NCBI RefSeq assembly: GCF_009936215.1
Contig: NZ_AP019551.1
Coordinates: forward strand, 310,001-374,000
Length of the DNA stretch: 64,000 bases
DNA from: Athalassotoga saccharophila
Lineage (GTDB): Bacteria > Thermotogota > Thermotogae > Mesoaciditogales > Mesoaciditogaceae
Direction of reading: 5' to 3'
A program made the position numbers and the translations under genes. Positions 1 through 64,000 of this stretch are shown here, in pieces. Position 1 is the stretch's first letter, and each line of letters begins with the position of its first letter. The notes beneath the pieces are model-generated. The model saw only the letters and a list, made by a program, of their open reading frames with translations. It did not search any database and was not told the DNA's origin.

Positions 1-1
1 C

Positions 2-529
2 ATGAGGAAATTTATTATCAAAAACGCTGAAATATTTGCCCGTTTGGAAAAGGTTGAATACAGGTTAACTGAGCACGATAAAAAATTTGAGACTTTATTT
101 AATGCTCTTGAAAACAAAGAAGAAATTCCCACGCAAGGAATATTCTTTGACGGGCAAATTTTTGATGCCTATAAATTTGTTTGCGATTTAATCCGCTCAG
201 CGAAAAAATCAATAATTTTAATAGATAATTACATAGACGAAAGCGTATTTACTTTATTAACTAAGAGAAAACCAGAGGTAAAAGTGATCATATTTGTTGG
301 AAAGATAACAAAACAACTTGAACTGGATTTAAAAAAATACAATGCGCAGTATCCTTTTATTGAAATGATCGAATTAAAAAATATTCACGATAGATTTTTG
401 ATAATAGATGATAAGGATGTTTATCATATCGGAGCTTCTTTAAAAGACTTAGGCAAAAAAGTATTTGCTTTTTCAAAAATGGATAAAGCGGGTTTGAAAA
501 TTTTGGAAAAGGTAAAGGGTAAAGTATGA
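2..529 (+). CDS. ORF6N-domain protein, C-terminal part (gene starts before the window)
   Basis: The reading frame is already open at the left edge, and the first ATG at position 2 is most likely an internal methionine. The visible part begins with a helical stretch (RKFIIKNAEIFARLEKVEYR) typical of the region after an ORF6N DNA-binding domain, then GIFFDGQIFDAYKFVCDLI and a phospholipase-D-like block with SIILIDNYID and HDRFLIIDD...YHIGASLKDLG. From family knowledge, such ORF6N proteins often sit inside type I restriction loci between hsdM and hsdS, which fits here: hsdS follows with an ATGA-style overlap. The N-terminal DNA-binding domain cannot be seen. The role (regulator or accessory factor) is unknown. 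Confidence 0.75.
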   Translation: MRKFIIKNAEIFARLEKVEYRLTEHDKKFETLFNALENKEEIPTQGIFFDGQIFDAYKFVCDLIRSAKKSIILIDNYIDESVFTLLTKRKPEVKVIIFVGKITKQLELDLKKYNAQYPFIEMIELKNIHDRFLIIDDKDVYHIGASLKDLGKKVFAFSKMDKAGLKILEKVKGKV

Positions 530-543
530 ATGGAGGCGCTGGT

Positions 544-1755
544 ATGAATGAAAAAGTGCCGAAGGGGTGGAAGAAAGTTAAGTTGAGGGAAATAGCAATA
601 ATAAATCCTTCTGAGTCATTAAAAAAAGGCCAAATTGCTAAAAAAGTTTCAATGGAAATGATTAGGCCATTTACTAAAAAAATCGATTTTTTCTTATTAG
701 AAAGATATAATGGAGGAGTAAAATTTAAAAATGGAGATACAATAGTTGCAAGGATAACTCCAAGTTTAGAAAATGGGAAAACTGCTTTTATAGATTTTCT
801 AGAAAATAACGAAATAGGTTTTGGTTCAACAGAATTTATAGTTTTAAGGGCTATTGATGAAAAATCAGATAAACATTTTCTGTATTATTTTGCAATCTCT
901 CCAGAATTTAGAGATATTGCTATTAAATCTATGACAGGTAGTTCTGGGAGACAACGAGTTCAAACAGATGTAGTTAAAGAATATGAATTTTATCTTCCTC
1001 CACTTCCAGAACAACAAGCCATTGCCGATGTGCTTTCATCTCTTGATGACAAAATAGACCTTCTTCACCGTCAAAACAAAACCCTTGAACAAATGGCAGA
1101 AACTCTTTTTAGAAAGTGGTTTATTGAAGACGCAAAAGAGGACTGGGAAGAGGTGAAGTTAGGAGAAGTTTTAAACAAAATTGAATCAGGCTCCAGACCT
1201 AAAGGAGGAATAGATCCTAATTTAAAAACAGGAATTCCAAGTATTGGAGCTGAAAATATTAATGGATTAGGTAATTTTGATTTCTCTAAAGTAAGATATA
1301 TTACCAATGAATTCTTTAAAAAGATAAAACAAGGCATCGTTCAAGATTATGATGTATTAATTTATAAAGATGGCGCTTATATTGGAAGAAAAAGCATGTT
1401 TGGAAAAGGTTTTCCATTTAAAAAATTTTGTGTTAATGAGCATGTCTTTATATTAAGAGTAAATGATAGACTATCGCAATTTTTCCTTTATTTTTTATTG
1501 AATGAAGAAGAATTAAGAAATTTTAATACTAACTCTGCGCAACCCGGATTAAATAAGGGTACTATGAAGAATTTATCAATAATTTTACCTCCAAAAAACA
1601 CGACTGTAAAATTTGATAATTTTGTTAAACCTTTGGTTGACAAAATATTTCTTAATGGCATACAAATCCGCACCCTCGAAAATTTACGAGATGCACTTCT
1701 GCCAAAACTAATGAGCGGAGAATTAAGGGTAAAATTAGGAGATAACTATGTCTAA
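544..1755 (+). CDS. hsdS: Type I restriction-modification specificity subunit HsdS
   Basis: DNA-sequence-recognition subunit of a type I restriction enzyme, which docks with HsdM and HsdR. The two-fold layout is visible: first target-recognition domain (about residues 5-150), central conserved linker with LPPLPEQQAIADVLSSLDDK and MAETLFRKWF, second recognition domain (about 200-360), and a C-terminal conserved segment with LRDALLPKLMSGEL. The frame opens at ATG 526, but GGAGG at 532-536 lies 7 nt before ATG 544, so 544 is the better start. The 3' end overlaps hsdR by 8 nt, indicating translational coupling. The methyltransferase gene hsdM is not in the window and is expected to the left. Confidence 0.92.
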   Translation: MNEKVPKGWKKVKLREIAIINPSESLKKGQIAKKVSMEMIRPFTKKIDFFLLERYNGGVKFKNGDTIVARITPSLENGKTAFIDFLENNEIGFGSTEFIVLRAIDEKSDKHFLYYFAISPEFRDIAIKSMTGSSGRQRVQTDVVKEYEFYLPPLPEQQAIADVLSSLDDKIDLLHRQNKTLEQMAETLFRKWFIEDAKEDWEEVKLGEVLNKIESGSRPKGGIDPNLKTGIPSIGAENINGLGNFDFSKVRYITNEFFKKIKQGIVQDYDVLIYKDGAYIGRKSMFGKGFPFKKFCVNEHVFILRVNDRLSQFFLYFLLNEEELRNFNTNSAQPGLNKGTMKNLSIILPPKNTTVKFDNFVKPLVDKIFLNGIQIRTLENLRDALLPKLMSGELRVKLGDNYV

Positions 1756-4700
1756 CTTAACCGAATCACAAATTGAAAACTTTGCAATAGAACTGTTTAA
1801 AAATCAAGGTTATAATTATCTTTTTGGCCAGGATGGCGAAAATACCGTTAGGGAATCCTTTGAAGATGTCATCTTATTTGACAGATTAATAACTGCTTTA
1901 AAAAATATAAATCCAGATTTACCCCAAGATGCAGTTGAAGATGCCATAAAACAGTTAACCCGCATCCATACGACCGATTTAATAGCAAATAACGAAATCT
2001 TTCACAGAATGCTAACTGAAGGCATAAAAATTACATACCAAAAAGATGGGATTGAGAGAGGCGATATTGTATGGCTCATTGATTTTAAAAATCCACAAAA
2101 TAACGATTTTTTGGTGGTAAACCAATTTACAGTTATAGAAAATCATCACAAAAGACCCGATATTGTTATCTTTATAAACGGACTGCCTCTTGTTGTGATA
2201 GAACTTAAAAATCCAGCAGATGAAGATGCAACCATTAAATCAGCCTATAACCAACTTCAAACATACAAACAAACAATACCATCACTTTTTACCTACAATG
2301 AAATTTTAATTATCTCAGATGGGCTTGAAGCAAAAATAGGAAGTTTGTCTGCCGAATACGATAGATTCATGGCTTGGAAATCTATCGATGGTAAAAAAGA
2401 GGCCTTACATGTGAATCAGATTGAAACATTGATAAAAGGGCTTTTAAATAAAGAAACTCTCATTGATTATATTAGATTTTTTATACTTTTTGATAAATCA
2501 AAAAAAGAAGATGAGAAAGGTCAAACCATTATACAAATCACAAAGAAAATAGCGGTATACCATCAATACTACGCTGTCAACAAAGCCATTGAGTCAACAC
2601 TGAGGGCAATTGGTAAAAATAAAAATATAACAATTTTTAACGAATCTCCTGCAATTTATGGTTTGCCTGATGTTAAGACGCAATCAGAAGGAGACAAAAA
2701 AGCCGGTGTTGTCTGGCATACTCAAGGTTCTGGAAAATCTTTATCGATGCTTTTTTATGCAGGAAAAATAATTCAAACAATCAACAACCCAACAATTGTC
2801 GTGATCACTGATAGAAACGACCTTGATGACCAGCTTTTTGATACCTTCGCCTCTGCAACTCCACTTTTAAGACAAGAACCAGTCCAGGCCATAAACAGAC
2901 AGCATCTAAAAGAACTTTTAAAAGTTAATGCCGGTGGTGTTGTATTTACAACTATTCATAAATTTTGGCCAGATGAAGGAAACGTTTATGAAACTTTATC
3001 AAATAGAGATAACATCATTGTAATTGTAGATGAGGCTCACAGGACGCAGTATGGCTTTAAAGCAAAAGTAGATAAAGAAAGCGGAGAGTTTAAATATGGT
3101 TTTGCGAAATATTTAAGAGATGCATTGCCAAATGCAACTTACATTGCCTTTACTGGAACACCAATTGAAAAAGCAGATAGAAACACTCCAGCGGTTTTTG
3201 GAAACTACATTGATATTTATGATATTGCAAACGCAGTTGAAGATGGAGTAACAGTTCCCATTTATTACGAAAGCAGACTTGTAAAAATAAACTTAGACGA
3301 AGAAGGAAAAAAACTTATTGAGGAATACGAAGAAGAACTTGACGAAAAAGGGTTATCAGAAGTAGAAAAAGCAAAGGCAAAATGGGCTAAACTTGAATCT
3401 TTAGTTGGTGCAAAACCGAGAATAGAAGAGATTTCAAAAGATATTGTAGAGCATTTTGAGCAGCGACTTGAAGCAATGGACGGAAAAGGAATGATTGTCG
3501 CCATGACAAGGAAAATTGCCGCTGGACTTTACAACGAAATAATAAGTTTACGTCCTGATTGGCACAGCGACGAAATTAAAAGAGGAAAAATAAAAGTTGT
3601 TATGACGACCTCGTCTTCGGATGAACCAGAGATTTCAAAATTTTATCTAACAAAAGAGGAAAGAAAAACATTAGCATATAGATTTAAAGACCCTAAGGAT
3701 GAATTAAAAATTGTCATTGTAGTTGATATGTGGCTTACAGGTTTTGATGTTCCTTGCCTTCATACAATGTACATCGATAAGCCAATGAAAGGTCATACTT
3801 TGATGCAGGCGATAGCCCGGGTAAACAGAATTTACAAAGATAAAATAGGTGGACTTATAGTTGATTATATCGGAATTGCTGCAGATTTGAAAGAGGCTTT
3901 ATCTTTTTATGCAGAAAATGGAGGAAAGGGAAAACCTGCGGAACTCCAAGAAGAAGCAGTTAAGATAATGCTTGAAAAATTTGAAGTCGTAAGGGATATG
4001 TTTTATGGTTTTGATTATAAAAAATATCTTGATGCCGATATTTCACAGAAATTAAACATTATCCTCGAGGCAGAGGATTTTATACTTGGGCTTGAAAATG
4101 GTAAAAAGAGATATATTGACGCGGTAACGGCTCTTTCAAGGGCTTTTGCCATAGCAATTCCACACCCAAAAGCCATGAGAATAAAAGAAGAAGTAGCATT
4201 TTTTCAGGCTGTAAAATCAAGACTTGTAAAATTTAACAGAAGTGAAGAAGGAGAAACGGTAGAAAATTTTGAAACTGCAATAAAGCAGATTGTAGATAAA
4301 GCCATAACGACTAATGGTGTAATTGATATATTCGACGCATCAGGCATAAAAAAGCCTGATATTTCAGTATTGTCCGATGAGTTTTTAGAAGAAATAAAAG
4401 TTATGAAACATAAAAATTTAGCCATTGAAACTCTTAAAAAGTTGATAAATGATGAAATTAAAGGAAGAATAAAAACAAATTTAGTTAAAACCAAATCCCT
4501 TAGAGAATCCCTTGAAAATTTGATAAGAAAATACAACAATAAACTTCTTACGGCAGCAGAAGTAATAGATGAACTTATAAAACTCGCTAAAGAAATTAAG
4601 GAAAGCGATAAAGAACCAAAAGAAATGGGACTTTCTGATTATGAATACGCCTTTTACTGCGCGGTTGCGGACAACGAAAGCGCAAGAGAACTTATGGGAA

Positions 4701-4918
4701 AAGAGAAATTAAGAGAACTTGCAGTTGTCCTTTATCAAAGTGTCAAAGAAAATGCAACTATAGACTGGCCTATCAGAGAAAGTGCAAGATCGAAATTAAA
4801 AGTGATAATAAAAAGAACGCTTAGACACTATGGCTATCCGCCGGATATGCAGCAACTTGCCACAGAAACAGTTCTCAAACAGGCCGAACTCATAGCCAGC
4901 GAAATTACCCCTAATTAA
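1748..4918 (+). CDS. hsdR: Type I restriction enzyme HsdR, endonuclease/translocase subunit
   Basis: Motor and nuclease subunit of the type I system, 1056 residues, the usual length. The N-terminal PD-(D/E)XK nuclease shows RPDIVIFINGLPLVVIELKN followed by a QLQTYK motif. The superfamily 2 helicase core shows Walker A (HTQGSGKS), motif II (IVDEAHRTQ), motif III (FTGTP) and motif VI (QAIARVNRIY). The C-terminal third is helical and presumably binds the methyltransferase core. It overlaps hsdS and appears intact, with no frameshift. Adenine-rich codon use resembles hsdS and differs from the genes after 9 kb. Confidence 0.95.
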   Translation: MSNLTESQIENFAIELFKNQGYNYLFGQDGENTVRESFEDVILFDRLITALKNINPDLPQDAVEDAIKQLTRIHTTDLIANNEIFHRMLTEGIKITYQKDGIERGDIVWLIDFKNPQNNDFLVVNQFTVIENHHKRPDIVIFINGLPLVVIELKNPADEDATIKSAYNQLQTYKQTIPSLFTYNEILIISDGLEAKIGSLSAEYDRFMAWKSIDGKKEALHVNQIETLIKGLLNKETLIDYIRFFILFDKSKKEDEKGQTIIQITKKIAVYHQYYAVNKAIESTLRAIGKNKNITIFNESPAIYGLPDVKTQSEGDKKAGVVWHTQGSGKSLSMLFYAGKIIQTINNPTIVVITDRNDLDDQLFDTFASATPLLRQEPVQAINRQHLKELLKVNAGGVVFTTIHKFWPDEGNVYETLSNRDNIIVIVDEAHRTQYGFKAKVDKESGEFKYGFAKYLRDALPNATYIAFTGTPIEKADRNTPAVFGNYIDIYDIANAVEDGVTVPIYYESRLVKINLDEEGKKLIEEYEEELDEKGLSEVEKAKAKWAKLESLVGAKPRIEEISKDIVEHFEQRLEAMDGKGMIVAMTRKIAAGLYNEIISLRPDWHSDEIKRGKIKVVMTTSSSDEPEISKFYLTKEERKTLAYRFKDPKDELKIVIVVDMWLTGFDVPCLHTMYIDKPMKGHTLMQAIARVNRIYKDKIGGLIVDYIGIAADLKEALSFYAENGGKGKPAELQEEAVKIMLEKFEVVRDMFYGFDYKKYLDADISQKLNIILEAEDFILGLENGKKRYIDAVTALSRAFAIAIPHPKAMRIKEEVAFFQAVKSRLVKFNRSEEGETVENFETAIKQIVDKAITTNGVIDIFDASGIKKPDISVLSDEFLEEIKVMKHKNLAIETLKKLINDEIKGRIKTNLVKTKSLRESLENLIRKYNNKLLTAAEVIDELIKLAKEIKESDKEPKEMGLSDYEYAFYCAVADNESARELMGKEKLRELAVVLYQSVKENATIDWPIRESARSKLKVIIKRTLRHYGYPPDMQQLATETVLKQAELIASEITPN

Positions 4919-4953
4919 TTCTTTTGGGTATTTCCATCGTCAATTGCTTACTT

Positions 4954-5132
4954 TTAGATTATTATATAACCTACCGGATATCCCTTATAAAGTGAATCTA
5001 TAAAGTCTCTAACTTTTGTAGAACTCCAAACAAAAGGTCTTTAATTTCAGGAATTGCAATTTCATTACTTTGTATCCAAGAAAGAATATGTTGAATTGGA
5101 TGCTGATTAACAGAAAAATTTTGATTCATCAT
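4954..5132 (-). pseudogene. Frameshifted 5' fragment of a DUF262 (GmrSD-type) gene
   Basis: On the minus strand an ATG at 5132, preceded by a GGGGG-rich ribosome site, starts a frame reading NQHPIQHILSWIQSNEIAIPEI, which matches the beginning of DUF262 proteins. Near 5040 the frame breaks. In the neighbouring frame the expected continuation appears as RPFVWSSTKVRDFIDSLYKG and then YPVGYIII, with a stop at 4954. One missing base, in what is normally a CAA (Gln) codon before the RPFVW motif, explains the break. Only about 58 codons of a family usually of several hundred residues remain, so the gene is both frameshifted and truncated. DUF262 proteins belong to modification-dependent defence nucleases. 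The rest of 4919-5336 holds promoter repeats but no other gene. Confidence 0.8.
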
Positions 5133-5216
5133 TCTTATTCCCCCTATTCCGTAATTTAGTAAGAAAAGATCGTGAAATTTCATAATAAAATATAACATAA
5201 ATAGTATGTTCCACGA

Positions 5217-5278
5217 AAGTGATCAAGTGATCAGTTGTAAAAATTCAATCAGAAATTGTGCGCTCATTAAAAGTGATC
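5217..5278. repeat. Octamer AAGTGATC in three copies
   Basis: AAGTGATC occurs at 5217-5224, directly again at 5225-5232, and once more at 5271-5278. A fourth copy lies at 6463-6470 in front of the restriction endonuclease gene. All four sit just upstream of the two duplicated promoters. They may be binding sites of a regulator of the island, but nothing in the window identifies that regulator. Confidence 0.5.
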
Positions 5279-5328
5279 ATACCTACAAAAACATTTGTTA
5301 TCCATGTGATAAAATATCCATAAGGAAG
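5269..5328 (+). promoter_or_regulatory. Promoter segment, copy 1 of a duplicated 60-bp element
   Basis: The 36 bases 5293-5328 are identical to 6485-6520, and the 24 bases before them match at 17 positions. The element contains an extended -10 box (TGATAAAAT, box 5310-5315) and ends in the Shine-Dalgarno sequence AAGGAAG. The start codon of the hydrolase gene follows 8 nt later. No good -35 box is seen. Confidence 0.65.
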
Positions 5329-5336
5329 GTTGAAAA

Positions 5337-6080
5337 ATGAAAAAAGGTAATATCTTTCTTTTAACGCTTGTAACAATTTTGGTTGCAGGAGGACTACTTT
5401 TTTGGTACCTAAAACCCATGAACGTCATGCCGCAGGCCTTAGAGGCAATGAAATCAAATGATTCTGTTAAGGTCACTTACGAGAATTGGATAGCCTTCAC
5501 CCCAAGAGACGCTACACCGACTGTCGGGTTTATCTTTTACCCCGGTGCAAAGGTTGATCCTCGATCATACGCTCCTGAAATGAGTGAGATAGCATCACAT
5601 GGATTCCTTACGGTTATAGTTCTTATGCCGCTAAATTTGGCGATTTTTGGCGTAGACAAAGCCGGTGAAGTTATAAAAGATTATCCATACATCAAAAAAT
5701 GGGTAATTGGAGGACATTCTCTCGGAGGAGTTATAGCCGTCAGTTACGCAAAGAATAACAAAAATAAAATAAATGGAATAGTTCTGTGGGCATCTTATCC
5801 GGATAATTCAGATGATCTTTCTAATTCTTCAATTCCAGTACTTGTAATCTATGCCACCAACGATGGTCTTGCTACACCTCAAAAGATAGAAGATGCAAAG
5901 CATTTGCTTCCTCAAAATACCGAATATGTCAGGATCTTGGGAGGAGATCATGCACAATTTGGATGGTACGGAGATCAGGATGGCGATAATCCTGCGACTA
6001 TAACGAGATCAGATCAACAAAAGATAATCGTCAATGCAACTCTTAATTTTCTTAAAGATATTTCCTTATCTTATCGCTGA
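5337..6080 (+). CDS. Membrane-anchored or secreted alpha/beta hydrolase
   Basis: Serine hydrolase of the alpha/beta fold, 247 residues. Residues 5-25 are a hydrophobic signal-anchor (IFLLTLVTILVAGGLLFWYL), so the catalytic domain acts outside the cytoplasm. The nucleophile elbow is GGHSLGG (about residue 132), the likely acid is in ATNDGLATP, and the catalytic histidine is in GGDHAQFGW. The oxyanion region FIFYPGAKVDPRSYAP resembles the dienelactone-hydrolase/Abhydrolase_5 type. The substrate cannot be told. It sits alone within the restriction island behind a promoter that also occurs in front of the type II endonuclease gene. Confidence 0.8.
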   Translation: MKKGNIFLLTLVTILVAGGLLFWYLKPMNVMPQALEAMKSNDSVKVTYENWIAFTPRDATPTVGFIFYPGAKVDPRSYAPEMSEIASHGFLTVIVLMPLNLAIFGVDKAGEVIKDYPYIKKWVIGGHSLGGVIAVSYAKNNKNKINGIVLWASYPDNSDDLSNSSIPVLVIYATNDGLATPQKIEDAKHLLPQNTEYVRILGGDHAQFGWYGDQDGDNPATITRSDQQKIIVNATLNFLKDISLSYR

Positions 6081-6221
6081 AAAGAATAACTGAATTTGTA
6101 GGTGCGGATTTCGAAATAAGTGAAGAAAGAATCATGATTGTCACGTTCAAAATAAAAGAAGGTTTTCAATTTGATGCCTCGAAAGAAGATATAATAAAAT
6201 CAGCGAATAACTTACAAATGT

Positions 6222-6410
6222 ATGCTTTTCGCTTTGGAACGTTGGAAAGTTGGAAATAAGATCGAAGAAGATAAGTTAATCGATTTTTATCTTGACCCAT
6301 CAGCAGAGGATCACGAAGAGATCGTTGAATGGGCAGGAGAAGATTTTGATCCAGACAAATTTGATATCAAAGAAATAAATCCCCGTCTTAAAATGCTTCA
6401 AACTGACTGA
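6222..6410 (+). pseudogene. C-terminal fragment of a plasmid pRiA4b ORF-3-like protein
   Basis: The last 35 residues contain EDHEEIVEWAGEDFDPDKFD followed by IKEINPRL, which resembles the conserved tail of the pRiA4b ORF-3 (IS1096 TnpR-like) family. The conserved N-terminal part of that family is absent. A second frame covering about 6085-6245 is open (with ERIMIVTFKIKEGFQFDASK) and overlaps the start of this fragment without joining it, so the stretch 6081-6460 looks like decayed gene remnants rather than an active gene. No convincing ribosome site precedes 6222. The family call rests on the tail motif only. Confidence 0.45.
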
Positions 6411-6460
6411 TGAAAAGGCGCAAAAAATTCGGTGTTTTCGATCAAAAATTTTCGGTGTTG

Positions 6461-6520
6461 ACAAGTGATCGCACTCACAAAAGTATTTGTTATCCATGTG
6501 ATAAAATATCCATAAGGAAG
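6461..6520 (+). promoter_or_regulatory. Promoter segment, copy 2 of the duplicated 60-bp element
   Basis: Second copy of the element at 5269-5328, 53 of 60 positions identical and the final 36 exact. It carries the extended -10 box TGATAAAAT (box 6502-6507), one AAGTGATC octamer (6463-6470) and the Shine-Dalgarno AAGGAAG at 6514-6520. It drives the restriction endonuclease gene. Confidence 0.65.
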
Positions 6521-6528
6521 TGATTTTT

Positions 6529-7212
6529 CTGAACATAAAGGAATTCAAAAAACAATTTATAGTTTTGAGAAATAAAGGTTATGTGGAATCTCTGAGAAAG
6601 GGTCCTACTGGAGTAGGGAAAACTTTAGAAAGTTATATGGGACTTAAAGAAAATAATCTTGATTTACCGGATCTCGGGAACATAGAATTAAAGGCTCATC
6701 GTGATAATTCAATGAATTTGATAACATTATTCACTTTCAATAGAGGAGCATGGATTCTAAACCCATTAGATGCAGTGCGGAGATACGGTACAAAAGATAA
6801 AAACGGTAGATTAGGGCTTTATTTTACCATGTCTTTCCAAGTTAATAGCGCTGGATTATTTCTTTATTGTGATACTGAAACTGTTAGTGTAAGACATATA
6901 GATGGTACAACAATTGCTAAATGGAAATTTTCTGATCTCGAAGAACAGTTTATCAAAAAAATGCCAGCATTGATATTGGTAAAGGCAAGAGTAGAATACA
7001 GAAAAGATAAAGAATGGTTTTATTTTTATTCTGCCGAATTACTCAAAGGCACAACTTCTTTCATAATAAATGAGCGAATTAGAGATGGTACTCTTTTGAT
7101 AGATTTACGTCTTCACGATAAAGGAACTATGGCACGAAATCACGGTACTGGATTTAGAACTTATGAAAAGTATTTAACGAATTTTTTTAAGACAAGGGAG
7201 GTTATAGTTTGA
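6529..7212 (+). CDS. Type II restriction endonuclease, MvaI/BcnI family
   Basis: About 227 residues with features of the MvaI/BcnI restriction nuclease family: RNKGYVESLRKGPTGVGKTL near the N-terminus, LPDLGNIELKAHRDNS (the E-x-K nuclease motif) and NGRLGLYFTM. MvaI and BcnI cut CCWGG and CCSGG, but the target here cannot be read from sequence. The start is unusual: GTG 6520 overlaps the Shine-Dalgarno sequence, whereas CTG 6529 lies 8 nt after it, exactly where the ATG lies after the duplicated copy of this leader at 5337. The 3' end overlaps the methyltransferase start by 4 nt, which makes a coupled restriction-modification pair. Confidence 0.82.
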   Translation: MNIKEFKKQFIVLRNKGYVESLRKGPTGVGKTLESYMGLKENNLDLPDLGNIELKAHRDNSMNLITLFTFNRGAWILNPLDAVRRYGTKDKNGRLGLYFTMSFQVNSAGLFLYCDTETVSVRHIDGTTIAKWKFSDLEEQFIKKMPALILVKARVEYRKDKEWFYFYSAELLKGTTSFIINERIRDGTLLIDLRLHDKGTMARNHGTGFRTYEKYLTNFFKTREVIV

Positions 7213-8450
7213 TAAAAACGGAAGATTGGACTTTTAATGGTGAAAACACACGAGATTACACTCACATTTATCACGATTATCCAGCCAGAATGATACCACA
7301 AATACCAAGAAAAATACTTAGTATGCTAAACTTAAATAAGGGAATATTATTTGATCCTTACTGTGGGACAGGTTCTTCTTTAGTTGAGGGTTTATTACTT
7401 TCTCTGGATGTTGTAGGAACTGATATAAATCCATTGGCACAACTTATAGCCAAGGCAAAAACTAATTATTCAATGGATCCTAAGCAGATCAGAAAAGCAA
7501 TAGATGACTTCATATATTTTTCTGTATATCCTAATCTGACTCCTGCTATTCCTAACGTTAAAAATATATCATTCTGGTTCAAAGAGGATGTTATAGAGTC
7601 GTTGGGAATGATTCTTGCTTACTTGCAAAAAATAGAAAATGAAAATATCAAAATATTTTTTAGCGTTGCCTTCAGTGAAACGGTAAGATTGAGTTCTAAC
7701 ACAAGAAGAGGAGAATTTAAATTATTTAGATATAACAAACAGTATCTTTCTAACTTCAATCCAGATCCATTTAAAATTATGGCAGAGAAATTAGAAAAGA
7801 ATTATTTAGGATATCTTGCTTTTAAACGTCATATGGATCTTCTTGAATATAGACCCAAAGCAGATATCTACTCTTTTAATTCGGTTAAAGACATTCCTAA
7901 TGAATTTATACCAAGCAATTATGCCGATATAGTTATTACTTCTCCTCCGTATGGAGATTCTCATACAACAGTTGCTTATGGTCAATACTCAAGATTATCT
8001 ATCGAATGGTTAAGTCTTTCTAATTCAAGTGAAGATGTTGACAAAACTTCTATGGGCGGTAGTAGAGCCCCCCAAATTATTAAATTTGAGTGTTCACCTC
8101 TTGATTTAGCAATTGAAGAAATAGGAAGCAAAAATGAAAAAAGGGCCAAAGAGGTTGTATCATTCTATATCGATCTTCGACAATCTATAAAGAATGTATC
8201 TAAAATAGTAAAACAAAATGGATATGTTTGTTATATCGTGGCAGATAGAACAGTCTCAGAAGTTATGCTGCCAACGTCAGAAGCAATAAAGTGCTTTTTT
8301 AATGATGAAGGATTTCAAGAATTTGGTACTTATTTAAGAAATATACCAAATAAAAGAATGCCAATGTTAAATAGCCCAACGAATGTATCTGGAAATAAAA
8401 GTAAAACTATGACTAAAGAATTCATAATAATAATGAAGAAAATATCTTAA
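7209..8450 (+). CDS. Type II DNA methyltransferase (N4-cytosine or N6-adenine class)
   Basis: Modification partner of the preceding endonuclease, 413 residues, TTG start at 7209 behind GGGAGG. The AdoMet-binding motif I is FDPYCGTGSS (about residue 50) with VGTDINPLA as the next acidic motif. The catalytic motif IV is TSPPYGDS (about residue 245). SPPY is typical of N4-cytosine enzymes but also occurs in N6-adenine enzymes. Motif I precedes motif IV, with about 190 residues between them that could hold the recognition region. The gene seems complete. Its last codons overlap the truncated toxin gene on the other strand, which suggests the restriction pair arrived by insertion there. Confidence 0.88.
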   Translation: MIKTEDWTFNGENTRDYTHIYHDYPARMIPQIPRKILSMLNLNKGILFDPYCGTGSSLVEGLLLSLDVVGTDINPLAQLIAKAKTNYSMDPKQIRKAIDDFIYFSVYPNLTPAIPNVKNISFWFKEDVIESLGMILAYLQKIENENIKIFFSVAFSETVRLSSNTRRGEFKLFRYNKQYLSNFNPDPFKIMAEKLEKNYLGYLAFKRHMDLLEYRPKADIYSFNSVKDIPNEFIPSNYADIVITSPPYGDSHTTVAYGQYSRLSIEWLSLSNSSEDVDKTSMGGSRAPQIIKFECSPLDLAIEEIGSKNEKRAKEVVSFYIDLRQSIKNVSKIVKQNGYVCYIVADRTVSEVMLPTSEAIKCFFNDEGFQEFGTYLRNIPNKRMPMLNSPTNVSGNKSKTMTKEFIIIMKKIS

Positions 8451-8592
8451 AATTTAATTTTTTACTTCCATTTGGTCGCGGGTTATCTGCCAGTTCATTC
8501 ATGGAATCCAGCATCTCGAGGATCAAATTCTTTGGCAGTTTTTTGATGATCTTTTGAACGTTGTGATGAATTAGAATTTCGTATTTCCTCAA
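8422..8592 (-). pseudogene. Truncated RelE/ParE-type toxin gene
   Basis: A TTG start at 8592 overlaps the antitoxin stop in a TTGA junction and opens a 56-codon frame containing RKYEILIHHNVQKIIKKLPK and MNELADNPRPNGSKKL, the N-terminal half of a RelE/ParE-like mRNA interferase or gyrase toxin. After the KKL motif the frame runs into the 3' end of the convergent methyltransferase gene and stops. The C-terminal half that holds the catalytic arginine/tyrosine region (normally ending near YRIIY) is missing. The toxin is therefore probably inactive while its antitoxin remains. Confidence 0.75.
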
Positions 8593-8861
8593 ATCAGACC
8601 TTCATCTTTTAATTCTTTTTCAAACTTTTTAAGAGATATCGCAGTATCCGGATTTCTTTTCCATTCTTCATACACATCGTTTGCATGTTTTTCGACTCTT
8701 TTGTCCTCAAGAATTGTCTTTATCTCGGCATAATCTTTGTATGGAATGACAACAGCAACAGGTTTGCCGTTTCTTTCAACAACCACGTCGTCTCCGGTAT
8801 AGATATCGTCCAGCAATGTCCGCCATTTTTGCCGTACTTCTTTACTGCTAAACACTTTCAA
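8589..8861 (-). CDS. Phd/YefM-type antitoxin
   Basis: A 90-residue antitoxin of the Phd/YefM family. The N-terminal DNA-binding and dimerisation half reads SKEVRQKWRTLLDDIYTGDD and VVVERNGKPVAVVIPYKDY. The C-terminal part is charged and helical, as expected for toxin binding. The partner toxin gene begins in the last codons but is truncated. Phd-family proteins repress their own operon, and an AT-rich dyad lies just upstream at 8884-8907. Confidence 0.85.
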   Translation of the reverse strand: MKVFSSKEVRQKWRTLLDDIYTGDDVVVERNGKPVAVVIPYKDYAEIKTILEDKRVEKHANDVYEEWKRNPDTAISLKKFEKELKDEGLI

Positions 8862-8883
8862 TTTTTACCACATCTTTCACATA

Positions 8884-8907
8884 TTATATACAATAATTAT
8901 TATATAA
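8884..8907. promoter_or_regulatory. Probable antitoxin operator/promoter dyad
   Basis: A 24-bp AT-rich imperfect dyad centred on AATAATTATT (8892-8901) with TTATATA and ATATAA flanks lies 23 nt upstream of the antitoxin gene. On the minus strand it overlaps TATAAT-like -10 boxes. Autorepression at such sites is known for the family, but binding here is inferred. Nothing else is recognised between 8908 and 9074. Confidence 0.4.
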
Positions 8908-9074
8908 CTTTTATAAAATGGTATCAACTGTTGTATAAAGTCGAGCATAACCTCTGGAAGTACATCGAAGAACAGATAAATCTCGGTCTCTGACAAAGAT
9001 GCCGATATATGCGTCATACGACGTCGTGGCCACGTAGAGGAGATTTATTTTCCCGACTATTTTAAGGTAAAACT

Positions 9075-9094
9075 AAGCCGGCTTTCGCCGGCTT
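9075..9094 (-). terminator. Rho-independent terminator of the secreted-protein gene
   Basis: A perfect 8-bp stem (AAGCCGGC/GCCGGCTT) with a TTTC loop is followed on the minus strand by TTAGTTTTA. It lies 18 nt past the stop codon of the gene ending at 9113. Confidence 0.8.
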
Positions 9095-9112
9095 GATTAT
9101 TTGTTTTTCAAA

Positions 9113-9634
9113 TTATTCTGGAACCGTTACAAGCCATCCTACGGGGGCGCCCGCTATCGGATGGGAAAGGGTACCTATCTGACCATTGAATTCTATTTTT
9201 GGTGGTATGGGATTTTTGGAAACCACAAAGGACGTTGTTGTGTCGAGATATTGTGCCTGTGATGTGATTTGACTTGATGAAAAATAGAAGATCACCGGCT
9301 TTGAGAACTTTCCTATCAAAGCACCAGTTGTAAGGTCTGTGACTTTAAAAGCAAAGGCATAAAGCACTTTTTGATTTGATGGAACATACTTTTGCCATGA
9401 GGTTGGGGTCGCAGTGAGCAATTCGAATTTAACCGGAACATTTCCAAATGCACCTTCGGGAATGTTTATGGAAGCGTTACCAAGTGTAAGAACCGCATTT
9501 TGATCAGGTTGAATTATTATCGACGCGACCACATTGGGAAATCCATACATCGTAAAATCTGGAACTGCTGCAATGGCTACAGACGCCGCTATTAAGAACG
9601 CAGATAAAATTGAAATTGTTAGAAACTTTTTCAT
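9113..9634 (-). CDS. Secreted protein of unknown function
   Basis: A 173-residue protein with a clear signal peptide (KKFLTISILSAFLIAASVAI, then AA before the mature part). The mature part is beta-rich with no cysteine motif, and contains INIPEGAFGNVPVKFEL and a proline-rich C-terminal part. ATG 9634 is chosen because GGAGGT sits 6 nt upstream; the longer upstream frame runs through the promoter. It is a single-gene unit with its own promoter and terminator. No family was recognised. A periplasmic or toga-associated location is an inference from the signal peptide. Confidence 0.75.
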   Translation of the reverse strand: MKKFLTISILSAFLIAASVAIAAVPDFTMYGFPNVVASIIIQPDQNAVLTLGNASINIPEGAFGNVPVKFELLTATPTSWQKYVPSNQKVLYAFAFKVTDLTTGALIGKFSKPVIFYFSSSQITSQAQYLDTTTSFVVSKNPIPPKIEFNGQIGTLSHPIAGAPVGWLVTVPE

Positions 9635-9647
9635 TTTTTCACCTCCG

Positions 9648-9701
9648 AAAACGATTTTCATTTTTATTATACCACAAAATCGCAAAAATGAAAATCGTTT
9701 T
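9648..9701 (-). promoter_or_regulatory. Extended -10 promoter enclosed by an 18-bp perfect inverted repeat
   Basis: Arms at 9648-9665 and 9684-9701 are exact reverse complements separated by 18 nt. The loop contains, on the minus strand, TGGTATAAT (an extended -10; box 9666-9671). TTTTCA at 9689-9694 is a possible -35. One arm would lie in the 5' leader just before the Shine-Dalgarno of the secreted-protein gene. The dyad could also act as a terminator for the upstream oxidoreductase gene, or as an operator. Confidence 0.6.
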
Positions 9702-9714
9702 TTATTAATAAATT

Positions 9715-10656
9715 CTATTTTATGACTTTTTCTATCATTTCAAGGTCTGTGAATGCAAGGTAAGGATCACCCAAAACTGGTTTTTGGCGTTTAACGACGC
9801 AATTGTAAAAGTCTTTGAATTCTTCTGCGAAGAAATTTGTCGGAGGTATTGGATATTCTTTGACATCTTCGCCCTTTACGATCGTGATTTTAGAATTTTT
9901 CATCTTTAAAAACCCGAGGGATCCATAAATTGAAAATTCATTTTCTCTGTAATCAGGTGCGTATGTAACAGAGTAGGTGCCAAAACCATTTTCATACTTT
10001 ATGCTCATGATCATCGTGTCGTAAGCATCCGTAAAGTTGGAGATCTGCTTTGCAAATCCGACGACAGAAAGATATTTGCCAAAAATCGCGTTCAAAAATG
10101 CGACGTGGTGAACACCACCATCTGAAAGAAAGCCCCCAACATGTGCTGGATGTTTTCTCCATTCAGTTTTAGCGTATTTGCTATCTTTCGTTGGAATAAC
10201 GAGTTTGTAATCGAAAAAGGCCACCTCCCCGATTTCGGAAAGATGATCTTTTATTATCTTTATGGCCGGATCGTGTCTGTGACTTTCGGCGATGTAGAGT
10301 ATCCTTTGCGGATATTTTTCCTGAAGTTCAAGTACTTTTCGTGCGCTTTGGGTGTTTTCGGCGATGGGTTTTTCACAAATCACGTCCCAGCCTTTTTCAA
10401 AGGCGATCTTTATCATATCGTAATTCAAATTTACCGGTATCGCTATGTCGACAACGTCTATGTCCTTCATCTTCGAAGGATCATCGAAAGCGACGACATC
10501 ACTCCCACACTCATTGGCAAGCGATGCGGCATGATCTATGTTTCTGCTTGAAATTGCCTTTATCTCGTAAAGCGCATCGAGAGTTCTTAGTGCGGGAAGA
10601 TGCAACTCTTTTACCGCTATGCCCGATCCGATTATTCCCAACTTCAATTTTCTCAT
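9715..10656 (-). CDS. Gfo/Idh/MocA family NAD(P)-dependent oxidoreductase
   Basis: A 313-residue sugar- or inositol-type dehydrogenase. The Rossmann motif is LGIIGSGIAVKELHLPAL, and the conserved EKP signature occurs as DVICEKPIAEN (lysine is catalytic in the family). The C-terminal half has the typical GGFLSDGGVHHVAFLNAIFG stretch in which histidine and aspartate shape the active site. ATG 10656 follows GGAGGT; the in-frame extension to 10671 overlaps that site. Substrate unknown. It stands alone, divergent from gpmA. Confidence 0.88.
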   Translation of the reverse strand: MRKLKLGIIGSGIAVKELHLPALRTLDALYEIKAISSRNIDHAASLANECGSDVVAFDDPSKMKDIDVVDIAIPVNLNYDMIKIAFEKGWDVICEKPIAENTQSARKVLELQEKYPQRILYIAESHRHDPAIKIIKDHLSEIGEVAFFDYKLVIPTKDSKYAKTEWRKHPAHVGGFLSDGGVHHVAFLNAIFGKYLSVVGFAKQISNFTDAYDTMIMSIKYENGFGTYSVTYAPDYRENEFSIYGSLGFLKMKNSKITIVKGEDVKEYPIPPTNFFAEEFKDFYNCVVKRQKPVLGDPYLAFTDLEMIEKVIK

Positions 10657-10813
10657 AATTTTCACCTCCATATTTTGATCTTACCATGCAAACTTTAAGA
10701 CGTGAAGAGTTTATTGACAATTTCAAATTGCCAATTTTCCATGCCACGAGCCACGTGCAACCTGCCAAATCACCTGCCGGAATTTATGACTCAAAATTGA
10801 AGTCAAATTTGGG

Positions 10814-10819
10814 TATAAT
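10814..10819 (+). promoter_or_regulatory. -10 box of the gpmA promoter
   Basis: TATAAT lies 30 nt before the gpmA start codon, with GGAGG at 10840-10844 between them. A -35 box at normal spacing is poor. The remaining intergenic sequence 10672-10800 holds a short GCCACGAGCCACGTG-type repeat but no gene. Confidence 0.5.
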
Positions 10820-10849
10820 AAGATTTGAATACATATCGAGGAGGTCAAA

Positions 10850-11596
10850 ATGTACAAAATTGTGCTTTTGAGACACGGAGAAAGTTTGTGGAACAAAGAA
10901 AACAGGTTTACAGGCTGGACGGATGTGGATCTTACCGAAGGAGGAATTCAGGAGGCTCACAGTGCAGGTAAAATTCTCAAAGATTCAGGTTATCATTTCG
11001 ATATCGCCTTCACATCTGTACTTAAAAGGGCCATAAGAACGTTGTGGATAGTACTCGATGAAATGGATCTTATGTGGATACCCTTTCAAAATTCATGGAG
11101 ATTGAATGAAAGACATTACGGTGCATTGCAAGGGTTGAATAAGGCCGAAACTGCGCAAAAGTACGGCGACGAGCAGGTAACTTTGTGGAGAAGATCGGCA
11201 GACATAAGGCCACCGGCCCTTGATAAAAATGATCCAAGGTACCCAGGCCACGATCCACGGTACGCGAGTTTGAAAGAGTCTGAACTGCCTCTTACCGAAA
11301 ACCTCATAGACACGATAAACAGGGTGATACCTTACTGGAATTCAACGATAGCGCCCACGATAAAATCTGGAAAGAAAGTCATCGTCGTCGCCCATGGAAA
11401 CAGTTTGAGAGGATTGGTAAAGTATTTAGACAATTTGTCAAACGAAGAGGTAATCGCTCTTAACATCCCGACGGGAATTCCTCTTGTGTATGAACTTGAT
11501 GATAATCTAAAACCGATAAAGCATTATTATCTTGGCAATCAGGAGGAGATCGAGAAAAAAGCCGAGGCCGTTGCCAATCAATCAAAAGCAAAGTAA
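10850..11596 (+). CDS. gpmA: 2,3-bisphosphoglycerate-dependent phosphoglycerate mutase
   Basis: Interconverts 3- and 2-phosphoglycerate in glycolysis and gluconeogenesis, in the cytoplasm. The phosphohistidine motif is [11 protein letters not shown] (His about residue 9). [30 protein letters not shown] and the second catalytic histidine in [10 protein letters not shown] are all present. At 248 residues it is full length for the cofactor-dependent family. The C-terminal tail is charged, as usual. The enzyme needs 2,3-bisphosphoglycerate as primer, and a gene for cyclic 2,3-DPG synthetase, which uses the same compound, lies 16.5 kb away at 28158. Confidence 0.95.
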
Positions 11597-11628
11597 AGCC
11601 TTCACAAAAATAGGAGGGAACCTTTACT

Positions 11629-11780
11629 ATGGCGCTAAAGATAAGAACGATTGAAAAAACGGATGTCGATGGGTTTTACGAATTGAGAAACTGTCCCAAT
11701 GTGAGTGCGAACACGCTTGCGATGTCATAAGAAACGGAGAATATATCGACGCCTATTTGATGGCCCGGGTGAAACAATAG
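11629..11780 (+). pseudogene. GNAT acetyltransferase remnant with internal deletion
   Basis: After an AGGAGGG ribosome site, ATG 11629 starts a GNAT-like N-terminus (KIRTIEKTDVDGFYELRNCP, then NVSANTL) that stops after 33 codons. In another frame the following bases give RNGEYIDAYLMARVKQ and a stop at 11780, which is how such acetyltransferases end. The roughly 100 middle residues that hold the acetyl-CoA loop are gone. The gene is dead. Confidence 0.7.
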
Positions 11781-11786
11781 AAAAAA

Positions 11787-12323
11787 TTACAAGGTTTTTT
11801 CTTTGTCTAAAATTATCGTGCAATTTGTCTGAAGCGATGAGACAAATAAGTTTTCAACTGTAAGGACGCCAAGGCCGTATAAAACAGGAAACGGATCGTG
11901 GGTAATAAGAAAATACAGACCAACTCCACCGACGACGAACATTTCTATCATCCCGACGGTAGGCGCACTTATGCTGACCTTCCCCCACGGGTATTCTTTA
12001 GAGGATACAACCCATGAAAAGAAATTTCGATTTATCGAGCAGTTAAGCATCGTTATTCCGTATGGCAATTTATCGATGTAATTCCGGTTGAATGTGAATA
12101 CAAGATGTTCAAAGTCAAAGACTGAATAGTGATCCAACGCTCCGTCCTTGACGGCGGAATGAAAATCGACCTTTGTACCGAAGATCGTATGGCTTTCCAC
12201 GGTGGCAGACAGGGTGTAAGGTAAATTTAACCAATTTACAACGTTTGTTGAACTTGCAGTCCCTGCAAAGGAGACAATTCCAAAAAGTATCACAAAACTA
12301 AAAATCATAATACCTTTTTTCAT
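11787..12323 (-). CDS. Exported or membrane protein of unknown function
   Basis: A 178-residue protein with an N-terminal signal sequence (IMIFSFVILFGIVSFAGTAS). A second hydrophobic stretch near residues 128-150 (MFVVGGVGLYFLI) may anchor it. The middle is beta-rich and aromatic. The start ATG overlaps the stop codon of the upstream methyltransferase (ATGA), with GGAGG inside that gene's end, so the two are co-translated. No known family was recognised. Confidence 0.65.
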   Translation of the reverse strand: MKKGIMIFSFVILFGIVSFAGTASSTNVVNWLNLPYTLSATVESHTIFGTKVDFHSAVKDGALDHYSVFDFEHLVFTFNRNYIDKLPYGITMLNCSINRNFFSWVVSSKEYPWGKVSISAPTVGMIEMFVVGGVGLYFLITHDPFPVLYGLGVLTVENLFVSSLQTNCTIILDKEKTL

Positions 12324-13090
12324 TTTATAACCTCCTCTATTTTTTTAGCCTTGAAGTGCAAATGCATTGCCTGATCGACAAGTATTGGATCGTCTTTGTA
12401 TCTTAACTCATTCTCGACGATCTCGTTGAATTTCGAATGAAGACTCTCTTCGTAAGGACCAAAGGTAATTATTCCGGATATTTCGATAACTTTGAATTTA
12501 TGATCCTCGAGAAGTTGTGAAAGCGTTTTAGAGGTGAAAAGTCTCGTTTTGAATGTGATATCAACATCTGGATCGCCTATGAAGATAACAGGATTCCTTT
12601 CGATGGCATCGATCTTTTCAAACTCTCCCATCCTTGAGAGGTCTTTGATGAAAAAATATTTGGAATCAACCGTCCCCGTAAAGATTCCATTAGGCTTCAA
12701 GGCTTTGTGAATTCTATTTAGCCCCTCTTCAAGATCGTCTAAATAACTCAAAACATCACCTTGGGCATTGATAAGATCGAATTCTTGGAAAAAGTTCATA
12801 TTTTCGGCCTTACTTTGGACAAATTTTATCTTCATGCTATTGACTTTCTCTTTCATGACCTCGATCATCGCACCTGAAGGCTCGACGGCCGTAACTTCCA
12901 TTCCCTTCTTGGCAAAATAAAGGGCCCATCTTCCGGTACCCGCGCCAAGATCCATGATGTGCATAGATCCCGAGACAATTTCATCGAGAATATTTCGAAT
13001 TATCTCATGATGGACATTCCATGTGATACTCTCGTACATTTCATCGTATTTTCTGGCTATTCGTTCGTAAAAATCATACGATCTTGCCAT
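12320..13090 (-). CDS. Class I SAM-dependent methyltransferase
   Basis: A 256-residue small-molecule methyltransferase. Motif I is IMDLGAGTGRWALYFAK, the acidic residue after strand 2 is in VTAVEPSGAMIEVM, and motif post-I/IV is FDLINAQGDVLSYL. It resembles UbiE/Methyltransf_11 proteins; the substrate is unknown. ATG 13090 is preferred because AGTGAT lies 9 nt upstream, and an alternative GTG lies three codons earlier. It is the first gene of a two-gene unit with the exported protein at 11787 and is divergent from the NagB-II gene. Confidence 0.85.
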   Translation of the reverse strand: MARSYDFYERIARKYDEMYESITWNVHHEIIRNILDEIVSGSMHIMDLGAGTGRWALYFAKKGMEVTAVEPSGAMIEVMKEKVNSMKIKFVQSKAENMNFFQEFDLINAQGDVLSYLDDLEEGLNRIHKALKPNGIFTGTVDSKYFFIKDLSRMGEFEKIDAIERNPVIFIGDPDVDITFKTRLFTSKTLSQLLEDHKFKVIEISGIITFGPYEESLHSKFNEIVENELRYKDDPILVDQAMHLHFKAKKIEEVIK

Positions 13091-13183
13091 ATTTTTCACA
13101 TCACTTCAGAATCCTTAATTCGATCTTATCATATAAAATTGGATGGTGTATTATATAGATGATCTGTAAAATGGAGGTATGAA

Positions 13184-14212
13184 ATGGCCTACAGGATGAT
13201 CGAAGAGATTCACGAAACCCTCGAGGTGATAGAACGTCTTATTTCAAATGAGAGTAAAAAGATAGAGAAAATCGCGAATGTTTTCAAAAACTTATCTCCC
13301 TCAGTTATGATAGCGGCAGGGCGCGGAACATCTGACAACGCGTGTATTTACGGTCAGTATCTTTTTGAATCGGAAATCGGCATACCCGTAGCGCTTGCTC
13401 TCGGATCTCTTTACACACATTACAAAATGCCACCGAATCTTAAGAATGGAGTTGTGATGGGCATATCTCAGTCTGGAGAGACCGAAGACGTTTGTGAGAT
13501 ACTCAGGCAATCGGCGAACCAAGGAGTCTTCACATTTGGAATAACTAACAATCCAGAAAGCACAATGACAAAAATTCTTGGAAATAACGCGATCTTCATG
13601 AATGCCGGGGTCGAAAAAAGTGTGGCGGCGACAAAGACTTTTACTGCCTCAATGGCCGGTGTGCTTTTACTTGCATATGCTGTAAAGGGGAAAAAATTTG
13701 AGGTGGAAGATCTCAAGGTTATGTACGAAAAGATCTTCAATCGCGAAGAGGAAATACGCGATCTTTCTCAAAGGTATTCATTTGCAAGAGATTTGGTTAT
13801 AATAGGGACAGGCTTTAACTACCCAGTGGCACTCGAGAGTGCGCTTAAGTTGAAAGAGACATGTTACATAAGTGCGCAAGGTCTGTCATCGGTTGATCTT
13901 GTTCACGGTCCTCTTGCCATGTTAGATCCGGATATTCCAGTCTTGATTTTTGCGCCGAACGATTCGACGATCGAGTTGAGCGCAAAAGTTGTTGAAAAAA
14001 TAAAGGAGACAGGATCGCATACGCTTATCATCTCGGACAATGACGAATTGTTAAAAAAGGGCGATCTTTCATTCAAAATACTTCCGTCAAAAAAGGAACT
14101 ATACCCGTTTGAAAACGCACTGTTCATCCAGTTATTTGCCTTCAATCTTTCGATTTCCAAGGGTTTGAACCCGGATGTTCCAAGATTTTTACACAAGGTT
14201 AGCAAAATATAA
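13184..14212 (+). CDS. SIS-domain glucosamine-6-phosphate deaminase (NagB-II type)
   Basis: A 342-residue protein with two SIS domains and no glutaminase domain. Motifs include AAGRGTSDNACIYGQYLFES, GISQSGETEDVCEIL, SVAATKTFTAS and LKLKETCYISAQGLSSVDLVHGP, as in the isomerase half of GlmS. Glutaminase-free proteins of this layout in Thermotogota are NagB-II deaminases that convert glucosamine-6-phosphate to fructose-6-phosphate and ammonia. Related AgaS deaminases are the alternative. An aldo/keto reductase gene follows after 12 nt. GGAGG precedes ATG 13184. Confidence 0.85.
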   Translation: MAYRMIEEIHETLEVIERLISNESKKIEKIANVFKNLSPSVMIAAGRGTSDNACIYGQYLFESEIGIPVALALGSLYTHYKMPPNLKNGVVMGISQSGETEDVCEILRQSANQGVFTFGITNNPESTMTKILGNNAIFMNAGVEKSVAATKTFTASMAGVLLLAYAVKGKKFEVEDLKVMYEKIFNREEEIRDLSQRYSFARDLVIIGTGFNYPVALESALKLKETCYISAQGLSSVDLVHGPLAMLDPDIPVLIFAPNDSTIELSAKVVEKIKETGSHTLIISDNDELLKKGDLSFKILPSKKELYPFENALFIQLFAFNLSISKGLNPDVPRFLHKVSKI

Positions 14213-14224
14213 GAGGTGATTGAA

Positions 14225-15139
14225 ATGAGAACGATAGAAATAGGAAACGGTGAAATAAGATCTTCTGAAATCGCGCTTGGATGTATGAGAATTGCCGATA
14301 TGTCCGTAAAAGATGTCTCGAAGTTGATAAATACCGCCCTTGAAGAAGGTATAAATTTCTTCGATCACGCGGACATTTACGGTGGAGGAAGGTCCGAGGA
14401 AGTTTTTGGAATGGCGCTAAAAGAGGTGAAGGAAAGAGAGAAGATCTTCATCCAAACAAAGTGCGGCATAAGAGATGGATATTACGATTTTTCAAAAGAT
14501 CACATTCTTGAGGCCGTCGAAGGTAGTTTGAGACGTTTGAAGACCGACTACATAGACGTACTTTTGCTTCACAGGCCCGATGCACTTGTCGATCCTGAAG
14601 AGGTTGCCGAAGCCTTTTCTATACTGCACTCAAGCGGAAAGGTAAGAAATTTTGGAGTGAGCAATCACAATCCCATGCAAATAGAATTGCTCAGCCAGTA
14701 TCTAAACCAGAGAATAATCATAAATCAATTGCAACTTAGCATAACAAACACCGGCATGATAGATGCGGGATTGAATGTCAACATGCAAATCGACAAGTCC
14801 ATCGATCGTGATGGAAGTGTGCTCGATTATTGCAGAATTAGTGGCATTACAATTCAAGCATGGTCTCCATTTCAATATGGCTTTTTTGACGGAGTCTTTT
14901 TGGATAACCCAAAATTCAAAACTCTAAACGATGAAATAGACAAGGTTGCAAAGAATTACGATGTCCCCAAAAGTGCCATACCGATAGCGTGGATATTAAG
15001 GCACCCAGCAAAAATACAGCCAGTCATAGGTACAACAAATCCAAAACACCTTAGAGAAATATGTCAGGCATCTAACGTGAATCTGACAAGAAAGGAATGG
15101 TACGATCTTTACAAAGCGGCAGGAAACAAATTGCCTTAA
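14225..15139 (+). CDS. Aldo/keto reductase (YdhF-like)
   Basis: NADP(H)-dependent oxidoreductase with a TIM barrel, 304 residues. The catalytic tetrad is visible: Asp and Tyr in FFDHADIYGGG, Lys in IQTKCG and His in VLLLHRPDAL. The cofactor region is IAWILRHPAKIQPVIGTTN. ATG 14225 follows AGAGGTGATTGAA; the GTG at 14216 is part of that ribosome site. It forms a two-gene unit with the deaminase, so a sugar-type carbonyl substrate is possible. It converges on, and overlaps by 4 nt, the transporter on the other strand. Confidence 0.88.
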   Translation: MRTIEIGNGEIRSSEIALGCMRIADMSVKDVSKLINTALEEGINFFDHADIYGGGRSEEVFGMALKEVKEREKIFIQTKCGIRDGYYDFSKDHILEAVEGSLRRLKTDYIDVLLLHRPDALVDPEEVAEAFSILHSSGKVRNFGVSNHNPMQIELLSQYLNQRIIINQLQLSITNTGMIDAGLNVNMQIDKSIDRDGSVLDYCRISGITIQAWSPFQYGFFDGVFLDNPKFKTLNDEIDKVAKNYDVPKSAIPIAWILRHPAKIQPVIGTTNPKHLREICQASNVNLTRKEWYDLYKAAGNKLP

Positions 15140-16557
15140 GATTCCGGACTTTTCTTTGTTCTCAGAAGAGATGTGTACGATCCTATAAGGCTTAATATTC
15201 CTGAAAGGATCATTATAATTCTAAACCCGTTCTCAAATGCTGAAACATCGACCTGAGATTTAACTGTAACCCCCGAGAACATTTGAAGAAGCATGGAATG
15301 AGGAAGGCTCACAGAAAGTATAGCGCTTGCGAGGGCAAGGCTTAACAACTGGCCTGTGAATCTCATCGTACCAAGTGTCCCCGAAGCGACGCCGACCTTG
15401 CTTGTATTTACAGACCCCATAACAGAATTCGTGTTCGGCGCCGAAAATAGGCCAAATCCAACTCCAAGGATACCAAGTGGGATTGCAATCGATGCAATTC
15501 CACTTTTTGTGTTGATGAATGATAAAATGAAGAACGCAATCGCTATTATAAGCATTCCAGCAGAGGCTATGCCGCGAGATCCATACCTGTCAGACAACTT
15601 TCCACTTATCGGAGAGAAGATGACCATCAAAATAGGCTCAACCATTAAAAGCATTCCGGCGATGAAAGGTGGATAACCGATCACCATCTGTAAAAATATT
15701 GAAAATACAAAGGTTATAGAAAAAGTACTTACGTAATTCAAAAATGCCGTGAAATTTGCCGCCGCAAAGGTCCTATTTGCGGTAAAAAGCGATATGTCGA
15801 GCATCGGACTTTGTACGCGCCTTTCGTAAAGCACAAATGCAAAGATCAGCATGAGCCCGACGATAAGCAGATAAACAGTGCTTGTAAAATCATATATCTG
15901 GCCCAAACTAAGATAAAGCACAATTGAAAAGATGCTTCCCGTAAAAATCAAAGAACCTGCCACGTCGATCTTCTCTTTTTTCTTTATCTCATCGATCTTA
16001 ATTCTTTTCATGTAAATAAAGGTAAGGATTAAAGCACCGATTGCTATCGGAATGTTGATTAAAAAAATGGCCTGCCACAAGAAAAATTGTGTCAGTATCC
16101 CTCCAAGGACAGGCGCCATTGTCAATCCTAAGTATACGGACATAGCATTTATGCCAAGTGCCCATCCTCTTCTTTCTTTTGGATAAACGATACTTATTAT
16201 GGCAGTGGCATTTGTGCCTATCAAAGCACCTCCAAAGCCCATCACAAAACTCGAAATTATCAAAAAATAAATGTTGTCCGCGATAGATGCGAGAAGGGCT
16301 CCAATCGAGAAGATGATAAATCCTATTCTGTAAAATCTAATCCTGCCGTACATATCTGACAAACGGCCGAGGAGAATCATAAAGGTGGGAAGGGCGATAA
16401 GGTAAGCCATCGGTACCCATACGATGTCGGTAAAGGTCGAATGAAAGGTGCCGGCTATTTTCGGAACGGCAAAACTTATCAAACTACTCGTGAAAGGAGT
16501 CAAGAATGATCCCAAAGAAGTTACAAAAAGCGCTTTAACCTTCTCGTCCTTTCCCAT
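15136..16557 (-). CDS. MFS transporter, DHA2/EmrB-like (14 TM)
   Basis: A 473-residue major facilitator with about 14 hydrophobic segments. The loop motif GRLSDMYGRIRFYRIG and the motif-C-like LGLTMAPVLGGILTQF are typical of drug:proton antiporters of the EmrB/QacA group. It is an inner-membrane proton-driven exporter of unknown substrate. ATG 16557 has AAGGGAG upstream, while the frame upstream to 16611 overlaps the preceding gene. It is co-transcribed with the acetate-type transporter 11 nt upstream. Confidence 0.88.
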   Translation of the reverse strand: MGKDEKVKALFVTSLGSFLTPFTSSLISFAVPKIAGTFHSTFTDIVWVPMAYLIALPTFMILLGRLSDMYGRIRFYRIGFIIFSIGALLASIADNIYFLIISSFVMGFGGALIGTNATAIISIVYPKERRGWALGINAMSVYLGLTMAPVLGGILTQFFLWQAIFLINIPIAIGALILTFIYMKRIKIDEIKKKEKIDVAGSLIFTGSIFSIVLYLSLGQIYDFTSTVYLLIVGLMLIFAFVLYERRVQSPMLDISLFTANRTFAAANFTAFLNYVSTFSITFVFSIFLQMVIGYPPFIAGMLLMVEPILMVIFSPISGKLSDRYGSRGIASAGMLIIAIAFFILSFINTKSGIASIAIPLGILGVGFGLFSAPNTNSVMGSVNTSKVGVASGTLGTMRFTGQLLSLALASAILSVSLPHSMLLQMFSGVTVKSQVDVSAFENGFRIIMILSGILSLIGSYTSLLRTKKSPES

Positions 16558-16568
16558 TATATTCTCCC

Positions 16569-17111
16569 TTAATTGAACTGACTTTTTATGGCAAGATACA
16601 TTCCGTACCATGCGAGAAGTGCCGTTGCAATGCCTTCATATCCCGCTATGGTCGTAACAACTTTATTGCCCGTGTACTGGGCTATATCAAGTAAAAGAAA
16701 GAGAAAAAAGACGAGAATGAAGATAGATATAGTCGTTTTGTCATGGGTTTTAAAAGAGATGATCGACATTATGGCACTGAAAATAGTCCATGAAACGAAA
16801 GTTATGCCGAGAATCGGGCCAAGATCATTCCCGCTCATAAGATGAAGTGCAGGAGCATACATAAGGAATGAAAAAGCCATCCAAAAGGCACCGTAACCTG
16901 TAAATGCAGTCATTCCGAATGTATTACCCGTTTTGAATTCAAAAAGTCCTGCGATAAACTGGGCAAGACCTCCGTAAAAAATCCCAAGTGGCAACGCCGC
17001 AAGTAAAGCCTGCGGAACAAGTCCCGCGTTTGCAACGTTAAGAATAAAGGTTGTCAGAGCAAATCCTCCCAATCCTACTGCGCCAGGGTTAGAAAATTTT
17101 TCTTCTTTCAT
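16569..17111 (-). CDS. GPR1/FUN34/YaaH family acetate/succinate transporter
   Basis: A 180-residue, six-TM transporter of the AceTr family. The signature near the N-terminus is NPGAVGLGGFALTTF (NPAPLGL in SatP of E. coli). GIFYGGLAQFIAGLFEFKTG and FTGYGAFWMAF match the narrow-pore region. It moves acetate or related small carboxylates across the inner membrane. ATG 17111 lies 4 nt after GGAGGC; the earlier in-frame GTG is within that site. First gene of a two-gene unit with the MFS transporter. Confidence 0.88.
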   Translation of the reverse strand: MKEEKFSNPGAVGLGGFALTTFILNVANAGLVPQALLAALPLGIFYGGLAQFIAGLFEFKTGNTFGMTAFTGYGAFWMAFSFLMYAPALHLMSGNDLGPILGITFVSWTIFSAIMSIISFKTHDKTTISIFILVFFLFLLLDIAQYTGNKVVTTIAGYEGIATALLAWYGMYLAIKSQFN

Positions 17112-17182
17112 TTTTGCCTCCACAATTGAATTTAAGAGATATATTCTAAATTATATTCAACATTTGTAAACTTTACAAGCAA

Positions 17183-17213
17183 AAAGGTGATCCATTAAAG
17201 ATGGATCACCTTT
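17183..17213 (-). terminator. Rho-independent terminator of the amino-acid permease gene
   Basis: A perfect 13-bp stem (AAAGGTGATCCAT with its complement) and a 5-nt loop, followed on the minus strand by TTTTTGCTTG. It lies 13 nt after the permease stop codon. Confidence 0.85.
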
Positions 17214-17226
17214 AATATGTATAATT

Positions 17227-19095
17227 CTAAATTTTTTCAGTTTCAATTGAACTTATCTTTTCTGCCTCTTTAACTGCAATTTCAAGGTCTTCTGTTTTAT
17301 GACCTGACTTGAGTGCTAAGAAATAAAATACAAGATAGACTCCAATCATAAGAATCGTATCCCATGGAAAAGGTATAATCGTTTGCATTCCAAAAGCGCC
17401 TAAGTAGGATACGACTTCCGTTACAAAGAACATTCCAAATAACCAATACGAACTTGTAAAAAGTATCTTATATTTCTCTGAAACTCTTGACGCTGTAAGA
17501 GCGGTAAAAGTGAACCATACTACGGCCATTAAAGCAAGTCCTACAAAAAAGTAAATCGTTTTTGTATCAGTTGTTTCCTTAGATGCCGGATAAAGCACAA
17601 AAAGGTAGTTGAAAACAAGAATAAAGCCTGTTACAACAAATTCAACAATTCCGACTGTGTAAGCGAATATTTTAGATAGGCCAAGTTTTTGTCGAGCGTA
17701 AAGGAAATAAAAAACAGGTATGCCAAGTAAGACTGTGTAGAAAACCATTGTAAGTGTTGAAATACCAGACCAGTACATTATAAGTGCACCGGAGACAAAA
17801 CCAATCGGTGCTATTACAGAGGCGTATGGCAATCTAAAAGGTCTGCGAAGATCCGGAGCGTATTTTCTAAATGTCATTAACATAATTGGTCCCATAAGAT
17901 AGGTTAAAACCATAGAACTTGATATAAAACCTATAAAAAGGTACCACGACGGAAATGGAAGGAAAAAGATCATTCCCAGCAAAGTCGATGTTATAAGCGC
18001 AATGTAAGGAATCTTCGTTTTTTTATGTATTTTTAGCAATCCGAGAGGATAATAACCATCTGCCGCTATACCGTAAAGCGTTCGCGCGCTGCTACCCGAA
18101 TATATCCATCCAGTTCCTGCCGGTGAAACAAATGCGCTTATAAGTAAGAAGTAAGCGAAAGCTCCAAATAACGCTATACCGGCATTTTGCAATTCTACAA
18201 AATAAGGAGCGGAACCAAGGGAACTCGTAGTAAGATTAGACCAGTTAACACCATTCGGCCATTTTAACGCTCCAATGAATCCGATTTCTAACATTGTGTA
18301 CATGACTATCGATACAGCGATAGATAAAACAGTCGCTATTGGTATATCTCTCTGGGGATTTTTGGCTTCTCCACCAAAATTGAGAGCCTGTCTAAATCCA
18401 AGAAAAGAAAAAACTATTCCGGCTGTTGGTATGGCATAGAAAATGCTTCCAACTCCCTGTGGAAAAAATCCACCATGATTTACGAAATTCGATTTGTTCA
18501 GGATAAAGAAGAGAAAGGCAAAGGTAAAAACTGGGATTATGAATTTAACCCATGTCATAATCGTATTGAACTTTGCAAGAAATTTTATCCCAAACCAGTT
18601 GATCAGAAAAAAAGCCACCAAAAGGAGTACGCCATAAAATATACCTAAAGGTGTTAAAACAGACACACCATTTACCGTATGAAAGAGCCCTTTTACATAG
18701 GTCGAGGCATAAGAAAGTATAGCCTCAGATTCGACCGCTGGAACTGTTAACGCCCCAAGCAAATACGCCCATCCCATTATGTACCCAACATAACCGCCAT
18801 AAGCGTAATGGGGGTAACGAACTATACTTCCACTTTTTGGGAGAGCACTCGTTATCTCCGCAAATGAAAGCGCTATAAAGAGTACTATACTGCCACCTAT
18901 TATCCACGAAATTATGGAAGCAGGTCCCGCAACTCCGGCAGCGGCCACACCACCAAGCAACCATCCAGATCCAACTATTCCACCAAGAGATAAGAAGAAA
19001 AGGTCTTGAAGTGTAAGGGATTTTCTGAGTTGCTTGTCAGACTCACGCGCAATTTCTTCCGCTGTCCTCTTTCCTTCGATCTTTACTTTTGACAA
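17227..19095 (-). CDS. APC-family amino acid permease
   Basis: A 622-residue amino acid/polyamine/organocation transporter with about 14 membrane segments. The unwound TM1 region reads FFLSLGGIVGSGWLLG (the family's GxG substrate-binding turn). Typical later elements are LPKSGSIVRYPHYAYGG and FGGEAKNPQRDIP. It is longer than the 12-TM core because of two or three additional C-terminal helices. The substrate cannot be determined. Monocistronic, with its own terminator and an A-rich upstream region. Confidence 0.88.
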   Translation of the reverse strand: MSKVKIEGKRTAEEIARESDKQLRKSLTLQDLFFLSLGGIVGSGWLLGGVAAAGVAGPASIISWIIGGSIVLFIALSFAEITSALPKSGSIVRYPHYAYGGYVGYIMGWAYLLGALTVPAVESEAILSYASTYVKGLFHTVNGVSVLTPLGIFYGVLLLVAFFLINWFGIKFLAKFNTIMTWVKFIIPVFTFAFLFFILNKSNFVNHGGFFPQGVGSIFYAIPTAGIVFSFLGFRQALNFGGEAKNPQRDIPIATVLSIAVSIVMYTMLEIGFIGALKWPNGVNWSNLTTSSLGSAPYFVELQNAGIALFGAFAYFLLISAFVSPAGTGWIYSGSSARTLYGIAADGYYPLGLLKIHKKTKIPYIALITSTLLGMIFFLPFPSWYLFIGFISSSMVLTYLMGPIMLMTFRKYAPDLRRPFRLPYASVIAPIGFVSGALIMYWSGISTLTMVFYTVLLGIPVFYFLYARQKLGLSKIFAYTVGIVEFVVTGFILVFNYLFVLYPASKETTDTKTIYFFVGLALMAVVWFTFTALTASRVSEKYKILFTSSYWLFGMFFVTEVVSYLGAFGMQTIIPFPWDTILMIGVYLVFYFLALKSGHKTEDLEIAVKEAEKISSIETEKI

Positions 19096-19226
19096 TTAAA
19101 ACACCTCCAAAAATAATAACATTGTGCCAATTATAATAAACAATTTAAACTTTTCAGTTAAAAATGAATATATTTTTATTTACTCTTTATTTTTTATTTA
19201 AATATAAAGAAATAAATACTCGTTGA

Positions 19227-19655
19227 TTAAACTTTTTCCCATTTCTCAATGGGCCCATCAACAGCGTAAAAGATGGGATTTACATCTGGATAATCCACAG
19301 GTTCTAATTCATTTAACTTATCCGGATCTCTTTTTCTCAATTTTTTTCTCAAATGGTCGAATTCGTATTTTAACTGACCATAAGTTACTGGCAATTTTTG
19401 ATCTATCGATTGATGTGAAAACTTTGATCCGTCAAATTTGTATCCTCTTTTCAAAGCCTCTTTGTAGATCGATTCGATGTATGCGTTTATGTATTTCAAA
19501 GGATCGGGGGAATTTTTAAATCTTAAAAGTTGAGGATGGTTTACGTACCCTCTTGTTTTACCCTCAAGCACAGCCTTTGCAAGCAAGGATTCGCGCCATA
19601 CCGCAACAAGGCCTTTCTGGTCTAAATACGAAGGATGTATACTCCACAGTCTCAA
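19227..19655 (-). CDS. Pyrimidine-dimer DNA glycosylase-like protein (Pyr_excise family)
   Basis: A 142-residue protein with MRLWSIHPSYLDQKGLVAVW, RESLLAKAVLEGKTRGY and NHPQLLRF, matching the T4 endonuclease V/pyrimidine-dimer glycosylase family that excises UV photoproducts. It starts at TTG 19655 behind AAAGGAGAG. Many bacterial members are annotated only by similarity, so activity is an inference. It stands alone, divergent from proC. Confidence 0.8.
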   Translation of the reverse strand: MRLWSIHPSYLDQKGLVAVWRESLLAKAVLEGKTRGYVNHPQLLRFKNSPDPLKYINAYIESIYKEALKRGYKFDGSKFSHQSIDQKLPVTYGQLKYEFDHLRKKLRKRDPDKLNELEPVDYPDVNPIFYAVDGPIEKWEKV

Positions 19656-19751
19656 ATTTATCTCTCCTTTCTATTATTTACAATTCTATACCAAAATTTT
19701 TAAAAATCGAATGATTTGAAATATTTGTGTTCATTTTTAAGAAGAATTTAG

Positions 19752-19757
19752 TATAAT
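19752..19757 (+). promoter_or_regulatory. -10 box of the proline operon promoter
   Basis: TATAAT lies 24 nt before the proC start, followed by GGAGG at 19771-19775. The -35 region is weak (TTGTGT at 19725 is too distant). Confidence 0.5.
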
Positions 19758-19780
19758 TCTATCTAATAAAGGAGGTTCAA

Positions 19781-20557
19781 ATGAAGATAGGGATAATAGG
19801 TGTCGGAAATATAGGAACGATAATCGCAGAAGCTCTTATCCACGATCATGAACTTGTACTTGTGAATAGAAGAACGGAAAAATTGAAAAGATTCCAAAAC
19901 AAAGCCCAAATTTTTTCAAAAATAGAAGAAATGCCGGACGTGAACATATTGTTCTTTTGCGTAAAACCACAGGACGCGATAAGCGCACTCAAAAGAATAA
20001 AAGTAAAGAGTGACCTGATCATAAGCACCGTAACCGGACTAAAAATATCCGCGATAAAGTCCTATCTCAATGGAGATATCGTTAGAATCATGCCCAATAT
20101 ACCCATATCTATAGGAAAAGGCGTTGTCGGCATAACATACTCCGAAGAATTTCCCGAAGATAAAAAACAAACCGTTAAATCTTTACTTTCAAATTTCGGA
20201 GTGCTTGTCGAAATAGAGGAAAAACATTTCGCGGCCGTCACGGCCTTAAGTGGAAGCGGCCCTGCCTTTATCTTTGTCATAATAGAGGCACTTGTCGATG
20301 CCGGCATGAAACTTGGTCTCTCTTACGATACATCCATGGAACTCGTCATAGAGACGATAAAGGGATCTGCAGAGTTACTTCAAAAAGAAGGAAAGCATCC
20401 CGGAGAGTTTCGCCATTTAGTTACCTCTCCGGGAGGGACGACTATAGAGGGCATATACTCTCTCGAGCGTGAAGGATTAAGGGGAATACTCATGAAAATG
20501 ATCATCGATACCTACAAAAAGGCGTTAGAGTTGCAAGGTGATTCGCATGAAAGTTGA
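19781..20557 (+). CDS. proC: Pyrroline-5-carboxylate reductase
   Basis: Last step of proline synthesis: reduces pyrroline-5-carboxylate to proline with NAD(P)H. The Rossmann motif is IGIIGVGNIGTIIAEAL, the conserved IMPNIPISIGKGVVGI segment follows, and the family signature LSGSGPAFIFVIIEALVDAG is intact, as is TSPGGTTIEG near the end. 258 residues, normal length. First gene of proC-proA-proB, overlapping proA by 11 nt. Confidence 0.95.
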   Translation: MKIGIIGVGNIGTIIAEALIHDHELVLVNRRTEKLKRFQNKAQIFSKIEEMPDVNILFFCVKPQDAISALKRIKVKSDLIISTVTGLKISAIKSYLNGDIVRIMPNIPISIGKGVVGITYSEEFPEDKKQTVKSLLSNFGVLVEIEEKHFAAVTALSGSGPAFIFVIIEALVDAGMKLGLSYDTSMELVIETIKGSAELLQKEGKHPGEFRHLVTSPGGTTIEGIYSLEREGLRGILMKMIIDTYKKALELQGDSHES

Positions 20558-21791
20558 AGAACTCGCAAAAAAGGTTGCTCAGGTAAAGAAATCGATTGGC
20601 CTTATGAACAGTCAAAGGAAGAATGAGGCTTTGAGATCGATTGCCGACGCAATAGACAAAAACAGAAAAAAAATCCTCGAAGGTAACAAAGTGGACGTTG
20701 AAGTCTCAAGGAAGAATGGGATGGCTGAACCAATTATAGACAGATTGCTTTTGAACGATAAAAGGATAGATTCGATGATAGATTCGATAAATAGAATAAT
20801 AGATCTCGATGACCCTGTCGGAAAAATAGAAAACGGATGGACCTTGCCGAATGGATTGAGAATAATGAAGGTTAGAGTTCCAATAGGGGCCATCGGCATG
20901 ATCTACGAGGGGAGACCAAATGTCACGGTAGATTCAGCGATATTATGCTTAAAAAGTGGCAATGCAGTACTTCTAAAGGGCAGTTCCTCGGCCCAGAACA
21001 GCAATTTGGCCCTCGTCGATGCGATAAAATCAGGACTTAAGATGGCGAACTTCGATCAAAGTGCGGTAGAACTCATCAATGATACATCGCACAAGGCCGT
21101 CGAAGAGATGATAAAGATGAGAGAATATCTCGATCTTGTAATTCCTCGAGGAGGCAAGTCTCTCATAGATTTCGTAGTTCAAAATGCAACTGTTCCAACC
21201 CTCGAGACCGGCGCCGGAAATTGTCATATCTTCGTCGATGAATCCGCAGATTTAAATATGGCATTAAAAATAATAGAAAATGCAAAAGTCCAAAGGCCGG
21301 GTACATGTAATGCCGCAGAGAAGGTATTGATTCATCAAAAGGTGGCCGGGGCCTTTCTTCCCATGATCTACGATAAACTCAAAGCGCTAAACGTCGAAAT
21401 GAGAGGATGCGAGGAATCCATCAGGATAGTTCCATCTATGAAAAAGGCAACGGATGAAGACTGGTCGACAGAATATCTCGATCTCATACTCGGCATCAAA
21501 ATCGTCAAAGACATAGACGAGGCGATAGATCACATAACGAAATACGGTACAAAGCATTCGGAGTCTATAATAACTAACAATTACCAAAATGCACTTAAAT
21601 TCACATCTGAAATTGACGCAGCGGCAGTCTACGTCAACGCATCGACGAGATTTACGGATGGTGGAGAGTTTGGGTTCGGTGCCGAAATAGGAATAAGTAC
21701 CCAAAAACTCCACGCTCGAGGTCCAGTTGGATTGAATGAATTAACATCTTACAAATACATAATTCATGGAGAAGGGCAGATAAGGTTATGA
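20547..21791 (+). CDS. proA: Gamma-glutamyl phosphate reductase
   Basis: Reduces gamma-glutamyl phosphate to glutamate-5-semialdehyde in proline synthesis. An aldehyde-dehydrogenase-fold protein of 414 residues with IGMIYEGRPNVTVDSA, LVIPRGGKSL, and the catalytic cysteine in QRPGTCNAAEKVL. The C-terminal TDGGEFGFGAEIGISTQKLH signature is complete. ATG 20547 follows AAGGTGATT; the GTG nine bases earlier belongs to the ribosome site. It overlaps proC upstream and proB downstream (ATGA). Confidence 0.95.
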   Translation: MKVEELAKKVAQVKKSIGLMNSQRKNEALRSIADAIDKNRKKILEGNKVDVEVSRKNGMAEPIIDRLLLNDKRIDSMIDSINRIIDLDDPVGKIENGWTLPNGLRIMKVRVPIGAIGMIYEGRPNVTVDSAILCLKSGNAVLLKGSSSAQNSNLALVDAIKSGLKMANFDQSAVELINDTSHKAVEEMIKMREYLDLVIPRGGKSLIDFVVQNATVPTLETGAGNCHIFVDESADLNMALKIIENAKVQRPGTCNAAEKVLIHQKVAGAFLPMIYDKLKALNVEMRGCEESIRIVPSMKKATDEDWSTEYLDLILGIKIVKDIDEAIDHITKYGTKHSESIITNNYQNALKFTSEIDAAAVYVNASTRFTDGGEFGFGAEIGISTQKLHARGPVGLNELTSYKYIIHGEGQIRL

Positions 21792-22813
21792 AATGTGTCG
21801 TTAAATTCGGAAGCAACCTGCTTGTCGGAAAAGATGGAAGGATAGACGAAGTTTTTATCGAAAAAATCGCGTACGAAGTTTCAAAGGCTATGGATGAGGG
21901 CCACGAGATCTTCATAGTTTCGTCAGGGGCTAAGGCCGGTGGATACGGTATACTCAAATCGAAGGGTGTAAAACTTTCAGAAAAACAGGCACTTTGCGCC
22001 ATAGGTCAGATAGAACTCATGAAGATCTATTCGGAGAAATTCAAAAAATTCGGTAAGGTTGTATCCCAATTGTTGCTCACAAGAGAGGATTTCTCGAACA
22101 GAAAAAGGTTCATAAATATAATGAATACTGTAAATTCGTTAAAACATTTTGGAGTCGTTCCGATAATAAATGAAAATGATACCGTGGCGACGGAAGAGAT
22201 CAAAGTCGGAGATAACGATACACTTTCGGCCTATTTATCCATCGGGCTTAAGGCAGACATTCTTGTGTTGTTCTCGGTTGTCGATGGAGTCTTAGATCAG
22301 GAAGGAAATGTGATAAATGAATTCGATGAAGAAAAAAATATAGCAAACTTAGGAAGAACAAATTGGGGAAGTGGTGGAATTTCAACGAAGATAAAAGCCG
22401 CAAAGATGGCATCGGAGGCCGGTATAACTGCCATTATAACGAATGGAAAAAAGATGAATTTGACGAATATATTAAACGGAAAGATAGAAGGAACGATCTT
22501 CAAACCTTCAAAAAAGCCAAATGCGAAAAAAGCGTGGATCGGTTTTGTTGCACGTCCAAAGGGGAAAATTCACATAGACGACGGTGCAAAAGAGGCCATA
22601 CTCAACGGAAAGAGTCTTTTACCGGTGGGAGTTATTTCCTGTGAGGGAAAATTTTCAAGGGATGATACGGTCGAGATAATAAATAAAGAAGAAATTGTCG
22701 CAATGGCAACGGTTAACATATCGAGTTACACGATCAAAAAGATAATAAACAAAAAATTAAAAGGTTATGGTGAAATCTGTCACGCAGACAAAATAATGAT
22801 CCTCGCAAAGTAA
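21788..22813 (+). CDS. proB: Glutamate 5-kinase with PUA domain
   Basis: First step of proline synthesis: phosphorylates glutamate. The amino-acid-kinase domain (about 1-250) shows VVKFGSNLL-type N-terminus, FIVSSGAKAGG, and the substrate motif INENDTVATEEIKVGDND, then GSGGISTKIKAAKMA. The C-terminal PUA domain (about 260-341) includes GAKEAILNGKSLLPVGV. Translationally coupled to proA through an ATGA overlap. In the usual bacterial order proB precedes proA; here the order is C-A-B. Confidence 0.95.
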   Translation: MKCVVKFGSNLLVGKDGRIDEVFIEKIAYEVSKAMDEGHEIFIVSSGAKAGGYGILKSKGVKLSEKQALCAIGQIELMKIYSEKFKKFGKVVSQLLLTREDFSNRKRFINIMNTVNSLKHFGVVPIINENDTVATEEIKVGDNDTLSAYLSIGLKADILVLFSVVDGVLDQEGNVINEFDEEKNIANLGRTNWGSGGISTKIKAAKMASEAGITAIITNGKKMNLTNILNGKIEGTIFKPSKKPNAKKAWIGFVARPKGKIHIDDGAKEAILNGKSLLPVGVISCEGKFSRDDTVEIINKEEIVAMATVNISSYTIKKIINKKLKGYGEICHADKIMILAK

Positions 22814-22836
22814 TTTTCGCAAAAATCCATTTTATA

Positions 22837-22845
22837 TGTTAAAAT
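22837..22845 (+). promoter_or_regulatory. Extended -10 promoter of the rubrerythrin-like gene
   Basis: TGTTAAAAT (TG at 22837-22838, box 22840-22845) lies 33 nt before the start codon. The -35 region is poor, which is acceptable with an extended -10. Confidence 0.5.
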
Positions 22846-22878
22846 ATTCACGATCGAATTTGATGAAGGAGGAAGAAT

Positions 22879-23319
22879 ATGATAGAACTTGAAGATCTTT
22901 TGGGGGTGGCTTTGAAGATCGAGTCAAGTGGTTACGAATTTTACACAGAACTTGCGAAAAGATCAACTGGAGAAAGCAAAAAGTTATTCTCTTCCCTTGC
23001 AGAACAAGAAAAGGATCACATGAAGATATTTGAAAAGTTGATATCCTCTTCTAAAGAAAAAAGTGGGGTTCTTAACGAAGAGACCGTAGGTTATCTTAAG
23101 GTCTACGCTGAAACATCTATTTTCCCAGAAATAGAGCGTGGCGTTCCAGAAAATATGAAAGACGCGCTCGAGATAGCGCTCGATGTCGAAAAAGATAGCG
23201 TTATCTTTTACGAAGAATTGATCAAATATGCCCCTCAAACTTCGACAATTCAAAAGATAATAGAAGAGGAAAAGAGACATTTTAGAGACATATTGAAGAT
23301 GATAGAATCTCTAAATTAA
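22879..23319 (+). CDS. Rubrerythrin-like di-iron protein without rubredoxin domain
   Basis: A 146-residue ferritin-like four-helix protein. The iron ligands are visible as paired motifs: ESSGYEFY, EQEKDH in the first half and EKDSVIFYEEL, EEEKRHF in the second. The C-terminal rubredoxin (CxxC) domain of full rubrerythrins is missing, as in many anaerobes. A role in peroxide defence is inferred from the family. Monocistronic with its own promoter; it converges on and overlaps the following gene by 4 nt. Confidence 0.88.
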   Translation: MIELEDLLGVALKIESSGYEFYTELAKRSTGESKKLFSSLAEQEKDHMKIFEKLISSSKEKSGVLNEETVGYLKVYAETSIFPEIERGVPENMKDALEIALDVEKDSVIFYEELIKYAPQTSTIQKIIEEEKRHFRDILKMIESLN

Positions 23320-24287
23320 TACATCAATTCGGGATCTACAATGTCTAAGGGCCTGCCATTTTTAAGGTAAGATCTTACATTCTCAATTGTCGCGTTGATC
23401 ATCTCTTCGACGCCTTCATATGTTAAACTTCCAACGTGGGGAGAGATGACGACGTTTTTAAAATCATGAATTGGATAAGCAGACGGTAATGTCGCGATAT
23501 TTTTCTCATCTGGGTATCTGTACCATGTATCGATGGCCACTCCACGCAATGTTTTCGTCCTTATTCCCTCGTAAAGAGCCTTTTCGTCTATCACGGGGCC
23601 CCGGCTTACATTGATCAAAAACTTTCCGATCATAAGAGAGATTATCTTCTCATTTATTATTCCTCGTGTCTGCGGGGTGAGCGGAAGCGTGACAAAAATA
23701 ACATCACTCTTTGAAACAGCCTCCTCGAGATTTAAAGTTATCTCATCTATGAAATCGATCTTTTCAATCTTTCTTTTCTTGAAGCCTATAACTTTACAGT
23801 CGAATGCTTTGACAAGTTTGGCTATTTCTTGTCCTATACTACCAACACCGATTATTCCGCACGTTTTTCCTCTGATCGATGTCCAAAACGCAGATTGTGG
23901 ATCCCCTGCCGAGAATCCGTGCCATATGCCGCGAGACAGATCGTTGTGATATTCAACAACTCTACCCATAACCGCAAGGGCAAGCGCAAGGGCTCTTTCG
24001 GCCACTATTTTTGCATTCGCATGGTTGTTAGATACCATGACATTTCTCTTTTTGATCTCATCCCATGGAAGAGTGTTAACACCTGCCCATGGAACGAAGA
24101 TCACCTTGAGATTTTTTGCCTTAGAAATCATCTCGGAAGAAATGTGACCGCCAACTATTCCATCGGCATCCTTTATCTCTTCAAGATCTCCGTTAGAAAT
24201 GAAAAGCGCATCTTTAAATTCTTTTTTCAAATTTTCTATCTTTTTAACCCACGATTTTTCAGGTATATCAAAGAAAACTATTTTCAC
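23316..24287 (-). CDS. D-isomer-specific 2-hydroxyacid dehydrogenase
   Basis: NAD(P)-dependent reductase of 2-keto acids, 323 residues. The nucleotide-binding motif is CGIIGVGSIGQEIAKLVKAF. The catalytic Arg is in NVSRGPVIDEKALY, the Glu region follows in AIDTWYRYP, and the catalytic His is in VVISPHVGSLTYEG. It resembles the glyoxylate/hydroxypyruvate or phosphoglycerate dehydrogenase-like group, with no ACT domain, so it is not a full SerA. GTG 24287 is chosen because GAGGTG precedes it. Confidence 0.88.
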   Translation of the reverse strand: MKIVFFDIPEKSWVKKIENLKKEFKDALFISNGDLEEIKDADGIVGGHISSEMISKAKNLKVIFVPWAGVNTLPWDEIKKRNVMVSNNHANAKIVAERALALALAVMGRVVEYHNDLSRGIWHGFSAGDPQSAFWTSIRGKTCGIIGVGSIGQEIAKLVKAFDCKVIGFKKRKIEKIDFIDEITLNLEEAVSKSDVIFVTLPLTPQTRGIINEKIISLMIGKFLINVSRGPVIDEKALYEGIRTKTLRGVAIDTWYRYPDEKNIATLPSAYPIHDFKNVVISPHVGSLTYEGVEEMINATIENVRSYLKNGRPLDIVDPELMY

Positions 24288-24376
24288 TTCAATCACCTCT
24301 AAAGCGATCTTAACATTTTTGAGTCATAATCTCAAATCTCAAAGTTGTATTATAGATATTTGGAGGTGTGATAATA

Positions 24377-25732
24377 ATGTACGATCTTTTTGTTGTTGGT
24401 GGAGGCCCTGCGGGATATGTGGCGGCCATTAGAGGTTCACAATTGGGATTCAAAGTTGCAATAGCAGAAGAAAAGTATCTTGGAGGAACATGCACAAACG
24501 TTGGGTGCATACCGACAAAGGCATGGCTTGCCTCTTCAGAATTGTTTTACAGCATGAAGGAAGCGAAAAAATTCGGCATAACGGCAGAGAATTTTGCCAT
24601 CGATATGAAGGCCGTCAAATCGAGAACTGACAGGGTTGTCTTAAAGGGAAGAAAGGGCATTGAATACCTTTTGAAAAAGAATAATGTTGACCTTATACAG
24701 GGCCACGCCGTTATCGAAAATAAAAACAGGGCGAAGGTTGGAGATAAGGAGATCGAATTCAAATATCTCCTTCTTGCACAGGGATCCCATCCAATAAAAT
24801 TTCCACCCTTTAACGTTGATGGAATAATGACGAGCGATGAAATCTTTTCCCTCGATAAAATTCCCTCAAGTATTCTTATAGTTGGCGGTGGAGTCATAGG
24901 AGTTGAAATGGCCAATTTCTTCTCTTCAATTGGATCTCAAGTTACAGTCGTTGAGGTAATGAGTCATGTCCTGCCAAATATGGACAGCGACGTTGCCGAA
25001 GTGCTTGCAAACTCGATGAAAAAACGCGGTATAGAGATACACACAAATACAAAAACACTCTCGGTCGAAAAGATCCAAAATGGATTCAAAGTTAACTTTG
25101 AGGAAAATGAGAGATTTGAGAAAGAATTCGAAAGTATCTTACTTAGCGTTGGGAGAAAGTCCAATGTCACAGACGATGTGAAATCTCTCGGAATATCTCT
25201 CGATCAAAAAGGAAATGTTATCACAGACGACGGCCTTAAAACTAATATTCCAGACGTTTACGCGGCTGGAGACATAAATGGAAAGTACATGCTCGCCCAT
25301 GTGGCCTCAAGAGAGGGAATTGTGGCCGTCAATAACATGAAGGGCGGAAATTTGAAAATGGATTACAGATCTTCCCCAAGCGTTATTTTCACAACGCCAG
25401 AGATAGGAAGCGTTGGATACACGGAAGATGAACTCAAAAATTCGAAGATAGAGTACAAAAAAGGTCTCTTTCCGATGACCGCTTTGGGACGGGCGAGAAC
25501 TCTCGAATTTAACGATGGATTTTGCAAGATCCTGACGGATAAAAACGATACGATCCTCGGGGTTACAATAGTGGGGCCAATGGCAACGGAGGTTTTGATG
25601 GAAGGAGTCATAGCGGTTCATTCGAAGATGAAGATAGAAGAATTACTCGATCACGTCCATCCACACCCAACGATATCCGAAATATACATGGAAGCGGCGG
25701 AAGTATTAACTGGAATGCCAATAGATATTTAG
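24377..25732 (+). CDS. lpdA: Dihydrolipoamide dehydrogenase
   Basis: FAD-dependent disulfide oxidoreductase, 451 residues. FAD motif VVGGGPAGYVAA, redox-active disulfide GGTCTNVGCIPTKAW, NAD motif ILIVGGGVIGVEMANF, second FAD motif VYAAGDINGKYMLAHVASRE, and the C-terminal His-Glu pair in HVHPHPTISEIYMEAAE. No pyruvate or 2-oxoacid dehydrogenase genes are adjacent, so the partner (for example the glycine cleavage system) must be elsewhere. ATG 24377 follows GGAGGTG. It leads an operon with an oxidoreductase and two nucleoside kinases. Confidence 0.9.
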   Translation: MYDLFVVGGGPAGYVAAIRGSQLGFKVAIAEEKYLGGTCTNVGCIPTKAWLASSELFYSMKEAKKFGITAENFAIDMKAVKSRTDRVVLKGRKGIEYLLKKNNVDLIQGHAVIENKNRAKVGDKEIEFKYLLLAQGSHPIKFPPFNVDGIMTSDEIFSLDKIPSSILIVGGGVIGVEMANFFSSIGSQVTVVEVMSHVLPNMDSDVAEVLANSMKKRGIEIHTNTKTLSVEKIQNGFKVNFEENERFEKEFESILLSVGRKSNVTDDVKSLGISLDQKGNVITDDGLKTNIPDVYAAGDINGKYMLAHVASREGIVAVNNMKGGNLKMDYRSSPSVIFTTPEIGSVGYTEDELKNSKIEYKKGLFPMTALGRARTLEFNDGFCKILTDKNDTILGVTIVGPMATEVLMEGVIAVHSKMKIEELLDHVHPHPTISEIYMEAAEVLTGMPIDI

Positions 25733-25741
25733 GAGGAAGAT

Positions 25742-26836
25742 ATGTCAAAGATAAAAGTCGGAGTCATAGGCGCGGGTTTGATATCCCAGATGGCCCACAT
25801 ACCTGCTTACATAGAAGCGGGAGCGGAGGTTTACGGCATTGCAGATGTGGTAGAATCAAGATTAAAAAAGGTATCGGAAAGATTTTCGATACCAAAGGCA
25901 TATCTCGACTACAGAGATCTCATCTCAGATCCTCAAATTCAGGCCGTAAGCATATGCACTCCGAATTATCTTCATGCAAGGATGACGATAGACGCTTTAA
26001 TGGCGGGTAAGGCTGTACTTTGCGAAAAGCCGATGGCCATGAATGCCTTCGAGGCCCAAAAAATGCTTGAAGTTTCCCAAAAAACCGGCAATCTATTGAT
26101 GATGGGCTTCAACAATAGATTCAGGGGAGATTCACAAAAACTCAAAGAATTCATAAACGAGGGAAGATTGGGCAAAATATACCATTCAAAGATAGGGTAC
26201 ATAAGGAGAAGAGGAACCCCGAGAGGATGGTTTACGGTCAAAAGAGAATCTGGTGGCGGACCTGTCATAGACATAGGCGTCCACGTCATAGACCTTGCAA
26301 GGTATTTAATGGGGAATCCAAAACCCGTTTCTGTTTTTGCGTCAACTTACAAGTACTTCGATGACTATAATATAGATGGAATCTCTCCTTGGGAATCTTC
26401 GGATGTAAAAGAAGGGCTGCGTGACGGGCGTGAAAATGACGTTGAAGATTTTGCGACTGCTATGATAAAATTCGAGGAGTCGACTATTTCTCTCGAGACT
26501 TCATGGGCATCGAATATAGAGGAAGACAGATTCTACATAGATATCTTAGGTACAAAGATGGGGGCGAAGATAGATTCTTACAATCCCATTCACAAAGGAT
26601 CAAAGAATAATTCTGGAAGTGTAAAACTATTTGGAGAAGAGTTACATTCGCTTGTAGACTACGAGGTAAGGGTGCCAGAAGTGAGAAGCCATTTTGAAGA
26701 GATAATATATTTCGTTGAACTTGTAAGAGAGAAAAAGCCAGATCTTCTTAAAACTGCTGTAGATGGCGTTGAGATCCAAAAAATAATAGACGCAATTTAT
26801 GAAAGTGCCCGAACCGGTAATTTGGTGAAGATATGA
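25742..26836 (+). CDS. Gfo/Idh/MocA family oxidoreductase
   Basis: A 364-residue sugar-dehydrogenase-like protein. The Rossmann motif is VGVIGAGLISQMAHIPAYIE and the EKP signature is VLCEKPMAMNAFEAQKML. The active-site segment GGGPVIDIGVHVIDLARYLM carries the conserved Asp and His. It is a different subgroup from the 9715 gene, with a longer C-terminal half. It lies 9 nt after lpdA behind AGGAGG and overlaps the next gene by 4 nt. Substrate unknown. Confidence 0.88.
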   Translation: MSKIKVGVIGAGLISQMAHIPAYIEAGAEVYGIADVVESRLKKVSERFSIPKAYLDYRDLISDPQIQAVSICTPNYLHARMTIDALMAGKAVLCEKPMAMNAFEAQKMLEVSQKTGNLLMMGFNNRFRGDSQKLKEFINEGRLGKIYHSKIGYIRRRGTPRGWFTVKRESGGGPVIDIGVHVIDLARYLMGNPKPVSVFASTYKYFDDYNIDGISPWESSDVKEGLRDGRENDVEDFATAMIKFEESTISLETSWASNIEEDRFYIDILGTKMGAKIDSYNPIHKGSKNNSGSVKLFGEELHSLVDYEVRVPEVRSHFEEIIYFVELVREKKPDLLKTAVDGVEIQKIIDAIYESARTGNLVKI

Positions 26837-27423
26837 AGTACATATGTGTCGAGGGAGTGATAGGGGTAGGAAAAACAACCCTTACCCGTATGATCTCCCA
26901 GAGATTGCCTTTTGAGCCTGTGCTCGAAATAGTGGAGGAAAATCCTTTCCTTGCAAATTTTTACAAAGACAGAGAGAGATGGGCCTTTCAGACTCAAATC
27001 TTTTTTCTGATGAGCAGGTACACACAGCAAAATTACATATCGAAGATGATAAACCAAAAAAACATCGTCTCCGATTACACTTTCAAAAAAGATAAGATCT
27101 TTGCGGAATTAAATCTTGAAGGAGATCAATTATGGCTTTACAATAAAGTATTTGATGTGATCGAGACGAAGACCGTAAATCCAGACATCATAATATATTT
27201 AAAAGCCTCAATCGAGACGATATTGAAGAGAATAGAATTGCGCGATAGAACTTTTGAAAGGGAGATAGACATCTCCTATCTTGAGTCACTTTCAAATGCT
27301 TACGATAATTTCTTTAAGGAATACGGTGGAAAATACATAGAAATAGACGCAGATTCGATAGATTTTGTAAAGTACGAAGAGGATTTGGATTTCATAATTT
27401 CAAAGTTGAAAGAGGAATTATGA
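26833..27423 (+). CDS. Deoxynucleoside kinase (first of a tandem pair)
   Basis: A 196-residue kinase of the dGK/dCK/dNK family that salvages deoxynucleosides. P-loop CVEGVIGVGKTTL; the substrate region EENPFLANFYKDRERWAFQTQ with a Phe/Gln-rich helix; lid-like arginines in RIELRDRTFEREI. The catalytic DR(S/Y) position reads SDYTFKKD, so the usual Asp-Arg pair is not canonical. It overlaps both neighbours by 4 nt. The specificity of the two copies cannot be assigned. Confidence 0.85.
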   Translation: MKYICVEGVIGVGKTTLTRMISQRLPFEPVLEIVEENPFLANFYKDRERWAFQTQIFFLMSRYTQQNYISKMINQKNIVSDYTFKKDKIFAELNLEGDQLWLYNKVFDVIETKTVNPDIIIYLKASIETILKRIELRDRTFEREIDISYLESLSNAYDNFFKEYGGKYIEIDADSIDFVKYEEDLDFIISKLKEEL

Positions 27424-28031
27424 TAATAGGCATTTGCGGAAATATCGGTGCCGGAAAATCAAGCATGATAGAGATTCTCGAAAAAGAACTCGGGTACATA
27501 CCCGTTTATGAGACTGTGGAGGAAAACCCATATCTCTCAGAATTTTATCAGGATATGAAAAAGTGGGCCTTTCATTCACAGATCTTCTTTTTAATAAAGA
27601 GGTTCGATTTTCTCAAAAGGGTAGACTCTTCAAAGGGAGTTATTCTCGAGGATAGAACGATAGAAGAAGATGTGAATATCTTTGCTAAAAACCTTTACGA
27701 ATTAGGATATATATCTGAAAGGGACTGGAAGACTTACCTCGAACTTTTTAAAACCTTTTCGGATCACATCCCAACTCCTTCCGGCCTCATCTATTTGGAA
27801 GCCTCAGTCGAAACACTCAAAGAGCACGTGAGACGTAGAGGAAGGAATTTTGAAAGCAAAATTTCAGAGGAATACTTAAAGAGACTTAATTATCTGTACA
27901 AAAGGTGGATCGATGAAATAAAGATACCCATACTTAAAATAAATTGCGATGAAATTGATTTTGTCTTGAACGTAAATGACAGGAACGAAATACTCCAAAA
28001 AGTGGCAAATTTTGTAAATTCGCTCAAATAA
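27420..28031 (+). CDS. Deoxynucleoside kinase (second of a tandem pair)
   Basis: A 203-residue paralogue of the preceding protein. P-loop GICGNIGAGKSSMIEIL; EENPYLSEFYQDMKKWAFHSQ; the catalytic-site EDRTIEEDVNIFAKNL motif is canonical here (compare SDYTF in the first copy); lid REGION arginines in HVRRRGRNFESK. Tandem dGK/dAK-type pairs are known in Gram-positive bacteria, where the two proteins differ in specificity or form a heterodimer. Whether this pair works together is an inference. Confidence 0.87.
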   Translation: MIIGICGNIGAGKSSMIEILEKELGYIPVYETVEENPYLSEFYQDMKKWAFHSQIFFLIKRFDFLKRVDSSKGVILEDRTIEEDVNIFAKNLYELGYISERDWKTYLELFKTFSDHIPTPSGLIYLEASVETLKEHVRRRGRNFESKISEEYLKRLNYLYKRWIDEIKIPILKINCDEIDFVLNVNDRNEILQKVANFVNSLK

Positions 28032-28054
28032 AATGCTTCTTACAAAAATTTTTT

Positions 28055-28106
28055 GTGTATGCGCGAGTATGCGCTATTAGGTGCAAGTATGCGTGAGTAT
28101 GCTTGC
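28055..28106. repeat. Short direct-repeat array with exact 10-bp period
   Basis: Between the kinase gene and the cyclic DPG synthetase promoter, five imperfect decamers follow one another in register: GCGCGAGTAT, GCGCTATTAG, GTGCAAGTAT, GCGTGAGTAT and GCTTGCCTTC, preceded by GTGTAT. The period equals about one DNA helical turn, so any protein bound to each unit would sit on one face of the helix. Confidence 0.6.
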
Positions 28107-28107
28107 C

Positions 28108-28136
28108 TTCGTTAAAAGCGCCTCTTTTGTTATACT
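28108..28136 (+). promoter_or_regulatory. Promoter of the cyclic 2,3-DPG synthetase gene
   Basis: TATACT (28131-28136) is a good -10. A weak -35 (TTCGTT, 28108-28113) lies at 17-nt spacing, immediately after the decamer array. Transcription would begin just before the GAGGAGG ribosome site. Confidence 0.45.
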
Positions 28137-28157
28137 TACACAGAGGAGGTGGCTTTG

Positions 28158-29480
28158 GTGAAGAAAAAAGTTTTAATTCTTGGCGCTGCCGGAAGGGATT
28201 TTCACAACTTCAATACTTATTTCAGAGATAATCCAGATTATGAGGTTGTAGCCTTTACGGCAACACAGATTCCAGACATCGCTGGAAGAAAATATCCTGC
28301 TGAACTTGCGGGTAAACTCTACCCGAATGGAATTCCGATATATCCTGAAGAGGAAATGACCGAACTTATAAAAAAGCACTCAATAGACGAAGTCATTCTC
28401 TCCTACAGCGATCTGCCACACCAGTACGTTATGGAAAGAGCATCGATGGCTATTTCTGCCGGATCAGACTTCAAATTGATGGGAACAAACCACACGATGA
28501 TAAAGTCCAAAAAGCCAATCATTGCGATATGCGCTGTCAGAACGGGATCCGGGAAAAGCCAGACCACAAGAAGAGTTCTCGATATCTTAAGAAATCACAA
28601 AAAGAAGGTAATTTCGATAAGGCATCCCATGCCTTACGGAGATCTTGTCAAGCAAAAGGTCCAAAGATATGCCACATATGCCGATTTAGATAAATACGAA
28701 TGCACAATCGAGGAAAGAGAAGAGTATGAGCCACACATCGACAGGGGAAGCGTCATTTATTCCGGTGTCGATTACGAGGCTATAATCAGGCAGGCGGAGT
28801 CAGAGGATCCAGACGTTATCCTCTGGGATGGCGGAAACAACGATTTTCCATTTTACAAACCGGATCTTTTGATAGTAGTTGCCGATCCACATAGGCCCGG
28901 CCATGAGAAGACATTTTATCCGGGTCTTGCCAATTTTATGATGGCAGATGTCATAGTCATAAACAAAGAAGAGACGGCTATTCCCGAAAATATAGACGAA
29001 ATAAGAAGAAGTGCCGCTCAATTCAATCCGCGCGCCATAATAATCGATGCGGCATCCCCGATTTTCGTCGAAAATTGGGAAAAAATACGCGGAAAACGCG
29101 TGCTCGTAATTGAGGACGGTCCAACCCTTACCCATGGAAATATGGAGTACGGCGCAGGATACGTCGCGGCCGTTAAATTCGGCGCGAAGGAGATAATAGA
29201 TCCAAGACCATTTGCAGTTGGTTCGATAGCGGATACATTTAAAAAATACAATCATCTATCAAAAATACTTCCGGCGATGGGGTATGGAGGAAAGCAGATA
29301 AAAGAATTAGAAGAGACGATAAACAGATCAGACGCAGAACTTGTAGTGATAGGAACACCGATAGATCTCGGAAGAGTTCTAAAGATAAACAAACCTTCCT
29401 TGAGAGTAAGATATGAACTCGAAGAGATCGGAAAGCCAAATCTCGAAGATGTGATCTCGGAGTTCATATCAAAACATTAA
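28158..29480 (+). CDS. Cyclic 2,3-diphosphoglycerate synthetase-like P-loop protein
   Basis: A 440-residue protein of the cDPG synthetase family, first described in methanogens, which makes cyclic 2,3-diphosphoglycerate from 2,3-diphosphoglycerate with ATP. An N-terminal domain (KKVLILGAAGRDFHNFNTYF) is followed by the P-loop in AVRTGSGKSQTTR (about residue 135), IRHPMPYGDL, the acidic ILWDGGNNDFPFYKPDL and VINKEETA, a NKxD-like element. GTG 28158 has AGAGGAGG upstream; the GTG at 28149 overlaps it. Bacterial members exist in thermophiles, and activity here is inferred. It is a single-gene unit. Confidence 0.82.
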   Translation: MKKKVLILGAAGRDFHNFNTYFRDNPDYEVVAFTATQIPDIAGRKYPAELAGKLYPNGIPIYPEEEMTELIKKHSIDEVILSYSDLPHQYVMERASMAISAGSDFKLMGTNHTMIKSKKPIIAICAVRTGSGKSQTTRRVLDILRNHKKKVISIRHPMPYGDLVKQKVQRYATYADLDKYECTIEEREEYEPHIDRGSVIYSGVDYEAIIRQAESEDPDVILWDGGNNDFPFYKPDLLIVVADPHRPGHEKTFYPGLANFMMADVIVINKEETAIPENIDEIRRSAAQFNPRAIIIDAASPIFVENWEKIRGKRVLVIEDGPTLTHGNMEYGAGYVAAVKFGAKEIIDPRPFAVGSIADTFKKYNHLSKILPAMGYGGKQIKELEETINRSDAELVVIGTPIDLGRVLKINKPSLRVRYELEEIGKPNLEDVISEFISKH

Positions 29481-29500
29481 AGGCTGGTCAAACCAGCCTT
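29480..29500. terminator. Bidirectional terminator between convergent genes
   Basis: A 9-bp perfect stem (AAGGCTGGT/ACCAGCCTT) with a CAA loop lies exactly between the stop codons of the two convergent genes. T-rich sequence (TTATTTTC) follows on the plus side. Confidence 0.85.
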
Positions 29501-30565
29501 TTATTTTCGAATTTGAAAAGCGTAAAGATATCCGTTAAGAGATCCGATGTAGAGTGTACCATTTCTTATCGTCGGAGCGCCATTTACAAATGGCGCGATT
29601 TTATTTTGCCATACAACTCCGCTTTCATTTACGGCGCAAAGATATCCGCTGCCGGTTCCGAAGTACAAAGTGCCATCATTGTAAGATAAATTCGCAGGGA
29701 ATCCTTCTGTTTTGTAAGACCACAAAATATGATCATTCTTTATCGCAAAGATGTAGCCGGAAGGGGTAAAGCCACTTTGATCCGATACCACGTAAATAAC
29801 ATCTCCTACCACCAACGGCTTACCGGTTATATTCCCGCCAATAGAAATATCCCACACAAGATTTCCTCTACCATCGAGAGCGTAGAAAATGCCATTTTCA
29901 CATCCAAAGTATATATTCGACTCTGAAACGGATAATCCACCGTCGATGGGAGAGTTCGTGCTGTATTTCCAGACTAAATTTCCACCTTTTGTAAGTGCGT
30001 AAATGTTGCCGGCAGTGTTTGAGAAATAAATGTAACCGTTAGGTCCTATTACCGGATTCGATCTTATGGCATGGCCTGTCTTATATTCCCACCTAACTTT
30101 GCCATCTGTATCGAGAGCATAAAAGTTCCCGTTGTTATTTCCAAAGTAAAGCGTATCCTCTAAGAGGAGCGCTCTCGAATTTATGGAATCATCGGTTTTG
30201 AATTTCCAGATCAATTTTCCATTACCGTCGAGGGCATAAAAATACCCGTTGTTAGATCCGAAATATATCGCGTTCGTACCAACGGTAACATCTGAAAAGA
30301 TCTGACCGCCTGTGTAATTCCACCTCAAACTTCCATCTAAATTCAAAGCGTAAAGTTTTCCATCGTAAGAACCTACGTAGATGGTATTACCATCGATGAT
30401 GGGCGAGGCAAGAATATGTCCTTCCGTTTTGTATGCCCATTCTAACTTTAAATCGGACGAATTAATATTTTGGGATGGTGGCGATACAAGAAACCTTCCT
30501 ATTATTATAAGGATTACGAGTATGAAAGACCAAAGAAACCACCACCACATCTTCTTACCTGTCAT
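29501..30565 (-). CDS. Membrane-anchored PQQ-like beta-propeller protein
   Basis: About 354 residues with an N-terminal membrane anchor (WWWFLWSFILVILIIIGRFL) followed by seven or eight repeats of the PQQ/BamB type: the pattern L-W-x-Y/F-x(T) ... IYFGSNNGYFYALDGNGKLI recurs about every 38-40 residues. The propeller faces outside the cytoplasm. Whether it is a BamB-like assembly factor or binds a substrate is unknown; no methanol-dehydrogenase residues were sought. ATG 30565 lies within the end of the upstream gene (ATG 30550 is a possible alternative). Confidence 0.85.
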   Translation of the reverse strand: MTGKKMWWWFLWSFILVILIIIGRFLVSPPSQNINSSDLKLEWAYKTEGHILASPIIDGNTIYVGSYDGKLYALNLDGSLRWNYTGGQIFSDVTVGTNAIYFGSNNGYFYALDGNGKLIWKFKTDDSINSRALLLEDTLYFGNNNGNFYALDTDGKVRWEYKTGHAIRSNPVIGPNGYIYFSNTAGNIYALTKGGNLVWKYSTNSPIDGGLSVSESNIYFGCENGIFYALDGRGNLVWDISIGGNITGKPLVVGDVIYVVSDQSGFTPSGYIFAIKNDHILWSYKTEGFPANLSYNDGTLYFGTGSGYLCAVNESGVVWQNKIAPFVNGAPTIRNGTLYIGSLNGYLYAFQIRK

Positions 30566-30965
30566 ATTCAATCAGACCAAACTCGTCTACCACTTTCAAA
30601 AGATCATCAACCTTACCCGTAAAAAAATGTGAATCGCATTTACAATCAGAAGATCCGAATTTTGGAATCCCATCTGCTATTTTAGAAATGAACCTTGCCA
30701 TCTCACATTCCATAGATTTTGGTGCTTCTTTTACGAAGATTTTCTCGATTTCAGACTCGGGATTATCCAAAAAGTAATCTACATGCCAGAAAAGTTTTTT
30801 AGATCTTGATCTGTGCCTTTCTAACCTGCTTTTGAGACTGTTTTGGGCCGAACCAACGTAAATGTAATGGCCACTTTCAAAAGACATCTCTCCGAGTTTT
30901 CCAACTTTGATCTTTTGAGGCTTCTTTAAATTTATAAATAAAATATAAACGCCTTTATTCTTCAA
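30555..30965 (-). CDS. GIY-YIG nuclease-fold protein (DUF123)
   Basis: A 136-residue protein with the GIY-YIG elements GVYILFINL and SGHYIYVGSAQNSLKSRLERH, then the conserved KLFWHVDYFL and FGSSDCKCDSHFF segments of the DUF123 branch. Members have been fused to endonuclease III in other organisms, so a DNA-repair role is possible. TTG start overlapping the glyS stop (TTGA). Confidence 0.85.
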   Translation of the reverse strand: MKNKGVYILFINLKKPQKIKVGKLGEMSFESGHYIYVGSAQNSLKSRLERHRSRSKKLFWHVDYFLDNPESEIEKIFVKEAPKSMECEMARFISKIADGIPKFGSSDCKCDSHFFTGKVDDLLKVVDEFGLIEYDR

Positions 30966-32992
30966 CGATCGTTCACCGTCTTCAAAAGCAGGGAAAGTTC
31001 TCCGAAGTTGAGGAAAAGATCATCGAGATTTTTCAAAAATCCAAGTCTGTTGAGCCTTAAATCCTCTCTCGGAGACATCACGAATACATTTTCAAAATAT
31101 TCATCTATGTAAGGCTTTAGAGATCTAAGGTGATCGAAGGCTTCACTGTAGTTAAGGTGCAAGAGTGCGTCTTCGACCTTTTCTTTTTCCTGCATGTAAA
31201 AGGAAAAGAGTTTTTTCTCTTCTTCATCGAAAAGTTCTACATGGTATTCGAAAGAATTGTGATTTTTGGAGATGTTATGTACACGCGTGTAGGCTATTAT
31301 GAAATCTTCAAAACCCTCTGTTGATCTGCTCTTTTCGATTGCCTTGGCCGAAAGCATCGATCTGAATGGTTTATTCCACAAACTCATGACAGCCTTTGAA
31401 ACATCTTGAGATATGCCATTTTCGCGAAGCAAAAGATCGAGTCTGCCTTTGAAGAAAGATTCTATCGAATCGTATGGAACCTTTCTTCCAAGTAGTTTTT
31501 CAGAAATTGAGATGATCGATTTGAGGTCTACATCCCACTCAAATCCAATTAAAATTCTCAAGACGGCAAAAACCTTTTTTCTCAAAGCGTAAGGATCTTT
31601 TGAGCCGGACGGAATTTCTCCTATCGAAAAATTCGCACAGATCGTATCCATCCTGTCAGCGATCCCTATTATTCCTCCTATGGTATCGGAAGGAAGATCT
31701 CCTTCAAGGCCATCTGGATCGTACTGTTCCTTTATCGCAAGCGCAACGCGCGGATCTTCATCTCTCGCGTAAATACTTCCCATGATACCCTGAAGTTCTG
31801 GAAATTCATAAACCATATTCGTTCCAAGATCGCTCTTCGAGAGGATTGCCGCTCTTTCAACGAGTTTTATCTCCCCGTCAAGGCCTATCATTTTTGCGAT
31901 TTCAACAGAAAGTGACTTCACCCTTAAAACCTTGTCCATTATAGTGCCCAAGTTCTTTTGAAAGGTCATCTCTTGGAGTTTTGAATTGAAGTACTCGAGT
32001 GGAAATTTGAGATCTTCCATCTGGTAAAATTTGGCATCCTCAAGTCTCGCGTTTATAACCTTTTCATATCCAGATCTGACATTTTTCTCTCTCGATGCAG
32101 GACCATCTTGAAATGCCAAAAACTCGTTGGACACTTTATTGCCTCTTCTGGTTATGAAGGTTCTCTGGTGATGCCTGAGGACTGTTTTTAAAACAGGATC
32201 GGGAAGAATTAGAAATTCTTCTTTGAACTTCCCTATAACCGGCTGTGGATATTCTGCTATAAAAGAGATCTCGTGAACGAGATCATCATCTTTTATGACA
32301 TCAAGCCCCGAATTTTTTATTCCATCCCTTACCATTTTTTCTCTTTCTTCTACCTTCAATATGACCATTCCATTTCGCATGACTTCCTCATAATTTTGCG
32401 CGGCATCAATGGTTATCTCGTTATTTAGATATCTATGTGTTCGCGTTTTATTGGATGCGTGCTTTCCCATGAATTCAAATGGAATTACCTCGCCATCGAT
32501 CATCGAAATTATGGAATGGACAGGACGCGTGTAGGAAAAATCACCATTTGCCCATCTCATAGGTCTTGAAAACTGGAAGTTCTTCAAAAGATCGGGCATT
32601 AAGTGAGGAATCAATTCTTTTGTGAGTTTCCCTTTTTCCGTTCTTCTGAGAAAGACGTATCTTCCACCATTCTCTTCGGATATCTCTATCTCCGAAAGAT
32701 CCGCATTGTTGGACTTTAAAAATCCTTCAAGCGCCCTCGATGGTTTTCCGTTTTCAAAAGCGATCTTTTCTGAAGGACCCTTTTTCAAAATCACCGTATC
32801 CTTTTGAGATTCGCTAAGATCATGAATTAAGAATCCAAACCTTCTCGGAGTCAAAAAGATCTCTATCTTACCATGATCTATCCTTAACTTTTGAAGGCTT
32901 TCATCTATGTTCTTCTCAAAATTCGAGGAGATATTTTCCATGTCCGATACCGGCATCTCCTCGAGCAGAATTTCAAGTAAATATTCAGACAT
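30962..32992 (-). CDS. glyS: Glycyl-tRNA synthetase beta subunit
   Basis: 676 residues. Beta chain of the bacterial alpha2-beta2 GlyRS, which binds tRNA(Gly) and supports the catalytic alpha chain. N-terminus [11 protein letters not shown], then [24 protein letters not shown]-like [16 protein letters not shown], the HD-type [15 protein letters not shown] and the DALR-like anticodon region with [18 protein letters not shown]. It overlaps glyQ by 8 nt and the following GIY-YIG gene by 4 nt. Confidence 0.95.
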
Positions 32993-33836
32993 TTACAGCA
33001 CCAGCCTTTAGAAAACTTTCGGCACATTTTTTTGCCATCATTCTTATTCTCGATATGTAATTCTGCCTGTGAGAAACCGAGATCGCACCACGAGCATCCA
33101 ACAAATTGAAAACATGTGATGACTTTATGATCTCATCGTAAGCAGGTCTGTAAAGACCCGCGCTTACGAGATTCTCAAATTCATTTGAATGCTTCTCAAA
33201 AAGATCAAATAGCATACGTGTATCCGCGATTTCAAAGTTGAATTTCGAGAACTGACGCTCATTTTCAAGGTATAAATCGCCGTAAGTAGTGGTATCGTTC
33301 CACTTTAAATTGTAAACATTGTCAGTTCCTTGAAGGTACATCGCTATTCTTTCAACGCCATATGTTATCTCGAGAGGGACTCTTTTAAGTTCGATCCCGG
33401 CAAATTGCTGAAAATACGTAAACTGGGTTATTTCCATTCCATCCAGCCAGACTTCCCATCCTATGCCCCATGCACCGAGTGTGGGTGATTCCCAGTTATC
33501 CTCGACAAACCTTATATCGTGATCTTTTATTCCCAAACCAAGGGCTTCGAGAGAGGCAAGATATACCTCCTGAGATTCTTCTGGCGATGGCAAAAGTATG
33601 ACCTGATACTGAAAGTATCTTTGCATTCTGTTGGGATTTTCTCCATACCTGCCATCTGTCGGCCTTCTGCATGGCTGAACAAAAGCGAATTTCCCGTCCT
33701 TTTGATTTAAAACGTTGAAAAATGTGGTCGGATGGTAGGTGGCCGCCCCCATTTCCATATCGTAGGGTTGATCTATGACCGCACCATTCCTTGACCAAAA
33801 ATCGTTTAATTTGAATATCAGATCCTGAACATTCAT
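32985..33836 (-). CDS. glyQ: Glycyl-tRNA synthetase alpha subunit
   Basis: Catalytic alpha chain of GlyRS, 283 residues. Class II features: [31 protein letters not shown] (motif 2 with its arginine), [20 protein letters not shown] and [20 protein letters not shown] (motif 3). ATG 33836 shares one base with the ileS stop (TGATG) and has AGGGAG before it; the longer frame to 33878 lies within ileS. The order ileS-glyQ-glyS suggests joint expression of synthetases. Confidence 0.95.
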
Positions 33837-36541
33837 CAAAAATCTCCCTTTCGAATGACTTCCGCGCATCTCGAACAAAGAGTTGGATGATCTTTATCTT
33901 CACCCACAGTTGTCGAATACTTCCAGCATCTTTCACATTTCTGCCCTTCGGCGTGATCGACCGTTACCGCTGTATCTCCTTTCTCGAGAGAAAGAGAAGA
34001 TACTATCATGATGTCTGCAAGATCCACCTCGACGCTTTTGGCAACATCGTAAAGTTCGCCGTCAACTTTCAAATTAACCCTTGCCTCGAGAGGATGACCT
34101 ATCTTTCCATTTTGCCTTTCTGTCTCGAGCGCTTTTAAGACCACATCTCTTACCTCTCTTATCTTGGACCATTTTTCGATCAACGATTTGTCCGATTTGA
34201 TCAATTCGGGCCAATCTTCAAGATGAATACTTTCAAGTTTTCTGAAAGGTATTGTCGTGTATATCTCCTCAGTTGTGAAAGGAATTACTGGCGCAAGCAA
34301 TTTCAAAAGCGTCATTCCAGTTTTGTAAAGCACAAACTGGGCCGATCTTCTTCTTGCCGATTTTTTCCCGTCCGCATACAATCTGTCCTTCAAAATGTCG
34401 AGATAAAAGGCGCTCATGTCTATCGTTACAAAATCAAAGATGGAGTGATAAACCTTGTGAAAATCAAAATCATCGTAGTATTGCGTTACATCCAAAACAA
34501 GTTTATCGAGCAATGCAAGCGCATACCTGTCTATCTCGAGCAGTTCATCGATCTTCTCTTCGGGATTGAAATCGTAAAGGTTTCCAAAGATGAATCTCAA
34601 AACATTTCTTATCTTTCTGTAGGCATCAACCTGTTTTTCTATTATCTTTATAGATATTCTAACGTCATTTTTATATTCGGTAGAGGAGACCCATAACCTT
34701 AAGACATCGGCACCGAATTTGCTTATCACATCGAGAGGATCTATAACATTTCCAAGAGATTTTGACATCTTTTGATCATTTTCATCCCTTATAAAGCCGT
34801 GCGTCAAGACATTGTCGTAAGGGGGCCTCCCATCTCTTATCATGCCGAGCAAAAGTGAAGAATGAAACCATCCTCTGTGCTGGTCCGTGCCTTCAAGGTA
34901 GAGAGCCGCGGGATACAAATTCTTAGGCTTCAAAACGGCCTCGAAAGAAGATCCTGAATCTATCCATACGTCCATGACATCGTAAAGTTTCTCGAAGTGA
35001 TCTCCACCACATTTTGGACATTTGTATCCGGGAGGAAGCAATTCCTTTGCGTCGTACTTGTACCATGCATCTCCTCCTTCGTGACCAACGATTTGGGCAA
35101 CATGCCTTATGACCTTCGGATCCATTACCACATGGCCGCACGATTCGCACTTGAATGCTGGAATTGGCATGCCCCAATCACGCTGACGCGAAATGCACCA
35201 GTCGGGCCTTGTTTCTATCATGGAGTAGATCCTATTTTCGCCCCATGATGGTATCCAATGAACTTCATTCTTTATCGCTTCGAGAGTTCTTTTTCTGAGA
35301 TCATTTTTGTCAACAGAGATAAACCATTGTTCCGTTGCACGAAAGATAAGCGGCTTATGGCACCTCCAGCAATGAGGATATGGATGCTTGAAATCTTCCT
35401 GTGCAATCAATGCACCGCTGTCTTTGAGATCTTTTATTATCACATCGTTTGCCTTGTTTATATTCATTCCACCGTACTTTGGAAGATCCATAACGTAATT
35501 GCCATAATCGTCAACGGGAGAAAAGATCTCTAAATTGTATTTTTTACCCGTCATGTAATCCTCTTCTCCATGACCGGGGGCCGTGTGAACTGCGCCCGTT
35601 CCAGATTCGGTCTCAACGTAATCTGCCAAGACAATGGGTCTTTCCTCTTTATACAATGGATCGAGAAGTTTTTGAAGTTCAAAAACTTTCCCGATCTTTT
35701 CACCGGCAATCTCGTATTCTTTTACTCCGGCCTTTTCCATAACAGACGGAACAAGAGATTTTGCCATTATCCATCTCTCATCTTTTACTTTCACTTCAGC
35801 GTAAATGACATTTGCATTGAGAGCGACGGCCCTGTTCGCAGGCAATGTCCATGGAGTTGTTGTCCATATGATCACAAACTTTTTGGGATCGTCTTTGAAT
35901 TGAAACTTCACGTATATAGATTTGGAGATATCGTCTTTGTACTCAACCTCGGCCTCGGCAAGGGCCGTGTGATCAACCGGACACCACATGACAGGCTTAT
36001 TTTCCCTGTAGACCATACCCTTTTCCACCACATCGGCAAAGACATCGTATATGGCCTTTTCATATGACTTATCCATCGTCAGATATGGATTATCCCATTC
36101 TCCAAAGATGCCCAATCTTTTGAACTGTTCTCTTTGAATTCCAACATATTTCAGGGCATAGTCTGCGCACATCTTTCTTATATCGATCCTCTTCATCGAC
36201 TTTATCTTATCTCCAAGTTCAAGGGCAACCTTATGCTCGATCGGAAGGCCGTGCGTGTCCCATCCGGGAATATAAGGAGAATCATATCCTCTCATCGTTT
36301 TGTAACGTACGACGACATCTTTTAAAATCTTATTCAAGGCCGTCCCTATATGAATACTTCCATTCGCATACGGAGGGCCGTCGTGAAGCACGTATTTGGG
36401 GGCGCCTAAACGTTTTGACCTTATCTTTTCGTATATTTTTGATTTTTCCCAGTTTTCTAAAATCTTTGGCTCTTTTTCGACCAAATTTGCCTTCATTGGA
36501 ACGAGTTCAACTGGTAAATTGAGAGTATTTTTGTATTCCAT
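33836..36541 (-). CDS. ileS: Isoleucyl-tRNA synthetase
   Basis: Class I synthetase, 901 residues, bacterial type. HIGH motif in [19 protein letters not shown], editing-domain segments [17 protein letters not shown] and [16 protein letters not shown], the Zn-site pairs CESCG and CPKCGGD, KMSKS motif in [12 protein letters not shown], and the C-terminal zinc finger CERCWKY...CSRCAEV. Its ATG lies immediately after the stop of the upstream receiver gene, with GGAGG inside that gene's end. Confidence 0.96.
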
Positions 36542-36907
36542 TCAATCCTCCAAAAGTTCTTTAACTTTTTTCTTCATTTCAGACATATCTGAAGATTTGA
36601 CAATGTAATCATCGGCAGCCCAACTTGAAAGATCGCTTTTGTAATGAGAATAGGCCGTTAAGATCAAAATCTTTACTGGCTTTTTCATGTCTCTTATCTT
36701 TCCCGCAACCTCAAGACCGTTCATGTCCGGCATTTCGATGTCTAAAGTTACGAGATCGACATCTTGTGAAGAGATAAAATCTAACGCTTCTTTTCCATTT
36801 TTAGCGGTTGAAACTTTGTACCCTTCATCTTCGAGTTCTTCTTTGATAAGCATCCTAACGGGTTCTTCGTCCTCAACGACCAAGATATGTTTTCCTTCTT
36901 TTTTCAT
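36542..36907 (-). CDS. Single-domain response regulator (CheY-like receiver)
   Basis: A 121-residue receiver domain with no output domain. The acidic pocket is VVEDEEP, the phospho-acceptor Asp is in LVTLDIEMPDMNGLEV (about residue 56), the switch Thr is in ILILTAYS, and the conserved Lys is in DDYIVKSSDM. It is 1 nt downstream of the histidine kinase gene and directly upstream of ileS, so it is presumably the kinase's partner. Without an output domain it would act by protein interaction or in a relay. Confidence 0.92.
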   Translation of the reverse strand: MKKEGKHILVVEDEEPVRMLIKEELEDEGYKVSTAKNGKEALDFISSQDVDLVTLDIEMPDMNGLEVAGKIRDMKKPVKILILTAYSHYKSDLSSWAADDYIVKSSDMSEMKKKVKELLED

Positions 36908-36908
36908 T

Positions 36909-39605
36909 TCAAACCTCCTTTAAATCGATATCCTTCGGAATCTGGACTGTAAATGTGGTTCCATTTTCCTTATCACTTCTGACGCTTATTTTTCCGTAGT
37001 GTTCATCCTCAACGATCTTTCTGCATATCGCCAGTCCCAGACCCGTTCCATAGGTTTTGGTGGTATAAAATGGCTGGAAGATGACTTCCATCTTATCCGG
37101 AGGAATGGGATCTCCATTGTTCCACACATCAACATAAACGAATTTGTCATCCGAATAAGTCTTTACCTTTATGACGCCTTCCCCTTTCATGGCCTCAAAA
37201 GCATTTTGGACTAAATTTATTATCACTTCTTTAAAATGGTTTGGCTCTAATTGCACATATGGATCTTTCGGATCCTTATCGAATTCTATTTTGACGCCCT
37301 GCAACTGAAATTTCTCAAAATAGAGATCGACTATGTCCTGAACGAGTTGATTTAAAGGCGAGATCGTAAAGTTAAGATTTCTATCGTTGCGGCTGAATTC
37401 GAGAGTTTGATTCACTATGATTTCAAGTCTCTTGGCCTCTTCCAAAATTATATCTATGTACTTGGAAAGTTTTTCATCGTTGGATATTTTCTTCGCCCTC
37501 TGCGCAAAACCTCCTATGGCCGAGAGTGGATTTCTTATCTCGTGCGCTATCTTTGCAGACATCTCGCCAAGAACTGCAAGTCTTTCGCGATTTCTAAGTT
37601 CGATTTCAAGCATATGTCTTCGTGTCACGTCTTCAAACATCGCTATATAGCCTGTTATAACGTCAACGTCTTGCTCTTTCAAAGGAGAAAAGGTCATGTT
37701 GAGAAAATATTCTTTGGAATCGAATGTAAAATGGTAATCCGAGAGATTTATCGTCTCTTTAGTATCGTATACCTTTTCGGCCACCGTGAGTATATCGGCA
37801 AACTCTGGACCGAGTATGTTGGTATCTGAATTCACCATTTTCGATTTTTCAAATCCGAATAATTCCTCACTCTTTTTATTCCATTCGAGTATTTTATTCT
37901 CCCTATTCACAACCATAATGGCAACATCTAAATTTTCGAGTATATTCTGAAGGAAATCCTTAAAATATTCGGCCGATATCCTCTGCTTTTCAAGGCTTAT
38001 CGTCTTTTCAACAAGTTCGGCATAACTTTTCAAAGATTCTATAGTAAGACCTACGCTTTCGGAAAATATGCTAAGGATATCTATCATATCGTCCGTGATT
38101 GGAGTTCCCGTATACTTGTTATCGAGGATTATCGCCCCATACACGTCTCTTCTTCCAACAAGCGGAATGCAAACGAATTCTTTTACGCCGAGAAGGTTCA
38201 AAAGTTCCATAAACTCCTCGCCCCTTTGGGCACTTAACATGGGGGTTACATGGACTATTCTCGATCTGTTTATAACCCTATCGAAGATGTAATCTCCGGT
38301 GTACGAAAAGATCTTTCCACGCGCGTAGGAAGTTAACCCTCCGGAGAGATCTATTCTCAAGGCTTCTTCCTGCAAATAATGGGCAAAATCGGCGTATTTT
38401 TCTTCATCCGCTTTAGCGCTTTGCCATGCAGAGGTAACCTCATTTTCCGATGCCGGTCCAAGCCACTCCTTTGCAACTAAAACCCTTGCATTCTCATCTT
38501 TTTCAAGCAAAAGAGCCCTGTTGAATTTAAATCCAGAATTCGAGGTCAAACCGATAAGGACGATCTTGTATATATTCCTTATGTCCTGCGTATGGCGCAA
38601 AGCCTGCAGTATCTTTTGAAGCGCGTTTAAAAGCCTTACCTGTTCTTTCTGGTAATTTATATAATCCTCACTTTGTTTTTGTAACTCTTTTAAATTCTCA
38701 TTTTCTTTTTCGAGCCTTGTGTAGAGTTCTATCTGGGTTATAGCCATCTTCAATCTATTTGCGATCGAGACAGCGAGAGAAAGATCAAATTCGTCAAAAT
38801 GCCTGTATGTGCGGTAAAAATCTGTATTCTTTCTATTCATGAGCATCATAACGCCTATGAGTTCATTGTCTCTTATGATCGGCACGCCTACGGCCGACTT
38901 TATCGAAAAAGAGAATATATCAAGCGTTGCCCTTGGATCAACCTTTGAAGAGGTCGAAAGCAAGGGTTCTTTCGTCTTTGCGATCCATCCGATCATGCCA
39001 TAGCCGATTTCGATTCTTCTTTTCAATATCTCATTTGTGGAGATGCCGGAGGTGTAAGAAAGCACAAGTTCTTTGTCTCCTATCAACCATATCGTGCCTC
39101 TCTCGGCATTTAAAACCTTTACGGCAAAATTTAAAACTTTCTGGTAAAGTTCATCGAGACCTGTGTTAACCACATTTATTTCTTTGTCAAGTTCTTCCAT
39201 GGCCGTGAGTTTTGATATGGTAGATCTGCTTTTTTCATAATCGAGCAATATCTTCAAAATAGTACCTATTTGAAGATTAGTACGATCATCGATTGTTTTA
39301 TCCGGATCCAAAGTTATAAGGCCTATGACCTTTCCATCGTAATTTATCGGTATAGCATTTCTTCCGTTATAAACAAATGGAGAAGAAAGATCTGAATTGA
39401 GGGTGTCGATCTTTATCTTTAAAGCGTCCTGCCTTACATCGTAAGAGGAGACCATCAGCCTTAACTGTTTGTGCTCTTCTTCGTACACGTAAAGACAAAT
39501 AGAATTAGATCCGGACATCTCCCGGATAAGATCTGTCAATGTTTTCAAACGCTCTTCAAAATTTTCCTCTTTAAAAATTTTTAGTAAACTCTCGAAATTT
39601 GTCAA
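36909..39605 (-). CDS. Cytoplasmic multi-GAF/PAS sensor histidine kinase
   Basis: About 898 residues with no membrane segment. By eye: GAF-like domain (about 10-140), GAF (150-300, with LNAERGTIWLIGDKELVLSY), a longer GAF-like region (330-540), PAS (555-680, with LDVAIMVVNRENKILEWNKK), HisKA (H-box KIAHEIRNPLSAIGGF) and HATPase (N-box NLVQNAFEAMKG, G-boxes GDPIPPDKM and TYGTGLGLAICRKIV). The signal is probably a cytoplasmic ligand or redox cue. The frame opens at TTG 39623, but TTG 39605 has a better-placed AGGGAG. Either start overlaps the upstream gene. Confidence 0.88.
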   Translation of the reverse strand: MTNFESLLKIFKEENFEERLKTLTDLIREMSGSNSICLYVYEEEHKQLRLMVSSYDVRQDALKIKIDTLNSDLSSPFVYNGRNAIPINYDGKVIGLITLDPDKTIDDRTNLQIGTILKILLDYEKSRSTISKLTAMEELDKEINVVNTGLDELYQKVLNFAVKVLNAERGTIWLIGDKELVLSYTSGISTNEILKRRIEIGYGMIGWIAKTKEPLLSTSSKVDPRATLDIFSFSIKSAVGVPIIRDNELIGVMMLMNRKNTDFYRTYRHFDEFDLSLAVSIANRLKMAITQIELYTRLEKENENLKELQKQSEDYINYQKEQVRLLNALQKILQALRHTQDIRNIYKIVLIGLTSNSGFKFNRALLLEKDENARVLVAKEWLGPASENEVTSAWQSAKADEEKYADFAHYLQEEALRIDLSGGLTSYARGKIFSYTGDYIFDRVINRSRIVHVTPMLSAQRGEEFMELLNLLGVKEFVCIPLVGRRDVYGAIILDNKYTGTPITDDMIDILSIFSESVGLTIESLKSYAELVEKTISLEKQRISAEYFKDFLQNILENLDVAIMVVNRENKILEWNKKSEELFGFEKSKMVNSDTNILGPEFADILTVAEKVYDTKETINLSDYHFTFDSKEYFLNMTFSPLKEQDVDVITGYIAMFEDVTRRHMLEIELRNRERLAVLGEMSAKIAHEIRNPLSAIGGFAQRAKKISNDEKLSKYIDIILEEAKRLEIIVNQTLEFSRNDRNLNFTISPLNQLVQDIVDLYFEKFQLQGVKIEFDKDPKDPYVQLEPNHFKEVIINLVQNAFEAMKGEGVIKVKTYSDDKFVYVDVWNNGDPIPPDKMEVIFQPFYTTKTYGTGLGLAICRKIVEDEHYGKISVRSDKENGTTFTVQIPKDIDLKEV

Positions 39606-40032
39606 TATCAAAAACTCCCTCAAAATTCTTCATTATATTCTCAACATGAGTACCATGCCAGTAAATTCTTTTACAATTCGGACAGATCTTAAAATCCTTT
39701 ACGGTCAAAAAGACCCTTTCGGGAATGCGATCCCTTACCTCTTCGGCCTTTACGTCTGCAAGCAGTGTGTTGCATTCGACACATCTTGTGAATGGCCTCA
39801 TTTCTTGGATCAAAGAATACCTTCTTTCAACTTCTTTTAACTGATCGCGCCAGTTATTTGATACAATAAGAAAAGATTCGCCAGGCCATTTTTGCCATTT
39901 TTCTCTCGATCTTGTAAGAAGAATTCTATCGTTATTATTTCGATATTCGTCGAATGGTTGCGCGTCGAAGCCCAGCAATCGAAGTTTTTTCATGAGTTTT
40001 CCTATGGTATTATCACATAAGAACCTTTTCAT
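39571..40032 (-). CDS. Mut7-C RNase-domain protein with zinc ribbon
   Basis: A 153-residue protein. The N-terminal PIN-like Mut7-C domain shows FLCDNTIGKLMKKLRLLGFD (acidic residue early), DRILLTRSRE and SFLIVSNNWRDQL. The C-terminal zinc ribbon has CVECNTLL and CPNCKRIYWHGTHVENI. The family is predicted to be RNases, and the function is not well established. First gene of the synthetase operon. It lacks a ribosome site and probably has a leaderless mRNA. Confidence 0.85.
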   Translation of the reverse strand: MKRFLCDNTIGKLMKKLRLLGFDAQPFDEYRNNNDRILLTRSREKWQKWPGESFLIVSNNWRDQLKEVERRYSLIQEMRPFTRCVECNTLLADVKAEEVRDRIPERVFLTVKDFKICPNCKRIYWHGTHVENIMKNFEGVFDIDKFREFTKNF

Positions 40033-40038
40033 AACAAA

Positions 40039-40047
40039 ATTATATCA
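40039..40047 (-). promoter_or_regulatory. Extended -10 promoter, probably leaderless
   Basis: On the minus strand TGATATAAT (box 40039-40044) ends only 6 nt before the ATG of the Mut7-C gene, and no Shine-Dalgarno sequence lies between them. Transcription would begin at or next to the start codon. The -35 region is weak. Confidence 0.6.
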
Positions 40048-40062
40048 CTCGAGGTGAGATTT

Positions 40063-41019
40063 TTGATAATCGTACTTTCTCCTATGGCAGGCGTAACAGA
40101 CAGAAGTTTTAGAAAACTCTGCCTTTCGATGGGAGCCGATCTTGCATTTACCGAAATGATAAGTGTCAATGGCCTTGTAAGAAAGAATAAAAAGACTCTC
40201 GCAATGCTTCCGGAAAATGAAAAAAGGAGCGTTGTCCAGTTATTTGGAAAGGATCCGTCCATCTTTTCCAAGGCCGCTTTGATGTTAAAAGACACACCGT
40301 GGATAGACATAAACGCGGCGTGCCCGATATGGAAAGTAACAAGACATGGCTACGGCTCTTCTTTGATGAGAGATCCAATGCTTTTAAGGCAAATAGTTGA
40401 AAGCGTAAGAAACACAGGATTCAAAGTGTCAGTCAAGATAAGAATAGGATGGGAAGATCAGAAAAATTTCTTAGACGTCGCAAAGGCGGCCGAAGACGGA
40501 GGAGCCTTTCTTGTTACGATCCACGGAAGGACTGTCGAACAACTCTATTCCGGGAAGGCCGACTGGCAACCTGCGAGGATTTTAAAAGAAAATCTTAAGA
40601 TAAAGGTAGGTATTTCGGGAGACATCTTCACCCCTTACGATGTGATAAGGGCATACAAAGAAACCGGATCAGATTACATCTTCGTCGCAAGGGGATCTAT
40701 TGGCAATCCTTGGATCTTCAGGCAATCAAAAGAATTATACGAGAAAGGATACTTTGAAGAGCCATCTTTGGAAGAAAAAAGAAAAACGATAAAAAAACAT
40801 CTTGAAATGGAGATATCAGAACACGGAATTCGTGGTATAATGATATTCAGAAAGTTTATTGTGAGATATTTAAAAAATCTTCCCGGTTCTCACGATTTAA
40901 AAGAGAGAATCATGAAGATAGAAGATGAAAAGGAATTAGATGATCTTTTAGATTCATATTTTAGCAAGCTTATCTCTTGCGAACAAGGAGGCGTTGAAGG
41001 TGGAAACATTAAAAGTTAG
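40063..41019 (+). CDS. dus: tRNA-dihydrouridine synthase
   Basis: FMN-dependent TIM-barrel enzyme, 318 residues, that reduces uridines in tRNA D-loops. LSPMAGVTDRSFRKLC at the N-terminus, VVQLFGKDP, the catalytic cysteine in DINAACPIWKVTRHGYGSSL, VSVKIRIGWED, TIHGRTVEQLYSGKADW and VARGSIGNPWIF for FMN phosphate. TTG 40063 follows GAGGTGA; the GTG at 40054 is inside that site. Its 3' end overlaps spoVS. Which of the Dus subfamilies it belongs to was not resolved. Confidence 0.93.
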   Translation: MIIVLSPMAGVTDRSFRKLCLSMGADLAFTEMISVNGLVRKNKKTLAMLPENEKRSVVQLFGKDPSIFSKAALMLKDTPWIDINAACPIWKVTRHGYGSSLMRDPMLLRQIVESVRNTGFKVSVKIRIGWEDQKNFLDVAKAAEDGGAFLVTIHGRTVEQLYSGKADWQPARILKENLKIKVGISGDIFTPYDVIRAYKETGSDYIFVARGSIGNPWIFRQSKELYEKGYFEEPSLEEKRKTIKKHLEMEISEHGIRGIMIFRKFIVRYLKNLPGSHDLKERIMKIEDEKELDDLLDSYFSKLISCEQGGVEGGNIKS

Positions 41020-41308
41020 TTCCAAATCAAATCCCAATTCAGTTGCAGGCGCTATCGCTGGAGCGCTCGGAAAGGACAGCACGGTCGAGATACAGGCAAT
41101 CGGTGCTGGCGCTGTTAACCAGGCTGTCAAGGCCATAGCGGTTGCGAGAAGATTCATAAATGAAAATGGGAAGGATATCGGTATGATACCCGGATTCGTA
41201 GAAATCGAAATAGGTGGAGAAAAGAGAACCGGGGTATCTATGAAGGTCTTCATAACCGGACCATTCCAGAAAGAAAAGGGCGATCAAAAAGCAAATCCAA
41301 ATGCCTGA
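41000..41308 (+). CDS. spoVS: Stage V sporulation protein S (SpoVS)
   Basis: Small conserved protein, 102 residues, with TLKVSSKSNPNSVAGAIAGA, VEIQAIGAGAVNQAVKAIAV and ARRFINENGKDI, the family signature with Alba-like fold. In sporulating Firmicutes it affects spore coat and septation, while in Thermotogota it exists without sporulation, so it is not evidence for spores. GTG 41000 has AAGGAGG 8 nt upstream. It overlaps the dus end by 20 nt and the next gene by 8 nt. Confidence 0.93.
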   Translation: METLKVSSKSNPNSVAGAIAGALGKDSTVEIQAIGAGAVNQAVKAIAVARRFINENGKDIGMIPGFVEIEIGGEKRTGVSMKVFITGPFQKEKGDQKANPNA

Positions 41309-41552
41309 TCGTGAAGAGGAAATAAAGGAAATAGTGAGGGCGTGCGCTGAGGATATGAATCTTCGGCGCATTGTTTTTCAAATAGAGGAAATGAATGAAG
41401 ATCAAAGATCATCTTTCGAATTGAAAATGGTGAATTATTTTCTCGGAAAGAATTCGAATGACGATCTTCAGGTCTACAAATTCTTCAAACTCATCCTTGA
41501 TGCTTCTGTAAGGGATGAGGTTATATCGAAGATAAAGGAGGGAAAGACTTGA
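41301..41552 (+). CDS. Small acidic helical protein of unknown function
   Basis: 83 residues, strongly charged and predicted helical (for example REEEIKEIVRACAEDMNLRR and RSSFELKMVNYFLGKN). No motif was recognised. It is placed between spoVS and the DUF1385 gene with overlaps on both sides (8 and 4 nt), which supports that it is translated. No catalytic residues or signal peptide are seen. Confidence 0.7.
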   Translation: MPDREEEIKEIVRACAEDMNLRRIVFQIEEMNEDQRSSFELKMVNYFLGKNSNDDLQVYKFFKLILDASVRDEVISKIKEGKT

Positions 41553-42472
41553 AAGATAAATCGAAAGAAAAACTTAGCGTTGGCGGTCAGGCCGTCATAG
41601 AAGGTGTCATGATGAAGGGCGTAAAGACTGTTGTCGCCGTAAGAAAAAAGGACGGATCAATCGTTGTTTCGGATTACGGCCAGATGGTCAGACCAAAGGG
41701 ATGGAAGGGATGGCCATTCATCCGCGGCACATTCGTGCTTTACGATTCTTTGGTAAGTGGTATAAAGGCTCTAAACCTGTCGGCAAATCTTTCTGGAGAC
41801 GAAGACAATCAATTGAGCACAAAAGACATATTCTTTGCGCTTTTGATCGCTTTTGGGATGGCAATAGGACTATTTTCAATTCTTCCGGTCCTCATAACCT
41901 CTCTCTTTTCGGCGTTGAGAAATAATGGTTTCTTATTTGCGCTTGTCGAAGGTGGAATAAGGACTGTTATATTCTTGATTTACATATGGATAATAGCGAT
42001 GCTTCCGGACATAAAAAGGGTCTTCCAATATCACGGTGCAGAGCACAAATCCGTTTTTACGTATGAGGCGGGCGAAGAATTAACCGTTGAGAATGCGAGA
42101 AAGTATTCTACCCTTCATCCAAGGTGCGGGACGAGTTTTTTGATGATCACAATGATAGCGGCCATAATAGTCTTTAGCATACTCGGGGGAATAGATCCGC
42201 AAATGAACATATGGTGGAAATTCGCATCGAGAATCATTTTGATACCCGTTGTCGCCGGTCTTGCCTACGAATTTCAAAGAATGACCGCAAAACATTTAGA
42301 CAATCCATTCTTCAGAGCGCTTGCCAAACCCGGTCTATGGCTTCAAAAATTGACAACAAAAGAACCTGACGATTTGCAATTAGAAGTAGGACTTGCCGCC
42401 TTAAAGGCCTCGCTTGGGCAGACGGAAAGTGAAGATGTACAGCGGCAAGGTGTAAGTCAACAAGTACAGTGA
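41549..42472 (+). CDS. DUF1385 membrane protein
   Basis: 307 residues. The N-terminal signature VGGQAVIEGVMMKG and MVRPKGWKGWPFIRGTFVLYDSL defines DUF1385. Three or four membrane helices follow (IFFALLIAFGMAIGLFSILP and others), with the conserved cytoplasmic block YHGAEHKSVFTYEAGEELTV and HPRCGTSFLM. The function of the family is not established. TTG start overlapping the previous stop. Last gene of the dus operon, followed by a strong terminator. Confidence 0.9.
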   Translation: MKDKSKEKLSVGGQAVIEGVMMKGVKTVVAVRKKDGSIVVSDYGQMVRPKGWKGWPFIRGTFVLYDSLVSGIKALNLSANLSGDEDNQLSTKDIFFALLIAFGMAIGLFSILPVLITSLFSALRNNGFLFALVEGGIRTVIFLIYIWIIAMLPDIKRVFQYHGAEHKSVFTYEAGEELTVENARKYSTLHPRCGTSFLMITMIAAIIVFSILGGIDPQMNIWWKFASRIILIPVVAGLAYEFQRMTAKHLDNPFFRALAKPGLWLQKLTTKEPDDLQLEVGLAALKASLGQTESEDVQRQGVSQQVQ

Positions 42473-42499
42473 AAAAGGTCAAGGTTTCTTGACCTTTTT
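42472..42499 (+). terminator. Rho-independent terminator of the dus-DUF1385 operon
   Basis: A perfect 12-bp stem (AAAAAGGTCAAG/CTTGACCTTTTT) with a GTTT loop begins at the stop codon; the T tract is inside the right arm. Confidence 0.88.
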
Positions 42500-42514
42500 C
42501 TATCTGGTGACATG

Positions 42515-42539
42515 CTCCCACCACTTATAGAAGTGGGAG
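42515..42539. repeat. Hairpin resembling an IS200/IS605 end
   Basis: CTCCCAC and GTGGGAG pair around an 11-nt loop with TT/AA pairing inside. The form CTCCCAC...AAGTGGGAG followed by AATTCTTGC resembles the subterminal hairpins at the ends of IS200/IS605 elements. No TnpA or TnpB gene is nearby, and there is no T tract on either side to make it a terminator. Confidence 0.35.
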
Positions 42540-42559
42540 AATTCTTGCTTAAAAAGACG

Positions 42560-43939
42560 TTAAATTCTATGAGTAGATGGATTCAACTTTACCACGTCAG
42601 AAATACTTTCAAGACTCTCGCCTTTGGGCTCTTTTAAGAATAAGGTTGTCAGAATTCCGGCAAAGGATACAATTGAAATTATCACAAAGGTTGCGTTGAA
42701 TCCTACCGCCGATAACACTATTGGAAATAAAAATGTACCTACAAAGGCTCCAACCTTACCAATGCCTGCCGAAATTCCGTGGCCCGTTGTCCTGTACTCT
42801 GTCGGGAAAAGTTCCGAAGGAAGTACAAAGGTAGTTGTATTCGGACCGAATTCTGTAAACAAATAACTTATGCCATATACCGCAAAGAAAAGGCCTACCT
42901 GTTTTTCTATATCTGGTATTAGACCTATTAGAAGAAATGATACACCCATAATCGCAAATCCTACCAATTGGATTGGTTTTCTTCCTATTTTATCGATGAG
43001 CGCTATCGCTAAAATGTATCCGGGTACCGCAAAAACGAGGAAGATCAAAAGCGTGTAAAGTGTCTTCATCTCCAAAGACATACTTGAAGAGATCGAGTTC
43101 AAAACAAGAGGCGTAGAAATGGTATTCCCGTAATAAGCGTAATCCATCAAAAACCAACTGCCAGCAGTGCCAAAAAGCGTTAGCATGAGTTTTTTGTTCG
43201 TCAAAAATTCTTTCAAACTACTGCGCTTCTTTTCGACCACATTCTCTTTGTCAGTTTTAACATCTTTGTTCATAAACTTTCCAACATCCTCAAGCGCTTT
43301 TTTTCTGTCTCCAAGCACTTGAGCCGTGTATCTCGGTGATTCAGGAATCTTTCTTCTTAAATATATGACCATCAACGCAGGAATTGCACCTATCCCGAGC
43401 ATGATTCTCCATGAAAGGTCTGGCGATATATTCAATCCAAGCAATCCCAATGCCACAAGAGGACCTGTTATAAGTCCGACGGCCTGCATTGAAAAAACGA
43501 GACCCACAAGTTTGCCACGGTCTTTTTTGTTAGAGTACTCGCTCATTATAACCGCACTTACCGGATAATCTCCGCCTATACCAATTCCAAGAAGAAACCT
43601 TGATATCAAAAGCCATGTAAAATCTGGAGAGATGGCCGATAATAAGGCTCCCACTGCCATTATAATTGCCTCAACACCGTAGACGGTTTTTCTTCCGAAC
43701 CTATCCGCAATGCGACCAAAGATAAAAGAGCCGATAAGTGCAGATATAAGAGAGATACTTCCCAGAAAGCCTATTTGTGAACTGCTCAACTTCCATATAG
43801 GCGCGATAAGGGATATCGCAATTCCTATTATGAAAAGATCATAGGCATCCGTGAAAAATCCCATCCCTGATACGAACATCGCCTTAAAATGATGCTTCCC
43901 AAGTTCGGCGTTGTCAAGATAATTTTCTATTCTTTCCAT
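42560..43939 (-). CDS. MFS transporter, Pho84/sugar-porter-like
   Basis: A 459-residue, 12-TM major facilitator. FTDAYDLFIIGIAISLIAPI at TM1, GRIADRFGRKTVYG in loop 2-3, RFLLGIGIGGDYPVSAVIMS with the motif seen in phosphate:proton symporters (GGDYPLSA), and RRKIPESPRYT after TM6. Phosphate or an organic acid is the likely substrate. ATG 43939 follows GGAGGTGAAAAG; the longer frame overlaps that site. Monocistronic and divergent from the sulfur-type operon. Confidence 0.85.
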   Translation of the reverse strand: MERIENYLDNAELGKHHFKAMFVSGMGFFTDAYDLFIIGIAISLIAPIWKLSSSQIGFLGSISLISALIGSFIFGRIADRFGRKTVYGVEAIIMAVGALLSAISPDFTWLLISRFLLGIGIGGDYPVSAVIMSEYSNKKDRGKLVGLVFSMQAVGLITGPLVALGLLGLNISPDLSWRIMLGIGAIPALMVIYLRRKIPESPRYTAQVLGDRKKALEDVGKFMNKDVKTDKENVVEKKRSSLKEFLTNKKLMLTLFGTAGSWFLMDYAYYGNTISTPLVLNSISSSMSLEMKTLYTLLIFLVFAVPGYILAIALIDKIGRKPIQLVGFAIMGVSFLLIGLIPDIEKQVGLFFAVYGISYLFTEFGPNTTTFVLPSELFPTEYRTTGHGISAGIGKVGAFVGTFLFPIVLSAVGFNATFVIISIVSFAGILTTLFLKEPKGESLESISDVVKLNPSTHRI

Positions 43940-44041
43940 CTTTTCACCTCCGAACAAATGATGCTACTTTATTTTTATCTCTTCTTTATCAACTTTACAC
44001 AGGCATTAAGTTTTACTTATAGGGGTATAACTTTTTTGTAT

Positions 44042-44070
44042 TTGACAGATTAATAAATTCATTTTATACT
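44042..44070 (+). promoter_or_regulatory. Near-consensus promoter of the DsrE-TauE-YeeE operon
   Basis: TTGACA (44042-44047) and TATACT (44065-44070) with 17-nt spacing. The start codon of the first gene lies 22 nt beyond the -10 box. The T-rich sequence just upstream includes AACTT-type inverted repeats around a GGGG stretch (44010-44033). Confidence 0.8.
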
Positions 44071-44092
44071 TACAAAGAATGGAGGTGCTGCT

Positions 44093-44416
44093 TTGAAAGT
44101 ACTTTTTCACATTGACGAGTCTGTTATGTGGGATCTTACGATAAGAAATTTGAATAATTTCATCAAAGACATCGATGAAGAATTCTCAATAACGGTTGTT
44201 GCAAATGGAGATGCCATCAACGGCTACATAGATGAGAAATTATTGGATCAGATGAAGATACTTTCAAAACATGTAACTTTCATCTCATGTCTTAATTCGA
44301 TGAAAAAAGAGCATGTAGAACCATCCGCGCTTCCAGATTTTGTCAAAATCGTTCCGTCGGGCGTTGTTGAGATTGCGAAACTCGAAGAAAAAGGTTTCCA
44401 TTACATAAAACCTTAA
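44093..44416 (+). CDS. DsrE-family protein
   Basis: A 107-residue DsrE/F-like protein. MKVLFHIDESVMWDLTIRNL, VVANGDAINGYI and the C-terminal VPSGVVEIAKLEEKGFHYIK give the family fold. The single cysteine in TFISCLNSMK sits at the position used for sulfur transfer in several members. TTG start behind GGAGG. First gene of the operon and the likely sulfur-handling carrier, by inference. Confidence 0.8.
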   Translation: MKVLFHIDESVMWDLTIRNLNNFIKDIDEEFSITVVANGDAINGYIDEKLLDQMKILSKHVTFISCLNSMKKEHVEPSALPDFVKIVPSGVVEIAKLEEKGFHYIKP

Positions 44417-44426
44417 GGAGGTTTGT

Positions 44427-45206
44427 ATGGATATTCTTGAGATCGTTTATGGATCTGTAATCGGTCTTTCTCTGGGATTAACAGGTGCGGGTGGATCGAT
44501 AATAACAATTCCTATTTTGATATATCTGTTAGGCATGAATGCCCACGTCGCAACCGGAACAAGTCTTGTCATCGTCGGTGTGGGAGCACTTGCTGGAGCG
44601 ATACAATACGCATTCGGAAAAACGAAATATCTTCACTGGAAGGTGGCATTACTTTTTGCAATCGCGGGAATAGTTGGGGCCTTTTTGGGATCTTATTTCA
44701 ACGCCTTGATGCCTTCGTACTTGATACTTTATCTCTTCGCGGCCTTAATGGTTGTGATAGGCATCATGATGTTAACGAGAAAAAATTATGGTAAAGACGA
44801 TGAAATTCCGAGTTTGAAAAACCTCAAAGGATTATCGGAATGGTCAAAATTCGTCGGGGCGGGATTGTTCATAGGATTAATGACGGGCTTTTTCGGAGTT
44901 GGCGGCGGCTTTTTGATAGTACCCGTTTTAGTTTTGATACTCGATTTTCCTATGAAGCATGCCATAGCGACGAGTTTGATGGTAATAGCGCTGAATTGTT
45001 TGTGGGGAATATTATCAAGGCTTGGCGGTGTCGGAACGATAGCATGGGGTACGGCATTGTACCTTGTCATCGGTGCGGTAGCCGGTATCGTGATAGGCGT
45101 TCTGATCGCCAAAAAGATAAGACCGGGATCCCTTACGAAGATATTCGCTTACTTTGTAATAGCGCTGGCAATTTACATGTTTGTAAGAACTATGGGCATT
45201 ATTTGA
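44427..45206 (+). CDS. TauE/SafE-family sulfite/organosulfonate transporter
   Basis: A 259-residue integral membrane protein with about eight TM segments in two related halves. The halves carry GLSLGLTGAGGSIITIPILI and GLMTGFFGVGGGFLIVPVLV, the repeated family signature. Members move sulfite, sulfoacetate or other anions. Located 10 nt after the DsrE gene behind AAGGAGG. Confidence 0.88.
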   Translation: MDILEIVYGSVIGLSLGLTGAGGSIITIPILIYLLGMNAHVATGTSLVIVGVGALAGAIQYAFGKTKYLHWKVALLFAIAGIVGAFLGSYFNALMPSYLILYLFAALMVVIGIMMLTRKNYGKDDEIPSLKNLKGLSEWSKFVGAGLFIGLMTGFFGVGGGFLIVPVLVLILDFPMKHAIATSLMVIALNCLWGILSRLGGVGTIAWGTALYLVIGAVAGIVIGVLIAKKIRPGSLTKIFAYFVIALAIYMFVRTMGII

Positions 45207-45223
45207 GATAAGGAGGAATTATC

Positions 45224-46612
45224 ATGAAAACGGTCGATGTTTTGACAATAGGTGCGGGTGGAGGAGCATATCCTGCCGGATTCAGGCTTGCAAGATCTGG
45301 TATGGATGTTGTCATGATCGATGACAAGGGCGTCATGAGCGGAAATTGCCTTGCCGAAGGATGCGTTCCGTCGAAAGCCATCAGAGAATCTGTAAATCTT
45401 TACAAAACATCTAAAAAATTCGACTTCTGGGGGTTGGACGGACAGGTCTCTTTTGAATACAAAAAGATAATCGCCCACAAAGATAACGTTCAGAAATTCA
45501 GGTATGCCCAGCATGCCGAAGAGTTAAAAGAAGCGCTTCCACACCTTCAACTTGTGAAAGGTCATGCAAGATTTTTGGACGATCACACACTTGAGGTGAA
45601 ATCGGATAAAGGAGATGAAGTTTACCGCGCAAAGCGCGCGATAATCGTCGCAAGCGGATCGGAAACTTCGATACTTCCGATAAACGGCGCGGATTTGTGC
45701 ATAACCTCTCACGACATCTTTTCAATGAATCCAAAATTGCAAACACTTCCCAAAACGATGACGGTAATCGGCGGAGGATACATAGCGCTTGAGACAGCGA
45801 CCTTTTTCAACGAACTCGGAACGAAGGTTAAACTCTTCAAAAGGTCTGACAGAATACTTTCGGATGAGGTCGATTATAGATTTTCACAAACCTTAAGGCA
45901 ATTTTTGGATCCGAACATAGAAATCGTAACAGGCGCGCGCGTTATGGAAGTCGAGAGGGTTCAAGATGGATACAGAATGAGATACGTAAAAGATGACAAG
46001 ACGGAAAGCGTAACTTCTGATATCGTCATGATGGCCGTCGGAAGAAGGTCTGTGATTCCCGAAGGTGCAGAAAAAATAGGGATAAAAACAGAACATGGAA
46101 GGATAATTGTAAACAACGCAATGCAGACAAATATTCCCCACATCTATGCCCCGGGTGATGTCAACGGACTTTCAATGCTTTTCCATTCGGCCGTAAGACA
46201 ATCCCTTGTGGCGGCAAACAACATAATGGCAGGAAATACTCCCATCGATTACATGAATTTCAAAACAGTTCCGACAACCGTTTTCACCTTTCCGGAGGGC
46301 GCTTACGTGGGGATCTTGCCCGATGAGGCGAAGTCAAAGGGAATTGAACTTGTCGAAACATCATCGCCGTTCAAAATCGATGCCCGAGCGCAGATCTTCG
46401 GAGAGATGGACGGAGAGATAAGAGAATTTTTCGATGCCGAGACGATGAAGATAGTCGGAGCATGGGTAATAGGTCTTGATGCCGGGCTTTTGATAGGAGA
46501 ACTTGCAAGACTTGTCGAGGGAGGATTTACCGTAAAAGAGGTTGCTGAATTCGCCGATCAACATCCCACGACTGCCGAAGGTATAGTAAAGGCTGCAAGA
46601 AAATTGATATGA
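45224..46612 (+). CDS. Lpd-like pyridine nucleotide-disulfide oxidoreductase
   Basis: A 462-residue flavoprotein with FAD motif TIGAGGGAYPAGFRLA, disulfide SGNCLAEGCVPSKAIRES, NAD motif TVIGGGYIALETATFF, IYAPGDVNGLSMLFHSAVRQ and the C-terminal HPTTAEGIVKAA. It differs from the canonical lpdA at 24377: GAGGGAYP replaces GGGPAG, and the acidic partner after HPT is retained. With no lipoyl-protein genes nearby, its disulfide substrate may be a sulfur carrier or persulfide. This is an inference from the operon. Confidence 0.85.
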   Translation: MKTVDVLTIGAGGGAYPAGFRLARSGMDVVMIDDKGVMSGNCLAEGCVPSKAIRESVNLYKTSKKFDFWGLDGQVSFEYKKIIAHKDNVQKFRYAQHAEELKEALPHLQLVKGHARFLDDHTLEVKSDKGDEVYRAKRAIIVASGSETSILPINGADLCITSHDIFSMNPKLQTLPKTMTVIGGGYIALETATFFNELGTKVKLFKRSDRILSDEVDYRFSQTLRQFLDPNIEIVTGARVMEVERVQDGYRMRYVKDDKTESVTSDIVMMAVGRRSVIPEGAEKIGIKTEHGRIIVNNAMQTNIPHIYAPGDVNGLSMLFHSAVRQSLVAANNIMAGNTPIDYMNFKTVPTTVFTFPEGAYVGILPDEAKSKGIELVETSSPFKIDARAQIFGEMDGEIREFFDAETMKIVGAWVIGLDAGLLIGELARLVEGGFTVKEVAEFADQHPTTAEGIVKAARKLI

Positions 46613-46653
46613 AATTTTTCGGTACATCATTTTGAAGTGGGAAGGTGATGTGT

Positions 46654-46710
46654 ATGGCAGAAGAAAACTTTCTTTCTGTGCAACAAGGGAAAAGGGGGGT
46701 GATAATATGA
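46654..46710 (+). CDS. Candidate 18-residue leader/micro-ORF
   Basis: ATG 46654 is preceded by GGGAAGGTGAT and encodes MAEENFLSVQQGKRGVII. Its stop overlaps the ATG of the YeeE/YedE gene (ATGA). The position and overlap suggest a translated leader peptide coupled to the transporter, but no homologue can be checked here. Confidence 0.35.
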   Translation: MAEENFLSVQQGKRGVII

Positions 46711-47945
46711 AAGGAATTCTTTTTACCGCACCGCAGTGGGTAGGGATCTTGATCGGATTCGTTATAGGAGCCTTAGCAGAAGCATGGGGAATCGCAAATC
46801 CAGAATCAATAATAAGGCTGGTCAGATGGAAAGACAGACTCTTTATAACATGTATCGCCCTTGGCGGGGCGATTGCCGTGCTTGTGCTTTACGCTCTATA
46901 TGCGATGGGCATAAACATGCACTTCAGTTTGAAACCGTTGTACTGGATCGGTGTCGGATTGGGTGGAGCGATATTTGGAATAGGACTGGCTTTATCAGGA
47001 TATTTTCCCGGCTCTGAATGGATGTCACTTGGAGAAGGACGGCGTGATGCTTTGTTTGCAATTCCGGGAGGGTTACTCGGAGCCGCAACATGGACGTTGC
47101 TCTTTCAGACCTCCGCAGGTCAGTGGCTTGTGAACACTTTCAACAGCGGTTCTGTGATAATCACGGGTCAAACAATAGCAAGTTTGAGCCCATTGACTCT
47201 CTTCTTGATTGCCATTCCTTATGCCATAGGGCTATTTTTACTCGCTTATTTTTTGCCGAGATTTCCGAAAACCAAGCACAGTTGTCTGAGATCTCTTATC
47301 GGAAGAGGCAAATACGATGAAAATACCCCTCTACTTAAGGAAATACGTGAAGATACCGCCGCGTATTTACTTGAAGGATCTATAGCAAAAAAGGGAAGTA
47401 AGGCAGAAAAATTTGCCAAAACAATTTCTTCAGAACCAAACGTTTATTCGCCGTTATTGGTACTTATCGCCGCCGGAGTCGGAATAACGGTTGTAATCGG
47501 CATTATGTTACACCAGATCTTCGGTGAATCGACCACGTACTCGTGGATAGTTGGCGTGCTTTTGATGCCTTCTTACAAATATTCCGTAAGCGTCATCAAT
47601 CATATAGGATGGGAGCCTTTTTCGGATATAGGAACGTTTTTGGGTGCTTTCTTTTCGGCCGTGGTGCTTACCAAAAGATTCACGGCCTTTCGTAAAGTTG
47701 TGCCACCATCATGGAGAAATCGTTTCGGTAATGAAGAGTGGAAAAGGGCAATCGGTGTTTTCATAGGAAGTTTTCTGATGCTCTTCGGTGCAAGAATGGC
47801 TGGTGGATGTGCGTCGGGACATATCTTAAGCGGCGTCGTTCAGATGGCTGCAAGTGGGCTTTACTTCGGTCTGATCGTCATGATCGCCGGTGTCATAACT
47901 GCAGCGATCGTTTACGGTAAAACTTCCGAAAAGGTTAAAAATTGA
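46707..47945 (+). CDS. YeeE/YedE-family sulfur-compound transporter
   Basis: A 412-residue membrane protein with two YeeE/YedE repeats. The second has the cysteine motif MAGGCASGHILSG. The first has SGYFPGSEWMSLGEGRRDAL, where related proteins usually have a cysteine (GYCPGT-like). Members import thiosulfate or related species. GGGGGGTGATAAT precedes ATG 46707; the long upstream frame from 46632 lacks support. The middle (KKGSKAEKFAKT) is a cytoplasmic loop. Confidence 0.85.
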   Translation: MKGILFTAPQWVGILIGFVIGALAEAWGIANPESIIRLVRWKDRLFITCIALGGAIAVLVLYALYAMGINMHFSLKPLYWIGVGLGGAIFGIGLALSGYFPGSEWMSLGEGRRDALFAIPGGLLGAATWTLLFQTSAGQWLVNTFNSGSVIITGQTIASLSPLTLFLIAIPYAIGLFLLAYFLPRFPKTKHSCLRSLIGRGKYDENTPLLKEIREDTAAYLLEGSIAKKGSKAEKFAKTISSEPNVYSPLLVLIAAGVGITVVIGIMLHQIFGESTTYSWIVGVLLMPSYKYSVSVINHIGWEPFSDIGTFLGAFFSAVVLTKRFTAFRKVVPPSWRNRFGNEEWKRAIGVFIGSFLMLFGARMAGGCASGHILSGVVQMAASGLYFGLIVMIAGVITAAIVYGKTSEKVKN

Positions 47946-47961
47946 TGGGAGATGAGATGTT

Positions 47962-48153
47962 ATGAAAACTGTGAATGTGTTGGTCGTAATAGGCATAATT
48001 GCCACGATCATAATTGCGGCCATAGCGACTGGAAATTCAAATGGTTACGCTCCTGACATGAACGCATGGTTTGCCGCACTTATCATTCCCGTTTTATTAC
48101 CACTCGCCGCGGTTGCTTATTACAACGAAAAGGATCCTTACGATAAGAAATGA
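47962..48153 (+). CDS. Small two-TM membrane protein
   Basis: 63 residues with two hydrophobic segments, VNVLVVIGIIATIIIAAIAT and FAALIIPVLLPLAAVAYYNE, and a charged C-terminus. A GGGAG site precedes it, and it follows the YeeE/YedE gene by 16 nt. It is probably an auxiliary subunit of that transporter (inference). No known family recognised. Confidence 0.7.
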   Translation: MKTVNVLVVIGIIATIIIAAIATGNSNGYAPDMNAWFAALIIPVLLPLAAVAYYNEKDPYDKK

Positions 48154-48197
48154 CCTTTTAGTTCAATAAATACACAGAAATAACGGAGGCGATAAAA

Positions 48198-48440
48198 ACG
48201 AACAGTGTGGAATTCATACCCGGTGCAACTATCACAATAGACGATGATAGGTGCATAGGATGCAGAAAATGTGTTGAAGTCTGTCCTCAAGACGTTTACG
48301 AACTGGTAAGAAGGCCGGGAGAAACCGACCCAAACAAGGAATTCAAATCTGTGGCCGTCGCGCCTGAAAAGTGCATACTTTGTCTTTCATGCCTTGAAAT
48401 ATGCGCAAAAGACGCAATATACATTGACGGACAGCAATAG
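48198..48440 (+). CDS. 2[4Fe-4S] ferredoxin
   Basis: 80 residues. Cluster-binding motifs are CIGCRKCVEVCP and CILCLSCLEICAKDAIYIDG, two complete CxxCxxCxxxC sets, so it carries two 4Fe-4S clusters and can pass electrons to or from the Lpd-like or DUF169 proteins. The start is odd: GGAGG (48185-48189) is 8 nt before ACG 48198, while the first standard codon (GTG 48207) is 17 nt away. ACG initiation or a base error are the options. Confidence 0.85.
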   Translation, partial: TNSVEFIPGATITIDDDRCIGCRKCVEVCPQDVYELVRRPGETDPNKEFKSVAVAPEKCILCLSCLEICAKDAIYIDGQQ

Positions 48441-48451
48441 GAGTGATTGAA

Positions 48452-49246
48452 ATGGCAGGACCGCTTTTAAAAGAACAACTCATCAAACCAAAGTATGACT
48501 GGAAGAGATTGACAGATCAGATCGTCGAAAAGTTGGAACTCAAATATGAGCCCGTCGGAGTTTATTTCATACAGGCAGAACATGCCGAAAGGTACGAAAA
48601 GTTCTTTGAAAATTTTCCAAAACCTAACGGACGTCTTACCTACTGTCAGGCAGTCGATACAGTAAGAGGGGCCGCGAATTATTCCAAACTTGCCGAAAGA
48701 CCGGACGTGCTTGTCCTCAAAGCAAAAGACTTCTTATGCTCTGCCGGAGCGGCCAATTTGGGATTTTACGATCTGCCCGAGCCAATAAAAAACGGCGAAA
48801 GAGACTTTTTACTAAGAAGATTTCCATCCATAGAGACCTCAAGGGTAACGCGTGAGATGATACCACACTTTGAGGCTGGAACGACTGCGGATGTTATCGT
48901 TTTTAAACTGTCCATATCACCTGTTGATCCACATGTCGTGCTTGTCTTTGGAAATCCAGCGCAAATACTTTCGCTCGAAGGGCCTTACGTCATGAAAAAA
49001 GGAGGCAGATTGGAAGTTGATCTACTTGGAACGTGCGGAGTATGCGCTGAAATGACAGTATCGCCACTTTTAAACAGAAAGATGAATCTTTCGACACTTT
49101 GCGGAGGGGCAAGATCACATGCGTTCAAAGATCCAACTGAAATGGGAGCAGGTATACCCGGCATCGAATTTCCAGAACTTGTCGAGAACCTACTTGCCAG
49201 ACAGAACATTCCAAAAAGACAGGATTTGCCAAAGGAACTTCGGTGA
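48452..49246 (+). CDS. DUF169 protein
   Basis: 264 residues. DUF169 features with conserved cysteines: LTYCQAVDTVRG, KDFLCSAGAANLGF, LGTCGVCAEMTVSPL and STLCGGARSH. Four cysteine sites in conserved positions suggest binding of a metal or iron-sulfur cluster, or sulfur chemistry, but the family has no settled function. ATG 48452 follows GGAGTGATTGAA. Close spacing to the ferredoxin gene (11 nt) points to an electron-transfer link. Confidence 0.85.
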   Translation: MAGPLLKEQLIKPKYDWKRLTDQIVEKLELKYEPVGVYFIQAEHAERYEKFFENFPKPNGRLTYCQAVDTVRGAANYSKLAERPDVLVLKAKDFLCSAGAANLGFYDLPEPIKNGERDFLLRRFPSIETSRVTREMIPHFEAGTTADVIVFKLSISPVDPHVVLVFGNPAQILSLEGPYVMKKGGRLEVDLLGTCGVCAEMTVSPLLNRKMNLSTLCGGARSHAFKDPTEMGAGIPGIEFPELVENLLARQNIPKRQDLPKELR

Positions 49247-49497
49247 AGCCGAAAGAAAACACAATTGAAAAAATAGACAGACTTTTTGAAAAGATATACG
49301 CCACCAATCTCGATGAAGAAAGTATCCGAATTCTTAAAGATCTGCAGGATCATCTTCATTCGATGAATCTTCACAAAGCAAAGGTGGCGTATTTCTCTTT
49401 GATAAAATCGAAATTGAATTATATCTTCGAAATGTTAAATTCATCAAAAGTGGATGAATCGAAGAAAGAAATAAAAGAATTGAAGAAATTTTTGTGA
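49243..49497 (+). CDS. Small helical protein of unknown function
   Basis: 84 residues, almost entirely helical and charged (ENTIEKIDRLFEKIYATNL, then KAKVAYFSLIKSKLNYIFEM). GTG start overlapping the DUF169 stop by 4 nt, so probably translated. No motif recognised. Confidence 0.65.
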   Translation: MKPKENTIEKIDRLFEKIYATNLDEESIRILKDLQDHLHSMNLHKAKVAYFSLIKSKLNYIFEMLNSSKVDESKKEIKELKKFL

Positions 49498-49506
49498 GGT
49501 AGAATC

Positions 49507-49851
49507 ATGCTTGAGTGTCAAGAATTCAATAAATTAAGCGAGATAGAAATTAAGATATTGAAATACCACAAATTAATGGGGGCGGATTATTCTAAACTCA
49601 TCTCTCACAGATTCGGGATAAAATTGTGCGAGGCAATGGCAATTCACAAAAAACTTTTCGATCTGGGCTTTCTTGAAAAGGTCAGCGGAAGTATAATAGA
49701 TTACCACACAAACATAAAAAGATTAAAAACGATAAAGCACAGAAACCACACTTACTACGTTCTAAGTAGAAAAGGTGAACTTTGTCTCAGAGAATACGAA
49801 AGAGAATTCGGAGAAATCCAACTGGATCTGAAGTATCCTTACAAAAGATGA
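49507..49851 (+). CDS. DUF2250 winged-helix protein
   Basis: 114 residues. ILKYHKLMGADYSKLISHRF, then LCEAMAIHKKLFDLGFLEKV and TIKHRNHTYYVLSRKG are typical of DUF2250, a predicted winged-helix domain. It may regulate this operon, but its position at the 3' end gives only indirect support. It ends 18 nt before the convergent exchanger gene's stop; no clear terminator hairpin was seen. Confidence 0.75.
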   Translation: MLECQEFNKLSEIEIKILKYHKLMGADYSKLISHRFGIKLCEAMAIHKKLFDLGFLEKVSGSIIDYHTNIKRLKTIKHRNHTYYVLSRKGELCLREYEREFGEIQLDLKYPYKR

Positions 49852-49869
49852 CACCTGCTTTAGTTACTT

Positions 49870-50814
49870 CTAAGGCTGAATTTTGACACTGTAAAGTATG
49901 TATACAATGTATATAGCCATCAACAAAAGGCCTTCCCATTTTTTGGCGCTTCTTTTTGAGTTAAAGAAGATAAAGAAGGCTATTATTCCTATAACATTCA
50001 TGAAAATCAGATCAACGGTTATAGGCTTATCCGTTTTGATGGTCCCCGGCAGTGCCGAAAGACCTAAAATCGCAAGAATATTAAAGATGTTGGATCCCAT
50101 TATATTTCCGACGGCAATTTCATTTTTTGATTTCAATGCGGCTCTTACAGATGTGACGAGTTCTGGCACACTTGTCCCAAATGCGACTATCGTTACGGCT
50201 ATTAAAGTCTCGCTTACTTTAAGCGATCTTGCCAAGTTAACGGCCGCGTAAACACCGATTTCGCCTCCGGCAACAACTCCAACAAGGCCTATAATCGTTA
50301 AAATAATCGCTATAGAAAGTTTGTGAAATGCCTGTGTCGACGTTTTCACATCCTGTTTTGATGTCGATAAAACGTACGACATAAAAATTCCAAAAACTGC
50401 AAGTAATACCATTCCATCGTAAAAATTAAGAGAATCATTTTTCAAAAACAACATTGTCGCTATGAACTGTGCCACTATGACGAGTGGAATTTCATATTTT
50501 AACGTCTGAACTTTTATCGAAATGGAACCAAGAAAAATAGAGATTCCAAGGATAAAACTCGCGTTGACTATGTTAGACCCGACAACATTACCTATTGCAA
50601 CGCTTCCAGAATTGTTAAAAGCACCTGCAAGGCTTACAGCAAGTTCTGGCGCACTCGTTCCAAAGGCAACTATCGTCAAGCCTATGAAAAGTTCTGAAAC
50701 TTTGAAATGTCTTGCAAGATCTGAAGCACCGCCTACGAGCCAGTCAGACCCACGTTCAAGTAAAAGCAAAGCGATTGCAAGGAATATTATCTGTAAAAGA
50801 ATGTACAATTTCAT
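49870..50814 (-). CDS. Calcium/sodium antiporter-like exchanger (CaCA family)
   Basis: A 314-residue, 10-TM exchanger with the two inverted alpha repeats: LTIVAFGTSAPELAVSLAGA with GNVVGSNIVN, and VTIVAFGTSVPELVTSVRAA with GNIMGSNIFN. The glutamates and asparagines in these motifs coordinate the cation. Resembles YrbG of E. coli. ATG 50814 is directly after GGAGAG; TTG 50808 is an alternative with better spacing. Confidence 0.88.
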   Translation of the reverse strand: MKLYILLQIIFLAIALLLLERGSDWLVGGASDLARHFKVSELFIGLTIVAFGTSAPELAVSLAGAFNNSGSVAIGNVVGSNIVNASFILGISIFLGSISIKVQTLKYEIPLVIVAQFIATMLFLKNDSLNFYDGMVLLAVFGIFMSYVLSTSKQDVKTSTQAFHKLSIAIILTIIGLVGVVAGGEIGVYAAVNLARSLKVSETLIAVTIVAFGTSVPELVTSVRAALKSKNEIAVGNIMGSNIFNILAILGLSALPGTIKTDKPITVDLIFMNVIGIIAFFIFFNSKRSAKKWEGLLLMAIYIVYILYSVKIQP

Positions 50815-50861
50815 CTCTCCTTTTTGCCTTTTGATCATATTGTATCAAAAGATCGAGAATT

Positions 50862-50890
50862 TTGACGTCAACAATTTTGTATAGTATAAT
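50862..50890 (+). promoter_or_regulatory. Near-consensus promoter of the S1/P1-type gene
   Basis: TTGACG (50862-50867) and TATAAT (50885-50890) with 17-nt spacing; AGGAGG precedes the start codon at 50919. Confidence 0.85.
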
Positions 50891-50918
50891 TTACGGCTAA
50901 AGCATAGGAGGTGGGGGA

Positions 50919-52049
50919 ATGAAAAGAACTTTGATCGCTCTTTTTCTGCTTTCGACATTTACAATTTCGATCTTCGGATGGGGCTTTTCAGTCCATAGAA
51001 CTATAGTCAAAACAGCCATCGAAAGGCTTAGCGGGCCATCTTTGAATTATTTTCTTCCTTTCGAGAGCCAAATAATGGCTTATTCGACCTATCCTGACGA
51101 GCATCAGGATTTTGAAGCAGGAACCGCCCATTTTATGGAAATAGATTTCTACGCAGAGCCACCCTTTGATAACCTTAGATCGAAGATAGAAAATTACATG
51201 CAAACTTACGGAGAGGCAATAGGAAGAGGACACGGTTATGCGCCATGGGCGATAGACAAGTACTATCACTTGCTCGTTGAAGACATAGCAACGAACTCTC
51301 CAGATGTACCAAAGATCGCCGGAATACTTGCACATTTCGCATCGGATATAAATATGCCCTTACATGCCACGGTCAATTTTGAAGGCCAGATGACGGGCCA
51401 AAGCGGTATACACGGTTTATGGGAAAGCGCTATAGTCGACAAACGTTTTGATGCTTCCATGATTCTTCCGACCAAAGTATCTACTGTTACAGATATAATA
51501 GATGCATCTTTGGAAAACTCAAAAATTGCATGGTATTATGCCCAATCTCTTCTCGCGATAGACAGAAGTGAGAAGACCCTTTTTGGGCAACTTTCAAAAG
51601 ATCCTCTTGTTTCGTCAGTTTCTTACGAGAATATGCTGTGGGATTCAACAAAATGGATAGCGACAGTTCAAATAACGAGATCTGTTGAGTTTGTCTCAAC
51701 GCTTTTTCAAATGGCTTACAATCAATCGAAAAGTTACGTTCCAAAGGCCGCATCGCGTCCAAATATCGTGATCTTCAAAGTTTCTTCGAACGGAAATGAT
51801 CAATACGTGGCAATAAAGAACGCGGGGGATAAAAGTGTAAACCTTAAAGGCTGGAAAATCTCAAACGGAGAGGGACAATATTTCGTATTTGAAAATGATC
51901 TCTTAATAGATCCCGGTCGTTACATTCTCGTCCATTCCGGGCCCGACGCAAAGGGGTTGATCTGGTCAAAATCTTTGGTATGGTCTGCACATGGAAAAGC
52001 CCGACTCTTTGATCCTGACGGAAATATGGCCTTTGAATTTGTCTATTGA
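50919..52049 (+). CDS. Secreted S1/P1 nuclease / phospholipase C-like protein with lamin-tail domain
   Basis: 376 residues. A signal peptide (LIALFLLSTFTISIFG) ends right before WGFSVHRTI, which would expose the N-terminal Trp and the first His used as zinc ligands in the S1/P1 and zinc-dependent phospholipase C fold. Further ligand motifs are AHFMEID, GILAHFASDINMPLHATVNF and SGIHGLWES. Residues about 285-376 form a lamin-tail domain (VAIKNAGDKSVNLKGWKISN, then LLIDPGRYILVHSG, and AFEFVY at the end). Substrate (nucleic acid or phospholipid) unresolved. It overlaps the convergent next gene by 7 nt. Confidence 0.85.
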   Translation: MKRTLIALFLLSTFTISIFGWGFSVHRTIVKTAIERLSGPSLNYFLPFESQIMAYSTYPDEHQDFEAGTAHFMEIDFYAEPPFDNLRSKIENYMQTYGEAIGRGHGYAPWAIDKYYHLLVEDIATNSPDVPKIAGILAHFASDINMPLHATVNFEGQMTGQSGIHGLWESAIVDKRFDASMILPTKVSTVTDIIDASLENSKIAWYYAQSLLAIDRSEKTLFGQLSKDPLVSSVSYENMLWDSTKWIATVQITRSVEFVSTLFQMAYNQSKSYVPKAASRPNIVIFKVSSNGNDQYVAIKNAGDKSVNLKGWKISNGEGQYFVFENDLLIDPGRYILVHSGPDAKGLIWSKSLVWSAHGKARLFDPDGNMAFEFVY

Positions 52050-52705
52050 TGAAAGATCGACGCAAGGGGCAGGACGTAAAATAAGATGGCAAAAAAGTGC
52101 ATCGCGCTTCCACCTATAACGAAGAGGTGCCATACGAAGTGGTGATATTTCATCTTCCTTCGAATATAAAAAATCGTGCCAAGGGTGTAAAGTATGCCTC
52201 CGATCAAAAGAAAGATTATGCCATTCGGTGACAACTTTTCAAGGAGAGGCTTTATTGCAAAAATAACCATCCAGCCCATCGATATGTAAATCAATGTCGA
52301 AAGGATGACGAACTTTTTCACAAAGAAAATTTTGAAAAGTATGCCAATGATGGCCATACTCCAAGTTATTCCAAATAACGTCCATCCCAAAGGGCCCCTT
52401 AGAGTGATAAGTTCAAACGGAGTGTAGGTCCCGGCTATGAGAAGAAATATGGAAGAATGATCGAAAATTTCGAAAATATCTTTTGCCTTTCCCTGCGACA
52501 GGGCATGGTAGATCGTTGACATCGTGTAGAGAATAACCATTGATGATCCGTAAATCGAAAAACTCACAACATACCATGAATTTCCGTAAATACTTGAAAA
52601 AATTACCAAAAGCACAAGGGCGGCTATTGCAAGTAGAGTCCCGATTCCATGCGTAACGGCATTTGCAATCTCTTCGCCAAGCGTGTAGTTTTCTACGTTT
52701 TTCAA
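52043..52705 (-). CDS. Hemolysin III family membrane protein
   Basis: 220 residues, seven TM segments. Typical residues of the PAQR/HlyIII zinc site are present: NAVTHGIGTLLA, STIYHALSQGKAKDIFEIFDHSSIFLLIAG and HHFVWHLFVIGGSAMHFFAI (histidines near the end). Called hemolysin by homology, though most members have unknown function. TTG start with AAGGAGT upstream. Confidence 0.88.
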   Translation of the reverse strand: MKNVENYTLGEEIANAVTHGIGTLLAIAALVLLVIFSSIYGNSWYVVSFSIYGSSMVILYTMSTIYHALSQGKAKDIFEIFDHSSIFLLIAGTYTPFELITLRGPLGWTLFGITWSMAIIGILFKIFFVKKFVILSTLIYISMGWMVIFAIKPLLEKLSPNGIIFLLIGGILYTLGTIFYIRRKMKYHHFVWHLFVIGGSAMHFFAILFYVLPLASIFHQ

Positions 52706-52733
52706 ATTTACTCCTTTATCATAAGTTGATTTA

Positions 52734-53744
52734 TTATATCAAATTTTTAACGGATTCTCTTTCTACTAACTTTGCCTTTAGAACAACGTGCTGGACTTTA
52801 TGGATACTCTCATTTTCAATGGCATCTAAAAGCAATGTTGCGGCCGTCATCCCTATGGCATCGGCAGGCTGAACGACGGTGGTAATGGAGGGAGAGGAAA
52901 CCTTCATCCATTCCGCATCATCGAATCCCACCACTGAAAGATCATCGGGAACTTTTAACTTTAAATCTTTTATGGCTCTCATAAGTCCCAACGTTGTGAA
53001 ATTGTTCATCGCGATCATTGCCGTCGGCCTTCTGGATCTTTGCAAAATTTCAAGAGATTTTTTGTAAGAATTCTCCTCGGTAAAAAATCCGCTCTTTACC
53101 CATTCCTGACGGTATTCAAGTCCAAAATTCTTCATTGCTTCCTTAAAGCCGCTTAACCTTTCATGACCGGTATAACTCTTTTCTATACCGTAGACGGCTC
53201 CTATTTCTTTGTGACCCTTGTCTTTGAGATATTTAACCGCATCGTAAATCGCGGCACGGTTGTCTATGACAACGGAATCACAGTTGACAGAATCGATAAG
53301 CCTGTCGAAAAGGACTATTTTCATTCCGTGCCTTACCATATTCCTGTAGACAGAAAGGTTTTGGCCTTCTGCCGCTGGAGCCACGATAAGACCATCTACC
53401 TTTTTTGAAACGAGCAATTCAAGATATTCAACTTCTTTTTGTGTATTTTCTCCGACGTTACATATCATAAGATTGTATTTTTTGGCGTAAAGTACCCTTT
53501 CCATGGCCGAGATAACCTCGCTGAAAAACGGGTTTTTTATGTCGGAGACGAGTACTCCAACCGTAAAAGTTTTGGATATCTTCATTCCCCTTGCAAGTCC
53601 ATTTACAACGTATCCCATTTCCCGCGCTGCCGCGATGACTTTTTCTCTTATCTCATCGCTAACACCAGATTTGTGATTGAGAGCCTTTGATACCGTAGCA
53701 GTCGAAACGCCAACATTTTTTGCAATATCCTTTATGCTAACCAT
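52734..53744 (-). CDS. LacI-family transcriptional regulator
   Basis: 336 residues. The N-terminal helix-turn-helix VSIKDIAKNVGVSTATVSKA and hinge (REKVIAAAREMGYVVNGLAR) are classic. The periplasmic-binding-like sensor domain contains FTVGVLVSDIKNPFFSEVIS, DGLIVAPAA and PTAMIAMNNFTTLGLMRAI. It is the last gene of the sugar operon and overlaps the PfkB kinase gene by 8 nt, so it is probably a local repressor responding to the sugar. Confidence 0.92.
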   Translation of the reverse strand: MVSIKDIAKNVGVSTATVSKALNHKSGVSDEIREKVIAAAREMGYVVNGLARGMKISKTFTVGVLVSDIKNPFFSEVISAMERVLYAKKYNLMICNVGENTQKEVEYLELLVSKKVDGLIVAPAAEGQNLSVYRNMVRHGMKIVLFDRLIDSVNCDSVVIDNRAAIYDAVKYLKDKGHKEIGAVYGIEKSYTGHERLSGFKEAMKNFGLEYRQEWVKSGFFTEENSYKKSLEILQRSRRPTAMIAMNNFTTLGLMRAIKDLKLKVPDDLSVVGFDDAEWMKVSSPSITTVVQPADAIGMTAATLLLDAIENESIHKVQHVVLKAKLVERESVKNLI

Positions 53745-54663
53745 TGAACCCCTCTTTCAAATTTTCTAAAAATCTTTTGACCTCTTCAAGTTTTGGAAAA
53801 GACGTTATTGCGCCTATCTTTTGAGCGGCCATTCCAGCAGTTATCGTTCCAAATTTAGACGCGGACACCAAATTCTCTTCTTTAAAATCATTCCTTGCGA
53901 AATCATGTATAAGACCTGCCATAAAGGCATCACCGCATCCGGTAGTATCGACAGCGTTAACGCGTATCGCCGGAATATGAGTTGCGGTTTTTGAAATGAC
54001 GTACGCACCATTTTCGCCATCCGTTATGACGGTTTTACCAATAGATTTTACCACTTTTAGGATACTTTCAAAATCATCAAGGTTAAAGATCGACTTTGCG
54101 TCTTCCATACTACACTTGACAAGATCTGCCATTTTCCATCCTTTAAGCAGATCTGCTTTGTATTTGCCTTCGTCTTTGGCAATGTGCGGCCTGTAATTTG
54201 GATCGAAGAAGATGTACTTTCCCTTTTTCTTAACATCTCCCATGAATTGCAATATGTTATCCGACGCAGGAGTTGCAAAGAGAATCGATCCAAAATGAAA
54301 GGCATCAAATTCATCTATTCTTACTTTAGAGAGATCTTCATACGACAAAGCGCCATCGGCGGTAGATCTATTCCATATCGCAAACTTTGGCACCTTTTTT
54401 TCATCCACAAATGCAAAGGCAAGGGTGGTGTGGAGATCATCATCTGTTACGCTTAAAGATATATCAACGCCTTCGGATTTCAGCGTATCTTTTAGCATAT
54501 CTCCGAAAAAATCGTAAGAAAATTTCGTTATGTAACTTACCTTCTCTCCAAGGCGTGCAAGACCCACGGCTATGTTCAAAGGAGAACCTCCGACGTGTGG
54601 CTCAAATGAATCATCTATTTTGAACAAATCGATTAGGTTTTCTCCGACAATTGCGAATCTTAT
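53737..54663 (-). CDS. PfkB-family carbohydrate kinase
   Basis: 308 residues. GGSPLNIAVGLARLG, YITKFSYDFFGDMLKDTL, FFDPNYRPHI and the catalytic DTTGCGDAFMAGLI signature identify a fructokinase or 2-keto-3-deoxygluconate-kinase-like enzyme. A conventional TTG start at 54627 would remove the first strand (RFAIVGENLIDLF). The frame extends to ATA 54663, which lies 9 nt after GGAGG and 1 nt after the cupin stop, so an ATA start is likely. With the aldolase of the same operon, a 2-keto-3-deoxy sugar pathway is plausible. Confidence 0.88.
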   Translation of the reverse strand: MRFAIVGENLIDLFKIDDSFEPHVGGSPLNIAVGLARLGEKVSYITKFSYDFFGDMLKDTLKSEGVDISLSVTDDDLHTTLAFAFVDEKKVPKFAIWNRSTADGALSYEDLSKVRIDEFDAFHFGSILFATPASDNILQFMGDVKKKGKYIFFDPNYRPHIAKDEGKYKADLLKGWKMADLVKCSMEDAKSIFNLDDFESILKVVKSIGKTVITDGENGAYVISKTATHIPAIRVNAVDTTGCGDAFMAGLIHDFARNDFKEENLVSASKFGTITAGMAAQKIGAITSFPKLEEVKRFLENLKEGFNG

Positions 54664-54664
54664 T

Positions 54665-55027
54665 TTAAATTACCTCCTCATAAGGAATTTTTATAACGTA
54701 CTGTATGAGTTTAGACTTACCTGTTTTAATTTTATGTGCAAATCCAGCAGGTATAAGAAGCAAATCGCCTTTTTTGATTTCATATTCTACCGGATTTTCG
54801 ATTTTGCAGTTTCTTAATTCACCCTTTTCTATTTCAGATCCACCTGTGAATTTATCTCCAATTATAACAATTGCTTTTCCAGACATAACCATGTAAAGGT
54901 CGTTGAAATGAAAATGGACTTCTGCATTTCCATCAAAAAAAGATCCCAATTCTGAAATTTTAACAGTCAAATCTTTGAATTTAAATGAATTTTGAGAATT
55001 CAAAGAAATTTTCAAGGGTTGATTCAT
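54665..55027 (-). CDS. Cupin-domain protein
   Basis: 120 residues, small beta-barrel. The metal-site motif NAEVHFHFNDLYMVMSGKAI has the HxHx(n)E-like region (E replaced by D or Y near the turn), and motif 2 is GDLLLIPAGFAHKI. It may be a sugar isomerase or sensor. It lies 3 nt after the sialidase-like gene and carries the ribosome site for the kinase in its last codons. Confidence 0.8.
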   Translation of the reverse strand: MNQPLKISLNSQNSFKFKDLTVKISELGSFFDGNAEVHFHFNDLYMVMSGKAIVIIGDKFTGGSEIEKGELRNCKIENPVEYEIKKGDLLLIPAGFAHKIKTGKSKLIQYVIKIPYEEVI

Positions 55028-55030
55028 ACT

Positions 55031-55963
55031 TTACCTCTTTTCAAAATCATTATCTTCAAAAAATAAATGTATGAAATTCATTCTGTTATCCGTAAAGAAA
55101 AGATGTAATTGATTTTCATCCTGAACTAGCCACGGATAAGAATATTCTCCACGATCTGCTTCTTTCAAACAAAAAGGCGCTGACCAATTTTTCCCTTCAT
55201 CTTTAGAAAACAAAAGATCCATTCTATTTCTTCCTGTTTGAGTATGATTATGAGCAAGTACAAGCGTATTTTTGTATTTTATAACATCTATGCCACTATT
55301 TGGATTGGGAATATCAGTTTGTTCAGAGGCTATCCAACTTAATCCGCCATTGAAAGAATATGAAACGTATACTTTTCCCATCTTAGATCTACTCATCATA
55401 ATGAGTGTTCCATCATCAAGTTCAATCACAATAGGTTGAATTAATCCGGTAACCGTTGTCTCTCCGTACAATTTCCAATCGTTCCCATCTTCAGAAATTA
55501 AAACCATTGATGTCCATCTTTTCTCATCATAAACAGGTAAAAGATAATTCCCATTTTTCAAAACAATGGGTCTTCCCTTTGTCATAATTCCTTTAGCATC
55601 AGATATAATTTCTAATTCCCCCCAGTTTTCTCCATGATCCTTTGATCTTTTCCGACAAATTAAAGCACTTTGCCAATCATTGTCGGTCAAGATGACAAAA
55701 AATAGCCATAATTCGTCCTCAGGGCTTTTCCATATTACCGGATTGCCAACGCCGAACCCTGGCATCTTAAATGCGGTTACGGGACTTGTCCAATTATCAA
55801 AATGTTTTCTAGATAAATGAATAACGCTATCAGGTGCCTTCTCATATGAGGCTGAATACCAAACGGCTATAAGATCATCTCTGTCTTTAGTAACACTTAC
55901 ACAGTGATGCATGGGAGGATAAATTTGTGATTGTATGACATTTTCGAAATTCATTTTTTTCAT
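55031..55963 (-). CDS. Sialidase-like (BNR/Asp-box) beta-propeller protein
   Basis: 310 residues, no signal peptide. Asp-box motifs recur (S-x-D-x-G-x-x-W): RSKDHGENWGE, SFNGGLSWIA and SKDEGKNWSAP, and GFGVGNPVIWKSPEDELWLF marks another blade, so a six-bladed BNR_2 fold is likely. The exact sugar cannot be inferred; the catalytic Asp, Glu and Tyr of sialidases were not all identified. ATG 55963 overlaps the permease stop (ATGA). The upstream frame to 56260 is only a shadow of the permease gene. Confidence 0.82.
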   Translation of the reverse strand: MKKMNFENVIQSQIYPPMHHCVSVTKDRDDLIAVWYSASYEKAPDSVIHLSRKHFDNWTSPVTAFKMPGFGVGNPVIWKSPEDELWLFFVILTDNDWQSALICRKRSKDHGENWGELEIISDAKGIMTKGRPIVLKNGNYLLPVYDEKRWTSMVLISEDGNDWKLYGETTVTGLIQPIVIELDDGTLIMMSRSKMGKVYVSYSFNGGLSWIASEQTDIPNPNSGIDVIKYKNTLVLAHNHTQTGRNRMDLLFSKDEGKNWSAPFCLKEADRGEYSYPWLVQDENQLHLFFTDNRMNFIHLFFEDNDFEKR

Positions 55964-56808
55964 CCCTTTATACCTGTCATTGTTATACCTTTGACAAAAT
56001 ATCTCTGAAGTAAAAGGAAAATAACGATAGCCGGTATAGTTGCCATTAAGGCTGCGGCCATAGCAGGTCCGTATTGCGGAGCCGATCCGCTGACTCCACT
56101 TTGACCACCGAAAAATTCCGCTATTCCAACGGGCAAAGTTCTTGATGCGTCTGAATTGACAGAAACCAGTGGCCACAAGAAATTCGTCCAGTTGCTTATG
56201 AATGTTATGATCGCAACCGCACTTATAGAAGGTCGTGCGAGTGGAAGCATTATCGTCCACCAGATTCTAAAGTACCCTGCACCATCTATTCTTGCGGCAT
56301 CTATGAGATCTTGAGGAACACTTCTGAAAAAATTTCTAAGAATGAAAACGCCTGTGACGTTTCCAGTTGTTGGAAGTATCAAAGATATTATCGTGTTTAA
56401 AAGATGGACATGTGCAAACATAAGATAAAGTGGTATGATTGTAACCTGTATCGGCACCATAAGCATAGATAAAACTGTTGCGTAAAGCAAAGCATTACCT
56501 TTAAAGTGAAATCTTGCGAATGAAAAAGCGGCCATAGAATCTATCAGTATGACTATGATCGTGGCCACAATGGCAGACAAAAAACTATTTAAAGTCCATC
56601 GCAAGAAATTAAAAGTTCCTAAGACGTAAGAAAAATTTGACAATGTCGGATGTTGCGGAATCCATGTCGGAGGGTAACTTGCAATCTCACCTTCAGGCTT
56701 AAAGGCACTGACCGTCATCCAGAGTATTGGAGCAAATGCAAGGATTGTAAGAATTACAAGCAATAAGTACAAAATAGTCTTTGAAAGATATTTGTTTTTT
56801 CTTTTCAT
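55960..56808 (-). CDS. ABC sugar transporter permease, MalG type
   Basis: 282 residues, six TM segments. The EAA loop reads VPQDLIDAARIDGAGYFRIWW with IMLPLARPSISAV, which contacts an ATPase. N-terminal SKTILYLLLVILTILAFAPI is the first TM. Forms the inner-membrane channel with the MalF-type protein (56805). No ATPase gene is present in the operon, so a shared MsmK-type ATPase is inferred. Confidence 0.92.
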   Translation of the reverse strand: MKRKNKYLSKTILYLLLVILTILAFAPILWMTVSAFKPEGEIASYPPTWIPQHPTLSNFSYVLGTFNFLRWTLNSFLSAIVATIIVILIDSMAAFSFARFHFKGNALLYATVLSMLMVPIQVTIIPLYLMFAHVHLLNTIISLILPTTGNVTGVFILRNFFRSVPQDLIDAARIDGAGYFRIWWTIMLPLARPSISAVAIITFISNWTNFLWPLVSVNSDASRTLPVGIAEFFGGQSGVSGSAPQYGPAMAAALMATIPAIVIFLLLQRYFVKGITMTGIKG

Positions 56809-57677
56809 GATTCCCCAACCTTTTTAAGCAATTGTCTTTCAATAAGAACAAGAACTATCAAGAATGCAAAAACAACATACGCAACGGCAGAACCATATCC
56901 CAATCTGAAATACTGAAACGCTTGAAAATACATGTATTGGATGACGGTAAGTGTGGCCATTGAAGGTCCACCTCCTGTCATAACGTAGACTTGATCAAAA
57001 ACTTCAAAACTGTTTATAAGTGTCAGCATCAAAACCACAACTGTAGTCGATCGAAGTAAAGGAAAGGTTACATTCCAAAAAATTTGCCAGTTTGAAGCAC
57101 CGTCTATTCTCGCAGCCTCTTTTAATTCTTCCGGTATATCCTGAAGCCCAGCAAGAAAAAGGATCATGTTAAAACCAACTGTCCACCAAATTGTGGTAAT
57201 GGCTACAGCAGGCATTGCCCAGTTCACACTCGAAAGCCACGCAATTGGCTTTATTCCAAAAAAACTTAGATAATAATTTAAGATTCCAAAATGTGTGTCA
57301 AAGATCCACATCCAAATAACACCAACAACTGTTGACATTATGACGTAAGGCATAAAAACAAATGTTCTTGTTATCGTTCTACCTTTAAGATTTTGATCTA
57401 CAAGTAATGCTATGAGAAGCCCAAGTACTATAAGAGCAGGTACCGTTAAAACCATAAAATAAAGAGTGTTTATAAGACTCGTTATAAAAGAAGGATCGTT
57501 GAAAAGTTCAATATAATTAGAAAATCCTATAAATTTTGGAGTTCCTACGATATTCCAACTTGTAAGGCTCACAAAAAAACCCGCAATTGAAGGGCCAAAC
57601 CTAAAAGCAATAAAAGTAAAAAGGTAAGGGATTAAAAAGAGATACGGAATTATTAAAATTCTAAAATTTTTCCTCAT
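56805..57677 (-). CDS. ABC sugar transporter permease, MalF type
   Basis: 290 residues, six TM segments. EAA loop: IPEELKEAARIDGASNWQIF with VTFPLLRSTTVVVLM, followed by FDQVYVMTGGGPSMATLTVI, a typical MalF/UgpA C-terminal block. The ATG has GGAGGG upstream. Overlaps the next permease by 4 nt and follows the binding-protein gene across a strong stem-loop. Confidence 0.92.
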   Translation of the reverse strand: MRKNFRILIIPYLFLIPYLFTFIAFRFGPSIAGFFVSLTSWNIVGTPKFIGFSNYIELFNDPSFITSLINTLYFMVLTVPALIVLGLLIALLVDQNLKGRTITRTFVFMPYVIMSTVVGVIWMWIFDTHFGILNYYLSFFGIKPIAWLSSVNWAMPAVAITTIWWTVGFNMILFLAGLQDIPEELKEAARIDGASNWQIFWNVTFPLLRSTTVVVLMLTLINSFEVFDQVYVMTGGGPSMATLTVIQYMYFQAFQYFRLGYGSAVAYVVFAFLIVLVLIERQLLKKVGES

Positions 57678-57691
57678 TTATACCCTCCAAA

Positions 57692-57717
57692 TTCTGGGCC
57701 ACTTAAGTGGCCCAGAA
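57692..57717 (-). terminator. Intercistronic 26-bp palindrome
   Basis: A perfect palindrome with TTCTGGGCCACTT arms lies between the binding-protein stop and the permease start. In the mRNA it folds into a very stable stem. Such stems usually trim or stabilise the upstream message so that more binding protein than permease is made. No T tract follows on the minus strand. Confidence 0.7.
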
Positions 57718-57722
57718 ACGAA

Positions 57723-59006
57723 TTATTGTCCCCTTGAAAGTATTTGATTGATCTGATCATTCATCCATTTCATAACTGGTAATATATCTTTATCTCTTAC
57801 CATTATGTCCTGACCCGCAACAACTATCGGACTTACAGATGCTGCGGAAAATACCTCTGCTTCATTTGGTATTCTCGGAAGCATGACTTCGTAAGGAGCG
57901 CTTTCAAGGAATCCTGTTCTTCCTGGCAATGAATAGGCATATTCCCTCGCAGCGTTAAGAGCCGGAATGTTCCCAGACAATGCCCATTTGGATGAATTTT
58001 TGATCAACCATATAACGAAATCCTCAGCGGCCTGGATCTTTGCTTTATCTTTTTGTACCGGAATAGTTAAAACATGCCCGCTTCCCCATACCGTTTTCTG
58101 TTCAAAGACCTGAGGAATTGGGAATGTTCCCCACTCAAGACCTTTCTGTGCTTGACATGCTGGTATTTCCCATGGACCATCTTCAAGCATTGCTGTTTTG
58201 CCAATAAGAAAATCATTCAAAGGATTCGTCGCGCCAACTGGCGAAACATGATATTTGAAGACTAAATCCTGTAACCATTGCCACGCTTTCAGACCCGCAT
58301 CAAGGGGATAATCAACTTTTGTATTTTGCTGGTTAAGGAATCCATACCCTTGTTGAGCAAGTAATTCATACCATTGAAGGAAAGCATGCCAATTAAGTGA
58401 ATACAATCCAAAACCGTATTGGACGATATTGTTTGGATCAAATCCAGGCTCATTTGGATGTTTGCCATTTTTATCGATTGTTAATTTTATTGCCATATCT
58501 AAAAATTGTTGACCGGATATCCATCCCGTTGGAGGAGTAATACCAGCCTTTTCAAAGAGTGTTTTGTTATAATATATTGCATTCATATGAAGGTCAAGAG
58601 GAAATGCGTATTGAACTCCATTGTAAAATGTTCCATTCCATGCAGCCGTCGCAAATTGAGTTGCTGTAAATCCTGCCTTTGATATGACATTCCCAAGAGG
58701 TGTTAGTAAATTCAAAGCCGCAAATTGGGGAATATCGGGTCCATGCATTCCTAAAATATCTGGTGGATTGCCAACAGCAGCCGAAGTCATGAATTTCGTA
58801 AACAAAGGTGTCCATTGCATCGTCGTAAAGGTTATATGAACGTCTGGATGTGTCGAGTTATATTCATCGACAAGCGCACGCATAACATCGCCATCAGGGC
58901 CTGTCCATCCACCCCAGAAAGTTAGTTCTATTGGCTGGGCAGCCATAGCCACCATTCCAATTACTAAAATACTTAACAGCGCCAAAATTCCTAACTTCAA
59001 CCTCAT
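57723..59006 (-). CDS. ABC sugar transporter substrate-binding protein
   Basis: 427 residues. Signal peptide KLGILALLSILVIGMVAMAA followed by QPIELTFWGGWTGPDGDVM, typical of family 1 extracellular solute-binding proteins. YNSTHPDVHITF, LNAIYYNKTLFEKAGITPP and LEDGPWEIPACQ are standard elements. There is no lipobox cysteine. ATG 59006 follows AGGAGGAAG; the longer frame lies upstream of the ribosome site. The sugar is unknown. Confidence 0.92.
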   Translation of the reverse strand: MRLKLGILALLSILVIGMVAMAAQPIELTFWGGWTGPDGDVMRALVDEYNSTHPDVHITFTTMQWTPLFTKFMTSAAVGNPPDILGMHGPDIPQFAALNLLTPLGNVISKAGFTATQFATAAWNGTFYNGVQYAFPLDLHMNAIYYNKTLFEKAGITPPTGWISGQQFLDMAIKLTIDKNGKHPNEPGFDPNNIVQYGFGLYSLNWHAFLQWYELLAQQGYGFLNQQNTKVDYPLDAGLKAWQWLQDLVFKYHVSPVGATNPLNDFLIGKTAMLEDGPWEIPACQAQKGLEWGTFPIPQVFEQKTVWGSGHVLTIPVQKDKAKIQAAEDFVIWLIKNSSKWALSGNIPALNAAREYAYSLPGRTGFLESAPYEVMLPRIPNEAEVFSAASVSPIVVAGQDIMVRDKDILPVMKWMNDQINQILSRGQ

Positions 59007-59026
59007 AAACTTCCTCCTTTCATTTT

Positions 59027-59045
59027 TTAAATTTGCCAAATTTAA
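59027..59045. repeat. 19-bp perfect inverted repeat at the aldolase stop codon
   Basis: TTAAATTTG and CAAATTTAA flank one base. It overlaps the end of the aldolase gene and lies just before the binding-protein ribosome site. It might bind a regulator or shape the mRNA, but its AT-rich content makes chance possible. Confidence 0.35.
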
Positions 59046-59923
59046 ATTTCCTTTTCGGCAAATTTAACTTTATCTCCTAAATCGTCCTTTTTATACTCCA
59101 TCAAAGGTAATCTCATTTTTCCGTTGCCAAAACCTCTGAATTGTAGGGCTTTTTTAAGTGCGGACATATCGTATCCTTCACCAACAGCGGCAGATATCTT
59201 TATCAATTTCTCTTGGGCTTTACGTGCCTTTTCAAGATCACCTTTTTTAAAGAATGAATATACTTCGATGAATGGTTCTGGAAAAACCGCTGCCGGACCG
59301 CTAACTGTCCCATTGACTCCCATAACAAGCATTGGAAAGAATGCTCTATCAAATCCAACAGCGATCTCAAATCTTGGAAAGTCTTTTCTCAGATCGACAA
59401 ATCTTGTAATTTCACCAAAATCTCCGCTGCTATCTTTCATACCAAAAAAATTCTCATGCTTTCCAAGTAAGGTTGAAACAACTTTGATGGTTACCTTGTT
59501 ACAGGCCAACGATGGTATGTTGTAAACATAAACGGGCAAATTCTTAGCGTATTTAACAATCTGCGATATATATTCAATCATTTCTTCTTCTGATACTTTA
59601 TAATAAAGAGGAGGTAAAGTTGCTATCGCATCGACATTCGCTTCTTTTGCGATATAAACCAGTTCTTTTGATTCCTCAATTCTCACACTGCTGCAGTTTG
59701 CGATGACTTTTGCTTTGTTCGATGTCACAGATCTTGCGATCTTAAAAATTTCTTCATGCTCTTTGATATTCAACGAAAGTCCTTCCGATGTCGTACCACA
59801 TGCAAACAGTCCATTTATACCCTTATCGACAAGAAATCCGAAGTACCTTTCGGTTTCTTTGTAATCAATTTCTCCGTTATCTTTGAATATCGTCAATGGT
59901 GCGGCTATAACACCATCAAGCAT
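59042..59923 (-). CDS. DHDPS/N-acetylneuraminate-lyase family aldolase
   Basis: 293 residues, a TIM-barrel class I aldolase. GTTSEG (substrate carboxylate), YVYNIPSLA (catalytic Tyr) and the Schiff-base Lys in NFFGMKDSSGDF are present, with GVNGTVSGPAAVFPEPF later. The family includes dihydrodipicolinate synthase, neuraminate lyase and KDG aldolase. In an operon with sugar transport, PfkB kinase and a sialidase-like protein, a sugar-acid aldolase is more likely than DapA. ATG 59923 follows AAGGGAT. It is the first gene of the operon. Confidence 0.87.
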   Translation of the reverse strand: MLDGVIAAPLTIFKDNGEIDYKETERYFGFLVDKGINGLFACGTTSEGLSLNIKEHEEIFKIARSVTSNKAKVIANCSSVRIEESKELVYIAKEANVDAIATLPPLYYKVSEEEMIEYISQIVKYAKNLPVYVYNIPSLACNKVTIKVVSTLLGKHENFFGMKDSSGDFGEITRFVDLRKDFPRFEIAVGFDRAFFPMLVMGVNGTVSGPAAVFPEPFIEVYSFFKKGDLEKARKAQEKLIKISAAVGEGYDMSALKKALQFRGFGNGKMRLPLMEYKKDDLGDKVKFAEKEI

Positions 59924-60069
59924 TAAAATCCCTTCTTTCATTATTTTTGTATGAGTAAATTCAATTTTGAAACTTCTCGCTATTTCTCAATTCTTTTTTC
60001 ACTATCACCCCACAACAGCCTGCCACCAAGGTGTAAAATCTTTCTGTCCCAAAAATTCTTCCAACCGAG

Positions 60070-60614
60070 GTGATAGACATGTTGCGTAGTTCTTCAGATG
60101 TGTTTCTCTTTAATTTCCCCTTTTCAGATATTGTTTTGAACCTTGTCTTCTTTTCCCTTCAACAAATAGACTTCGATTCTATCTTTTCCAAACTCCTTGA
60201 ATCTTACTCTCCTAATAACAAAAATCGCCCTTATGACCCTTCTTCTTTACTTAGACTCTTCTTCACCTTGAATCTTTTCGATAGTATGACTTTTACAAAT
60301 CAAAGCGTATGACAATATCTTCTATAAAGTCTCAAAACTTAACATCCGACGGAAATGACTATTCAAAGCATTGTCACAAATTCGCGTGTCGAGATAGAAC
60401 TTCCTTATGCCCTAAAGATTGTTCCGACATCTTTTGGATGAAATATTCACATGAATTGTCCCTTTTCAGACTTTCTTTTCAGACCGATCCGTCTTTTAAA
60501 CAGTTTTACAACTTCAGGCCGAGAATTGAGACACTTAATTCTTCTCTTACAAGATGGCACCATCTTAAAGACATAATCTCCCGAACATTGACACTTACTA
60601 TAGATTCAACCTAA
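60070..60614 (+). pseudogene. Transposase-like pseudogene
   Basis: The first frame (60070-60312) reads NRPYDPSSLLRLFFTLNLFD, a typical transposase N-terminal segment. It stops and a second frame (60309-60614) continues with FACRDRTSLCPKDCSDIFWM and RPRIETLNSSL, a C-terminal Cys-rich segment. The catalytic middle is missing, so the element is deleted and frameshifted. The family was not identified. Possible imperfect end repeats (CACCCCACAA near 60008, and its likeness near 60855) are weak. Confidence 0.5.
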
Positions 60615-60943
60615 GACTTATTTCAAAAGCGATTAGTCATTATACTTTCGAATCTGAAGTGTCTTTTCTCAAAAGATTGAAAGGAGAAACTCATGATAGA
60701 AAACGTATTTAATCCAAAATTTGCTTTTCAAAGATCTTGAACGTATTCAGATTCAATCTTATCTGCAATGTCTGAATGCATCCTTCTGTATGATGCATCT
60801 TTGAACCTGCAAGAGGCCTTCTGCATCTTCTCCTTTTAAAGATCATGACTTGGGGTTTGGGGTAAGTCTAATCTAAATTGAATTCACTCAATAACAGTTT
60901 TTAAGTTTTTCTCCATAATTGTTTTTAAAATATATCAAGTTTT
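60615..60943. other. Intergenic region, probably the decayed right part of the transposon
   Basis: No convincing gene. It contains GATGCAT-type short inverted repeats near 60775-60800, a GGGGTTTGGGG motif near 60852-60862, and AT-rich sequence before the stop of the next minus-strand gene. No clear terminator hairpin was found for that gene. Confidence 0.4.
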
Positions 60944-62569
60944 TTAGTTCTCAAAATCTGTTTTCATAAGAAAAACAGAATACGGGCCCCACATTGACAT
61001 TGTAAAATAAATTATTTTACCATTTTCGAGAGTATACAGAGGGTTCATAAAAGCTCCATAAAGTCCCGGATAATCATAAGAAGAAACCAAAGTCTTTGAT
61101 TTACTCCAAGGACCCCATGGATCATTTGCAAAGCGTATTACAATATTTGTCGTCTGTGGATCAAGATAAGTCATTATCCATTTTTTAAGATATTTGTCGA
61201 ACATAATAGAAAGCTCACCTGCTGGTCCATCGGCTACACTTTTAGAATCAGATTCATTATAACTCCAAATGGGATAATCATTTTGGAGTCCAGAAAAATA
61301 CTGATATTTTGATTTATCTTCAATTTGATCGGATTTTACTTTCATAAGGTACACATTTCCCCATCTACCAGATGGAATAGAAAAAAGATATATCTCATTG
61401 GACGAAATATAATCGGGGTCTTCATTAGCAAAAACTGGATAAATCTGAACAAAATTACTAGTACCATTCCATGTGACATTGGGCAATTTTTCGAAATGAT
61501 TTCCTTCATCTTTTGAAACGGCTAAACCGGAATAATTACAATCCCAATATCCAGGTGCTCCCCATTGGCTTACAGACATATAATACACATAAAGATTATT
61601 GTTGTTATATATTCCCCCTGTTGGTATTACAGTTATCTCACCATTTTCACCATGTTTTGAAGATATGACCTCTTTAGCATAAGATGGAACTGGATTATCA
61701 TAGGAAATTGTTTGATCATTGAACTTTAAAAGTTCATTATCAAATATAAAATCACTAAAATTCATAGAAACTGAAAAAGCATTGTTATCACTATTTTCAA
61801 CAAATAATCCTATTTTTGCATTAATTAATTGTTTTTGTTTATCATTGTAACTACCAATCTCTTTCCAATTAATTCCATCGTTACTAGAATAAAAAATATA
61901 AGAAGAAAACTCTTTTTTTATCTTTAAAAAATTCTCACCATAAGCGCTAGAAATGATAAGAGGTAATTGATTGTTAATCAAACCACTTACTTTAAGTGTA
62001 CGATTATTCGTAATTCCAAATGCTATCCAGTTTGAAACATTTTTCCATATTAAAAATCCACTAAACGTAGGCAATGGATACATATAGTTTAATTTTACTT
62101 GAACTGTAAATGTCGAAAAATGTGAAACATCAAGTAAAACTTTTGGAACTTCGTCTACGTACTCTCCCAGTTCCATATATGGACCAGCTGTAATAGTTAA
62201 GTTATGTGATGATACAATGAAGTTATTTCCACTATTTACTGAAATAAATTTATCAAATTTAACACCATTTTTAAAATCTCCATTTGGAGCGACTGCCAAG
62301 ACATTAGATCTCCATAATGTACCTGTGGGACCGTTCCATATAGGCATTCCCTGTCCAAAGGTATCTCCAAAAATAAAATAAGTGCTAGTGGATGCAGGTA
62401 TCATTATTCCTAAATCAGCACCATATACTTGTTCTTTAAAACACAATTCCTGATTTATAGAGTCAATTCCTATTAGCTTACATACCATCTCTGTATTTTT
62501 AATACTCAATGAAAAACTAAAAAGAGGTATCGAAATTAATACCAATATCAAAAATATTTTTTCATGCAT
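60944..62569 (-). CDS. Secreted DUF4185 protein with an inserted lectin-like domain
   Basis: 541 residues. Signal sequence KIFLILVLISIPLFSFSLSI. DUF4185 (a five-bladed propeller glycosidase-like domain) is seen as YFIFGDTFGQGMPIWNG and LWRSNVLAVA near the N-terminus and as PTGGIYNNNNLYVYYMSVSQ, then YSGLAVSKDEGNHFEKLPNV later. Between about residues 130 and 280 lies a DUF1349/concanavalin-like domain (WIAFGITNNRTLKVSGL, then FYSSNDGINWKEIGSY, AKIGLFVENS). ATG 62569 has AAAGGAG 8 nt upstream. The function is probably binding or cutting a polysaccharide outside the cell. Confidence 0.78.
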   Translation of the reverse strand: MHEKIFLILVLISIPLFSFSLSIKNTEMVCKLIGIDSINQELCFKEQVYGADLGIMIPASTSTYFIFGDTFGQGMPIWNGPTGTLWRSNVLAVAPNGDFKNGVKFDKFISVNSGNNFIVSSHNLTITAGPYMELGEYVDEVPKVLLDVSHFSTFTVQVKLNYMYPLPTFSGFLIWKNVSNWIAFGITNNRTLKVSGLINNQLPLIISSAYGENFLKIKKEFSSYIFYSSNDGINWKEIGSYNDKQKQLINAKIGLFVENSDNNAFSVSMNFSDFIFDNELLKFNDQTISYDNPVPSYAKEVISSKHGENGEITVIPTGGIYNNNNLYVYYMSVSQWGAPGYWDCNYSGLAVSKDEGNHFEKLPNVTWNGTSNFVQIYPVFANEDPDYISSNEIYLFSIPSGRWGNVYLMKVKSDQIEDKSKYQYFSGLQNDYPIWSYNESDSKSVADGPAGELSIMFDKYLKKWIMTYLDPQTTNIVIRFANDPWGPWSKSKTLVSSYDYPGLYGAFMNPLYTLENGKIIYFTMSMWGPYSVFLMKTDFEN

Positions 62570-62574
62570 CTTTT

Positions 62575-63399
62575 TCACTCCTTTAATCCAGACATTGTTA
62601 TACTAGTTACTAGGTACTTTTGTAAAAAAATGAATATGATCAAAGTTGGCAACATTGCCATAAAATCAGCAGCCATGATGTCTCCCCATGGATTTTGGTA
62701 TTGACCTCCATATCCTGCGATCCCAACTTGAATCATTTTTAAAGAATTTGAATTTATTACTATTAATGGCCACAAGAAATTATTCCAATTAGCGAGAAAA
62801 AAGAAAACTGCCAGTGCAGCCAAGATTGGTTTTGAAATAGGCAGAATTATTCTGAAAAAAATGTTTAAAATGCTTGCACCATCCATAATGGCTGCTTCTT
62901 CCAATTCTCTTGGAATACCTAAGTAAAATTGCCTTAGCAAAAAAATACCAAAAGCATTAGGTATTCCTGGCACTATTAATGCCCAATAAGTATTAACCCA
63001 TCCAAAAGATCTAACTAATATAAATAAAGGTACCATTACCGCTGAGAAAGGAACCATGAGGGTACTTATCACAACTATAAACATAAAATTCCTCCCCCTA
63101 TAGCGTAACCTAGAAAGAGAATAGGCAGACATTGAATGTGTAAATAGAGCAACAATCGTTATTACACCAGCCACAAAAGCAGTATTAAAAATCCATCTTG
63201 CAAATGGTAGTTGTTGAAATACCTCTGCAAAATGACTCCATACTGGCTTTTGCGGCCAAAAAACAGGTGGAACAGCAAAAATATCAGCCGTTGGTTTAAT
63301 TGCTGATACAAACATCCAATAAATAGGAAACAAGAATACTGCTGCTATTGTCGACATGACAATATATCTTATGATCTGTTTTATATTAACTTTTTTCAC
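62575..63399 (-). CDS. ABC sugar transporter permease, MalG type (second system)
   Basis: 274 residues, six TM segments. EAA loop: IPRELEEAAIMDGASILNIF with ILPISKPILAAL. N-terminal TM: MSTIAAVFLFPIYWMFVSAI. GTG start overlapping the upstream permease stop (GTGA). It is a paralogue of the 55960 permease, but its AT-rich codon use differs. Confidence 0.9.
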   Translation of the reverse strand: MKKVNIKQIIRYIVMSTIAAVFLFPIYWMFVSAIKPTADIFAVPPVFWPQKPVWSHFAEVFQQLPFARWIFNTAFVAGVITIVALFTHSMSAYSLSRLRYRGRNFMFIVVISTLMVPFSAVMVPLFILVRSFGWVNTYWALIVPGIPNAFGIFLLRQFYLGIPRELEEAAIMDGASILNIFFRIILPISKPILAALAVFFFLANWNNFLWPLIVINSNSLKMIQVGIAGYGGQYQNPWGDIMAADFMAMLPTLIIFIFLQKYLVTSITMSGLKE

Positions 63400-64000
63400 T
63401 TAACTTCTCCCCCTTTAAGAATTTTGTATAAGATAAGTGATAAAATAACCAAAATAATGAACATCAGAAAATCCATAGCAGCTGCGTAACCAAATTGATA
63501 ATATTCAAAAGCTGTTTGAAAGGCATAAAATACAACAGTTGATGTTGCATAGAATGGTCCTCCACCTGTTAGCACATAAACTTGATCAAATAGTTGAAAG
63601 CCTTGAATCAAACTTATAATGAGGACAAAAAAACTAGTAGGTTTTAAAAGGGGAAAAGTTATATGCCAGAAAGTCTGCCAATAAGATGCACCATCAACTC
63701 TTGCAGCATCATAATATTCCTCAGGAATGTCATTTAGACCCGCTAAAAATATAACCATAAAGTAACCGATACTAGAATAAAGTGAGAGTGCAAGTACTAT
63801 ATATAAAGCTTGACCCATCGAACCTAATAATGGTTGAGGAGAAATTCCAAATATAGATAGTATTGAATTAAAAAAACCGTTTTGTTGAAATATATAAGAC
63901 CATACGAACGCTATAGAAACCAATGATATTGCTGCAGGTGCAAAATAAACTGTTCTAAAGAATGTAATTCCCTTAGAAGGTTTCTTTATTAAAAGCGCTA
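63396..64000 (-). CDS. ABC sugar transporter permease, MalF type (second system, partial)
   Basis: The frame continues past the right edge; the ATG at 63923 is internal, because codons before it (FFRTVYFAPAAISLVSIAFV) are in frame and give a typical TM. EAA loop: IPEEYYDAARVDGASYWQTF with ITFPLLKPTSFFVL, then FDQVYVLTGGGPFYATSTVV. About 200 residues are visible. The binding-protein gene of this system is probably off the right edge. Confidence 0.9.
   Translation of the reverse strand, partial: ALLIKKPSKGITFFRTVYFAPAAISLVSIAFVWSYIFQQNGFFNSILSIFGISPQPLLGSMGQALYIVLALSLYSSIGYFMVIFLAGLNDIPEEYYDAARVDGASYWQTFWHITFPLLKPTSFFVLIISLIQGFQLFDQVYVLTGGGPFYATSTVVFYAFQTAFEYYQFGYAAAMDFLMFIILVILSLILYKILKGGEVK

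Follow-up and report, generated by a model that had tools for sequence, protein, structure and literature searches.

What does an archaeal-looking set of genes do in Athalassotoga saccharophila NAS-01 (Thermotogota), a heat- and acid-loving bacterium? The window (the whole stretch of 64,000 nucleotides that was analysed) carries nine co-directional genes at 44093-49851 of the plus strand, either overlapping or spaced by 2-94 nt. We tentatively read them as an operon by which the anaerobic thermoacidophilic Mesoaciditogaceae take up a sulfane-sulfur compound, with thiosulfate as the likeliest, and process it by redox chemistry, a function that we regard as quite possible but short of probable. 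The features are the following:

42560-43957, minus strand: divergent MFS transporter, phosphate:H+ symporter-like, a possible associate (TIGR00887, 366 bits, under the cut-off of 610)
44042-44070, plus strand: sigma-70-type promoter, TTGACA-17-TATACT (11/12 match, the best in the scanned stretch)
44093-44416, plus strand: DsrE/DsrF-like protein, 107 aa, single cysteine C66 (Pfam DsrE, 22.0 bits against a cut-off of 22.7, E 2e-4)
44427-45206, plus strand: TauE/SafE-family permease, 259 aa (Pfam TauE, 165 bits against 32.6, E 2e-48)
45224-46612, plus strand: dihydrolipoamide-dehydrogenase-like flavoprotein (Lpd), 462 aa (NCBIfam NF004943, 619 bits against 432; Pyr_redox_2, E 7e-52)
46654-46710, plus strand: micro-ORF of 18 codons, MAEENFLSVQQGKRGVII, a probable vestige (alignment with yeeE of locus L012)
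46707-47945, plus strand: YeeE/YedE-family transporter, 412 aa, IFGESTT clade (Sulf_transp PF04143, 77.6 bits against a superfamily cut-off of 27, E 2e-21)
47962-48153, plus strand: small two-helix membrane protein, 63 aa, a probable YeeE subunit (homologous ORFs beside YeeE)
48207-48440, plus strand: 2[4Fe-4S] ferredoxin, 77 aa, start codon uncertain (Fer4_7, 57.9 bits, E 1e-15)
48443-49246, plus strand: DUF169 protein, 267 aa (PF02596, 149.7 bits against 27, E 1e-43)
49243-49497, plus strand: helical protein, 84 aa (found after DUF169 in all four relatives)
49507-49851, plus strand: DUF2250 protein, 114 aa, a probable winged-helix regulator (PF10007, 52.5 bits against 24.4, E 6e-14)

The earlier note had described a ten-gene operon behind one strong promoter. 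The coding regions that it named are where it put them, and the Pfam matches bear out its identifications of the TauE, Lpd-like, YeeE/YedE, ferredoxin, DUF169 and DUF2250 proteins; the match of the DsrE-like protein falls just under the cut-off (its ortholog in locus L014 scores 30 bits, above it). The count drops to nine because the micro-ORF is probably a vestige: its leader and start align with the first part of the yeeE of the other type that occupies the same spot in the congener locus L012, and it is probably what remains of such a gene at its 5' end after replacement. Its end overlaps the start of YeeE as ATGA. The promoter is the only 11/12 match in the stretch scanned, and a TTGAC box is kept at the corresponding site 5' of dsrE in three relatives (L012, L013 and L014), but promoter-like matches in this stretch number 13 against 12.6 by chance, a total equal to chance. 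A search for RNA elements found none. The MFS transporter gene is also divergent in L013 and lies 3' of the cluster in L012.

The core DsrE-TauE-Lpd-ferredoxin-DUF169-helical(-DUF2250) recurs in four relatives and is therefore a real unit; as had been proposed, the genes stand together in every DUF169-carrying genome of the family whose contig permits checking. The TauE copies of L012, L013 and L014 are 51-89% identical, with an extra copy downstream in L014 and L015. The ferredoxin is 73-96% identical in the four relatives, whose start codons lie a few codons upstream. The helical protein, which matches no family above its cut-off, is 54-88% identical in the same four, each time after DUF169. 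Plasmid records held no useful close relatives of the DUF169, YeeE, helical or DUF2250 proteins; one weak DUF169 match occurred there, in an unannotated record.

The YeeE slot is variable. A. saccharophila has the present YeeE with its small membrane protein; in two congeners YeeE is of another type, carrying an N-terminal hydrophobic extension in G002 and broken in G003; and in two other genera (G005 and G009) there is none. YeeE is thus replaced or missing in relatives, which excludes it as an invariant member of the core, and a route that obligatorily starts with YeeE can be only part of the explanation. With a YeeE module that can be swapped, the core is probably able to use sulfur arriving by other routes.

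By sequence, YeeE matches TsuA in PDB with an E value of 6e-6. A model of a clade member from L009 (57% identical to the A. saccharophila protein, mean pLDDT 71) matched 6LEO in Foldseek with probability 1.00 and a TM score of 0.68 of the target, and only YeeE entries were found at E < 0.001; the predicted fold is that of TsuA. Cysteines 49, 193 and 368 are conserved in the clade. Of the three transport cysteines of TsuA (C22, C91 and C293), one is retained, C368 occupying the C293 position in the motif GGCASGH, and no cysteine stands at the positions of C22 and C91. In TsuA, C91 and C293 are reported to be indispensable (PMC11582611). As the counterpart of C91 is missing, the substrate of this YeeE may differ from that of TsuA. 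With two of three transport cysteines missing and 52.9 bits against the 400 of the TsuA equivalog cut-off (NCBIfam NF052577), it is not an ordinary TsuA, nor do the selenium YedE models match it. Its close relatives belong to sulfur-oxidising archaea, with 53-59% identity to proteins of Metallosphaera (including M. javensis) and other Thermoproteota, and in three archaeal loci TauE lies at most two genes from YeeE. That the small membrane protein is a subunit of the transporter is very probable, judging from a fusion to the C terminus of YeeE in one genome (L009) and from homologous ORFs directly 3' of YeeE in six others (L010, L011, L032, L033, L034 and L044).

YeeE is usually paired with a TusA-like protein, which the earlier note had called absent. 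The absence holds for the whole A. saccharophila genome, where PF01206 has no match (selected families were searched beyond the window; the control matched in 11 of 14 genomes), so that a TusA encoded elsewhere is excluded, and TusA is absent from all genomes carrying the cluster. The single cysteine of the DsrE-like protein, C66, lies at the same place in A. saccharophila, L012, L013 and L014.

The Lpd-like flavoprotein has an intact redox pair, CLAEGC (C42 and C47), and an intact C-terminal HPTTAE catalytic motif; its nearest solved relative is 3l8k. In the tree it nests among Lpd of Thermoproteota (support 100/99), which marks it as archaeal-type and of an origin separate from the organism's own two Lpd. 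Because these two further genes exist, it is not the sole Lpd of the organism. All ten genomes have GcvH, so that a lack of any lipoyl protein is also excluded, and the two other Lpd paralogs can serve GcvH. In the archaeal locus L079, a DUF2250 homolog adjoins Lpd and has weak HTH matches.

In the DUF169 protein, the four cysteine sites that had been singled out (68, 99, 201 and 220) are indeed invariant, in 25 of 25 divergent members. An iron-sulfur cluster bound by them is a supposition from the cysteines and not an established feature of the family. The structure model is confident (pLDDT 89) and has no match in PDB by fold (Foldseek gave E 0.075 at best, and VIA a Z of 4.7 at best, for thiolase-like rows at background level) or by sequence; the absent fold match does not show that the fold is new. 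A literature search did not find DUF169 joined with YeeE. The one phenotype found for a DUF169-TauE neighbourhood is nitrate sensitivity in Desulfovibrio, not sulfur-related (PMC4001038).

The earlier note had expected DUF169 and the Lpd-like gene to co-occur with the transporters in other genomes. In Mesoaciditogaceae the core does stay together. Among 250 Thermoproteota genomes, however, DUF169 and YeeE co-occur in 1 (1.5 expected) and DUF169 and the operon-type Lpd in 0; no linkage of DUF169 to either was found in this phylum. Lpd and YeeE, unlike DUF169, do co-occur there, in 5 genomes where 0.45 would be expected (p 1e-5, a value that ignores phylogeny). Because DUF169 co-occurs with neither partner in Thermoproteota, its link does not reach beyond one bacterial family among the genomes searched, a survey drawn from outside Bacillota, Desulfobacterota, Thermoplasmatota and Pseudomonadota.

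Several described systems resemble the operon in part. TsuA-TsuB (YeeE-YeeD) of Spirochaeta thermophila and E. coli shares the YeeE fold, the C293-equivalent cysteine and a nearby gene for a possible sulfur carrier (here DsrE-like); it differs in that the A. saccharophila genome has neither TusA nor TsuB, and its YeeE lacks the C22 and C91 cysteines, has those at 49 and 193 and comes with an extra small membrane subunit. The scheme proposed for Sulfolobaceae, in which YeeE imports thiosulfate and sulfite is exported, is the same idea, with close YeeE relatives and TauE near YeeE in some archaea (PMC11323534). There it serves the aerobic oxidation of sulfur by way of TusA, DsrE3A and HDR, whereas A. 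saccharophila is anaerobic, lacks TusA and has Lpd, ferredoxin and DUF169 in the operon. Of the candidate undescribed system, the import and export half is already published for Sulfolobaceae, and the enzyme half around DUF169 is undescribed. Cytoplasmic sulfur oxidation by sHdr-LbpA shares DsrE-type carriers, lipoyl chemistry and SoxT (YeeE-like) importers (PMC11582611), but no Hdr subunit or lipoyl carrier protein is among the nine proteins of the operon. A sister genus encodes a TusA-TsuA-DsrE-DsrH-GcvH-like-Lpd cluster (locus L116, genome G007), in the same family and with YeeE, DsrE and Lpd adjacent. It has a true TsuA (523 bits, above the cut-off, three cysteines), TusA and a lipoyl-like protein, without DUF169 or TauE, and its Lpd is in the tree an ordinary paralog of the family, unlike that of the operon. 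It is an independent linkage of YeeE, DsrE and Lpd. In the 'nitrate cluster' of Desulfovibrio (Dde_0597-0605), DUF169 and TauE are neighbours, but the other members listed are for two-component signalling and a PtxB-like protein, not Lpd, ferredoxin, DsrE or YeeE, and the D. vulgaris counterpart lacks DUF169 (PMC4001038).

On the reading that we favour, YeeE and its small subunit would admit the sulfur species, as family, fold and archaeal relatives suggest, and the DsrE-like carrier would bind it through its only cysteine, in place of TusA. Reduced ferredoxin would pass electrons to a cysteine-ligated DUF169 that cuts or reduces the bound sulfur, the Lpd-like flavoprotein, by its CxxxxC and His-Glu motifs, may reset a disulfide with NAD(P)H, TauE would let out sulfite or another anionic product, and DUF2250 may regulate the operon. 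The DsrE, TauE and YeeE families are each associated with sulfur. A published listing gives thiosulfate, cysteine/cystine and Fe(III) as used by A. saccharophila (PMC7795431); in Sulfolobaceae, yeeE is reported to be 211-fold up on sulfur in Acidianus brierleyi, and a putative sulfite exporter is restricted to sulfur-oxidising members (PMC11323534). Against this reading stand the variable YeeE, the missing C91 cysteine, the failure of DUF169 to track YeeE or Lpd in archaea, the nitrate rather than sulfur phenotype of the Desulfovibrio DUF169-TauE neighbourhood and the marginal DsrE match. The path from import through carrier, flavoprotein and ferredoxin to export, as first sketched, keeps the YeeE fold, the sulfur-responsive relatives and the TauE genes near archaeal YeeE on its side, and has the variability of YeeE against it. 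A more specific form, a TusA-independent thiosulfate or sulfane-sulfur route in which the distinct YeeE clade, with cysteines of its own and a dedicated small membrane subunit, delivers to the DsrE-type carrier, and DUF169, as a [4Fe-4S] enzyme that the ferredoxin supplies with electrons, splits the sulfur reductively, we hold to be doubtful, slightly more so than the next two alternatives.

The operon might instead reduce organic disulfides or polysulfide (cystine, glutathione-like compounds) to dispose of electrons or to keep the redox state balanced, with Lpd, ferredoxin and DUF169 forming a thiol-disulfide reductase and the transporters moving cystine-derived or persulfide species. The Lpd-like protein does belong to the disulfide reductase family with its cysteine and His-Glu pairs intact, cysteine/cystine is listed as used by both A. 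saccharophila and Mesoaciditoga (PMC7795431), and the core lacks YeeE in two genera; yet this would leave the constant DsrE carrier and TauE, and the sulfur-oxyanion type of YeeE, unexplained, and we think it unlikely. Just as unlikely, in our judgement, is the detoxification or export of a harmful anion (sulfite, selenite, tellurite, an arsenical or a nitrate-like oxyanion) by TauE after conversion by the redox proteins. Mutants in the Desulfovibrio DUF169-TauE neighbourhood gain nitrate resistance (PMC4001038), the A. saccharophila genome has a second set of Lpd, ferredoxin and cysteine-rich protein within an arsenic-type gene cluster, and YedE-type relatives are linked to selenium (PMC5322559). 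However, the operon has no arsenic, selenium or mercury family match above cut-off, the selenium YedE models fail on its YeeE, and the close YeeE relatives are reported to respond to sulfur (PMC11323534).

The differing YeeE slot and the micro-ORF scar at the junction would also fit a mosaic, in which the core (DsrE, TauE, Lpd, ferredoxin, DUF169, helical protein and DUF2250) has a function of its own and the YeeE module merely landed in its transcript. This we find the least probable of the readings weighed here. Two different YeeE types occur at exactly one position, which suggests selection for YeeE there, and YeeE, DsrE and Lpd were independently linked in the sister genus.

If the favoured reading is true, the operon would place DUF169, a so far uncharacterised family of archaea and anaerobic bacteria, in a functional context, and its TusA-independent form would give the family its first biochemical function. 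The YeeE clade is common to acidophilic archaea and one bacterial lineage; it lacks two of the three cysteines of the presumed thiosulfate relay, has two others elsewhere and has a small membrane partner built in. It bears on the transport mechanism of YeeE and on sulfur acquisition in Sulfolobaceae, where yeeE is reported as one of the genes that respond strongly to sulfur.

A. saccharophila is an anaerobic thermoacidophile of the Thermotogota for which thiosulfate, cysteine/cystine and Fe(III) are listed as used (PMC7795431). The genome of strain NAS-01 (2,044,999 bases, three contigs) comprises a chromosome of 1,957,762 bases, of which the window is 310001-374000, and plasmids of 43,703 and 43,534 bases (PMC7163026). 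We detected nine genes, all co-directional, at 44093-49851 (dsrE-like, tauE, lpd-like, yeeE, small membrane protein, ferredoxin, DUF169, helical and DUF2250). These confirm the gene set of a ten-gene operon proposed in the earlier note, except for its tenth member, a micro-ORF that we read as a replacement scar. The single strong promoter claimed for it corresponds to one box:

44042-44070, promoter-like box (TTGACA-17-TATACT), the sole 11-of-12 match in the scanned region

Locus comparison found a TTGAC box at the equivalent position in relatives, but promoter-like boxes in the scanned region show no excess (13 found versus 12.6 by chance). Congener G002 has a perfect inverted repeat upstream of dsrE (AATACTC-TTGT-GAGTATT, L012:1225-1250). 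It overlaps the -10 region and is a candidate operator, on which DUF2250 might act. A divergent MFS transporter, phosphate:H+ symporter-like (42560-43957), could be an additional genuine member; two congeners also have it alongside the cluster.

Conservation was assessed by aligning the window proteins to loci of congeners (L012 and L013) and of two other genera of the Mesoaciditogaceae (L014 and L015). The congeners share the order DsrE-TauE-Lpd-[YeeE]-ferredoxin-DUF169-helical-DUF2250, the L013 contig stopping inside the helical gene. The other two encode Lpd-ferredoxin-DUF169-helical with TauE and DUF2250 near; the Lpd gene is broken in L014, and the L015 contig starts at Lpd, the comparison of content there covering Lpd and downstream only. 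DUF169 orthologs were identified in 5 of 103 Thermotogota genomes, every one in this family (5/10 of its genomes), and another family genome, G006, retains a broken Lpd and no DUF169. This distribution argues for a core unit that is real yet patchy and undergoing loss in places. Downstream of the G002 cluster (L012:8337-12717) are glutamate decarboxylase-, DsrE-like small protein-, amino-acid antiporter- and potassium channel-like genes, which suggests an island for acid resistance. On the upstream side there is a transposase-like gene.

The yeeE position is exchangeable. In the window, a two-helix protein of 63 residues comes after YeeE; L012 has a different YeeE (38% identical, 5' end out of frame), the L013 copy is broken and the slot is empty in L014 and L015. 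G006 encodes an intact second-type YeeE with the N-terminal hydrophobic extension typical of that type. The micro-ORF shares its start position and leader with the second-type yeeE of L012, and we infer that it is a scar left by yeeE replacement. Such variability speaks against one fixed route starting at YeeE, as earlier proposed.

The window YeeE forms a clade with proteins of Metallosphaera javensis (59% identical), other Thermoproteota and one Hyphomicrobiales MAG. The small protein is encoded directly 3' of YeeE in six loci (L010, L011, L032, L033, L034 and L044), and in L009 the two are fused, YeeE being the N-terminal part. The small protein is therefore very probably a YeeE subunit. 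For the L009 protein model, in which the fused part is of low confidence, Spirochaeta thermophila YeeE structures were the only matches at E below 0.001. Alignment with StTsuA and a true TsuA from the sister genus shows that the third cysteine alone is retained (C368). C49 and C193, conserved in 16-17 of 18 clade sequences, align with non-cysteine residues of TsuA. A published study describes C91 and C293 of TsuA, and all three cysteines of SoxT1B, as indispensable (PMC11582611). Thus, the clade is YeeE by fold and not TsuA by defining residues.

For Acidianus brierleyi (Sulfolobaceae), a 211-fold rise in yeeE expression on elemental sulfur has been reported; in that family a putative sulfite exporter is confined to sulfur oxidisers, and the authors proposed thiosulfate import via YeeE and sulfite export (PMC11323534). 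Their pangenome takes in M. javensis, whose YeeE very likely falls in the same pangenome gene cluster as the yeeE discussed there. Three archaeal loci (L011, L038 and L039) have TauE at most two genes away from YeeE.

The operon Lpd, whose motifs match a working disulfide reductase, clusters with Thermoproteota Lpd proteins (support 100/99, in a tree limited to these taxa), separate from the family's other Lpd lineages. Five of 250 Thermoproteota genomes contain both an Lpd of this type and a member of the YeeE clade (0.45 expected; p 1.3e-5, relatedness uncorrected), whereas DUF169 is associated with neither. In one archaeon (L079), Lpd adjoins DUF2250. The sister-genus genome G007 differs in encoding TusA, true TsuA, DsrE, one unassigned ORF, DsrH, a GcvH-like lipoyl protein and Lpd in a row (L116:6634-10749). 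Here a member of the Thermotogota combines a thiosulfate/sulfur relay with a lipoyl carrier in one compact cluster, and the arrangement points independently to a shared theme for Lpd, YeeE and DsrE. A whole-genome profile search found TusA in none of the genomes carrying the DUF169 cluster, extending its absence as first noticed in the window. Elsewhere on the A. saccharophila chromosome (L109:5183-9233, about 1,950,180-1,954,230), a second Lpd paralog lies by a 2[4Fe-4S] ferredoxin and a cysteine-rich 118-aa protein, with ArsR-, ArsC- and ACR3/BASS-type transporter-like neighbours (named by eye); the combination looks to be repeated within an arsenic-type cluster.

The four DUF169 cysteines pointed out earlier are invariant in 25 sequences with identity to the window protein down to 21%, and binding of an Fe-S cluster is plausible. 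The structure model is confident (mean pLDDT 89), and Foldseek and VIA-align returned no convincing relative. Other DUF169 paralogs adjoin small cysteine-rich or ferredoxin-like proteins in two archaeal loci (L046 and L049), and DUF169 proteins in general may pair with Fe-S or metal proteins. Where DUF169 and TauE are neighbours, the sole phenotype found was a change in the nitrate sensitivity of Desulfovibrio (PMC4001038), which leaves room for handling of anions other than thiosulfate.

The enzymatic half around DUF169 is undescribed in the literature searched, its support being conservation in a single bacterial family; the transport half has already been proposed for Sulfolobaceae. As a whole, the gene set is real and archaeal-flavoured, and is best read as sulfur uptake with ferredoxin- and NAD(P)H-linked processing.
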